Below are positions 1 to 41,014 of a stretch of 41,014 bases of DNA, one piece after another. Position 1 is the first letter of the stretch. Each line of letters begins with the position of its first letter. The translations under genes were made by a program, and so were the position numbers. The stretch is from Thermoanaerobaculia bacterium (GTDB taxonomy: Bacteria > Acidobacteriota > Thermoanaerobaculia > Multivoradales > JAHEKO01), in the NCBI GenBank assembly GCA_945787635.1, contig CALZIK010000073.1, positions 1 through 41,014 of the forward strand, read 5' to 3'. The notes beneath the pieces are model-generated. The model saw nothing but the letters and a program-made list of their open reading frames with translations. It searched no databases and was not told the DNA's origin.

Positions 1-33
1 ACGGCGCAGACGTCGAGATGGGGAGACTTTGCG

Positions 34-564
34 ATGTCGGCCCAGATCGGCTCGGCGGAGCTTTCGTTCGAAAAGAGGCTCTTTGAACCGGGGCCCGACG
101 AGATCACATGCATGCGCTGCAAGCATTATGCGGAGCTTCGGATCGGAACCGACGAGCAGGACTTCCAGCGGGTTGATTTCGACATCGAGCATCTGATCGC
201 CGGCTACCGCTATTACGCGTACGTCCAGATGAAGGACGGACCGAGCGGACACATGGTGGACGGCGCCTGGGCCGCCTACCTGGGCGCCGGGCTCGGCAGG
301 TACGAGCTCGACCCCGGTTTCACGGTTTCCGGCTGGAGCTTCCGGGCCGGGGTGGATCGCAAGGTCACCGAGGCCTGCAAGGACGGTCGGCCGGCAAACT
401 GGTACATGGATTGGGAGGTCAGCGCGACCTACCACCAGCTGGCGCTTCCCGGCGCCGATTTTGATTACTGGAACTATCAGACCGGTCCCAGAATCATCTT
501 TCCGAGCAAGCGAGACAAGGCTCGCGCGGAAAACCTGAAGATCTGCAGCGGCAACGAAGGTTGA
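34..564 (+). CDS. Hypothetical protein, possibly 5'-truncated by the window edge
   Basis: I do not recognise this 176-residue product. It has no clear signal peptide or membrane segment. It is rich in aromatic residues and carries a CMRC cysteine pair near residue 26 plus two later single cysteines, which could suit metal or disulfide chemistry. The ATG at 34 has a GGGGAG purine run about 8 bases upstream, so it may be the true start. However, the frame stays open to base 1 with coding-like codons, so the gene may begin outside the window. It ends just before a strong hairpin at 570-597. No function can be assigned. Confidence 0.6.
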   Translation: MSAQIGSAELSFEKRLFEPGPDEITCMRCKHYAELRIGTDEQDFQRVDFDIEHLIAGYRYYAYVQMKDGPSGHMVDGAWAAYLGAGLGRYELDPGFTVSGWSFRAGVDRKVTEACKDGRPANWYMDWEVSATYHQLALPGADFDYWNYQTGPRIIFPSKRDKARAENLKICSGNEG

Positions 565-569
565 GCCCG

Positions 570-597
570 CGAGGGTGAGCCGGACGGCTCACCCTCG
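570..597 (+). terminator. Strong hairpin after the first gene
   Basis: A perfect 12-bp inverted repeat (CGAGGGTGAGCC and GGCTCACCCTCG) surrounds a 4-base GGAC loop, starting six bases after the stop codon at 564. No T-tract follows, so it is either a T-less terminator or an mRNA 3' end-protecting hairpin. I see no gene in the remainder of 598-822. Confidence 0.55.
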
Positions 598-822
598 TGC
601 CCACCTTCCGTTCCCGATTCCTTCTCTCGGCTACACCCGCTGACCGGCGGGGCGGCCAGAGCCGCGTTCGATTTCGATCGCCTGAACGCGGGTGAGAGAA
701 AACCGGCACGCCCTTCGTCTTGCTCCCTGCACGACGACAAACCCGCGTGGGCTCGGCAACGAAACGTCGTGCCCAACTCGCGCGGGACCAAGAGCAAGGC
801 CGAGAGGCCGGAGGAGGGATCA

Positions 823-3159
823 ATGAGGAGTTGGAATGTGACGATGCGACGACTGGCGATCTGGGCTTTGCTTTTCCCGGCACTTAGTGGTGTAGCCCGG
901 GCCCAGGATAACGACCTGGAAATGGACCCGGCGCCGAACATCACGGCGGCCGCCAATGGCGCGAACTGGCATTCGCCCGACATCAAGCTCGGCGCCGACT
1001 TCGGTGACGCCTCGGTGCCGGACACGGTTCGGCGCGGCGCCGACACCCCGATTTTCGCGAAGTTCGAGATCAACGGGATTCAGGACTTCACGATCACCAA
1101 CGGTATTCGGATCTTCTTTCACTACCGAAACGCTGCGATCGGTGAGACGCCGCCGGCGATCACCGACGCCAGCTGGAACGCGATCGGGACCCTTGCCGTG
1201 CCGCACAACCCGGCCGAGCCGTTCTTTCTGACTCAGGAGTGGCCGACCGACTTTCCCTCGGTCGTCACCAAGAGCGTCAGCTGGGTGCCCCCGATCGCGG
1301 GCAACCTGTTTCACGTCCGCGCGCATGTGGTCTACCCCGGCGAGACGCCGACGACGGCGAGTCCGACCGATGACGATCCGGGCGACAACGTGGCGATCTC
1401 GCTCTACGAGAGCATCCTGGGCGTTCGAGACGTGGACCTCGTTATTGTTCACGACGTCTCGGGCAGCATGATCACCAACACCTTTGCCGGGGACACCTAT
1501 CTCGCCCACGCGAAGAGCCGCGCCTCGAACTTCATCTGGATGATGTCCGAGAGCCACAAGCTCGGCGTGGTCGCGTTCGGCGGCTGCCTGGCGGGCGGCA
1601 GGGAAGACATCTGGACGGTTCCGGCGACGCCGCTTTCCCCGGCGAACTTCGGCAACAAGGCCGCGGCGATTGTAGCGATCGCGGCGAACGTCACGGTGCC
1701 CAACGCCGGCTGCCTGACGCCTCTGGGCGTCGGCGTCGAGCGGGCGATCCAGATTCTGACCGCCGAGGCGGCGAGCCCGGACCGCAAGCGCACGATTCTG
1801 CTCTTGAGCGACGGCTGGGAGAACAGCGGAACGCCGAGGGCGTGCAACGGCGCCGATCCGGCGTCGCCGTGCCTGGGCACCGGGATTCTCAGTCAGCTCC
1901 AGGCCAACGACATCCGGCTCTACTCGATAGCCCTGGGCGCCGCCGCCGGTACCGAGTGCCTCGAGTGCCTGGCGTCGAATACCTCGGGCAGCTGGTACGC
2001 CCCCGCCGGCCCCGGTCTCGATCTCGGCGAGGTCTACCTGCACATGCAGCAGGCCTACAGCGCCGACGACCTCTACCGGATCGACCGTGGCACGAGTGGC
2101 GGCGGAGATGACGCCTACCGGACCTTCTTCGAGGGCGCCGACAACCTGCTGTACTTCAACCTTCAGACCGACCGTCTCGACGCCGAGCTCGACCTCGAGA
2201 TCCGGCCTCCGGGCGGAGCCTGGACGGCTGCGGGCTCACTCGCGGGAGCCTCGGTGCACCGAGACCGCGGTTATCTGGTGGTACGGGTCACCAACCCGGC
2301 GGTGGGAGAGTGGGGCTACCGAGTGGTCGGTGAGCCACGACAGGATTATCTCGTCGCGGTTCGCTCCGACCGGGTTGCCACTCGCCTCCGGCTCGATCTG
2401 CGATCCAAGGGGATCGTGGGCTCCGCGCTCGGGATCCGAGCCCGGCTCGAGCGCCTCGGCGAGCCGATCGACAACGCTCGTCTGGTGGCCAAGGTCCAGT
2501 TCCCGGCGCGGGTGTCCTTCGAGACCCTGCTGCGGAAGTTCGCCCGCGAGCTGATTCTGCAGACCGGCCGCCTGCCGCTCGATCCCGAGTGGCGCGAGAA
2601 GAGCAAAGATCTCACGCCGCGCGAGCTGTTCCTCAAGTCCCTGGGCGACCGTCGACGCGAGCTCGACGAGCTCGCGAAGACCCGAACCGTGGAGATTGCG
2701 CTCGAGCAGACCGGTCCGGGCGTCTACTCAGGTGTCCTGGAGCAGGTCACCCAGATCGCCGGCGAGTACAAGGTCTCGGTCGAGTATTCGACCGAGAAGG
2801 CGGATCGCACCTGGTCCGAGTCGGTTCGGCTACGGCCCGGCCGGCTGGATCCGGACCGCTCTTCTGGTGAGCTGGTGGTGGTCAAGGACGCGAGCGGCAA
2901 GGCGACCTGGCTGCTTCGCGTCTATCCGGCCGACACCTTCGGCAACGCTCTCGTTTCGCAGGCGGCGGTCGCCGGGCTCGAGGCGGTGATCGATGGCGCC
3001 AAGCCGGAAGGCAAGCCGGTGGTCGCGTTCGACAGCGCCGTCGAGCAGCAGCTCAAGGTCGATGGCCGGCGCCGTCCGGTTCTCAAACGACTGACGATCG
3101 GGGGCAAGGAGATTCCCATTCGCTATACCGAAGACGGTGCCAACGACCCCAAGCGGTAG
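823..3159 (+). CDS. Secreted von Willebrand factor A domain protein
   Basis: Exported 778-residue protein with a metal-dependent adhesion/VWA domain. The ATG at 823 is preferred over the upstream ATG at 769: it has GGAGGAGGG 4-10 bases upstream and opens a signal peptide (positive N-terminus, hydrophobic core, ARAQ near residue 27). The VWA domain covers about residues 200-420. Its MIDAS DxSGS motif starts at Asp211, the Thr motif (TPLGVG) is near 299 and the second acidic motif (LLSDGW) has Asp330, so metal binding should be intact. About residues 440-778 look like beta-sandwich modules, a layout also seen in proteins that probe envelope or extracellular ligands. The next secreted gene follows after 48 bases, suggesting one transcript. 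Ligand and process are unknown. Confidence 0.9.
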   Translation: MRSWNVTMRRLAIWALLFPALSGVARAQDNDLEMDPAPNITAAANGANWHSPDIKLGADFGDASVPDTVRRGADTPIFAKFEINGIQDFTITNGIRIFFHYRNAAIGETPPAITDASWNAIGTLAVPHNPAEPFFLTQEWPTDFPSVVTKSVSWVPPIAGNLFHVRAHVVYPGETPTTASPTDDDPGDNVAISLYESILGVRDVDLVIVHDVSGSMITNTFAGDTYLAHAKSRASNFIWMMSESHKLGVVAFGGCLAGGREDIWTVPATPLSPANFGNKAAAIVAIAANVTVPNAGCLTPLGVGVERAIQILTAEAASPDRKRTILLLSDGWENSGTPRACNGADPASPCLGTGILSQLQANDIRLYSIALGAAAGTECLECLASNTSGSWYAPAGPGLDLGEVYLHMQQAYSADDLYRIDRGTSGGGDDAYRTFFEGADNLLYFNLQTDRLDAELDLEIRPPGGAWTAAGSLAGASVHRDRGYLVVRVTNPAVGEWGYRVVGEPRQDYLVAVRSDRVATRLRLDLRSKGIVGSALGIRARLERLGEPIDNARLVAKVQFPARVSFETLLRKFARELILQTGRLPLDPEWREKSKDLTPRELFLKSLGDRRRELDELAKTRTVEIALEQTGPGVYSGVLEQVTQIAGEYKVSVEYSTEKADRTWSESVRLRPGRLDPDRSSGELVVVKDASGKATWLLRVYPADTFGNALVSQAAVAGLEAVIDGAKPEGKPVVAFDSAVEQQLKVDGRRRPVLKRLTIGGKEIPIRYTEDGANDPKR

Positions 3160-3192
3160 AGCGCCGATCGCAAGTACAAAACCATGAGATTC

Positions 3193-3200
3193 AAGGGAGG
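3193..3200 (+). promoter_or_regulatory. Ribosome binding site fixing the start at 3208
   Basis: AAGGGAGG lies 7 bases before the ATG at 3208. It sits inside the reading frame if the upstream ATG (3184) were used, which argues for 3208 as the real start. Confidence 0.7.
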
Positions 3201-3207
3201 AAGAGAC

Positions 3208-4893
3208 ATGCAATCCATCACCACAGCTTTTCGACAGCCCATGCTGCGACGGCTCCTCATCACCGGCCTGCTCCTGCTGACGGTGCCGGCCGGCTCGGCG
3301 TACGCGGCCGACTACTTCGTTCTCGGTCGCGTCTACACCGCGACGGCACTGGCCGCCGGCGAGGCGCCACCCGCCAATCCGCTCACCGGCGTTCCCGCCG
3401 ATCAGATTCTGGGCGACGGCCTGATGGCTCAGGTGCCACGAAACCTGGTCAAGGTTCGGGTGATTCGAGCCAGCGACGGCGCTGAGCTCGGGAGCTACAT
3501 CACCCGCAAGGACGGCGGGTATCTGGTTTCCTTCAGCACCGCGGCCGCGTCGATTTCGGCCCGGCTGGTGATCGAGGAGATCGCCACCAGTAAGGTCCTT
3601 TTCGACAGCGAAGCCGTGACTCTCAGCGCCTGGCCGACGCCGAACATCAAATTCGTGCTGGTGCCAGAGGAGCTCGCCGAGATCACCGGCGATCGCGAGT
3701 TTGCGACCGGGGTCAGCGCTCCGCAGTACACGGGGATTTTTACCCGGGTGGGGAAGATCGAGATCCAGACCGAGAATCCTCCGGGCTCGGGCGTTCAGCA
3801 GCGCCTGATCGACTTCGGGACGGGCGAGGCGAGCGTGCCAAACCTCGTTGCCGGTGATCTGCAGATTCCCGAGTACCGGAACTCGGCGTTCGGCGGCAAC
3901 CTGTATCTCTTCGGCGCCTTCAGCCAAGATCTCTACAACGCGCCGCTCACCACCCTCAATCCCAATCTCTGCTACAAGATCGAGGTTCGGGATCTGGTCA
4001 CGGCGGCGACCTCGGATTTTTCCGATCCGCTGGTCAAGACCAAGTACACGGTCAATTTCTCGACCGGCACGGTCGACACCGAACGGATTACCCTCGGTCC
4101 GCACACCATAGGCGGAGTGGCGAACTGCTATCGCCTGACCCCGATCGCGGCCAGCAACAACGAGTTCTGGAGCTTTCCCGATCTGGTGGCTCTCTGGCGG
4201 ACCGGCACCCGTGACAGCCGCTATCGCCTGACCCTCTCGGTCGAGAACCTGTCGCTTCCGGTGGGTGCGACGTTCACGCCGATCGCGATGTTCACGGACA
4301 TCACCGTGCGAGTGGACAACAGCCCGCTGGTGGCGCAGATTCAGCCGCTGGTCGCGGGAGACTTCGACACGCCGCGGGTGTACACGCCGGTGCCGGGAGG
4401 CGCGGTGCCGCCCGGTGCGATGCCGGCCTCGGCCGACCTGACGCCGGCGCTTCTCGAGGCTGCGTCGTTCGCGACCTACTATGGCGGCGCCGCCGATCCG
4501 ACCTGCGAGATCTTCAGCGTTCAGGCTCCGGGAGACAAGTTCGTCGCGTTCAAGCTCTCGGCGCATCAGCCCAACGGCTACCTGCGCTCGTGGAACTTTC
4601 ACTTCGAGCGCAACGACAAAAAGAACCAGACGCTGCTCGGCAAGGTCTACGACGGCACGCCGGTGATGGCGAATCTCGGCGGCGCGAGCGTCAACAGCTC
4701 GCAGACCTCGACCAGCGGTTTCCAGGACATGTTCCTGTATGTCGACCGCGCTCATCTGGAGGTGGCCGGCGAGCCGATTCCGATTCCGAGCTGCGCCTAC
4801 CGATTCGTGGTCGCCGCCTCGCGGCGCGTCACGGACGGTTACCAGTACCTGTCGTCCAGGTGGGATCAGGACCTGCACTACGTACAGAAGTAA
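3208..4893 (+). CDS. Secreted protein of unknown function, partner of the VWA gene
   Basis: 561-residue exported protein. The start at 3208 is set by a good ribosome binding site. It opens a classical signal peptide: arginines at the N-terminus, a Leu-rich core and an SAYAAD cleavage region near residue 33. The mature part is rich in Thr, Val, Pro and Asp and alternates beta-strand-like segments. I see no catalytic motif, repeat anchor or membrane segment. It lies 48 bases after the VWA gene and before a strong terminator, so the two probably form a bicistronic unit and may act together outside the cell. I cannot name a family. Confidence 0.8.
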   Translation: MQSITTAFRQPMLRRLLITGLLLLTVPAGSAYAADYFVLGRVYTATALAAGEAPPANPLTGVPADQILGDGLMAQVPRNLVKVRVIRASDGAELGSYITRKDGGYLVSFSTAAASISARLVIEEIATSKVLFDSEAVTLSAWPTPNIKFVLVPEELAEITGDREFATGVSAPQYTGIFTRVGKIEIQTENPPGSGVQQRLIDFGTGEASVPNLVAGDLQIPEYRNSAFGGNLYLFGAFSQDLYNAPLTTLNPNLCYKIEVRDLVTAATSDFSDPLVKTKYTVNFSTGTVDTERITLGPHTIGGVANCYRLTPIAASNNEFWSFPDLVALWRTGTRDSRYRLTLSVENLSLPVGATFTPIAMFTDITVRVDNSPLVAQIQPLVAGDFDTPRVYTPVPGGAVPPGAMPASADLTPALLEAASFATYYGGAADPTCEIFSVQAPGDKFVAFKLSAHQPNGYLRSWNFHFERNDKKNQTLLGKVYDGTPVMANLGGASVNSSQTSTSGFQDMFLYVDRAHLEVAGEPIPIPSCAYRFVVAASRRVTDGYQYLSSRWDQDLHYVQK

Positions 4894-4903
4894 TCCGTTT
4901 TCC

Positions 4904-4955
4904 AGAGCGGCCCGCCGTCGCTCGAAAAACGAAAAGGCGGGCCGCTCTAGTTTTT
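4904..4955 (+). terminator. Rho-independent terminator of the VWA operon
   Basis: A perfect 13-bp inverted repeat (AGAGCGGCCCGCC and GGCGGGCCGCTCT) with a 19-base A-rich loop is followed after AG by TTTTT. It begins 10 bases after the stop codon at 4893. Confidence 0.8.
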
Positions 4956-5014
4956 GGCTTGCGTTGCTCGAGCCGAGTCCTCCGGTCTCGAGGTTCTCAG
5001 TCCGCTGTAGTCTC

Positions 5015-5190
5015 CTGGAGGACACCGAGCTGCATCAGGTGCGGCTGAAGGACGGAAGGCGGGGCGAATCACGGAGTATCCCTACAGTCTCTCCAAGGGA
5101 GAGTTGGCGCTGGCCGTTCTTGCCGCCGACCTCGAGCGGCCCGAAGACTCGGCGCAGCCGTTCTTCGAGGTGGAGGGCTGGCGCAGGTAG
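5015..5190 (+). pseudogene. Possible frameshifted remnant of a short gene
   Basis: The 347-base interval 4894-5240 holds no intact gene. Two adjoining reading frames look coding-like. One from about 5015 reads LEDTELHQVRLKDGRR; a second, shifted frame reads ITEYPYSLSKGELALAVLAA and on to FFEVEGWRR, with a TAG at 5188-5190. Joined near 5060-5072 they would make a product of about 55-60 residues. There is no ATG, GTG or ribosome binding site in a sensible place. This may be a decayed gene, a real small gene with a sequencing or assembly indel, or chance. I do not recognise the family. Confidence 0.25.
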
Positions 5191-5240
5191 ACCGGTCTCG
5201 ATCGAGCTCGCGAAAGCCTTCGGCGTCGAAGTAGTCGCGC

Positions 5241-6992
5241 TCAGAGCGCCTGGATCTCGGTCTCGAGCCGCTGGAACCGACCATCGAGGTCTTTGAGGCC
5301 CGCCTGAAGGTCACGCAGGGTCTGCCCTTCGGACCGCACGAAGCGCGTGTAGGGCAGGATCGATTCCTGGATCCGGGTGGCGCTGCGCTCGACCTCGCGG
5401 TCGAACTGGCTGGTGAGGCCGTCCATCAGGTCGCTGCGCAAAGCGATGATCTTGTCGCGGAGGTCTTTTTTGGCCTTGCGCTTGCGCGCCGGCAGGATGA
5501 AAAAACCCACCACCGCGAGGGCCGACGCCGCCAGGATGCCGGTCACGTCCATGATCTGGGTCGTCGCGAGCGCGGTGAAGAGGGTTCCGAGGCCGAGGGC
5601 TCCGGCTTCGACGATGGCGGTGCCGGCAATCGCGCTCTGCACGCCCTCGGCCAGCCGCTTGGCCTCCGAGCCTTGATCGAACGAATCGATCGAACCGCGC
5701 GCGGCGCGTCCGACGCTGTCGAGAAGCTCCTTGCGGTTGTAGTCGAAGCGTCCGAGCTCGCCCAGCACCTCGCCTTCAGAGCCAGGGGAGCGCGCGGCGT
5801 GGCTCTGACGGCGGCGCTCGATCTGCGCGGAAACATCCTGCCACTGCTCGATCTCGGCGGAGACCATCCAGTCGATGACCTCGTGGACTTTTTCTTCGAG
5901 CCGCTTCGGCGTCTCTCCGACGACCTTGCGCTCGAACTCCGCCCGGACTCGGTCCTTGTTCATGAGATCGAAGGCGCGAGTGAGCCTGAGCGTATCGTCG
6001 AAGAACTCGACCCCGCGTTTCTCGAAGGCCAGCAGCTCGTTGTCGACGTCGGCCAGGCGGAAACGGAACGCCGAGCGCAGGTCTTCCTGGTAGAGCGCGA
6101 GCTGCGTGTCGATGCTCTCGAGGGCACGGATGTCGGCCGAAAGCACCTCGAGACGCCCCTCGACCGTCTTGAGAGTCTGGCCGGCGATCCGCCGGCCGAT
6201 GCCGACCGGGCTCATCAGCTTAAGCCGGACGCGCTCGGTCTCGTCGAGCACGTGAGTGATGTAGCGCTCGAGATCGTGAAACCGGCTTTCGGCCAAGAGC
6301 ATGGCGTTGTCTTCGAGCTTGCCTTCGAGCGCCTTCCTGGCCGAGATCAAGTGAATCTCGGGCTCGAGATCCAGAAGCCTCTGTGCGCTGTCGCGGACGA
6401 AGTCGTGGACCTTCCAGCGATCTTCATCCGAGACCAGGAAGTCCAGCTTGTTGATGACCAAGACCAGCTTCTTGCCCCATTCCCGGATCTCCGAGAGAAA
6501 GGCCCGCTCGCTTTCGGTAAACGGACGATCCGCCGAGGTCACGAAGAGCACCAGGTCGGCCTTGGGGATGAACTCCTGGGTCAGCGCTTCGTGCTCGCGG
6601 TCGAGGGCGTTGGTGCCCGGAGTATCGACCAGATGCACCTGACGGAGAAACCCGACCGGTTCGGTCAGAATCTCGACGCCGTCAGAGCCGACCGTGCGCG
6701 TGCTTTCGGCTCCGTAGGTGATCCGGTGGATCCTGCTGGTGGTCGGCGTGACGCCCTCCTCGAGAACCCGGCTGCCCAGAAAGGCGTTCAGAAAGGTGCT
6801 CTTGCCGGAGTTGAACTCTCCGACGACCACCAGCAAGAAGAGCTCGTCGAGCGACGCGAGCGCATTCTCCAGGGTCTCGCGGGTGGTTCGAGCTCCGTCG
6901 CCGCGTTCGACCACCGCCTCGAGCTCGCGCAGCGCGTGGCGCTCACGCGCGAGAATCTCGCGCTGCTCCTCGCTCAGGACGGTTTCGAGCAT
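5241..6992 (-). CDS. Bacterial dynamin-family GTPase
   Basis: 583-residue dynamin-like GTPase, a family that binds and remodels membranes on GTP hydrolysis. Seen in sequence: G1 GEFNSGKST at 58-66, G2 threonines at 84-85, G3 DTPG at 123-126 and G4 NKLD at 181-184. A long helical stalk follows, then a hydrophobic, glycine-rich region at about 455-500 that ends in a very basic stretch, then a coiled-coil C-terminus. The hydrophobic region probably inserts into the membrane. The ATG at 6992 is chosen because the N-terminal extension up to 7139 is low-complexity and overlaps the upstream gene; 6992 is 13 bases after that gene's stop, giving coupling without a clear ribosome binding site. It is the last gene of a three-gene unit. 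Single copy here, whereas many bacterial dynamins come in tandem pairs. Confidence 0.9.
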   Translation of the reverse strand: MLETVLSEEQREILARERHALRELEAVVERGDGARTTRETLENALASLDELFLLVVVGEFNSGKSTFLNAFLGSRVLEEGVTPTTSRIHRITYGAESTRTVGSDGVEILTEPVGFLRQVHLVDTPGTNALDREHEALTQEFIPKADLVLFVTSADRPFTESERAFLSEIREWGKKLVLVINKLDFLVSDEDRWKVHDFVRDSAQRLLDLEPEIHLISARKALEGKLEDNAMLLAESRFHDLERYITHVLDETERVRLKLMSPVGIGRRIAGQTLKTVEGRLEVLSADIRALESIDTQLALYQEDLRSAFRFRLADVDNELLAFEKRGVEFFDDTLRLTRAFDLMNKDRVRAEFERKVVGETPKRLEEKVHEVIDWMVSAEIEQWQDVSAQIERRRQSHAARSPGSEGEVLGELGRFDYNRKELLDSVGRAARGSIDSFDQGSEAKRLAEGVQSAIAGTAIVEAGALGLGTLFTALATTQIMDVTGILAASALAVVGFFILPARKRKAKKDLRDKIIALRSDLMDGLTSQFDREVERSATRIQESILPYTRFVRSEGQTLRDLQAGLKDLDGRFQRLETEIQAL

Positions 6993-7005
6993 CGGGCTGC
7001 CCGGC

Positions 7006-9801
7006 TCAGGGTCTGGCCAGGATCCGCGAATCGAGGGGGTCGAGCTTGGGGCGCGCTTCGAAACGGCAACTGCCGCCGAGCGTGGACTTGAGGCCGTTGC
7101 AACGGCTCTGGAGGTTCTTCGGTTTTGGCTTCGCGCCACCCTCGGCCCAGATCGCGAGCGCCCGCCAGGCCGCCAACTCCTCGGCCTCCTCGAACCCGCA
7201 GTGCGAGGCGGTCGATTCCTGGACGATTCCGAGCGTCAAGTTCTCAGCCGGCGCGAGCGCGCTGTACTCGGTTTGGTTCTCGACGTAGTAGACCGGATCC
7301 AAGGTGGTGTGGAGCGAGATGACCCGGGTCTCTCCGACTTCACCGGTGAGCTGCTGGAAGCGTTCGAGCTTTGCGCGGGCTCCGGGGTCGGGCGAGGCGC
7401 GCTGAATAGTGGTATTCAGCACCGGCGTCCCGTAGTCGACGCCGACGTTGCCTACCGGGAGAAGCCCTTTGAGCTTCTTTCTGTCGCGTACCAGGTCGGC
7501 GAGGTCGAAGGTCGCGTGGCGCATGGCCTCCTGGAGGCCCTCGTTGGTAATGCCGGCCAACTCGACCAGCTGGCGCAACCGCTGTTTCTGTTCGACCGTC
7601 CTGTCGGGGCGGCGTTCGTCCACGCCGGTGCAGATGTTGACCGCCGCCGCGATGTCGGCCTCGGTGAGATCGGTCGGCCCGGGAAGTCCTTTCGGGCCGC
7701 CGGGAATCACGGCCCTCGGCGCCTCGGAGCAGAGCGCGTCGTAGGCGAGCCGCAGGTCGAGGGTGCCTTCCCAGTTGGGCGCGCCGGCCAGGGGCCCGCA
7801 CATCGCCAGAGCTCCGACCAGGTTGCCCAGGTCGGCGGTCTCGACGGCCGCGAGCGCGACCAAAGCGCCGGTGGACTCGCCCGCAATGTACACGTTGGCG
7901 GGTTCGCCAAACCGGGCGGCGAATGTCGAATAGACCTTCTCGAGATCGCGCTTCGACTTGAAGAGCGGCCAGCCGGTCACGCTGTAGCTGGTCGTGGCCA
8001 GCGCGTAGCCTTGGTCGAACTGCCGCTGGGCGAGCCGGCCGAAGTTCTCGACCTCCTTGATGCCGAAGGGATTCGAACGGTGGCTCCAGACGACGAGGTC
8101 GCCGTTCCATTCGCGCGGCGTGGCAAGCAGAAACGACGATCCGCCCGCGGCGCGACCCTCGACGCAGTCGCAGTCGGCGATCTGGAACGACACCGGTTGA
8201 CTCCAAGGGCTCTGGCCGAGTGGGTTCAAGCCGCGCACCCTCCAGGTGTAGAAACCCGGCCCCAGAGTGGAGGAAGTGAAGCGGCAGACGCCATCGGAGC
8301 AGGCATCCGCTGCGGACACGATCGTCGAGACGCCAAGGGCGTCTTCGATCTCGAAGTCGAAAGCGGCGATGACCGGCTCCCACTTGAAAGTAGGAGTCGG
8401 GTCGAAGATCCTCTCGCCTCCAGGAGATGCGGCCAGTGGCGCGGTGGCCGGTGGGCCGTCGATCACCTCGAACGCGGTCGGTTCGGTGAAGGTGCCGCCA
8501 CAGATGTTCTCCGCCCGAACGCGCCAGGTGTAGTCGCCGGTGGGAAGGGGCTGCGCGGTGACGTAGACGCAGCGTTTTCCGCTGCACTCGTTCTCACCGG
8601 TCACGACTTCGTCCAGAATGACGCCATCGCGAGTCGAAGCGATCTCGATCCTGTAGCCGTCCGTGTTGGAGACCGGCTTCCACTCCAGCTCGGCCAGCAG
8701 GCCGCCGTTGATGAAGAACTGACCCGTCGGGCCGAACGTCTTGGCGACTTTCTTGGGCGCCGATGGAACGGTGGAGAAGGACTCGGAGCGAGTCCACGGT
8801 CCGTAACCGCTCGTGTTCCGGGTTTGGACGCGGACCGAGTACTCCCCCTTGGAAAGGCCGCCGGGGAGAATCAGAGTACAGTCCGAGCCGGTGCAGACGT
8901 CGGCTTCCTGCCTCCAGTCGTCGAAGGTGGTTCCTCCGGGTCCCTCCAGCTGAACTCGGAACCAATTGCCGCAACTCGTGCCGGCCACCGACTCCTTGAT
9001 CCATCGAATCTCGGTGTCCTTGGCGCAGGCCTGCTCGAGCGGCGCGACGATCTCGGCGGCTCCGGGCAGGCCGGGGCTGCCGAGGACGCTGTAGAACTCG
9101 TCCGTCAGGATGCTGTAGCCGGAGGCGTTCGGGTGTCCGACGCCGTCGGCGCCACCTTTCCAGTAGTTCCTGTTGAAGCAGCCGATCTGTCCCGATCCCG
9201 CGGGGCAGAGTCTTGACCAAGCATCGACGAAGCAGCGCCGACTCGCATTCGCCTGGCTGGCGATCGCGTTGCGCAGCGAGCGGGCGGCGCCGTTCAGCCC
9301 ACCGAGATTGGGCTTCGAGACCGAGGGGTTGAACCAGATGATCGACGCCTGAGCGGTTCCGACATTTCGGGCCTTCGCCCTGGCGGCCATCTGGGAAAGA
9401 TTGAACTGTGCGGTCTGCACCGAGATGCCCGTGTTGAGATCGTTGGTGCCCTCCATCAGGAGGACGAGGTCCCACGGCCGCTCGGAGAGCACCTGGTTCA
9501 AGCGAGTGAGTCCGGCGATAGTGGTCTCGCTCGGCCGCCCTCGATTGGCGAAGCGACAGGTCGAGGGGTCGCAGTCGTAGTACGCGGACCTCCCCAGGCG
9601 GCCGATGTAGCCGCAGGTGTCCGGGTTGCCGGCATTACAGGTGGAGCCACCCCCGACGTCGAACGTCACGGCGTGAGTGACGCTGTCACCGAATCCGACG
9701 ACCTCGAAGACCGCAGCCGCGGAGGGCGCGTTGCCGCCGGCAAGCCAGGCCACGAGGGCCATCGCCGAAGTTGCCAGGGAAAACGCCGGTTGCCGCCTCA
9801 T
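7006..9801 (-). CDS. Secreted double hydrolase: SGNH/GDSL domain plus alpha/beta-hydrolase domain
   Basis: 931-residue exported protein with two hydrolase folds. Residues 1-30 are a signal peptide. An SGNH/GDSL-type domain spans about 33-245: GFGDS with Ser40, block III GTND at 118-121, and a DGVGH block with Asp219 and His223 (one residue longer than the usual DxxH). Residues about 245-535 hold three fibronectin-III-like repeats, each with a WxxV/WRVR core and paired cysteines. An alpha/beta-hydrolase domain follows at about 540-931, with GESTG nucleophile Ser643, likely acid Asp835 and His867 in SHCGF. Substrates are unknown; ester-bearing polysaccharide or lipid is plausible. Its ATG overlaps the stop of the upstream gene by 4 bases (ATGA), so translation is coupled. 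The pairing of two esterase folds is unusual. Confidence 0.88.
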   Translation of the reverse strand: MRRQPAFSLATSAMALVAWLAGGNAPSAAAVFEVVGFGDSVTHAVTFDVGGGSTCNAGNPDTCGYIGRLGRSAYYDCDPSTCRFANRGRPSETTIAGLTRLNQVLSERPWDLVLLMEGTNDLNTGISVQTAQFNLSQMAARAKARNVGTAQASIIWFNPSVSKPNLGGLNGAARSLRNAIASQANASRRCFVDAWSRLCPAGSGQIGCFNRNYWKGGADGVGHPNASGYSILTDEFYSVLGSPGLPGAAEIVAPLEQACAKDTEIRWIKESVAGTSCGNWFRVQLEGPGGTTFDDWRQEADVCTGSDCTLILPGGLSKGEYSVRVQTRNTSGYGPWTRSESFSTVPSAPKKVAKTFGPTGQFFINGGLLAELEWKPVSNTDGYRIEIASTRDGVILDEVVTGENECSGKRCVYVTAQPLPTGDYTWRVRAENICGGTFTEPTAFEVIDGPPATAPLAASPGGERIFDPTPTFKWEPVIAAFDFEIEDALGVSTIVSAADACSDGVCRFTSSTLGPGFYTWRVRGLNPLGQSPWSQPVSFQIADCDCVEGRAAGGSSFLLATPREWNGDLVVWSHRSNPFGIKEVENFGRLAQRQFDQGYALATTSYSVTGWPLFKSKRDLEKVYSTFAARFGEPANVYIAGESTGALVALAAVETADLGNLVGALAMCGPLAGAPNWEGTLDLRLAYDALCSEAPRAVIPGGPKGLPGPTDLTEADIAAAVNICTGVDERRPDRTVEQKQRLRQLVELAGITNEGLQEAMRHATFDLADLVRDRKKLKGLLPVGNVGVDYGTPVLNTTIQRASPDPGARAKLERFQQLTGEVGETRVISLHTTLDPVYYVENQTEYSALAPAENLTLGIVQESTASHCGFEEAEELAAWRALAIWAEGGAKPKPKNLQSRCNGLKSTLGGSCRFEARPKLDPLDSRILARP

Positions 9802-10841
9802 CGTCGCGGGCGCTCCGCTCGCCAGGGCCAGGAGAGACCAGGAGCTCCGTTTTCGTGGAGCGAGACCAGCGGTCGCTCGGCGTGGGGCGGTGCCTCGGTG
9901 TCCCAGAGAGTCACGCCATCGCGTTCGAGCTCGACCAGATTCCAGCCGTCGGGAGCGACACTCCGGAAGGTGAGAAAGCTTCGACCTTCCAGCTGTTCTA
10001 GCCCGGCCCGATCCGCGCCGCGAGCGTTCAGCATCTCACCGAGGTCCCAGCCGCTGCCGTTCCAGCGCGCGGTCTGGATCCGGTAGTCGGAGCCGTCGAA
10101 GGTGCTCCAGGCCGCCTGCGCGAGCTCTCCCTGGGAAGCGACCGTGGGGAGGACGTCCGGTACGCCGTTGTTGGCATGCAGCCGTCGCGCTCGGGACCAG
10201 GCTCCGTCCCGCCGCACGCTCCAGAAGATCTCGTCGTCTTCCCCGTCGAAGCCGGCCCAGACGACGAGCCAGCTGCCGTCCGCGAGAACGGTTGAGGAAA
10301 GTGCGAGCTGAGCGCGTCCGGTGGGCGCCGAGATGATCTCCGTGTCCTCCCAGGAACTGCCGTTCCAGGCCGCTGCGCGGATCGAGAAGTCGTTTTGTCC
10401 GCTGCCCTCGAGCCAGGCCGCTCCTTCCAGGCGATCACCAAGAGCGAGCAGCGTCGGCCCGGTTCGCAGAGGACCCCTCAGCGATGCCGGCCTCGGTAGC
10501 TCGGTGGTCGATCCGGCACGGTGGTGAAGGAAGAAAAGGTCGCCCGAGCCCTGGTCGTCGCCGGTGATGATCACGCCCCCTTCGGCCGCGACCGCGGTGC
10601 GAGCCACGAGATCGGGACTCAGGCGGACCCGTTCCGGGGCCTCCCGGCCTCGCCAGATTCGCGCCGAGTCGGCGTCCACCTCGAGCGCGACCTCGGCCCC
10701 GATCGGACCGGAGGCAAGCGCGAAGAAGCCCATCGACAGCATCCCGACGAGCTTGGCGACGCCGGTACAGGCGACTCGGTCGCGCCGATCGAGTGGCCTA
10801 CACGGATTCGGCAGCCGCCAGCTGTCGGTACTTGAGGTCAT
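9798..10841 (-). CDS. Exported beta-propeller-like protein of unknown function
   Basis: 347-residue product. Residues about 25-50 form a hydrophobic signal-like segment ending near GPIGAE; the ATG at 10841 gives a long n-region, so a later start (for example the Met near residue 34) is possible. The rest contains repeated blades of the type xAxWNGSxW, followed by acidic turns, at about residues 135-150, 200-215 and 260-275. This suggests a propeller resembling sialidase/BNR or exo-alpha-type folds, but no catalytic motif is visible. It heads the unit with the double hydrolase and the dynamin, and a promoter-like sequence lies 48-76 bases upstream. Function unknown; binding of extracellular material is possible. 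Confidence 0.75.
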   Translation of the reverse strand: MTSSTDSWRLPNPCRPLDRRDRVACTGVAKLVGMLSMGFFALASGPIGAEVALEVDADSARIWRGREAPERVRLSPDLVARTAVAAEGGVIITGDDQGSGDLFFLHHRAGSTTELPRPASLRGPLRTGPTLLALGDRLEGAAWLEGSGQNDFSIRAAAWNGSSWEDTEIISAPTGRAQLALSSTVLADGSWLVVWAGFDGEDDEIFWSVRRDGAWSRARRLHANNGVPDVLPTVASQGELAQAAWSTFDGSDYRIQTARWNGSGWDLGEMLNARGADRAGLEQLEGRSFLTFRSVAPDGWNLVELERDGVTLWDTEAPPHAERPLVSLHENGAPGLSWPWRAERPRR

Positions 10842-10888
10842 GGTGAAAGGGGGCGCGACGGCTCGAGGTGAGATGAGCCCGCGTCGAA

Positions 10889-10917
10889 AACCTAGCGCCC
10901 GGAGGAGTTTAGGTCAA
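10889..10917 (-). promoter_or_regulatory. Candidate sigma-70-type promoter for the 10841-5241 unit
   Basis: On the minus strand TTGACC (10917-10912) and TAGGTT (10894-10889) are separated by exactly 17 bases, placing transcription start near 10882, about 40 bases before the ATG at 10841. The -35 match is good and the -10 moderate. It sits in the short gap after proC. Confidence 0.45.
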
Positions 10918-10923
10918 GTCCCC

Positions 10924-10937
10924 CAGCAAGCTCCTAG
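10924..10937. repeat. Short match to the MITE-like element end
   Basis: CAGCAAGCTCCTAG is identical to the outer 14 bases of the element at 38217-38410. Its CTAG gives the proC stop codon. At 14 bases it could be a much decayed end or a chance match. Confidence 0.45.
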
Positions 10938-11743
10938 AGCTCGCTGGCTCGGTGGGCGGCCTTGACCACCGCCTTGATCAAGGTAACGCGCAGACCGCCC
11001 TCCTCGAGCTCGAGCAGGCCGTCGATGGTGCAGCCGGCGGGGGTCGTGACCTCGTCCTTGAGCAGCGCCGGATGGCTGCCGCTCTCGAGCACCATGCCAG
11101 CGGCGCCGAGAGTCGTTTGAGCCGCAAGCAGGGTGGCGACATCCCGGGGCAGACCGACCTTGACACCGGCCTCGGCTAAGGATTCCAGGACCACGTAAAT
11201 GAACGCCGGACCGCTCGCCGAGAGGCCGGTCACCGCGTCCATGTGCTTCTCGTCCAAAACCACGGTGCGGCCCACGGCGTCGAACAACGATCGGGCGAGT
11301 GCGAGGTGCCGGTCGGTCGCGAAGCGCCCCGAGGAAAGCGCGGTCATGCCCGAGCCGATGACCGAAGGGGTATTGGGCATGGCGCGCACGACCGGTACGT
11401 CCCCCAGGTGCTCCTCGATGTCGGCGGTGGTGACCGATGCGGCCACCGAGATCAGCAGCTTGTCCGCCATGACCGGTGCGAGCTCCTCGCAGACGGCTCG
11501 CACGCCCGCCGGCTTGACGCACAGCAGGACGATGTCGGCGTTTTGAACAGCGTCGACGTTGTCGGTGGACACGGGCAGGCCGTAGGTTCCGGTTCGCGCT
11601 TCGGCGTTGCTCTCATGGTGCACCGTGGCGGTTACCCGATCGGGCGTGACCAGTCTCTGATCCAGAAACGCGCGCAACAGGATCCCGCCGAGCTTTCCCA
11701 GCCCTACGATCGCGATTCGTTGGTCCTTGTCCACTTCATTCAT
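10934..11743 (-). CDS. proC: Pyrroline-5-carboxylate reductase
   Basis: 269-residue ProC, the last step of proline synthesis: NAD(P)H-dependent reduction of pyrroline-5-carboxylate to proline in the cytosol. Seen: an N-terminal Rossmann GLGKLGG dinucleotide loop at about 15-21, a second-domain NTPSVIGSGMTAL region, and the C-terminal ProC signature (GLSASGPAF and then TTPAGCTIDGLLELE). Length matches the family (about 265-280). GGAG lies 7 bases before the ATG. The start overlaps the upstream exported-protein gene by 8 bases, suggesting co-transcription. The TAG stop lies within a short sequence, CAGCAAGCTCCTAG, matching the end of the mobile-like element at 38217-38410. An ornithine aminotransferase that can supply the substrate is encoded at 24234-25451. 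Confidence 0.95.
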   Translation of the reverse strand: MNEVDKDQRIAIVGLGKLGGILLRAFLDQRLVTPDRVTATVHHESNAEARTGTYGLPVSTDNVDAVQNADIVLLCVKPAGVRAVCEELAPVMADKLLISVAASVTTADIEEHLGDVPVVRAMPNTPSVIGSGMTALSSGRFATDRHLALARSLFDAVGRTVVLDEKHMDAVTGLSASGPAFIYVVLESLAEAGVKVGLPRDVATLLAAQTTLGAAGMVLESGSHPALLKDEVTTPAGCTIDGLLELEEGGLRVTLIKAVVKAAHRASEL

Positions 11744-12773
11744 CTCGATTCTCCACGTGGTCTCCGACTCGGTAGCCGGCAGCGATCTCCAGACTTCCGC
11801 CTCGTGGCGCGTTGAGACGAACCCGAATGCGATCGCTCACCGGCTCGCCATCCGATGAGAACACAGTTTCTCGTTCGGCGTGCGCTTCCGCGGGTGTTCC
11901 GGACGACGCCATCTCGAGTCGAGCGGCGCCGTCGGGTCCGGTCGATCGAGAGACAACCAGCTCGGTGGCCGGGGCGAAGCCGTCGGAGAGTCGAGAGGTC
12001 GGCGTGCGGGGCGCAAGGGTTTCGAGCACTCGCAGCGCCCGGGGGGCGAGGTCGGTCCACACCGCGTTCTCGGCGCCTGCGCCGGGCAACGGCAGCGCGA
12101 GCAGCTCCAAGGCCGCTGCGAAGGCGTGGTAGGTGTGTGGCTCGTATTCGAAGGGCTCCGTCTCGCCCAGGTTCCAGAACCAGTATCCCGATGGGTGAGG
12201 AGTCTCCAGGAACTGGTCGAACGGGCCGGGCAGCCACCGGTCGGTCATGCGGTTGACGACCTCGACGAGCCTGCCGTCGCCGGCGATCTCCAGACGGAAT
12301 CGGTCGCGCTCGGGGCCGATGACCACGAAGGCGAAAGTGCCGTCGAGCCCCCGGGGCCGCTCGGCGCGATCGAGCCAGCGTCGATGGCGGACAGCGCCTT
12401 CGGCCTCGGCTTCGAGCCGTGCGGCCTCTAGAGCCTCCCAGCCGGCCTCCGGCAGCGTCACAACCGAGCTCATCTTGACCTCTTCTCCGAGAGGACCGAT
12501 CGGATCCAACCAGTAGAGCTTCCATGGATGTATCCGGACTTCACCAAGGCTCAGACTGAGCGCGCCGGAAGGCAGGCGGCGTCCGTTCATCGAGAGGCTG
12601 CCGCCGCCCTCGAGATCGGCGTCCGCCCGGGCGCTGCGGACCCGCGCCTCGATCGAGTACCAGACCTCCCAGATCGTCCCGGGCTCTTCGGCGGCGCCGG
12701 TCGGCCGGCAGGGCGCCAGACAGGCCAAGAGCGCCGCCAGAAGAGCCGGGGCGAGGGGCGCTCCGATCCTCAT
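11736..12773 (-). CDS. Exported protein of unknown function, possible lipoprotein
   Basis: 345-residue product when started at the ATG at 12773. The upstream extension to 12875 would run into the ribosome binding site of the divergent gene and lacks signal character. The N-terminus has a hydrophobic core (APALLAALLAC) with a lipobox-like LLAC, so it may be lipid-anchored; a type I site near residue 27 is the alternative. The mature part starts with WEVWYSIEARVRS-type beta segments and has no motif I recognise. It overlaps proC by 8 bases. No link to proline metabolism is evident, so the overlap may only reflect compact packing. Confidence 0.75.
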   Translation of the reverse strand: MRIGAPLAPALLAALLACLAPCRPTGAAEEPGTIWEVWYSIEARVRSARADADLEGGGSLSMNGRRLPSGALSLSLGEVRIHPWKLYWLDPIGPLGEEVKMSSVVTLPEAGWEALEAARLEAEAEGAVRHRRWLDRAERPRGLDGTFAFVVIGPERDRFRLEIAGDGRLVEVVNRMTDRWLPGPFDQFLETPHPSGYWFWNLGETEPFEYEPHTYHAFAAALELLALPLPGAGAENAVWTDLAPRALRVLETLAPRTPTSRLSDGFAPATELVVSRSTGPDGAARLEMASSGTPAEAHAERETVFSSDGEPVSDRIRVRLNAPRGGSLEIAAGYRVGDHVENRDE

Positions 12774-12843
12774 GACCGGGTCACCATAACCCGAAGACGC
12801 CCGCCGTTCACACTGGTAGAGTCTTCTCTCATTTAGGAGGAGA

Positions 12844-13734
12844 ATGCAGATGCGAAAGATCACCATGGTAACCATTCTGGGCTGGCTCCTGATCTCAGGC
12901 GCGGCCTGGGCAGCGAAGGGCTTCCACTACGTCGCCAAGACCGAGACCACCGGAACCCAGATGAAGCAGCCCGACACGATGATCGTCGAAGGTTGGGTCG
13001 AAGGAGCGAACGCCAAGATCGCCTTCACGGAAGTGGGCGCGGCGAATCCGTTCCTTGGGGAAGGTAAATACCTTCTGACCAACGACGGTGGGGAGACGAT
13101 GTACCTCGTCGATCCCGAAGAGAACACTCACGCCAAATTCGACCTGAGCCAGCTTCTGGGCGTCGCCGGAGCGGTCATGGATTCCGGCATGTTCAACATG
13201 GACGTGACCAATCATGTCGCCGAGGAGCTCGATAGCAGCGCCGGTCCCAAGATGCTCGGCTACGACACGCGCTATCGGAAGTACCGCACCGCATACGATC
13301 TCGAGGTGAAGATCATGGGAATGAAACGTGCCGACCACTTCGTGCTGGATCACGAGATCTGGAGCGTGGATTCCCTGCAGGCGGCCGGCTTCCAGGCCTG
13401 GATGCGTCCTCGAAAGACCGGCTTCGACGCCGTGGACAAGCTCATCGAAGGCGAGATCGGCAAGGTCAAGGGATTCCCCTTCAAGACCGTGACCGTGACC
13501 ACTACCGAAGGCAAGAAGAAAGATCGGACTACGACTACGACCTCGACCACCGAGGTCAGCGAGTTTGAGGAGTCCAACATCGACGATGCGATCTTCCGTC
13601 TGAATCCGGATTCCCGCGAGATTCAGCTCTTCGATCTCGAGGGCATGGAAGCGGCGGAGAATCCCGAAGAGCCGGAGGAGGAGAAAGGTGGCTTTCTGAA
13701 GCGGCTGAAGAAGGTAGGCAAGGGCGACGGCTAG
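12844..13734 (+). CDS. Exported DUF4412-like protein
   Basis: 296-residue protein with a signal peptide (MRKITMVTILGW to GAAWA, cleavage near residue 23). The body follows the pattern of DUF4412-type periplasmic proteins: a YHYVAKTET-like opening strand, an MIVEGWVEG strand, and a YLVDPEENTHAKFD segment. The C-terminal tail is strongly charged (Glu-rich, then Lys-rich, with GGFLKRLKK), which could contact membrane or partner protein. AGGAGG ends 3 bases before the ATG at 12844; a second in-frame ATG at 12850 fits the spacing better. A terminator follows at 13761. It is divergent from the exported protein at 12773, leaving 70 bases for both promoters. Function unknown. Confidence 0.85.
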   Translation: MQMRKITMVTILGWLLISGAAWAAKGFHYVAKTETTGTQMKQPDTMIVEGWVEGANAKIAFTEVGAANPFLGEGKYLLTNDGGETMYLVDPEENTHAKFDLSQLLGVAGAVMDSGMFNMDVTNHVAEELDSSAGPKMLGYDTRYRKYRTAYDLEVKIMGMKRADHFVLDHEIWSVDSLQAAGFQAWMRPRKTGFDAVDKLIEGEIGKVKGFPFKTVTVTTTEGKKKDRTTTTTSTTEVSEFEESNIDDAIFRLNPDSREIQLFDLEGMEAAENPEEPEEEKGGFLKRLKKVGKGDG

Positions 13735-13760
13735 GCAGCACCGACTGGATGAGTTTCGAA

Positions 13761-13792
13761 GAGGGGCGGCCCAGCCGCCCCTCTTGTTTCTT
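13761..13792 (+). terminator. Rho-independent terminator
   Basis: A perfect 10-bp stem (GAGGGGCGGC and GCCGCCCCTC) with a 3-base loop is followed by TTGTTTCTT. It closes the DUF4412-like gene and shows that the Nudix gene should start at 13803, not at the ATG at 13749 that lies upstream of the hairpin. Confidence 0.85.
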
Positions 13793-13802
13793 GGAGAATG
13801 GA

Positions 13803-14330
13803 ATGCGAGACGTAGAAGTTCTCGAACGGCGCCAGATCTATCCCGGCCGGGTCGTTAATCTGAACGTCGAAAAGGTCGTTCTTCCCAACGGCCGCGTCGC
13901 CGAGGTCGAAATCGTCCGGCACTCCGGCGCGGTCGCGGTGGTGGCCGTGGACGAACGCGACGACCTGCTGTTAGTGCGCCAGTATCGACACTCGATCGGC
14001 GACTGGCTGCTCGAAATACCCGCGGGCAAGCTCGAACCGGGCGAAGATCCGCTCGCCTGTGCCGGCCGCGAGCTCGCGGAGGAGACCGGCTTTCGCCCTG
14101 GCAGGCTCGAGGCCCTCGGGCCGATCTGGCCCGCTCCAGGCTTCAGCGACGAGAAGATCTGGCTCTACCTGGCCACTGAGCTCGAAGTGGGAACCCAGGC
14201 GCTCGAGGCCGACGAAGTCCTCTCGGTGGTCCGGGTGCCCGTGCCCGAGGCGCTCGACGCGGCGCGCGACGGGCGGATCACCGACAGCAAGACCATCTGC
14301 GCGCTGATGCGAGCGGAGGGCCGGCTGTAG
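13803..14330 (+). CDS. Nudix hydrolase, ADP-ribose pyrophosphatase type
   Basis: 175-residue Nudix enzyme that probably cleaves ADP-ribose or a related nucleotide sugar to AMP and a sugar phosphate. The complete Nudix box runs from Gly75 to Gly96: GKLEPGE, seven residues, then RELAEETG, with metal-binding Glu90, Glu93 and Glu94. The flanks fit the ADP-ribose pyrophosphatase group: an N-terminal strand domain, RQYRHSIGDWLLEIPAG before the box, and a GFSDEKI loop after it that carries the catalytic-region glutamate. GGAG lies 6 bases before the ATG at 13803. It is followed by the hairpin repeats at 14339-14497. Substrate within the family is inferred. Confidence 0.92.
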   Translation: MRDVEVLERRQIYPGRVVNLNVEKVVLPNGRVAEVEIVRHSGAVAVVAVDERDDLLLVRQYRHSIGDWLLEIPAGKLEPGEDPLACAGRELAEETGFRPGRLEALGPIWPAPGFSDEKIWLYLATELEVGTQALEADEVLSVVRVPVPEALDAARDGRITDSKTICALMRAEGRL

Positions 14331-14338
14331 CGGCTATC

Positions 14339-14497
14339 GGGGACACCATTCCTTGGTGTCCACTCCCGAACACAAGACGGTCGACAGGGACGTCGACCGC
14401 TACAACCGCCTCGAACGACCCGAGCCAAGACGGTCGACAGGGACGTCGACCGCTACAACCTGAAGAAGACGGTCGATACGAAGGTCGACCGCTACAA
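14339..14497. repeat. Composite intergenic hairpin repeats (copy 1)
   Basis: Two kinds of palindrome lie together. First, GGACACC, 7 bases, GGTGTCC at 14341-14361. Then come three units with the pattern AAGACGGTCGAC, spacer, GTCGACCGCTACAA at 14374-14405, 14427-14458 and 14466-14497; the third has diverged. Each can form a hairpin of 7-8 bp with a 6-base loop. Unit starts are 53 and 39 bases apart, so the spacing is irregular. A second copy of both palindromes lies inverted at 24151-24228. Confidence 0.8.
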
Positions 14498-14513
14498 GCC
14501 AGATCGTTGGCGC

Positions 14514-14948
14514 CTAGGCCGCGCCGACGAGCTTCGCCGTCAGGCTGATCTCGACGCCGGCGAGCGCCTTCGATACGGGACAGTTCTCCTTGGCGCCCTT
14601 GGCGTGCTGTTGGAAGGTCGCTTCGTCGATCTCCGGTACGACCGCGTCGGTCGAGAGCTCGATCCTGGTGATCGAGAAGCCGGCCTCGCCCTTTTCGAGA
14701 TGGCATTTGGCCGAGGTCGAAACGCTCTGGGGGTTGAAACCTTCCTTCCCAAGGCCGGCGGTCAGAGCCATCGAAAAACAGCCGGCATGGGCCGCCGCGA
14801 TCAGCTCCTCGGGGTTGGTGCCCGGGTTCTCCTCGAAGCGCGACCCGAACGAGTACTTTCCCTCGTAAGCACCGCTTTGCATCTTCATGGTGCCGCTTCC
14901 GTCTTTGAGGCTTCCTTCCCAGCGGGCGCTGGCGCTACGTACTGGCAT
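14514..14948 (-). CDS. OsmC-family peroxiredoxin
   Basis: 144-residue OsmC/Ohr-superfamily protein, thiol-dependent reduction of organic or lipid hydroperoxides in the cytosol. Seen: peroxidatic Cys57 in AAHAGCFSMAL, resolving Cys123 in ENCPVSKAL, an N-terminal strand region with GSRFEENPGTNPEE (Arg37 and Glu48 as candidate active-site partners). Length and motif order match the OsmC rather than the Ohr branch. The ATG at 14948 has GGGAGA ending about 6 bases upstream. It stands alone, flanked by repeats on one side and a 177-base gap to a divergent gene on the other. That gap has an 8-bp inverted repeat (GACTGCGA and TCGCAGTC, 14999-15019), possibly an operator, unproven. Confidence 0.93.
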   Translation of the reverse strand: MPVRSASARWEGSLKDGSGTMKMQSGAYEGKYSFGSRFEENPGTNPEELIAAAHAGCFSMALTAGLGKEGFNPQSVSTSAKCHLEKGEAGFSITRIELSTDAVVPEIDEATFQQHAKGAKENCPVSKALAGVEISLTAKLVGAA

Positions 14949-15125
14949 GAGATCTCTCCCTTGAGTTGGTTGGTTATCGTGCGAGCCGCGCGAGGCGGGA
15001 CTGCGAGGATATCGCAGTCGGCGACGCCTTTCTCGAGGTATCCCTCGACTGACTGGTTCTGTTCGCGAGGTGGGCCGGCCGGCCGCTTGCGCCTCCGAGC
15101 TCGATCCGGCACACTCGTGCGTCCC

Positions 15126-15488
15126 ATGTCCACCTACACCTTGGAGGCTTTCTGGTCGTGGCTTCTGCGTCACCCGAACTGCATCCTGCGGGCGGGGACG
15201 GCCGAAGCGGTGCTCTACGACGACGACGACTTCCACTGGCATTTCGCTTCGGAGGCTTCGGTCGTCTATGTCCAGATCATTCGCGGCAAACGCCTGACCG
15301 CCGAGCTCGCGATCGACACGGACCGGATCTCCTACGTTCAGTACGTGGGAGAAGAGCCGGAGGGCGAGCACCTGTTCGAACTGGTGGTCGAAGTCGAGGA
15401 GCAGAACGCCGCGTCGCACTTCTTCGTTTTGAGCCATGCCTTCGAGCAGGACGACGAAGTGCCGGCACACGAGCGGGCCGTGCATTGA
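15126..15488 (+). CDS. Conserved-looking hypothetical protein, first of a pair
   Basis: 120-residue acidic, soluble-looking protein with no signal peptide or membrane segment. It opens with TLEAFWSWLLRHPNCILRAG, then an Asp run and beta segments, and ends in a charged helix. I do not recognise the family. Codon use resembles the neighbours, and the next gene starts 1 base after its stop, which supports it being real and translated with the DUF3052-like gene. The ribosome binding site is weak. Confidence 0.7.
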   Translation: MSTYTLEAFWSWLLRHPNCILRAGTAEAVLYDDDDFHWHFASEASVVYVQIIRGKRLTAELAIDTDRISYVQYVGEEPEGEHLFELVVEVEEQNAASHFFVLSHAFEQDDEVPAHERAVH

Positions 15489-15489
15489 C

Positions 15490-15948
15490 ATGAATGAGGT
15501 CTTTCGGAAGCTCCAGTACAAGGACCAGACGCCGATACTGGTGACCGGAGCGCCGTCGCAGTTCCAATCTCACCTCGACGAGATCGGGCGACTCGCGCGC
15601 GTCGCGACTCGCGGAGCTGGCACCAAGAAGTATTCGTTCGTCCTCAGCTTCGTGCGCACCTGCGCCGAGCTTGCAAAGGCGGCTCCCGCGGCGGTGGCGC
15701 GGCTCGAAGACGACGGCCTCCTCTGGTTCGCGTACCCGAAGAAATCGTCGAGGCTCTACGATTCCGACATCGGCCGCGACGACAGCTGGCAGCCGTTCGG
15801 GGACCTGGGTTTCGAAGGCGTCCGGATGATCGCCATCGATGAGGACTGGTCGGCTCTGAGACTGCGCCGTGTGGAGCACATCAAGTCGATGAAGCGCGCC
15901 CCCGAACGGGCGATCTCCGTCGAGGGCAGGCGTCGGGCACGGCGCTGA
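15490..15948 (+). CDS. DUF3052-like protein
   Basis: 152-residue soluble protein. Its layout matches DUF3052-type proteins: an opening LQYKDQTPILVTGAP strand-loop, a helical middle with FVRTCAELAKAAP, then the characteristic LLWFAYPKKSS segment and a closing AIDEDWSALRLRR strand. The function of the family is not established. The ATG lies 1 base after the upstream stop (TGACATG), so the two genes are probably co-translated. The basic C-terminal tail (about residues 130-152) extends beyond the domain. Confidence 0.75.
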   Translation: MNEVFRKLQYKDQTPILVTGAPSQFQSHLDEIGRLARVATRGAGTKKYSFVLSFVRTCAELAKAAPAAVARLEDDGLLWFAYPKKSSRLYDSDIGRDDSWQPFGDLGFEGVRMIAIDEDWSALRLRRVEHIKSMKRAPERAISVEGRRRARR

Positions 15949-15965
15949 TTCGAGCCTCCGCCGTC

Positions 15966-16655
15966 ATGCAGCACGAAGATCCCAACAAGCTCGCGCCGAA
16001 AGCTACCCGCTGGTCCGCGGCCGTGCTGATCGCCGGGCCGATTCTGTCGGTCTTCGCCATGGCGCACCATCCGACGGCGGGCGGCGCGAGCACCGCAGAG
16101 CGTCTCGCGTCCATGACTCGTCACGCTTCGCTCGGCGGCTTCGTCCACGGCGCGCTGATTGTCCTGATGGTCGGGATCTTCATCGGCCTGGTGACCTTCG
16201 CCGGGATTCTCGGTTGGCGAATCGGCCGGGTGCGCGCCGGCGTGATCGCCTACTCGGTGGGCGTCGTCTGCATGGTCGGCGCGGCGCTGGTGAGCGGCTT
16301 TCTCGTGCCGGGACTGGCGGAGCGCTACGTTGATGCGACACCTGCCGAGATGGAGGCCGTGGTGCCGGTGTTGCATTTCTGCCATGAGGCCAACCAGACT
16401 CTCGCCAAGGCCGGCACGATGGCGATGTCCGCCGGCATTTTTCTCTGGTCGCTGGTCCTGCTGACTCGTCCCGGATGGCTCAGGATTGTCGGCGTCTTCG
16501 GGCTCGCGGTCGGAGCTCTCCCGGTTCTCGGGCTGGTTCTGGGCCGACTCCATCTCGACGTTCACGGGATGCTGCTGGTTGTTCTGGCGCAGGCGATCTG
16601 GACAGTCGCGATCGGGGTCTGGATGGTCGGCGCGGCCAGGAGTTCGGGCTCGTGA
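15966..16655 (+). CDS. Integral membrane protein, about six helices
   Basis: 229-residue hydrophobic protein with about six membrane segments at roughly 17-35, 58-82, 92-115, 146-166, 172-192 and 198-220. His-rich positions occur near helix ends (HHPT at 35-36, VLHFCHEANQ near 138, DVHGM near 199), which might suit metal or haem contacts, but I see no family signature I can name with certainty. It starts 17 bases after the DUF3052-like gene and is probably in the same transcript. It converges with the HzsA-related gene, with 68 bases between them. Confidence 0.78.
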   Translation: MQHEDPNKLAPKATRWSAAVLIAGPILSVFAMAHHPTAGGASTAERLASMTRHASLGGFVHGALIVLMVGIFIGLVTFAGILGWRIGRVRAGVIAYSVGVVCMVGAALVSGFLVPGLAERYVDATPAEMEAVVPVLHFCHEANQTLAKAGTMAMSAGIFLWSLVLLTRPGWLRIVGVFGLAVGALPVLGLVLGRLHLDVHGMLLVVLAQAIWTVAIGVWMVGAARSSGS

Positions 16656-16723
16656 TCGGCGTGTCGTACGACGCCCCCAACCTTGCCAACGTCGTCTATC
16701 TGAAGTAGCTCGGTCGACGAGAA

Positions 16724-19700
16724 CTATGGCGGTGAGCCGGCCATCAAATCCGTTCCGGCCTCGAGCTGGCCGTCCGTCATCACCGCGAAGCCGTCGCCGA
16801 GCATGATCTGCTGCCGTGCCCGGAGGGTCAGATCGCCACCCGGCCCGACCACCGCGTAGTTCGGGCCGGCGGTGATGGAGATACAGGCCTCGTGCGTCTG
16901 GGAGGTCACAACCGTGTCGTCCGATAAAACGACATTGTCGGGCACGACGCACGAGGCCTCCTGAAACGTCACCATGCAGGTGATGTCGCTGTTTAGGGTG
17001 ATCTGACCCGCTAGGCACTCGGCGCTCCACGAGACAAGCTCGCCGCCGTAGTCGGGCGCCGCGGTGAGCTGAATGACCGTGTCTTTCGGGAAGTACGCCG
17101 TGCAGGCGCCGCCGCAGGAGATGCCGGGCACGTTGCTCGTGACCGTGCCCGGCCAGCTGCCGGCTTTGGCGATCGTGAGCTCGTAGCTCGGCTTGGTAGA
17201 GAACTTCCGATCGACGCGGGTGGTGTTGCCTTGGAGGTCTTTGATCCGGACGGCGAGATGCGCTTCGGAGTACTCCGGGATCGGCGTCGAGAGCAAGATC
17301 TCGTAGATGCCCTGCGCCGTGGGAACCGCCAGGTCGGCGAGCTCCGCTCCGGCCGCGCGGCCTTCGACCGGAAAGTCGGCACTCACCGAGAAAGTGGTGA
17401 AGTCGATCCCGGCGTTCGCATCGGCCAGGCCGAATCGAAGCCGATCGACCGGCTGCGCGTTGAACCCGGCGCGGGGTAGCGAGACCTCCAGGGTCGGCCG
17501 GAGATCATCCAGAAGCCAGCCGAAGGGCTGGTTCGGGCCGCCGAAGTCTGTATCGATTGGCGCCCCGAGGTCGATCCAACGCGCGAACGTCATCTTCTCG
17601 TCGTCGGTGAGCGAGAGGCCGCTCGTGGGTGGCGGCATGATCGTGCCGGTGAAGTCGAGGTCGGCGTCATTGGGCGATCCGTAGGGCAGGGTCGCCGGAT
17701 CTCCAGGGGTGGTCTCGGTCGGATGATCGGCGTTGGTCCAGCCGTCAAGGCGCTGGCCGAAGAGCTTCCAGATCAGCAGGCTTCTGCGGCTCTGGAACTC
17801 TCTGATGTAGCGGCTGGCGTTGGTCTGGCGCCATATACCGTTGGGAATCACCGGCGGGTAGCCCCAGTCGGCGTCGGAGTCATCCGCGAGGCGCTTGTAG
17901 TCGCCGGGAAGGCCGCCGTAGCTCGCGAGATCGTCCAGCACGAGGTTGCCCGGTGGAGTGGCGTCCGTCTGGGTGTGGCAGGTGACGCACTTGGCTTGAA
18001 GGATCGGACGGATGTCGCGGTGGAATTCGACGTCCACCACCGAGCTGGGGACGATCGTGAGATTCGGATCGGGTCCGCCGCTTGAGGTCAGGATCGGTGT
18101 CGTCGTCGAGAGATCGTGAATCGTGTAGCTCGACCCTGCGGCCTCGGTAGTAAAGAAGTCGAGCGGCTGCTGGCTGTGCGCGTGACAGCCGCCGCAGTCG
18201 ACGCGCATTTCCCCGGGACGGACCTGATGCCAGGTCTGCGCCATGTTGAGCACCATACCGTTTCGGTCCAGAGTCTGAAAGGTGAACGGCGTGTCGGCGG
18301 GGATCTTGACCAGAAAGCTCGTGTCCGAGTTGCCCTCGAGATCGAGGATCTCGCCGCCCGCGCCGTTCGGTTTGCGCAGCGGGATCTCGCCCAGTATGCG
18401 CAGTCGCTCGTTGGCGAAGTTCTCGTAGTGCCGGCCGATGTTGGGGCCGTAGCTGCGGTGCGTGTTGGGCTCCATCGCGAGAACCCGTACGGCCCAGATA
18501 TCCGCGTCGTCGTACTTGCCGGCTTCGGCGCCCTGTTGGCCCCAGTTCGAGGAAGCGCCGTTTTCCGAGGTGTTGAACGGATCCAGGCCGTCGAAGTTCG
18601 CCTCGCCGTCGTGCGGGAAGGACTCGCGCTTGTAGAAGCTCGAGGTGCCGACCAGACCGTAGGGGGTGCCGGCGGGCAGCTCGGCATGCAGCGAGCCATC
18701 GTTGGGCAGCCAGGGCAGCGTTGCCGGCTCGGCGACGCCGTAGACGTTCTGATAGCTCACCACCGCCCGCGGCCAGGCCTCGTTGTAGTTCGGATCGTTC
18801 TTGATCAGAATCAGGTTCGCCGGATCGTAGATCGGATCGGCATTCGGAATGAGATAGAGCCCACCGTCGTAGCGCGGGTCGGTCGTCGGGCGGTTGAGGT
18901 CGTTTGCCGGGCCGGGCGTCCAGACGACGAGCAGATCGTTGCCCGGCGCTGCCGAGGGGTGGGTGACCTTGCCGACCCGCACGCCGCCAGCGCCGGTGGG
19001 AGCCGCCTCGTCGTCGCCGTGGGTGAACGGACTGATCGAGAACATTCCCCATGGCGTGAACGGCATGCGGAAGCTGGTCAGCCCGAAGGACTTGGTCTTC
19101 TCGATCGGCGGGTTGTCCGCTGAGAACGCACTGTGGAAGGCGGGCGTGCCCGCCGGCGGCGCGATGGGAAAGCGGTACATGGCGCCGAAGCCGTTGTTGT
19201 TCAGGTTGTAGTAGTCGGTGATCACCAAGTCTTCGTTCGAGAGCTGGGTCGCGAAGTGGAAGGCCGCCGCGTTCTTGAAGGCCGAGACCAGCGGGCCCCA
19301 TTTGCGGCCGTCCGGGTAGATGTACCAGAGGCCCCAGACGCGACGGTCGCGAAGCCCCTGGGCCTCGTAGCTGGTGAACATCACCCGTCCGTCACGCAGC
19401 GTGACCGGATGAAGCGCCGAGCCGATCGTCATGGGCGCGATCGGCGTCACGTTGGCGCCGTCCTCGTCCATGACGAAGAGCTGGAGCGTCGGAGCGGTGA
19501 AGGTCTGGGGCGGCGTGTAGGCGTTGCGGTTCGAGGTGAAGACGATCTTGCCGTCGGGCAGCGGGCTCGCTCCCAGGTTCAGGACGCCGTAGCCCAGCCG
19601 GTTGAACTCGGAGGGCGGGTTGAGCGGGTTCGACTCGTCCCAGTTCCCCGCGCCAGTGTTGGGCGTGAACTCCCCGTGAGTGAGCTGCTCGATCGTGCGA

Positions 19701-20113
19701 TCGGAGAGCCGGATGCGGAAGATATCGGCGCCCTGGTTCGGGAGGTGGTTTCGCTGGTAGTTGGTGTCGGTGAGATCGTAGAAGAGGCTGTAGTACACCC
19801 ACTGGGCGTCAAACGAAACGAACGGGTCGGTTACCGCACAGACGCCGTTGCCGCCGGCGACCGACGAGCAGGCTACGAGGACCTCCTCGGAACCGTCCGG
19901 ATGCAAGAGCATGAGGTCAGCTCCGGGCTCGCCCCGCGCAGGGTGGAACACCTCCGGCCAGATCGTGTTGGTCAGGTCGCCGTAGCGGGGCTGGCGGACG
20001 TAGACGATGTCGTAGGGAACCGTGCCCTGGGCGGCGAGGGGCTCGGCGGCGCCGGGAATCAGACCCGAAGTCGCGGCGAGCGCGAGGATCTGAAAACGGG
20101 TCCGAGATCTCAA
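16724..20113 (-). CDS. Secreted HzsA-related diheme cytochrome c / beta-propeller protein
   Basis: 1129-residue exported protein. The TTG at 20113 is taken as start: GGAGG lies 7 bases upstream and a signal peptide follows (RSRTRFQILALA to PLAAQ, about residue 29). The frame is open upstream to 21019, but that part is antisense to the crotonase gene and does not look real. About residues 35-600 form a TolB-like propeller with LPDGKIVFTSNR-type blades. Two haem c sites follow: CGGCH at 640-644 and CVTCH at 709-713. Then come a beta module with CGGAC (InlB-repeat-like) and a C-terminal strand repeat of the ITAGPNYAV type seen in surface or secreted proteins. The layout resembles HzsA-related proteins. 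No other hydrazine synthase subunit is present, so the reaction is unknown; periplasmic electron transfer is likely. Confidence 0.85.
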   Translation of the reverse strand: MRSRTRFQILALAATSGLIPGAAEPLAAQGTVPYDIVYVRQPRYGDLTNTIWPEVFHPARGEPGADLMLLHPDGSEEVLVACSSVAGGNGVCAVTDPFVSFDAQWVYYSLFYDLTDTNYQRNHLPNQGADIFRIRLSDRTIEQLTHGEFTPNTGAGNWDESNPLNPPSEFNRLGYGVLNLGASPLPDGKIVFTSNRNAYTPPQTFTAPTLQLFVMDEDGANVTPIAPMTIGSALHPVTLRDGRVMFTSYEAQGLRDRRVWGLWYIYPDGRKWGPLVSAFKNAAAFHFATQLSNEDLVITDYYNLNNNGFGAMYRFPIAPPAGTPAFHSAFSADNPPIEKTKSFGLTSFRMPFTPWGMFSISPFTHGDDEAAPTGAGGVRVGKVTHPSAAPGNDLLVVWTPGPANDLNRPTTDPRYDGGLYLIPNADPIYDPANLILIKNDPNYNEAWPRAVVSYQNVYGVAEPATLPWLPNDGSLHAELPAGTPYGLVGTSSFYKRESFPHDGEANFDGLDPFNTSENGASSNWGQQGAEAGKYDDADIWAVRVLAMEPNTHRSYGPNIGRHYENFANERLRILGEIPLRKPNGAGGEILDLEGNSDTSFLVKIPADTPFTFQTLDRNGMVLNMAQTWHQVRPGEMRVDCGGCHAHSQQPLDFFTTEAAGSSYTIHDLSTTTPILTSSGGPDPNLTIVPSSVVDVEFHRDIRPILQAKCVTCHTQTDATPPGNLVLDDLASYGGLPGDYKRLADDSDADWGYPPVIPNGIWRQTNASRYIREFQSRRSLLIWKLFGQRLDGWTNADHPTETTPGDPATLPYGSPNDADLDFTGTIMPPPTSGLSLTDDEKMTFARWIDLGAPIDTDFGGPNQPFGWLLDDLRPTLEVSLPRAGFNAQPVDRLRFGLADANAGIDFTTFSVSADFPVEGRAAGAELADLAVPTAQGIYEILLSTPIPEYSEAHLAVRIKDLQGNTTRVDRKFSTKPSYELTIAKAGSWPGTVTSNVPGISCGGACTAYFPKDTVIQLTAAPDYGGELVSWSAECLAGQITLNSDITCMVTFQEASCVVPDNVVLSDDTVVTSQTHEACISITAGPNYAVVGPGGDLTLRARQQIMLGDGFAVMTDGQLEAGTDLMAGSPP

Positions 20114-20120
20114 ACGGTTA

Positions 20121-20125
20121 CCTCC
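20121..20125 (-). promoter_or_regulatory. Ribosome binding site fixing the TTG start at 20113
   Basis: GGAGG on the minus strand, 7 bases before TTG. It is the best start signal in this frame and coincides with the beginning of a signal peptide. Confidence 0.65.
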
Positions 20126-20308
20126 GATTCGATGCCGCTCACTCGTCCGCGGTGCGCAGGCCCCGAGCGTCTCAGCGGCCTCCGGTCCGTCGCTGTGGAG
20201 AAAGTCACAGTCCCGGTCCGTGGGCACGATTAGACACCGACGAGGGATTCTGTTCGGCAGAATTTTCCGCGCCGGCCGCCCGTCCCCGCCCTGTCGTAAA
20301 CTTGGCGC

Positions 20309-21064
20309 ATGCTCAAGATCGAAGACAACGACGGTATCGAGCTGCTGCGCATCCAGCACGGCAAGGCGAATGCCGTGGACTCTGAGCTTCTTCAGGGCCT
20401 GGGAGACGCTCTTCGGGAAGTGACGGTGAGAGATGCTCGGGCCCTGGTGATCACGGGCTCGGGCTCGATCTTCTCGGCCGGCGTGGATCTCTTCAAGGTC
20501 CTGAGTGGCGGCCCCGACTACCTGGAGAGCTTTGTTCCCCTTCTGTCGAGTGTGCTGCGGGAGGTCGTCGAGTTTCCGAAGCCGCTGGTTGCCGCCATCA
20601 ACGGTCATGCAATCGCGGGAGGCTGCGTTCTGGCGTGTGCTTGCGACTACAAGGTGATGGCAGCGGGCTCCGGTCGCGTGGGAGTTCCCGAGCTGAGGGT
20701 GGGCGTGCCGTTCCCGGCGGTGCCGCTCGAGATCGTGCGCAGGGTCGTGCCGCGCCGCTACTTGCAGGAAGTGGTGCTCCTCGGCCGGACGTACGAGCCG
20801 CCGGACGCAGTCGAGCGTGGGCTGGTGGACGAGATCGTCTCGCCTGAAGACCTCGAAGAACGCGCTCTCGAGATCGCCTTCGAGATGGCGTCGGTAGGCG
20901 CCGAGGCGTTCAGCCTGACCAAGCGCCAGTTGCGCCAGCCTTGCCTGGACGCGATGGACCTGACCGGCGAGCTTTTCGACCATGAGGTCGAGCTGCTGTG
21001 GAAAGCGCCCGCTTCGCATGAGGCTATAAGTGCCTACCTCGAGAAGACCTTGGGCAAGAAGTAG
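20309..21064 (+). CDS. Enoyl-CoA hydratase/isomerase (crotonase) family protein
   Basis: 251-residue crotonase. Seen: the first oxyanion-hole loop SAGVD at 56-60 and the second AIAGG at 101-105, then the GVPE motif with Glu128. The usual hydratase has two catalytic glutamates. The second-loop one is replaced by Val107 (GGCV where hydratases have GGCE), while the GxPE one is kept. It may therefore be an isomerase, a hydrolase or a specialised member rather than a classic beta-oxidation hydratase. The helicase gene follows after 32 bases. There is no clear ribosome binding site before the ATG. The 195 bases shared with the divergent HzsA-related gene contain no promoter I trust. Confidence 0.88.
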   Translation: MLKIEDNDGIELLRIQHGKANAVDSELLQGLGDALREVTVRDARALVITGSGSIFSAGVDLFKVLSGGPDYLESFVPLLSSVLREVVEFPKPLVAAINGHAIAGGCVLACACDYKVMAAGSGRVGVPELRVGVPFPAVPLEIVRRVVPRRYLQEVVLLGRTYEPPDAVERGLVDEIVSPEDLEERALEIAFEMASVGAEAFSLTKRQLRQPCLDAMDLTGELFDHEVELLWKAPASHEAISAYLEKTLGKK

Positions 21065-21096
21065 CGGGTTGGGGATTCCAGTATCCTGACGCTCCC

Positions 21097-24000
21097 ATGC
21101 GGGAGACGGTCAGAACGCTTCGCGACGACAGGACTTTCGGGCCGCAGCTCGTCGAAGCGCTCTTCCTAGGGGCCACCGAGGCTCGATATGGTGAGCTCGA
21201 TCCACCGTTGCCGCGCGCGCTCGGCGCGGCGCTCAGGACGTCCGGCGTAAACCGGCTCTGGAGTCACCAGGCTCATGGGCTTCGTGGCGTGCGCGCCGGC
21301 CACGACGTCCTGATCACAACGCCCACCGCGAGTGGAAAATCCCTGGTGTTTCACCTGCCTGTGCTCGAGGAAGCCGTGCTCGGCCTCCCTGGCAAAGCCC
21401 TTTTTCTCTATCCACTGAAAGCGCTCGGCCAGGATCAGAGGATCAAGCTCGAATCTCTCGGCGCCACCGTGGGGCTGCCTGACGACGGGTCCCTGGTTGC
21501 AATCTACGACGGCGACACCCCCGAGCGCGAGCGCGCCCGGATCAAGCGCGCCTTTCCACGGGTAGTGATCTCGAACCCCGACATGCTCCACCTCGGGATT
21601 CTGGGCTCGTGGGGAAGCTGGGAGCCGTTTCTGAAGGAGCTCAAATGGATCGTTCTCGACGAGCTCCACACCTACCGCGGCATCTTCGGGAGTCACTTCC
21701 ATCACGTGCTCGAGCGGCTCGCGCGCCTCTGCCGGGCGAACGGGGCGAACCCGGCCATCGTCGCCTCGTCGGCAACCGCGGCCAACGCGGACGAGTTCGC
21801 GCGCACGCTCGCCGGCCGCGAGTTCGACTGGATCCGCGCGTCGGGAGCTCCGCGAGAGGGACGGCACTTTCTCCTATTCCGCCCGGACGCAAGCCCGTAC
21901 ACGCTGGCACTGCAGCTGCTCCAGCACTTTCTGAAGCAAGGCCTGAAGACGATCGTCTTTACCAAGGCGCGCAGGGTTACCGAGCTTCTGTACTCCTGGT
22001 TGCGGCAGCAGGATGCCAGGCAGGCCGAGCGGGTGGCAAGCTATCGCTCGGGATTCCTGCCGGAGGAGCGCCGGCGGATCGAACAAGATCTTGCCTCGGG
22101 CATTCTCGACGGCGTGATCTCGACGTCGGCGCTCGAGATGGGGATCGACATCGGCGGACTCGACGCCTGCATCCTGGTGGGCTACCCGGGAAGCGTCATG
22201 GCCACCTGGCAGCGCTCGGGACGGGTCGGGCGAGGCGGTAAGGAATCGCTGACCGCCATGGTCGCGCTGCCCGACGCGCTCGACCAGTACTTTCTCGAGC
22301 ATCCCCAGGAGTTTCTCGGCCAGCCTTTCGAGCGGCTGATCGTGGATCCGGTCAACGAGCCGGTGAGCCGGGCGCATCTGGTGTGCGCCGCGGCGGAAAA
22401 ACCTCTCGGCAAAGCCACCGACGCCAGGTATCTCGAGGCGCACGCCGCCACCGTGGGCGATCTGTTGCGCGAGGGGCACCTCGTGGAAGAGAAGGGCGGA
22501 GCGGAGCTCGGCGCGCGGGTGGCCCGGCCTCATGGCAACGTGAACCTGCGCGGCGGCGGCGCGACCTCGGCGATTCTCGACGCCACGTCGGGACGCACGA
22601 TCGGCACCGTGGACGGCGTGCGCGTGCTCCACGAATGCCACCCGGGGGCGATCTATCTACACTGGGGGAGGCAGTTTCTGGTGCGCGAGCTCGACCTCGG
22701 CGGCTCCAAGGTGCACGCGGAGCCGGTCTCCGTCGACTACTACACGACGCCGCTGACCGAGAAAAACACCACGATTCTCGAGGTGCTCGCCGAGCGCACC
22801 GACGGTCACCTGCAAGCTTTCATGGCGCGGGTCAAGGTCACCGAAAGGGTCACCGGCTTCGAGCGCCGGCGAATCTTCGGTCAGGAGCCGCTCGACCAGC
22901 ACGAGTTGGACCTGCCGCCGGTGAGCTATGAGACCGCGGCTTTGGTATGGGTCGCGCCGCGCGAGGTCGAGGAAGCCCTGCGTGCGGGCGAGCACCACTT
23001 CATGGGCGCGCTCCACGCCTCGGAGCACGCGGCGATCTCGCTGATGCCGCTTCTGGCGCTATGCGATCGTAATGACATCGGCGGGATCTCGATTCCGCTG
23101 CATCCACAGCTTCGCACCGGCGCGGTGTTCATCTATGACGGCCATCCGGGCGGCGTCGGCATCGCGCGCAAGGCGTTCGACGAGTTGCCGGAGCTTCTCG
23201 AGCGGGTGGTGGACTTGCTCGAGCGCTGCGAGTGCGAGTCGGGCTGCCCGTCGTGCGTCCAGTCGCCCAAGTGCGGCAACGGCAACCGCCCGCTCGACAA
23301 GGACGGGGCGGCCCGGTTTCTGCGCTTCCTTTTGGGCAGGGAAGAGTTCGCGGTCGGTTCGGGCGGAGTGTCTCGGGTCGAGATCGCGCCGGCGGAGACC
23401 CTGGAGGACTTAGAGCTCCGCACGGAAACCGAGAAGAGCCGGCAGCGACGGGAGCGCTGGGACGCCCAAGCGAGCGGCGTGCAGGCAGCCCCCGAAGGCT
23501 CGCCGGAAACGACGCGGGAGATGGCTTCGAACCCGCCGCTTGCGGCGCCAGCGCCGCTGCGAATCCCTCGACATCCCAAGCGAACGATGCTGTTCGATCT
23601 CGAGACCTATCGCTCGGCGCGGGAGGTCGGGGGCTGGAACAACGCGCACAAGATGCGGGTGGCTCTGGGGGCCGTCTGTCATCTGCAGGAGGGGCGCGTC
23701 GAGGTCTTCCAGGAGGACGAGATTCTCGAGCTGATCACGCTGCTCGACAGCGCCGACGCGGTCATCGGCTACAACATCCTGTGCTTCGACTACGCGGTGC
23801 TCGCCGGCTATACCGGAATCGAGTACCGGCGAAAGTGGCCGACGCTCGATCTGCTGGCGGATCTGCGGGCCCGCCATCGAGTGGGGCCCAAGTTGAACGC
23901 GGTGGCGCGGTCCACGCTCGGCACCGAGAAAAGCGCCGACGGCATGAAATCGCTCGAGTGGGTCAGGGAAGGTCGCCTCGACAAGGTCGAGGGCTACTGT

Positions 24001-24111
24001 CGCAAGGATGTCGAGATTCTGCGCGACCTGTATCTCTTCGGCCGGCGGATGGGGTACGTGGTGCTCGCTGGCGACGACGGTCGCGAGCGGCAGCTGGAGG
24101 TTGACTGGTAG
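21097..24111 (+). CDS. Fusion of MrfA/Hrq1-type DEAD-box helicase and DEDD exonuclease
   Basis: 1004-residue protein. Residues 1-500: superfamily 2 helicase with Walker A TPTASGKS (Lys81), DELH at 188-191, SAT in ASSATAA, and the arginine-finger motif QRSGRVGRGG. Residues about 560-740: the C-terminal domain of YprA/MrfA and Hrq1 helicases, with a cysteine cluster at 711, 713, 717, 720 and 726. Residues about 770-825 form a Pro/Ala/Glu linker. Residues 829-1004: an RNase H-like DEDD nuclease with Asp834 and Glu836 (FDLET), Asp898 (NILCFD) and YCRKD with Tyr967 and Asp971. In Bacillus subtilis the helicase MrfA and exonuclease MrfB, which repair mitomycin C damage, are separate proteins. Here both activities are in one chain, so coupled unwinding and resection of damaged DNA is the likely job. 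Confidence 0.92.
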   Translation: MRETVRTLRDDRTFGPQLVEALFLGATEARYGELDPPLPRALGAALRTSGVNRLWSHQAHGLRGVRAGHDVLITTPTASGKSLVFHLPVLEEAVLGLPGKALFLYPLKALGQDQRIKLESLGATVGLPDDGSLVAIYDGDTPERERARIKRAFPRVVISNPDMLHLGILGSWGSWEPFLKELKWIVLDELHTYRGIFGSHFHHVLERLARLCRANGANPAIVASSATAANADEFARTLAGREFDWIRASGAPREGRHFLLFRPDASPYTLALQLLQHFLKQGLKTIVFTKARRVTELLYSWLRQQDARQAERVASYRSGFLPEERRRIEQDLASGILDGVISTSALEMGIDIGGLDACILVGYPGSVMATWQRSGRVGRGGKESLTAMVALPDALDQYFLEHPQEFLGQPFERLIVDPVNEPVSRAHLVCAAAEKPLGKATDARYLEAHAATVGDLLREGHLVEEKGGAELGARVARPHGNVNLRGGGATSAILDATSGRTIGTVDGVRVLHECHPGAIYLHWGRQFLVRELDLGGSKVHAEPVSVDYYTTPLTEKNTTILEVLAERTDGHLQAFMARVKVTERVTGFERRRIFGQEPLDQHELDLPPVSYETAALVWVAPREVEEALRAGEHHFMGALHASEHAAISLMPLLALCDRNDIGGISIPLHPQLRTGAVFIYDGHPGGVGIARKAFDELPELLERVVDLLERCECESGCPSCVQSPKCGNGNRPLDKDGAARFLRFLLGREEFAVGSGGVSRVEIAPAETLEDLELRTETEKSRQRRERWDAQASGVQAAPEGSPETTREMASNPPLAAPAPLRIPRHPKRTMLFDLETYRSAREVGGWNNAHKMRVALGAVCHLQEGRVEVFQEDEILELITLLDSADAVIGYNILCFDYAVLAGYTGIEYRRKWPTLDLLADLRARHRVGPKLNAVARSTLGTEKSADGMKSLEWVREGRLDKVEGYCRKDVEILRDLYLFGRRMGYVVLAGDDGRERQLEVDW

Positions 24112-24150
24112 GGCGGGCCGCGAGCGCTTCTGGTCTACATCGCACCTCAT

Positions 24151-24228
24151 CTCGGTCGACACGGAGGTCGACCGCTACATGCTCATGGGAAAACCAGTCG
24201 GGAGGGGACACCAACGAATGGTGTCCCC
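24151..24228. repeat. Composite intergenic hairpin repeats (copy 2, inverted)
   Basis: CGGTCGAC, 6 bases, GTCGACCG at 24153-24174, followed by GGGGACACCA, 5 bases, TGGTGTCCCC at 24204-24228. Read on the minus strand the order and flanks match copy 1 at 14339-14497: the GGACACC palindrome, then CTCCCGA, then the GTCGAC palindrome preceded by TGTAGCGG. It fills the gap between the convergent helicase and ornithine aminotransferase genes, where hairpins could also end transcription from both sides. Confidence 0.8.
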
Positions 24229-24233
24229 GGTGC

Positions 24234-25451
24234 TCACACCGCGACCGCTTCGCTAGCCAGCACGCTCTCGAGACGCTCGAGCGCCCAGTCGAGCTCGTCC
24301 TTGGTGATCGTCAACGGCGGGGCGAGGCGGATGACGTGCTGGTGTGTTTCCTTGCACAGCAGGCCGTCGCGCATGAGTTGCTCGCAGAATCGCCGCGCGC
24401 CACCGGCTTCCTTGTGAAGCTCGATGCCTACCCAAAGACCGCGACCGCGAATCTCCTTGATGTGCGGCGAGTCGAGCCCCGACAGCCTCTCGATGAGGTA
24501 GCCGCCGAGCTTAGCGGAGTTCTCGACCATGCCCTCATTCACCAGGACCTCGAGGGCGGTGCGGGCGACCGCTGCGGCGACCGGGTTGCCACCGTAGGTC
24601 GAGCCGTGATCACCTGGGCGAAAGACCTTCATGACCTCGGCGTCGGCGAGAAGCGCCGAGACCGGGTACATGCCGCCGGAGAGGGCCTTGCCGATCGTCA
24701 CCATGTCGGGCCGCACGCCTTCGTGCTCGAACGCGAACATCTTGCCGGTCCTGCCCAGCCCGGACTGGATCTCATCGGCGATGAGTAAGGCGTTGTGCTC
24801 GTCGCAGAGCTCACGCAGCGTACGGAAGTAGCCGGCGGGCGGGATGATGATGCCTCCCTCACCCTGGATCGGCTCGATGAGGATCGCGACCACGTTCGGG
24901 TTCATCGCCGCCCGGACCGCCTCGGCATCGCCGTAGGGCAAGAGTGTGAAACCCGGCGTGAACGGACCGAAGCCGGCTCTGTACTGGGGTTCAGAGGAGA
25001 AACCGACGATCGTGGTGGTGCGACCGTGGAAGTTGTCGGAAAAGACCAGGATCTCGGCTTTGCCGTCGGCGACACCCTTGGTCTCGTAGCCCCACTTTCG
25101 AGCGGCCTTGATCGCCGTCTCCACCGCTTCGGCGCCGGTGTTCATCGGCAGCACCTTCTGGTAGCCGGACAGGTCGCTCAGGTCCTTGCAGAAAGGTCCG
25201 AGCTGATCGTTGCGGAAGGCTCGCGAGGTCAGAGCCAGCGTGCGGCTTTGGTTGACCAGGGCGGCCACGATCAGCGGATGGCAATGGCCTTGGTTGACGG
25301 CGGAGTACGAGGCCAGAAAGTCCATGTACTTTTTGCCCTCGACATCCCAAACCCAGATGCCCTCGCCGCGCGAGAGTACGACGTCGAGCGGGTGGTAGTT
25401 GTTGGCGCTGTAGGTGTTTTCGAGCTCGATCAAGGCTCTTGCGTCGTTCAT
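24234..25451 (-). CDS. rocD: Ornithine aminotransferase
   Basis: 405-residue PLP enzyme of class III. It converts ornithine and 2-oxoglutarate to glutamate semialdehyde (spontaneously pyrroline-5-carboxylate) and glutamate. Seen: the N-terminal NYHPLDVVL and FLASYSAVNQGHCHP segments typical of this subgroup, the PLP-aspartate motif LLIADEIQSGLGRTGK, and the Schiff-base Lys255 in TIGKALSGG. Length matches the family. The ATG at 25451 has GGGAG about 8 bases upstream; the longer frame to 25637 runs into the promoter region of the divergent gene. The proC gene at 10934-11743 can take the product to proline, so together they give an ornithine-to-proline route, or ornithine breakdown. Confidence 0.94.
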   Translation of the reverse strand: MNDARALIELENTYSANNYHPLDVVLSRGEGIWVWDVEGKKYMDFLASYSAVNQGHCHPLIVAALVNQSRTLALTSRAFRNDQLGPFCKDLSDLSGYQKVLPMNTGAEAVETAIKAARKWGYETKGVADGKAEILVFSDNFHGRTTTIVGFSSEPQYRAGFGPFTPGFTLLPYGDAEAVRAAMNPNVVAILIEPIQGEGGIIIPPAGYFRTLRELCDEHNALLIADEIQSGLGRTGKMFAFEHEGVRPDMVTIGKALSGGMYPVSALLADAEVMKVFRPGDHGSTYGGNPVAAAVARTALEVLVNEGMVENSAKLGGYLIERLSGLDSPHIKEIRGRGLWVGIELHKEAGGARRFCEQLMRDGLLCKETHQHVIRLAPPLTITKDELDWALERLESVLASEAVAV

Positions 25452-25581
25452 CGCTATGACTCCCGTAGAATGCGCGTTTTTTAGCACAGAACGTCGATCG
25501 AGGGTAGCGAGTGGATGCCTCGCTCGAGCGGTCGCCGCGGATCTCCCTGTGGTAGATAGGAGTTGTTTCAGGAGGAGTTGC

Positions 25582-26418
25582 ATGACCGACCACAGCAGCA
25601 CATCGCGCAATGACGACGCCGACCGCTTGTGGGGCAAGGTCGCTAGGCGCCCTGACGAAGGTCATCTGTTGCGCGGACCCGAGCGACGCAGCTCGGAGCT
25701 GGCGCGAGCACTCAGGATCTTTCTTGAGTGTCTGAAGGGCTTTCGCGCGCTGCACTTCATCGGTCCTTGTGTCACGGTGTTCGGATCCGCCCGCTTCAAA
25801 GAGGACAACCGCTACTACCAGATGGCGCGGGAAGTCGGCGAGCTTCTGGCCAGACGCGGTTTCGCGATTATGACCGGCGGTGGACCCGGCATCATGGAGG
25901 CGGCCAACCGCGGTGCCAAAGACGGCGGCGGACTCTCGGTCGGCTGCAACATCGAGCTGCCCCATGAACAGAGCTGCAACCCGTATCTCGACCGTTGGGT
26001 GGACTTTCGCTATTTCTTCGTGCGCAAGGTCATGCTGGTCAAGTACTCCTACGCGTTCGTGCTCATGCCCGGCGGCTTCGGCACGATGGACGAGATTTTC
26101 GAGACCGCGACGCTCATTCAGACCGGCAAGATCGAGAGGTTTCCGTTGGTGCTCATGGGTTCGGACTACTGGAGTGATCTGGTCGATTTCATGAAGCGGA
26201 GGATGGTCGCCGGTGGGACGATCGCGGCCAGTGACGTCGACCGGTTTCTGATCACCGATTCGCCCGAGGCAGCGGCAAAGCACATCCATCAAGTCGGCGT
26301 GGAGCGATTCGGGCTGGTGCGGCGACGACAGCCAAGGCCCCGCTGGGTACTGGGAGAGAAATCGCTGGGCGAGTCGGAGGCTTGGGAGCAAGCCCTCGAG
26401 GCCCGCAGCCGTGAGTAG
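25582..26418 (+). CDS. LOG-family (lysine decarboxylase-like) protein
   Basis: 278-residue protein of the LOG/TIGR00730 family. Members are phosphoribohydrolases that release bases from nucleoside monophosphates (cytokinin-activating in plants and some bacteria), although many carry the historical label of lysine decarboxylase. Seen: VFGSAR at about 66-71, GGGPGIMEAANRGA at about 99-112 and the signature PGGFGTMDEIFE at about 161-172. The N-terminal 50 residues and a basic C-terminal tail extend the core. GGAGGAG lies 5-11 bases before the ATG at 25582. The EamA transporter gene overlaps its end by 8 bases, suggesting a shared transcript. Real substrate unknown. Confidence 0.9.
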   Translation: MTDHSSTSRNDDADRLWGKVARRPDEGHLLRGPERRSSELARALRIFLECLKGFRALHFIGPCVTVFGSARFKEDNRYYQMAREVGELLARRGFAIMTGGGPGIMEAANRGAKDGGGLSVGCNIELPHEQSCNPYLDRWVDFRYFFVRKVMLVKYSYAFVLMPGGFGTMDEIFETATLIQTGKIERFPLVLMGSDYWSDLVDFMKRRMVAGGTIAASDVDRFLITDSPEAAAKHIHQVGVERFGLVRRRQPRPRWVLGEKSLGESEAWEQALEARSRE

Positions 26419-27295
26419 CGCGGTGGGACCTGGACTGGCGCGACTCCAGGTCGTGGGCGCAGCGGTGCTGTTTTCGACCGGAGGCGCGGCGGTCAAGGCG
26501 ACGGAGCTCGACGGCTGGCAGGTCGCCGGGCTGCGGGCAGGAATCGCTGCGCTCTTTCTGGTGCTCGCAGCGCCGGTGGCGCGGCGCGGCTGGAGCCTGC
26601 GCCAAGTACCGATCTCTCTGGCTTTCGGGGCGGCCCTCCTGCTTTTCGTTCTGGCCAACAAGCTGACCACGGCGGCCAACACGATCTTCCTGGTTTCCGC
26701 CTCCCCCCTCTACGTGCTGCTGCTCTCTCCGTGGCTGTTGCAGGAGCACTTGCGCCGTCGCGAAGTCGTCATGCTGGTTCTGATCGCGGCCGGGATGGGG
26801 TTGTTTCTCCTCGCTCCGGAGGCGTCGCAGGCGACCGCTCCGGAGCCCGCAACGGGCAACTGGCTGGCGGTCGCGTCGGGTCTGGCGTGGGCGCTGACCG
26901 TCATCGGAATTCGCTTTCTGAGCCGAGAGCGTCCGGATGGGGTCGGGACGCCCGGCGGCGGCTCGATGCCGGCGGTCGTGCTCGGCAATGCTCTGGTTTT
27001 CGCCGTATGCCTGCCCAGAATCGCCGAGCTTTCGGCGATGACGTCCAAGGACGCGCTGGTGCTTCTCTTTCTGGGGGTCATTCAGATCGGTGTCGCCTAC
27101 ATGCTCCTCACCGCGGCCATGAGGCGACTTCCAGCCATCGAGGCTTCCCTGCTGCTCATGGCCGAGCCCGTGTTGAGCCCGATCTGGGCTTGGTGGCTGC
27201 ACGGTGAAGCGGTCGCGGCGTTGGCGCTGGCCGGGGGCGCGCTGATTCTGGCGGCGACCGCGCTCCCCGCGGTCTACGAGGCCTGGCGCCCGTAG
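26411..27295 (+). CDS. EamA/DMT-family transporter
   Basis: 294-residue membrane protein with about ten helices in two repeated halves, the hallmark of EamA drug/metabolite exporters (first half about 10-135, second about 155-290). Seen: AAVLFSTGGAAVK at the start of helix 1, and AEPVLSPIWAWWLHGE in the second half, typical of the EamA signature. The GTG start at 26411 overlaps the LOG stop codon region by 8 bases, so translation is coupled. The 3' end overlaps the convergent acyltransferase gene by 22 bases. The substrate cannot be told; exporters of this family move amino acids and other small metabolites. Confidence 0.9.
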   Translation: MSSAVGPGLARLQVVGAAVLFSTGGAAVKATELDGWQVAGLRAGIAALFLVLAAPVARRGWSLRQVPISLAFGAALLLFVLANKLTTAANTIFLVSASPLYVLLLSPWLLQEHLRRREVVMLVLIAAGMGLFLLAPEASQATAPEPATGNWLAVASGLAWALTVIGIRFLSRERPDGVGTPGGGSMPAVVLGNALVFAVCLPRIAELSAMTSKDALVLLFLGVIQIGVAYMLLTAAMRRLPAIEASLLLMAEPVLSPIWAWWLHGEAVAALALAGGALILAATALPAVYEAWRP

Positions 27296-27990
27296 GTCAG
27301 GGCCTCGAGTCGGCCGCTGTGGAGGTCTCGCCGGGCGTCCAGGTCGGTGCGGACCGCGTGGCGGAAGCCCTCTTCGCCCGCCGAGGCCTGCATCTGGCTC
27401 CGGTACTCCTCGATATCGACGAACTCGAGGGCCATGCGGATGGTTTTGAACGGCCGGGGCAGAATCTGGCCGGGCGCTTGGACGTGATGCAGGCCGCCGG
27501 AGTAGGCGATCAGCATGCGGCCCGAGGGCACGGCCTCCAGAACGTCTGCGATCCCGCCGCGCGCCGACATCGGTCGCCCATGCTTGTCGAGCCCGTTGGC
27601 GCGCTTCATCCGCCCCTCGGGAAAGATGATCACCATCGAGTCCGGCGCGAGCCGGTCGATGACGGCTTGCCAGGTATGGTCGGGCTCACGGGTGATCGCG
27701 ATCATGTGGGGCGCCAGGAACCTCAAGAAGCGGCCGTAGATGGGCCTCGAGATGGTGATGTCGGCGACCGGCACATGGCCCCGGGTGGCGATTCGCTGGA
27801 GGAAGTGGTCGGGCAGCGCCCCCGAAAACAGCCATTCATACAGGCTCGTATGATTCATCACCGTCACGATCCGCAGATCTTCCCAAGGCGGCGCGGGCAC
27901 CTCGTTCATCCAGTCGAACTCGAATCGGTAAAAGACGCGGCTGAAGAGCTTGAGCAGCCGCAAGACGTTCGTGCGAATGAAGTTCTGCAC
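27274..27990 (-). CDS. PlsC-like 1-acyl-glycerol-3-phosphate acyltransferase family protein
   Basis: 238-residue acyltransferase-like protein that probably moves an acyl chain onto a lysophospholipid or related acceptor at the membrane. Block I reads NHTSLYE, with His47 and Glu52, so the usual HX4D is HX4E. Block III is present as FPEGR at 123-127. A hydrophobic-amphipathic N-terminus (RTNVLRLLKLFSRVFYRF) may rest on the membrane. The start is GTG at 27990. It overlaps the convergent EamA gene by 22 bases. The Asp-to-Glu change keeps the charge but lengthens the side chain; activity is plausible but not certain. Confidence 0.85.
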   Translation of the reverse strand: MQNFIRTNVLRLLKLFSRVFYRFEFDWMNEVPAPPWEDLRIVTVMNHTSLYEWLFSGALPDHFLQRIATRGHVPVADITISRPIYGRFLRFLAPHMIAITREPDHTWQAVIDRLAPDSMVIIFPEGRMKRANGLDKHGRPMSARGGIADVLEAVPSGRMLIAYSGGLHHVQAPGQILPRPFKTIRMALEFVDIEEYRSQMQASAGEEGFRHAVRTDLDARRDLHSGRLEALTYGRQAS

Positions 27991-28102
27991 CTTGCCTACC
28001 TTGGAAAACTGTCAGCGTCGCCGGCGCCGGCGCCACTCTCAGGGATGACACGATTGTCTCATAGCACGGTAGCCGGGAGTCCCTTACGGTAGGATGCCCG
28101 GC

Positions 28103-28891
28103 ATGTCGAAAATGATTGATCTATCAGGGAAAAACGCTTTGGTGATGGGAGTTACCAACAAGCGGAGCCTGGGCTGGGCGATCGCGTCTCAGCTTCACGA
28201 GGCGGGCGCGAACCTGGCCTTCAGCTATCAGGGTGAGCGCTTGCGCGGGGAGGTCGAAAAGCTCACCGCGAACTGGCCGGAAACGCCGCTCTTTGAATGC
28301 GACGTGACCCGTGACGCCGAGCTCGAGAAGCTGTTTTCGGACCTTTCGCAGGCTTGGGACGGCATCGACGCTCTGGTCCATGCGATCGCGTTTGCTCCGC
28401 GACCCGCGATGGAAGGTCGCTATCTCGACACGACCCGGGAGGACTGGATGACCGCGCTCGAGGTGTCGGCGTTTTCCCTGGTCGCGGCGGCGCACCACGC
28501 CGAGCCGCTGCTTCGGGAGGGAGCGGCAATCGCGACACTCACCTACCATGCCGCCGAGCGAGTGGTGCCCAAGTACAACGTGATGGCGATCGCCAAGAGC
28601 GCTCTCGAATCGAGCGTTCGCTATTTGGCGTACGAGCTGGGAGAGAAGGGCGTCCGAGTGAACGGCATCTCGGCCGGGCCGGTGAAAACCGTCGCCGCCC
28701 GCAGCATCCCCGGGTTCACCACGATGTACCGGCAGTTCGAGAAGGTCGCGCCACTCAAGCGTAACGTGACCCATGAAGAAGTGGGCGAGCTCGGCTTGTT
28801 CTTGCTGTCGCCGATGGCGTCTGGGATCACCGGCGAGGTCGTCTACGTTGACGCCGGGTATCACATCATGGGCATGGAGCTTCCGGACTAG
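28103..28891 (+). CDS. fabI: Enoyl-[acyl-carrier-protein] reductase FabI
   Basis: 262-residue short-chain reductase, the same length as typical FabI. It catalyses the last reduction of each fatty acid elongation round, NAD(P)H-dependent reduction of trans-2-enoyl-ACP. Seen: the FabI-type nucleotide loop GVTNKRSLGWAIA at 16-28, CDVTRDAEL for cofactor binding, the catalytic Tyr148 and Tyr158-x6-Lys165 pair (YNVMAIAK), and the substrate loop SAGPVKTVAA. The ATG at 28103 is chosen because the purine-rich AGGA lies about 8 bases before it; an ATG at 28094 sits on top of that signal. It is the only fatty-acid-synthesis gene in the window besides the nearby acyltransferase. FabI is the known triclosan target class. 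Confidence 0.95.
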   Translation: MSKMIDLSGKNALVMGVTNKRSLGWAIASQLHEAGANLAFSYQGERLRGEVEKLTANWPETPLFECDVTRDAELEKLFSDLSQAWDGIDALVHAIAFAPRPAMEGRYLDTTREDWMTALEVSAFSLVAAAHHAEPLLREGAAIATLTYHAAERVVPKYNVMAIAKSALESSVRYLAYELGEKGVRVNGISAGPVKTVAARSIPGFTTMYRQFEKVAPLKRNVTHEEVGELGLFLLSPMASGITGEVVYVDAGYHIMGMELPD

Positions 28892-29155
28892 GCAGCGCGG
28901 CTCGCGTCCGCGAGGCGGTCGGCCAGAGGCGAGCTGCCGCTCGGGCGGCCGCCCATCGAGACGGCGGTACCCGCCGGAAGCCTTCGCTTCGAGGGACCGT
29001 AGCGGTTCGTCTCGGCCAGGGAAAGAGGCCGGGGAGAGCTGTCGGCAGGGGTCCTACAGGCAGTTCGGCGTCCCCTCGACAGACTTGACCGGCGCGACGG
29101 TCCACAATTCTGATGGAGGTAGAAACGAGAACTCAACCGCCTGTGGAGTGCAATC

Positions 29156-31186
29156 ATGACACCAAAGATCCAAGATCGAGATCTGACGATCCTTCTGATC
29201 GAGGACACTCCCGAGGATGCCGAGCGGGTCGAGACCTGCTTGAGCAACGGGCTGTCCAGAGGCTTCCTGGTTGATCGGACCCAGACCCTGAAAGCCTCGC
29301 TGTCCAACCTGGAGCGCTTCGACTATGACGTCGCCCTGGTGGATCTGTCGCTCCCCGACTGTGCCGGCCTGGCGATCGTGGAAGCCGTGCTCGAGGTGTC
29401 TCCCGAACTGCCGCTGATCGTTCTCACCAGCCTCGACGACGAGGATCTGGCGCTTCAGTGCATCGAAGCCGGCGCCCAGGACTATGTGATCAAGGGAGAC
29501 TGTGGAATCGAAGTCCTGGTCCGGTCTCTTCACTTCGCGATGCAGCGAAAGAACGCTCAGGAGGCTCTGCGCCAGAGCGAATTGAGATACCGATACCTCT
29601 TCGAGCAGAGCCTCGCCGGAGTCTATGTGACCGACCGCGTCGGCAGAGTGCTCGACTGCAATGGTGCCTTCGCCGAGACTCTGGGTGCTCGATCTCGGCG
29701 CGAGATCCTCGAGTTGCCGGCCAGGGACCTCTACTTCGATGCGGAGCAGGCCGCCCGACTGCGGCAAGCGCTCAGCGACGAAGGCGAGTTGCGCAACGAA
29801 GAGATCCAATTGCGGCGTGTTGACGGCGAGCCCGTACGGGTCCTGGCGAACATCGCTTTGATCGATGAAAAGGAAGGTCATGGGTCGGTCGTGCAAGGTA
29901 CGGTTCTCGACATCACCAAGCAACGTCGGTGGGAGCAGCGGATCCACAAGGCGCGACAGATGGAGGCGATCGGCCGGTTGGCCGGGGGCGTGGCTCATGA
30001 CTTCAACAACATCCTGACCTCGATCATCGGATACGCGGAGCTCAGTCTCGACGACACCGAATCCGGTAGCGGTCTGCACGGGAACCTCCTGGAGATTCAA
30101 GAAGCCGGCCGTCGCGCCGCCGTATTGACCCGGCAGCTTCTGGCCTTCAGCCGCCGACAAGTGCTGCGACCCAGCCGGCTCGATCTCAACGAGGTGGTGC
30201 GCGAGTTCGAGGGATTGATCAAGAGCTCGGTCGGCGAGGGAGTCGAGTTGGTATTGAGTCTCGACCCGGAGCTGAACGAAGTGGTGGCGGACCGGGGGCA
30301 ACTAGAGATGGTCCTGATGGATCTCGCGCTCAACTCTCGAGACGCCATGCCGGCAGGCGGCAGCCTGACGATCCTGACCGCGAATGTCGATCTCGACGCG
30401 ATCTTCGCCCACGAACATGCCGGCTCCAGTGTCGGCCCTCACGTGATGCTTTCGGTCGCGGATACCGGCTGTGGCATGGACGAGGACACCCGCAAGAATA
30501 TCTTTGAGCCGTTCTTTACAACCCAGAAGGCGAGTCGATCCGGTCTCGGTCTGGCGGCGGTCTACGGCGTCGTCAAGCAGAGCGGCGGTTACGTGCAGGT
30601 CGATAGCGAGGTCGGTGTAGGTTCGTCGTTTGACGTCTACCTGCCGAGAGCTGTCGGAGTCGGCACGGCGGCGACCGATGAGAGCGTATGTTCCGGCGCG
30701 GTCCCGGACGGTCGAAAGATTCTCGTCGCCGAAGACGACCGCGGTTTGCGGACGATGGCCGAGAAGGTTCTTTCGAGCCAGGGCTACGAGGTACTGACCG
30801 CGAGTGGCCCGGCGGAGGCACTGGCGATTAGGGAAGAGTCTCGCGAGTGCTTCGACCTGCTGATTACCGACCTGGTCATGCCGGGGATGAGCGGCCTGGA
30901 GTTGGCCAAGCGGCTGACTGAGCGCGATCCGGGGCTGCGAGTGCTGCTCATGTCGGGGTATCCGCGCGACCGACTCCTCGAAGAGGACCCCTTTGCCGCC
31001 CGGGCGGCCTTCATTGGCAAGCCGTTCAAACCCAGCGACCTCAGCAAGGAGGTCCGAATGGTGCTCGAGGTCGATCCGAGAGGCTCGAGCGCCTCGACTT
31101 GCAGGCTCGGCGGCCACGACATCGGCGAGCTCATTCCCCTGCCGGCGCTCGCGGCGGAGCAAGCCGTTGGGACGGGCGGCTCCTAG
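29156..31186 (+). CDS. Hybrid histidine kinase, REC-PAS-HisKA-HATPase-REC
   Basis: 676-residue cytosolic kinase with no membrane segments. Order: receiver at about 10-130 (Asp17, phosphoacceptor Asp63, Lys113 in VIKG), PAS at about 140-265, dimerisation helix with HDFNN and His281, ATPase at about 385-500 (N box NSRDAMP, G1 DTGCGMD, F box FEPFFTT, G2 GLGLAAVYG), and a C-terminal receiver at about 515-640 with Asp572 and Lys in FIGKPF. The N-terminal receiver suggests it takes input from another kinase; the PAS may sense a small ligand or redox state. GTGGAG lies 6-7 bases before the ATG. It opens a five-gene signalling run. The 264 bases after FabI hold no convincing gene; a possible -35 there has no good -10. 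Confidence 0.93.
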
Positions 31187-31339
31187 CCGGCTGTCGCCGT
31201 GACGGTGGTCCACCACAAGAGGGGTGGGTGTCGTGATCCTCGGGAGACGCAACATACGTGTTGCTCCTACAAGCGGCGCGGACAAACAACGATGGTCGCG
31301 GCGCCTCGAGGCAGGCAGAATCGCGTAGGGAATGGATAA

Positions 31340-32395
31340 ATGTCCGCATTGAGGCTCGTCGATCCCGCGCCGGCAGGAGAGCGGCACCTCTGGAGAGCTA
31401 CCTCTCCGGAGCCCGACGATCAGCTGGAATACCTGATGACTACCACTCCCCGAGCCGCCGGGGAGGGGGTGATTCTGGTCATCGACGACTCCCTCGTCGC
31501 CCGAAGGTACCTCGAGTCGGTCCTGGTCAAGAGCGAAGTCTGCACCAAGGTCTACCTGGCGGACAGTGTAAAGAGAGGTTTTCAGGTGTTGCAGGCTCGG
31601 GAGATCGACCTCGTGCTTTGCGATCTCAACATGCCGGACATCAATGGGATCGAGTTCCTGCATTTGATGACCGCGGAGCATGGGGACGATCTGATTCCCG
31701 TGATCATGCTCACCGGCGAGGTCAGCGTCGAGGCGAAGGTGGAATGCCTGGAGTCGGGAGCCTCGGATTACCTGGTCAAACCCTTCGCGGAGGCGGAGCT
31801 GATCGCCCGGACCAGGGTTCATCTCCAGCTCAAGGCGCTTCAGGACGAGCTTCGCATCCGCAACCAGCAGCTCAAGCAGATCGCGTGTCTGGACTCGTTG
31901 ACCGGCATCTGCAATCGGCACTATTTCCTGCAGAGACTGGAGCACGAGCTCAACCGCGCCGGGCGTCGGCAGCTTCCGCTCAGTGTAGGCATGATCGATA
32001 TCGATCATTTCAAGAAGATCAACGATCAACATGGACACGTCTGTGGCGATCGCGCGCTGATTCAAACGGCCAGTCTGCTCAAGGCGGGCCTGCGCGACTA
32101 CGACCTGCTGGGTCGATACGGTGGCGAGGAGTTTGTTGCGGTCTTCACCGAAGCCGAGTCCGCCGTCGCCGTGGAGATCGCTGAGCGGTGCAGAATGCAG
32201 GTCGCCGCCAATCCGATGCAGATCGGCGACGCCCGGCTCGAGATCACGGTGAGCATCGGCGTGGCTTCGACCTCGGATCCCAGACCCGCCATGCTGCCGA
32301 AGCTCATTGCGAGCGCCGATGAGGCGCTCTATCTGGCCAAGAATCGCGGTCGCAACCGGGTTGTCTCGGCGAAGGCGTTGACATGGCCAGATTGA
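31340..32395 (+). CDS. Response regulator diguanylate cyclase, REC-GGDEF
   Basis: 351-residue protein that makes cyclic di-GMP from GTP when its receiver is phosphorylated. The N-terminal ~40 residues are flexible (a later Met near residue 33 is an alternative start). The receiver covers about 44-165 with Asp49/Asp50, phosphoacceptor Asp95 and Lys in YLVKPF. The GGDEF domain covers about 185-345, with the active-site motif GGEEF at 261-265 and an intact inhibitory I-site RDYD at 252-255, exactly five residues earlier, so product feedback inhibition is expected. Catalytic metal residues in DIDHFKKINDQHGH are present. It overlaps the following kinase gene by 13 bases, implying coupled expression with its likely partner. 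A small GCAACA-TACG-TGTTGC hairpin lies upstream at 31249-31264. Confidence 0.94.
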   Translation: MSALRLVDPAPAGERHLWRATSPEPDDQLEYLMTTTPRAAGEGVILVIDDSLVARRYLESVLVKSEVCTKVYLADSVKRGFQVLQAREIDLVLCDLNMPDINGIEFLHLMTAEHGDDLIPVIMLTGEVSVEAKVECLESGASDYLVKPFAEAELIARTRVHLQLKALQDELRIRNQQLKQIACLDSLTGICNRHYFLQRLEHELNRAGRRQLPLSVGMIDIDHFKKINDQHGHVCGDRALIQTASLLKAGLRDYDLLGRYGGEEFVAVFTEAESAVAVEIAERCRMQVAANPMQIGDARLEITVSIGVASTSDPRPAMLPKLIASADEALYLAKNRGRNRVVSAKALTWPD

Positions 32396-33999
32396 AGGTC
32401 GCGCTCGCAGGGCAACCCTTCGAGAACCCACCGTCCCACCGCCCAGGCGATCAGATCGATCTTCTGACGGATCAGCTCGAGACGGGAGACGAGAGCTTTC
32501 GAGCGCTCTTTGAGAGCGCTCCCGACGCGATCTTCGTGGAGAACATGAGCGGCGAAGTGCTCGATGTCAACCCGGCGGCGTGCCGGCTACATGGAATGGG
32601 TCGAGAGGAGTTGATCGGCCTGAATGTTACCGCTCTGGTGCCTCCCGATGCCAGGGCGGAGGCCGCCGCAAGCTTCGAGGCGGCCGCAGCCGGCCAGATC
32701 GTGCGGGTCGAGGCTCACAGTCTTACCAAGGACGGCAGGTCGGTTCCCGTCAGTGTGAGCGCCAGCCGGATCTACTATCGGGGGCAGCCCGCCCTGCTGG
32801 TTCACGTCAGAGACATGACCGACCAACGTCTGCTCGAGGACCAGCTAAGGCAATCACAGAAAATGGAAGCCATCGGACGGCTCGCAGGTGGCGTCGCCCA
32901 CGACTTCAACAACCTCTTGACCGCGATCCTGGGCTACACGGAGCTGAGCGCGTCGGCCGTGGGTGAAGAGCACGAGATCTACAAGGACCTCACGGAAGTG
33001 AGGAAGGCGGGCGAACAGGCCGCTAGCCTGACCCGGCAGCTACTCGCCTTTAGTCGTCAGCAGGTGCTCGAACCCAAGGTGAAAGACCTCAACGAGATCG
33101 TTATCGACGTGGAGAACATCTGCCGGCGTACGATTGGCGAAGACATCAGGCTCGTCACCCGCCTGGAGAAGGATCTCAAGCCAGTCAAGATCGACGAAGG
33201 TCAGTTGCAGCAGGTGATCTTGAATCTGGTGGTGAATTCGCGAGATGCCATGCCGGAGGGTGGCGAGATCGCGATCGAGACTGGCACAATTCTCGTCGAC
33301 GAGCATTTTCCGTCACAAGGGGTTCGAATCGAGGCGGGCGAGTATGTCTCGTTCTCGCTCAGGGATACCGGCTGCGGAATGACGTCGGAGATCAAGCAAC
33401 AGGTCTTCGACCCGTTCTTCACGACCAAGGATCCCGAAAAGGGGACCGGTCTCGGGCTTTCGACCGTTTATGGAATCGTCAAGCAAAGTGGCGGCTACAT
33501 CTTCATCGAAAGCCAGCCCGATGCGGGAACCACGATTCGGATTCTGCTGCCGCCGACCGAGGCAGACCCGCAGGTATCGGTCTCTTCCCCGGCTGTCTCG
33601 GAAGAGTCGGCGGGCAGCAAGACCATCCTCTTGACGGAGGACAATAAGGTCGTCCGTGAGCTTTCGACCCAGGTTCTCGAGGAGATGGGCTATCGAGTGC
33701 TTGCCGCGGAGACTGCGGAAGAAGGCCTGCGAATCAACCAGGCGTTCCAGGAGGAGATCGATCTCCTGGTGACCGATCTCGTGCTGACAGGAATGGACGG
33801 CCTGACGATGACGCGCGAGTTGCTGACGACCAGCCCGGGGACCAGGGTGCTGTTGATGTCCGGGCACACCCGACGGGCTCGCTTCGATCCCGAGCCCTTG
33901 CTGGAAGGCGTGGCCTTTCTCCAGAAGCCTTTTACGCCGGCCGGGCTCAAGAGCGCTGTCATCTCTGCCCTCCGGAAACCGGCTCCTTCCCTTCGCTGA
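32383..33999 (+). CDS. Hybrid histidine kinase, PAS-HisKA-HATPase-REC
   Basis: 538-residue cytosolic kinase. Order: PAS at about 35-150 ([16 protein letters not shown] start), dimerisation helix with HDFNN and His173, ATPase at about 275-395 ([32 protein letters not shown]), and receiver at about 412-530 with Asp465 and Lys in FLQKPF. It resembles the kinase at 29156-31186 but lacks the N-terminal receiver, so the pair may come from an old duplication with domain gain or loss. Its start lies 13 bases inside the end of the GGDEF gene. The likely targets are the receivers encoded on both sides. No transmembrane segment, so the signal is intracellular. Confidence 0.93.
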
Positions 34000-34109
34000 C
34001 GCGGAGCGCCAGTATTCGGTACGCGCCCAAACTCGGCGGTCCACTGAGCTGTCTGTCGAGTTGAGCCGAGATCGACTAGAAAGATGTCAGATTCCGGGGG
34101 TAGTCGGAA

Positions 34110-34661
34110 ATGTTACAGGTGAGCGCTCCGCTTGATCTCTCAGCAAGCTCTCGACGTGGCGGAGCGGCAAAGACCCTCTTTGGTAGATCGCGAGGCATTC
34201 GGTTCTCGAGTGCCTCGGAGTTTTTTTCCGGGACCGCGGAAGTTGGGAGGTGGCAACTGTCGGGTGGTGACGCGGAGGGGGGCTCGCACCGCAACGTGCG
34301 AACAGTGCTCGTGGTCGAGGACAACAGTGGTCTTCGCATTCTGGTGGTGAAGGCTCTCGAGGCCCGGGGCTACCGGGTTCTGAGCTGCGACGCATCAGAG
34401 CTCGCGGTTCGCCTATTCGACGAAGAACCAGTCGATCTGCTGCTGACCGATGTCGTGATGCCGGGCGTCGGCGGCGTGGCCCTGGCCAGAAGGCTGAGGG
34501 CGCGCAAGCCGTCGCTCAAGGTGCTTCTGATGTCGGGTCACGACAAGCGGGAGATCGAAGATCCCGAGGTACTTGGCGGCGAAGTGACGTTTCTCAGCAA
34601 ACCCTTCGGTGTTGCGGACCTGGTTCGAACAGTGGAAAAATCGCTACAGGAGAACTCTTGA
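34110..34661 (+). CDS. Single-domain response regulator with N-terminal extension
   Basis: 183-residue protein with one receiver at about residues 64-180: acidic pair in VVEDN, phosphoacceptor Asp114 in LLLTDVVMPG and Lys in FLSKPF. No output domain follows, as in phosphate-shuttling or sink regulators. The first ~60 residues are Ser/Arg/Gly-rich and low-complexity; the ATG at 34110 has a GGGGGT run 8-13 bases upstream, but a GTG at 34296, immediately before the domain, is an alternative start. Its stop overlaps the TTG start of the REC-EAL gene by 4 bases. A shared phosphorelay with the two kinases upstream is likely. Confidence 0.85.
   Translation: MLQVSAPLDLSASSRRGGAAKTLFGRSRGIRFSSASEFFSGTAEVGRWQLSGGDAEGGSHRNVRTVLVVEDNSGLRILVVKALEARGYRVLSCDASELAVRLFDEEPVDLLLTDVVMPGVGGVALARRLRARKPSLKVLLMSGHDKREIEDPEVLGGEVTFLSKPFGVADLVRTVEKSLQENS
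34648..34652 (+). promoter_or_regulatory. Ribosome binding site for the TTG start at 34658
   Basis: AGGAG, 5 bases before TTG at 34658, within the end of the upstream receiver gene (TTGA overlap). It supports a TTG start for the REC-EAL protein. Confidence 0.6.
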
Positions 34662-36079
34662 GAGAGGTCACGCCAGTCAAACGGGTTCTAATTCTCGACG
34701 ATGATCCCGTGGTCCTGCGGACCCTGGTCGACTACCTGGCGTCACCCAGAGTGCACCTGCTGCTTTGCTCGGAGATCGAGGCGGCGGAGTGTGTTCTGGA
34801 TCGCCAGAGCTTCGACGTGCTGATCTGCGATCTGGAGGTTTCGCGCCTTGGAGGGCTCGAAGGATTCCGGCTCGTTCGGCACGCTCTGGCGCACTTTCCG
34901 GATCTCGAGGTCATCGTCTTCAGCGGAAAGCTCGACGACGAAGTGCGCCGGCTTGGCCGAAGTCTGGGCGCTACCGAGCTCCTCGAGAAGCCGGCCGAGA
35001 TGCACCGCCTGCGCGAGTTGCTCGGTGGCGAGGTCCGAAGCTCTCAGGAGGGCCGGCCGGGCCGGAGGGTCCGTGGGGAGGTGACCCGGGTGGAGCGCCT
35101 GGAAGAGCTGCTGGGGAACCGCAGCATCTCGGCGCTCTTGCAGCCGATCGTCCGCCTCGACAAGACACAAGAGAGCGGAGGGTTGTATGTCGAGGGGCTG
35201 GCCAGGGGTCCTCTGGGCTCGCCTCTCAGGAATCCCGAGCTTCTTCTGGCGTATGCATCGAAAAAGGACCTGCTGTTCGAGACCGAGCTTCAGTGCATCT
35301 CTGCGGTGCTGGGTGAATCCCGCCATCTTTCGGGGCTACGCAAGCTCTTCATCAACGTGCATCCACGCTCCTTGTCGGCTCCCGGGTTCGCATCCGTTCT
35401 GGAAAATCTAGTTCGGCAGAACGGCTACGAGAACAGCGATGTCGTGCTTGAGCTGACCGAGCAGCAGTCGATCCTGAACGCCACCGCCTTCGCCGCGACT
35501 CTCGACGACTTTCGGATGCGCGGTTTCGGTCTGGCGCTCGATGACTACGGTAGCGGCTTTGCGAATCTCCATCTCGTTCAGCAGTTGCGGCCGGACTATC
35601 TCAAGATCGATGGATTCTTCTGTCGCGGCATCGAGAACGACGAGAACAAGAGGACGATTGTCGAGGCGACGGTTGCGATGGCCCACCGGCTTGGCATCTC
35701 GACGATTATGGAATGTGTCGAGACCGCCGCGGCGCTCGAGGTCTTGCGGGACCTCGGCGCCAGGTTCGCTCAGGGATACTTCTTTTCGGAGCCGATCGGC
35801 GGCCGAGAGCTCGCAGCGGCGTTCCGGCCGCGGCTGCCTGAGCTTCGGGACGAGCAGGCTCGCAGCCCGTCGCCTTCTTCGACGGTCGTCACTCCTTGGA
35901 CGGCCGGGGACATCGAGCACGAGCTCTCCAATCTTCTGACCGCGATCGCGCTGACGGCGGCACAGGGACTGAAGAGGCTCGACACTGGCGATCCGCTGCG
36001 CAAAGATCTCGAAGCGATTCTCTCGGCAAGTGAGCAGGCCATTTCCTTGAAGTGGCCCGAGGTAGGGACTTTGGACTAG
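34658..36079 (+). CDS. REC-EAL cyclic di-GMP phosphodiesterase with C-terminal phosphoacceptor-like helix
   Basis: 473-residue regulator. Receiver at about 7-125 with Asp14/Asp15/Asp16 and phosphoacceptor Asp58. EAL domain at about 150-395. Its motif reads EGL (Glu179) in place of EAL, but the other metal and catalytic residues are visible: Asn in FINVHP, Glu in LELTEQ, the Asp pair in ALDDYGSG, Lys in YLKIDG, Glu in MECVET and Gln in QGYFFSEP. Breakdown of c-di-GMP to pGpG is therefore likely. Residues about 413-463 repeat the look of a kinase dimerisation helix (DIEHELSNLLTAI, His421, then a helix with RKDLEAILSASEQA), yet no ATPase domain follows. It may dimerise with, or be phosphorylated by, the neighbouring kinases. 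The start is TTG, overlapping the previous gene. Confidence 0.9.
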   Translation: MREVTPVKRVLILDDDPVVLRTLVDYLASPRVHLLLCSEIEAAECVLDRQSFDVLICDLEVSRLGGLEGFRLVRHALAHFPDLEVIVFSGKLDDEVRRLGRSLGATELLEKPAEMHRLRELLGGEVRSSQEGRPGRRVRGEVTRVERLEELLGNRSISALLQPIVRLDKTQESGGLYVEGLARGPLGSPLRNPELLLAYASKKDLLFETELQCISAVLGESRHLSGLRKLFINVHPRSLSAPGFASVLENLVRQNGYENSDVVLELTEQQSILNATAFAATLDDFRMRGFGLALDDYGSGFANLHLVQQLRPDYLKIDGFFCRGIENDENKRTIVEATVAMAHRLGISTIMECVETAAALEVLRDLGARFAQGYFFSEPIGGRELAAAFRPRLPELRDEQARSPSPSSTVVTPWTAGDIEHELSNLLTAIALTAAQGLKRLDTGDPLRKDLEAILSASEQAISLKWPEVGTLD

Positions 36080-36177
36080 GGCCCTGCGGCGGTCACGCCG
36101 AGAATTTTGAGGCGCCCGGCGGGATGCCCGCCGCTCGAACGCAGGGGAACTTCCCGCATGGGGCACCAGCCGCAGGC

Positions 36178-36203
36178 GCCAGGGTTCTTCAGCAAGCTCC
36201 TAG
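36178..36203. repeat. Solo end of the MITE-like element
   Basis: A 26-base sequence ending in TTCAGCAAGCTCCTAG is identical to the right end of the element at 38217-38410. No matching opposite end is clear on the other side. The CTAG supplies the stop codon of the minus-strand metalloprotease gene. The rest of 36080-36177 holds a CGGCGGG-AT-CCCGCCG-like hairpin and no gene. Confidence 0.75.
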
Positions 36204-37150
36204 AGGCCCGGGCGGAAGGTCGCGACCATGTCCCGCATCCGCTCGGCCTGTCCCGGCGTGAACGTGTTCATGCACGAGTCGTCGCTGTAGTTCATGAAGT
36301 TGCGCACCGGGTCGCTTCCGGGCGCCGAGCACGTATCGCGCGGGAGGGGGCACCCGAAGGCGGGAACCTGTTCGGCCGGAGTATCGGAGACCTCGTCGCC
36401 GCCGGAACAGCCACCCTCGAAGGTGTGAAGCAGCCCCAGGTAGTGTCCGACCTCGTGAGTGAGAGTGTCGCCCAGATTGTATGGCGCCGCCGAGCCTTTC
36501 GGCAGGGTCGAATAGCGCACCACGACACCGTGCATCGAACTGCTGTCCTCGAAGTCCCATGGATAGTAGGACCAGCCGAGAACGTCAGCCGGCATGCAAG
36601 TGTAGACGTTGAGGGTGCTGACGGGGTCCACGGCATGCCGCTTCTTGAAGCCCCGCTCGACGTCGACGTCATTGCAGCCCGTGGCAAACTCGTCATCCAC
36701 GAGGCGGCGTATGGAGCGAAGCTCGAACTGGAAGCCGCTTCCGGCGTAAGCGCGGTTCAAGGCGCGAACTTGGCGCTTGACGTGCTTTCGCTTGACGTCG
36801 GCGGCACCATCGTTCGAACGCGCAACATGAAACACCACGGGAATGATCTTGTCTCCATAGCGGTGCGAGCGTCCCCAGGCGTTTACGAAGTCGCCGGCGG
36901 CGGCGTCGATCATCTTGCGCTCGAGCTGTCCGACCGACCGTGTGGCGCACCTGACTCCGGAAAGCGTGTTGCCGTTCTCAGAGGTGTAGTTGATGTTGCG
37001 AGGGAGCTCGCGCCGGTCGAAGTCTCTTGGAAACTCCTGAAGAAAGCTGGCGATCTCACCGGTTTGAGCTTCGGCGCCGGGCGATCCGAGACCGATCAGG
37101 ATCATGGTCGCGAGTACCGTCGAGCTGGCGATCATTCGGGATGTGGTCAT
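36200..37150 (-). CDS. Secreted pappalysin/cytophagalysin-type zinc metalloprotease (M43-like)
   Basis: 316-residue exported zinc protease. The ATG at 37150 has AAAGGAG 7 bases upstream and opens a signal peptide (SSTVLATMILIGLGS, cleavage near AEAQ, residue 29). The zinc site is HEVGHYLGLLH: His232, His236 and His242 with catalytic Glu233. The Met-turn is NFMNYSDDSC with Met286, as in M43 metzincins. Cysteines at 159, 185, 248, 267, 274 and 293 may form disulfides. An N-terminal propeptide region up to about residue 100 is likely removed. The stop codon lies in a repeat end. It separates the signalling genes and is transcribed against them. Confidence 0.93.
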   Translation of the reverse strand: MTTSRMIASSTVLATMILIGLGSPGAEAQTGEIASFLQEFPRDFDRRELPRNINYTSENGNTLSGVRCATRSVGQLERKMIDAAAGDFVNAWGRSHRYGDKIIPVVFHVARSNDGAADVKRKHVKRQVRALNRAYAGSGFQFELRSIRRLVDDEFATGCNDVDVERGFKKRHAVDPVSTLNVYTCMPADVLGWSYYPWDFEDSSSMHGVVVRYSTLPKGSAAPYNLGDTLTHEVGHYLGLLHTFEGGCSGGDEVSDTPAEQVPAFGCPLPRDTCSAPGSDPVRNFMNYSDDSCMNTFTPGQAERMRDMVATFRPGL

Positions 37151-37276
37151 GGTTGCGCTCCTTTTTTTCGGAAGCTTTGATTCGGTTCGCATGTGACACG
37201 ACCAAAGTAACCAAATGCGGGCTCTGTCGGAATCAGAGGTTCTTGGTTCGAGTTGACGGCAACTCGCGCCTGACTC

Positions 37277-37295
37277 CGTAGGTCGGTCACCTACG
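37277..37295. promoter_or_regulatory. Small inverted repeat in a divergent promoter region
   Basis: CGTAGGT, 5 bases, ACCTACG forms a perfect 7-bp inverted repeat in the 290-base gap 37151-37440 between the divergent metalloprotease and the unknown gene at 37441. It could be an operator; no -10/-35 pair in the gap is convincing. Confidence 0.25.
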
Positions 37296-37440
37296 CGGCG
37301 TCGGAGGATCGGCTTTCCCACTGTCCGAGCGCCAGCCCTAGAGCCTCGACATCGTTGTTTGGCCTACAACCGGTTGGGAGGTCTTCCGGTGGTCGCGGAG
37401 CCCGAGGTCCTGGATGATTGAGTGGAAGGGAGCCGTAGGA

Positions 37441-38220
37441 ATGCTGGCAGCGCAAACCGTCACACCGATCACGAAGGTTGTTCCCGAAGAGACCCACTTG
37501 GAGTTCCTGCGCCGGCGCTTGCGCGAAACCGCAACCGGCTGGGCAGGCCGAGACCTCGACGACAGCGAGCTGATCGCGGATTCGACCGACGGCCACTTCT
37601 GGGAGCTGGTCGGCCTGCGCGTCAGCGGCCACGAGTCTCTTCTTCTGGGTGCGCTTTCCTTTCGGCGTCAGACGGCTGGCCCGGGCTATTCACGGCAGTC
37701 GTTGCCCTCTTACCTCGCCACAGATTGCCCGATTGGAGACCGGAACAGCGCCGGCCTTTCCACGTTGGTCAGAGTCGAGCTACCGACCGCCAGAGAGTCG
37801 GTGTCCGAGTTCCTGGGAGACTTGAAGGGCAAGCAACGACGTCACCGGGTGCTGGTCGACAAGGAGCTCATCCAGGTGATGTTCGACCTCAGGGCGCAGA
37901 ACCCCTCGACCGAGAAAGTCATCGGGCGGGCGAAGGCCGTGCGCGGGACCGTGGTGTTGCGCACTCGCGACGGACACGTGGTTTCAGGCATTCTGCTCGA
38001 CCTCGAGGCGAAACTGCGGCGCGACCCGTCCTTCCTGGCGATCACCATGGCGGTGCAGCACACGGTGCACGGCAACGTTCCTTTGCCGACGCTCTTCGTA
38101 CAGCGACGCTACATCTCGATGCTGAGCTCCTTGGAGGGCCGGCCTTTGGAGGAGAAGCTCTCCTGCGTCCCATTTCAGCCCAAGAACGCGAACCCGTTGT
38201 ATCTCGTGGTTGACGTCTAG
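37441..38220 (+). CDS. Hypothetical protein in the signalling region
   Basis: 259-residue soluble-looking protein that I do not recognise. The ATG at 37441 is preferred over 37414 because GGAAGGGAG ends 7-8 bases upstream. Seen: an N-terminal charged helix (THLEFLRRRLRETATG), mixed alpha/beta middle with DLKGKQRRHRVLVDKEL and a VRGTVVLRTRDGHVVSGILLDLEAK strand-helix unit, and a hydrophobic C-terminal strand. No catalytic motif, signal peptide or membrane segment. The stop TAG is part of the CTAG end of the MITE-like element, so the insertion may have trimmed or changed the original C-terminus. Divergent from the metalloprotease. Confidence 0.75.
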   Translation: MLAAQTVTPITKVVPEETHLEFLRRRLRETATGWAGRDLDDSELIADSTDGHFWELVGLRVSGHESLLLGALSFRRQTAGPGYSRQSLPSYLATDCPIGDRNSAGLSTLVRVELPTARESVSEFLGDLKGKQRRHRVLVDKELIQVMFDLRAQNPSTEKVIGRAKAVRGTVVLRTRDGHVVSGILLDLEAKLRRDPSFLAITMAVQHTVHGNVPLPTLFVQRRYISMLSSLEGRPLEEKLSCVPFQPKNANPLYLVVDV

Positions 38221-38410
38221 GAGCTTGCTGAAGAACCCTGGCAGGTCGCGTTGCGAGCCGCCGCAACCCGAAGGGCGCCAAGGGGTTGCGGCGCATCTGC
38301 AGCGTTGCTCGTCGTCGGCGATGGCACCGCATCGACTCCTCCTCGCGCCTTGCATCTGCACCACAAGCCCTTGGCGCGCGACCCGCCAGGGTTCTTCAGC
38401 AAGCTCCTAG
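38217..38410. mobile_element. MITE-like element with 34-bp terminal inverted repeats
   Basis: Bases 38217-38250 and 38377-38410 are inverted repeats with one mismatch in 34; both ends are CTAG. Further inside, GCGCCAAGGG (38275-38284) pairs with CCCTTGGCGC (38368-38377), and the left side carries about 24 extra bases that form their own hairpin (GCCGCAACCC with GGGTTGCGGC). The element is about 194 bp and too short for a transposase, as in non-autonomous MITEs. No longer target duplication is visible outside the CTAG. It lies between convergent genes, whose transcripts it may also terminate. Partial copies of the end occur at 36178-36203 and 10924-10937. Confidence 0.82.
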
Positions 38411-38418
38411 CGGCTGGG

Positions 38419-39051
38419 CTAGTCGGTCAGGCCGTGCTCGAGCGCGTAGCGCATGATCGCGGCGTTGTTCTTGAGCTGAGTCTTGTCGAGGATCCGCGTT
38501 CGGTAGGTGCTGACCGTCTTGACGCTCAGATTCAGCTCGTTGCCGATCTCCGATACCGTCATCCCCGAGCCGATCATGCGCAATACCTGAAATTCGCGGT
38601 CAGAGAGGCTTTCGTGAGGCAGCTGCGAGTTGTCTCTTCCGATGCTCATGGCGAGCAGCTCGGCGAGTTGGTCGCTGATGTACTTGCCCCCGCCGTGGAT
38701 CTTGTGGATCGCGCTGATGAGTTCATCACCGGCCTTGATCTTGGTGAGATAGCCGTCGGCGCCGGCTCTCAGGCAGCGGAGGGCGTACTGGTCCTCGGAA
38801 TGTGAGGTGAGCATGAGCACTCGGATTTCGGGCTTCCAGCGCTTCAGCTCTTCGACAATCTCGAGGCTGTCGCGACCCGGCATGACGACATCGAGTAGCA
38901 CGACGTCGGGATCCAGTTCCTTGCTCCTGGTAAGCGCCCGAGGACCGTTCTCGGCTTCACCGATGACCTGGAGGACGGGATCGTCCTCCAAGACCCTGCG
39001 CAGGCCGTCGCGGAACATCTGGTGGTCATCGGCGATGAGCACTTTGATCAT
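38419..39051 (-). CDS. NarL/FixJ-family response regulator, REC-LuxR
   Basis: 210-residue transcription factor. Receiver at about 1-120: Asp8/Asp9, phosphoacceptor Asp54 in LLDVVMPG, Thr in MLTSHS and Lys in YLTKIK. A linker leads to a LuxR-type helix-turn-helix at about 145-205 (LSDREFQVLRMI, then SEIGNELNLSVKTVSTYRTRI). Phosphorylation should favour dimerisation and DNA binding. The ATG at 39051 has no close ribosome binding site; a GGGGAAAG run lies about 16 bases upstream. No kinase gene is adjacent, so the hybrid kinases at 29-34 kb or a distant kinase may phosphorylate it. The 212 bases to the divergent PilZ gene hold AT-rich patches and no certain promoter. Confidence 0.93.
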   Translation of the reverse strand: MIKVLIADDHQMFRDGLRRVLEDDPVLQVIGEAENGPRALTRSKELDPDVVLLDVVMPGRDSLEIVEELKRWKPEIRVLMLTSHSEDQYALRCLRAGADGYLTKIKAGDELISAIHKIHGGGKYISDQLAELLAMSIGRDNSQLPHESLSDREFQVLRMIGSGMTVSEIGNELNLSVKTVSTYRTRILDKTQLKNNAAIMRYALEHGLTD

Positions 39052-39263
39052 CGTGTGTGAACAGCTTTCCCCTTCGTTTTCGTGGAAATTCTAGGCTAAA
39101 TCCTAACATGCCCTCGCTCGTGCCCTCCAGAGTGTGTGCGCTTGCCTGCTGACTCGTTGCCGGGATGTCGGTGGCTGTCCGACAGCGCTCGGGGACTTGC
39201 TCCTAGGATACGAGCAGCGCATGTCCGATTTCGCCGACTCGTTGCGTCGTCTACTCTTTTGCT

Positions 39264-39707
39264 ATGAACACTCCACCGAGACAGCCTAAGCCCTCTTCTG
39301 GCGATTCGAGCCAGGCTACGCCCTTCGTCGGGTTCGATGACATGAAGTCCCGTTATCGCGTCTCTGGCGTGGAGATGCGTTTGGGTGCATTCGACGGTGC
39401 GAAAGCGGTCAACATAGGCATCGGCGGCGTCGCGGTCGAGACCCAGAAGTACCTAGAGGTCGGCAAGACCTACCCGCTGCGATTCAGGCGCCCGGCGGGC
39501 TCGCTGCGCCTGACCGGCACGGTGATTTGGAGTCAGCTCACGAGGACCGTGACGGTCAAGGAGCGCGAGGTGCTGCCCGTTTATCGAGCCGGCCTCGAGT
39601 TCGCCAGAATGTCGGTCGCGCAGAAACGGGAGCTCGAGGAGTTCATCGCCGAAGCGCTCGACCGGGCCGAGCAGGTCCACAGCGTGGCGGGCGCGGCAAT
39701 CGCCTGA
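39264..39707 (+). CDS. PilZ-domain protein, likely cyclic di-GMP receptor
   Basis: 147-residue cytosolic protein with a PilZ domain at about 25-135. Seen: an Arg-containing N-terminal loop (KSRYRV, Arg30 and Arg32) and NIGIGGVAV at 50-58, which corresponds to the (D/N)xSxxG motif with Ser replaced by Gly. Strand pattern and ETQKYLEVGKTYPLRF continue as in PilZ proteins. Binding of c-di-GMP is plausible but weakened motifs leave doubt. The closeness of the GGDEF and EAL genes supports a shared pathway. The first 20 residues are disordered-looking. Divergent from the LuxR regulator. The following 244 bases hold no recognised gene. Confidence 0.8.
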   Translation: MNTPPRQPKPSSGDSSQATPFVGFDDMKSRYRVSGVEMRLGAFDGAKAVNIGIGGVAVETQKYLEVGKTYPLRFRRPAGSLRLTGTVIWSQLTRTVTVKEREVLPVYRAGLEFARMSVAQKRELEEFIAEALDRAEQVHSVAGAAIA

Positions 39708-39951
39708 CCTGCGGCTCACCGACAAGCTCCCCTCCACCGGCTCGAGCGATCGTCCAGTAAGCGCGCGTCGGCCGCCGCGCCGATCCGGCGAGCATTCGTA
39801 CGACGAGCGCAGGGCATTCCGTTGCGCGCCAGAACAACATTCAACTCGAGCTCGGCATGACGGATGTCGGCCTTTGTCCTACGTTCCGCGGAGGTTTCGT
39901 CCGCTACCGGGATGGTGTGACAAGCCCGATAATGGAAGACGGAGAAATGTC

Positions 39952-41014
39952 ATGTTTAGCGCTCAATCACGTGGAGCAGCAAACGGACCCGGAGTCGCCG
40001 GACTCGCAGAACTGGACCAGAGCCAACGCCGCCTTCTGCGCCCCGAGGCTCGCCTGCGATGTCGCCGTCTGCTTGGCGTTCTTGGAATCTTGCCGCTGCT
40101 CCTCGCGGCCGGTGCCGAACTTCGGGCACAGGTGACGTTCACCGTCAACGCCGACGCCGACGCCGTGGACATCGTCCCGGGCGACGGTGTCTGCGAGACC
40201 GGACCGGGTAACGGCATCTGTACGCTCCGGGCGGCGATCCAGGAGGCCAACGCGCTCGCCGGCGCCGACACCGTAGACCTGCCGACCGGCACCTACCCGA
40301 TCGCGATCAACGGCAATGACGACGACGCCTCGAAGGGCGATTTCGACATCACGGAAGAGCTGACGATCAACGGTGCCGATGAGGCCACCACCATCGTCGA
40401 CGGCGCGGGGTCGGACCGGGGGTTCCACGTCCTCGCCGGCGTGACGGCCACCTTGTCGGGCCTGACCATTCAAAACGGCGATCCCGGTGGAGGGTCCGGC
40501 GGTGGGATCTACAGCCTGGGCACCCTGAACCTCTCGTCAGTCACTTTGGATGCCAACTCCGCCGGTGCTGGCGGCGGGCTTGCTGGCGGCAGCGCGAGCT
40601 CGCTTACGCTGGCCAACGTCACCCTGAGCGCCAACTCGGCGACGGACGGTGCCGGCATGTACCTCGCGGACTCCGTGGCCGGGGCCTCGCTCACGGATGT
40701 CAGCCTGGTGGGCAACATAGCCGGTACAAGCGGCGGCGGAATCTTCGCCGAAGCGTCCGGGCTCTTGCTCACCGGCGGGGTGCTGAGCGGCAACTCGGCC
40801 ACCAACGGTGCCGGCATCTACCTCAGGGAAGCCCCGGCCGAGGTGACGCTGAACGACGTCAGCGTGGTCAACAACACAGTCAACAACCTCGGCGGCGGGA
40901 TCTACGCCGAGGCTTCCGAACTAACGATTACCGGCAGCACCCTGAGCGGCAACGCGGCGAAGGACGGCGGCGGGATCTACAACGACGGCGCCGGGCTCAC
41001 CCAGACCCTGACCA
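39952..41014 (+). CDS. Secreted CSLREA-type parallel beta-helix protein, cut by window end
   Basis: Start of a large surface or secreted protein; 354 codons are present and the frame is open at the last base. The ATG at 39952 has GGAG 7 bases upstream. A long, Arg-rich n-region (about 45 residues) precedes a hydrophobic core (LLGVLGILPLLLAAG) and cleavage near LRAQ, residue 61. Next comes the CSLREA-like segment GICTLRAAIQEANA (CTLRAA in place of CSLREA), then right-handed beta-helix repeats with GGGIY/GAGIY and LSGNSA-type turns about every 20-25 residues. Such proteins are usually cell-surface adhesins or polysaccharide-active. The C-terminal anchor or sorting signal lies outside the window. 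Confidence 0.88.
   Translation, partial: MFSAQSRGAANGPGVAGLAELDQSQRRLLRPEARLRCRRLLGVLGILPLLLAAGAELRAQVTFTVNADADAVDIVPGDGVCETGPGNGICTLRAAIQEANALAGADTVDLPTGTYPIAINGNDDDASKGDFDITEELTINGADEATTIVDGAGSDRGFHVLAGVTATLSGLTIQNGDPGGGSGGGIYSLGTLNLSSVTLDANSAGAGGGLAGGSASSLTLANVTLSANSATDGAGMYLADSVAGASLTDVSLVGNIAGTSGGGIFAEASGLLLTGGVLSGNSATNGAGIYLREAPAEVTLNDVSVVNNTVNNLGGGIYAEASELTITGSTLSGNAAKDGGGIYNDGAGLTQTLT

Follow-up and report, generated by a model that had tools for sequence, protein, structure and literature searches.

The gene at 34658-36079 of the 41,014-nucleotide stretch of DNA analysed here (the window) encodes a protein that is, as read from its sequence, a receiver-EAL regulator with a C-terminal HisKA-type hairpin, which carries a candidate phospho-accepting histidine (His421) and is followed by no ATPase domain. 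Over the formation of mixed dimers with the neighbouring kinases, we favour a role for this tail as a receiver-directed phosphotransfer or phosphatase module that would act in trans. The features concerned, all on the forward (+) strand, are as follows.

29156-31186, +: HK1, a receiver-PAS-HisKA-HATPase-receiver hybrid kinase (Pfam)
31340-32395, +: receiver-GGDEF diguanylate cyclase (Pfam; equal position in the related genome G001)
32383-33999, +: HK2, a PAS-HisKA-HATPase-receiver hybrid kinase, possible phosphate source (Pfam)
34110-34661, +: solo receiver, likely partner of the tail (Pfam; 49% identity to the C-terminal receiver of the kinase HKa)
34658-36079, +: the receiver-EAL-half-DHp protein, 473 residues (open reading frame, Pfam domains)
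34685-35020, +: its receiver, residues 10-121 (Pfam Response_reg, 53.1 bits)
35093-35794, +: its EAL phosphodiesterase domain, residues 146-379 (Pfam EAL, 157.5 bits)
35810-35893, +: variable linker, residues 385-412 (window-G001 omega about 0.95; low model confidence)
35894-36055, +: putative orphan HisKA/DHp hairpin, residues 413-466 (HisKA matches, kinase-only profile, AlphaFold, omega about 0.12, tail clade)
35918-35920, +: codon of His421, the predicted phospho-acceptor in H-E-x-x-N (register with the kinases; invariant in three tails)

The gene starts with a TTG codon, with a Shine-Dalgarno-like aggaga at 34648-34653, and shares four bases (TTGA) with the gene upstream. In an alignment with other receivers, the Asp pair, the phospho-accepting Asp, the Ser and the Lys of its receiver look complete. 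The EAL catalytic positions are present, by eye, in both the window protein and its G001 orthologue, which are putative phosphodiesterases. The protein ends 10 residues past the second helix of the tail.

The initial annotation had proposed that this EAL protein ends in an orphan HisKA-type segment, which aligns with the phospho-acceptor helices of the kinases and keeps the histidine. The Pfam HisKA profile (PF00512) matches residues 417-463 with its positions 7-52 of 66, at 15.6-19.8 bits, which is sub-threshold compared with the gathering score of 26.9; the E value is 0.017 with the whole protein and 8e-4 with the tail scanned alone. Since this match falls below the cut-off, a separate profile was built from 44 DHp domains taken from complete kinases of related genomes, with none of the tails included. 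With this kinase-only profile, the window protein reaches 35.6 bits, and the tailed relatives reach 31.8 and 41.2 bits. Six relatives without a tail gave less than 1 bit or no match, and of about 4,900 scored shuffles made from each tail, the highest reached 9-11 bits. A profile match was also obtained with the DHp domain of CckA, the donor kinase of ChpT (5idj, E 7e-5). His421 aligns with the phospho-accepting His of the kinases and is followed by Glu (E422, +1) and Asn (N425, +4), and this H-E-x-x-N motif is invariant in all three tails. Both the proposed segment and its register are thus borne out, and the profile search of the tail that had been suggested as a check yields a match that is sub-threshold in Pfam and clear with the kinase-only profile. 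The CheA matches from a phmmer search of the tail against the PDB were discounted, as they extend over the linker and are not in the HisKA register.

That no ATPase domain follows, as had also been stated, agrees with a search of 36000-36400, where no HATPase_c (CA) domain or CA-like remnant was found after the DHp tail in any frame. A frameshift masking a CA domain 3' of the gene is ruled out by the same search, and is also countered by the identical ending of the protein in three genomes with differing downstream genes. In the genome itself, every HisKA match above the cut-off (28 of 28) is followed by a HATPase match, and the tail is the only believable orphan HisKA there. Weak orphan HisKA candidates on contigs C193, C45 and C35 read by sequence as cytochrome-like, TPR-like and chemoreceptor-like.

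Relatives were searched for in 59 related genomes, in 72 of the order and in a sample of 396 from the phylum. The full protein has few close relatives in these sets, and the tail is found in two, G001 and G008, of the same family of genomes. The tailed orthologue in G001 (L040:15526-16929, - strand) has the conserved Lys of its receiver replaced by Tyr (LEYPKD), and its phosphorylation may be altered. It is one of three receiver-EAL paralogues located within about 13-14 kb (contig C13; L040 and L041) and the only one of them with a tail, the other two being intact EAL proteins. Genes for hybrid kinases, for a GGDEF regulator and for a HisKA_3 kinase lie in between these paralogues, in what looks like an expanded c-di-GMP phosphorelay cluster. 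The tailed gene in G008 (L047:7759-8778, - strand) encodes a protein that is without receiver and has lost several EAL catalytic residues, and has kept the DHp tail, which is also matched by Pfam HisKA (E 0.002). With a profile of the three tails, only full kinases were found among the matches examined in the 72 order and 396 phylum genomes, and full-length searches of the same sets gave tailless relatives and no further tail. A protein search of the contigs of the window's own genome gave only distant EAL or receiver proteins.

In a phylogenetic tree, the three tails form one clade (support 99/96) apart from 30 kinase DHp domains. The EAL domains of the tailed proteins group with the G001 paralogues in the EAL-domain tree, while the inner order of the EAL and receiver-EAL trees gives no resolution on a single gain of the tail followed by loss in the paralogues. 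The length of the tail is conserved across the three species. Between the window and G001, omega is about 0.12 for the tail, 0.19 for the EAL domain, 0.33 for the receiver and about 0.95 for the linker, values that are rough because dS is high, near saturation. We conclude that the tail is a genuine DHp hairpin under selection. That two close G001 paralogues and more distant relatives are without tail could suggest a decaying, no longer functional remnant of a kinase once fused to the protein. However, such a remnant is highly improbable in view of the low omega of the tail, the single tail clade, the invariant active-site residues and the length conserved in three species.

For the tail, AlphaFold predicts helix 1 at residues 416-440 and helix 2 at 446-463 with pLDDT of 91-96, based on an alignment of only the tail and the two window kinases, and with low confidence for the linker ahead of the helices. 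The whole-protein model, made without alignment, is poor (pLDDT 43) and agrees on helices at 416-440 and 446-465. Foldseek and VIA-align match the tail to kinase DHp and ChpT chains with values that are usual for any helical hairpin, which are therefore excluded from the evidence. The helical hairpin and HisKA match on which the initial annotation had staked its reading are thus both found, and so is the conservation of His421, which is kept in the tailed relatives; the paralogues without the His are without the whole tail.

Compared with the kinases, the tail is cut short on both sides: helix 1 starts about five residues ahead of the His, so that most of the pre-His segment (11 residues in the kinases) is absent, and helix 2 is without its last part, which in the kinases runs on to the ATPase domain. 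What is retained is the lower, receiver-docking half of a DHp domain, and the upper half, beside the ATPase domain, is missing. Structural work on CckA, ChpT and CtrA locates the docked receivers at the lower half of the bundle (PMC9981736). A hairpin with hydrophobic faces, such as the one predicted here, might also be a dimerisation clamp for the EAL enzyme only, with no chemical role for the histidine, and archaeal receiver-HisKA proteins without HATPase are expected to dimerise, according to Galperin and colleagues (PMC5847659). However, all three tails, even that of G008 with its decayed EAL site, keep His, Glu+1 and Asn+4 unchanged, which belong to the active site and not to the packing, and in G001 the paralogues have an intact EAL protein and no tail. 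A mere clamp seems quite unlikely.

The order of genes common to the window and G001 runs from the GGDEF gene through HK2 or HKc to HKa or the solo receiver, and HK2 orthologues adjoin the tailed genes in both G001 and G008. The best match of the solo receiver is the C-terminal receiver of HKa in G001 (49% over 119 residues, with the ends flush). Because of this match and the matching gene order, the solo receiver looks like an HKa remnant, that is, it is apparently the relic of a hybrid kinase that is intact in G001. Its 60 N-terminal residues are without a recognised domain. The tailed gene overlaps the end of the HKa gene in G001 and that of the solo-receiver gene in the window, and in G008 it begins 16 bases past a hybrid kinase. 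In three of three genomes, then, the gene directly upstream of the tailed gene ends in a receiver, and the constant partner is therefore the upstream-encoded receiver.

Two other genes were noted nearby. A PilZ-domain protein (39264-39707, +) is a possible c-di-GMP reader near the cluster. A predicted secreted zinc metalloprotease-like protein (HEVGHYLGL) is encoded at 36200-37321 (-) in the window and at L040:9169-10257 (+) in G001, and its gene adjoins EAL genes in each of the two, in convergent orientation.

Could the tail instead act on the kinases themselves? The initial annotation had suggested that it could dock on nearby kinases, mix into dimers with them or be phosphorylated by them. 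In such mixed four-helix bundles, for which the RetS-GacS interaction provides a comparison, His421 would be phosphorylated by the ATPase domain of the kinase, or the kinase dimer would be spoiled. The DHp subtype of the tail is that of the neighbouring hybrid kinases, the tailed gene always lies beside a hybrid kinase or its relic, and the tails keep the Glu at His+1 that is needed for HisKA kinase activity (PMC3510030). However, the upper half of the bundle, namely the pre-His segment and the end of helix 2, is absent, the kinase part of the directly upstream kinase is apparently gone in the window, where the tail is still present, and L+11 and Q+15 of the tails differ from the cluster kinases. 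The suggestion is possible, but with the upper half missing and the receiver-docking lower half conserved it is not the best-supported one, and we consider mixed bundles unlikely.

The receiver contacts of CckA correspond to His+4, +8, +11, +15, +28 and +32 (PMC9981736). The tails carry N, A/A/G, L and Q at His+4, +8, +11 and +15. Of these residues, L+11, which CckA shares, and Q+15 do not vary among the three tails and do not occur in the five kinases of the three clusters. By a hand estimate, the chance that two of four tail-specific residues fall on six contact columns of 40 is about 0.1. The tail-specific residues at contact columns would point to receiver docking, which is only suggestive, and the argument is weak because only three tails are known. 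The Lys at +28 of the window tail is a misfit with the proposed acidic patch. At the column of CckA R588, the directly upstream receivers have Lys or Arg, and the own receivers of the tailed proteins have Asp or Glu. This column also bears on the possibility that phosphate is passed within one protein, between His421 and its own receiver, as could be imagined because the window and G001 proteins have both domains on a single chain and because the window receiver looks complete. However, the G008 protein is without receiver, the G001 receiver has Tyr for the conserved Lys, and both own receivers are acidic where that of CckA has Arg, and such transfer is very unlikely. Because G008 has lost the receiver and G001 the conserved Lys, a partner in trans is likelier than the own receiver.

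The tail most likely docks the upstream receiver in trans and either exchanges phosphate with it or removes its phosphate, a mechanism to which we give about even odds. In this mechanism, the EAL enzyme would dimerise, and its two tails would pair into a short four-helix bundle that exposes His421 and would dock the receiver whose gene lies directly upstream, that of the hybrid kinase in the relatives and, as we infer, the solo receiver (34110-34661) in the window. The docked tail would then either swap phosphate with the receiver in a His step, as ChpT and Spo0B do, or hydrolyse the receiver phosphate via the Asn at His+4, as DHp domains do, and the hybrid-kinase relay and the c-di-GMP phosphodiesterase would be physically joined. 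The G008 protein, in which the tail persists although the receiver is gone and several catalytic positions of EAL have been lost, supports this receiver-directed module. In HisKA proteins, phosphatase activity depends on the Thr or Asn at His+4 and kinase activity on the acidic residue at His+1, and in CrdS the +1 Glu is required for the kinase but dispensable for the phosphatase activity (PMC3510030). The Glu+1 kept in the tails counts against the favoured reading, for it would suit phosphorylation by a kinase. Since Glu+1 and Asn+4 are both conserved, transfer, phosphatase action and phosphorylation by a kinase are all compatible with the tail.

We also put forward, tentatively, the possibility of a c-di-GMP phosphodiesterase with its own phosphohistidine relay station, whose half DHp takes or strips the phosphate of the adjacent hybrid-kinase receiver and so sets the enzyme or the relay. 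If true, one protein would bridge a phosphorelay and c-di-GMP breakdown, with a natural DHp smaller than those of the known phosphotransferases. Among receiver-EAL regulators such as RocR, the receiver is likewise followed by EAL and the genes lie beside hybrid kinases. To our knowledge, no DHp tail has been described in this class. In the part of the literature searched, no report of an EAL enzyme bearing an orphan DHp/HisKA was found.

The link to the relay had initially been called unfamiliar. HisKA without HATPase is itself already known from archaea (PMC5847659), DHp-type phosphotransferases such as ChpT and Spo0B are known as well, and the new part is the EAL fusion. For the archaeal HisKA proteins without HATPase, some of them fused to receivers, roles as phospho-acceptor, in transfer or as phosphatase have been proposed; they appear as 'possible incomplete histidine kinase' in P2CS (PMC5847659). 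HisKA proteins without the ATPase domain have been listed as incomplete or misannotated kinases, with their function reported as unstudied (PMC5847659). The window protein provides a small, conserved and compact case of an orphan DHp tied to a c-di-GMP enzyme and a neighbouring receiver, making the role of such a domain directly testable with purified proteins, and its G008 relative is a natural version in which little besides the tail looks functional.

The archaeal 'HisKA, no HATPase' and REC-(PAS/GAF)-HisKA regulators, for example AF_1472, likewise combine a receiver with a C-terminal HisKA-type domain that has a conserved His and no HATPase (PMC5847659). However, the latter have PAS/GAF where the window protein has EAL, archaea being without EAL response regulators, and a reduction to the receiver-docking half is reported here for the window tail and not for the archaeal proteins. 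ChpT and Spo0B are pseudo-kinases whose DHp domains serve as phosphotransferases (PMC9981736). Like the window tail, they have a DHp hairpin with a His and no working ATPase, theirs acting on receivers. However, their bundle is longer, a degenerate CA-like domain is still present in them and no output enzyme is attached, whereas the window tail is without CA remnant and fused to EAL; phosphate transfer is proven for them, and the window tail is known from sequence and model. The isolated DHp domain of EnvZ, with H-E/D-x-x-T/N, is reported to act without CA as a phosphatase on the phosphorylated receiver (Zhu et al., 2000, cited in PMC3510030). That domain is a laboratory fragment comprising the full hairpin, whereas the window tail is natural, shorter and borne by an enzyme.
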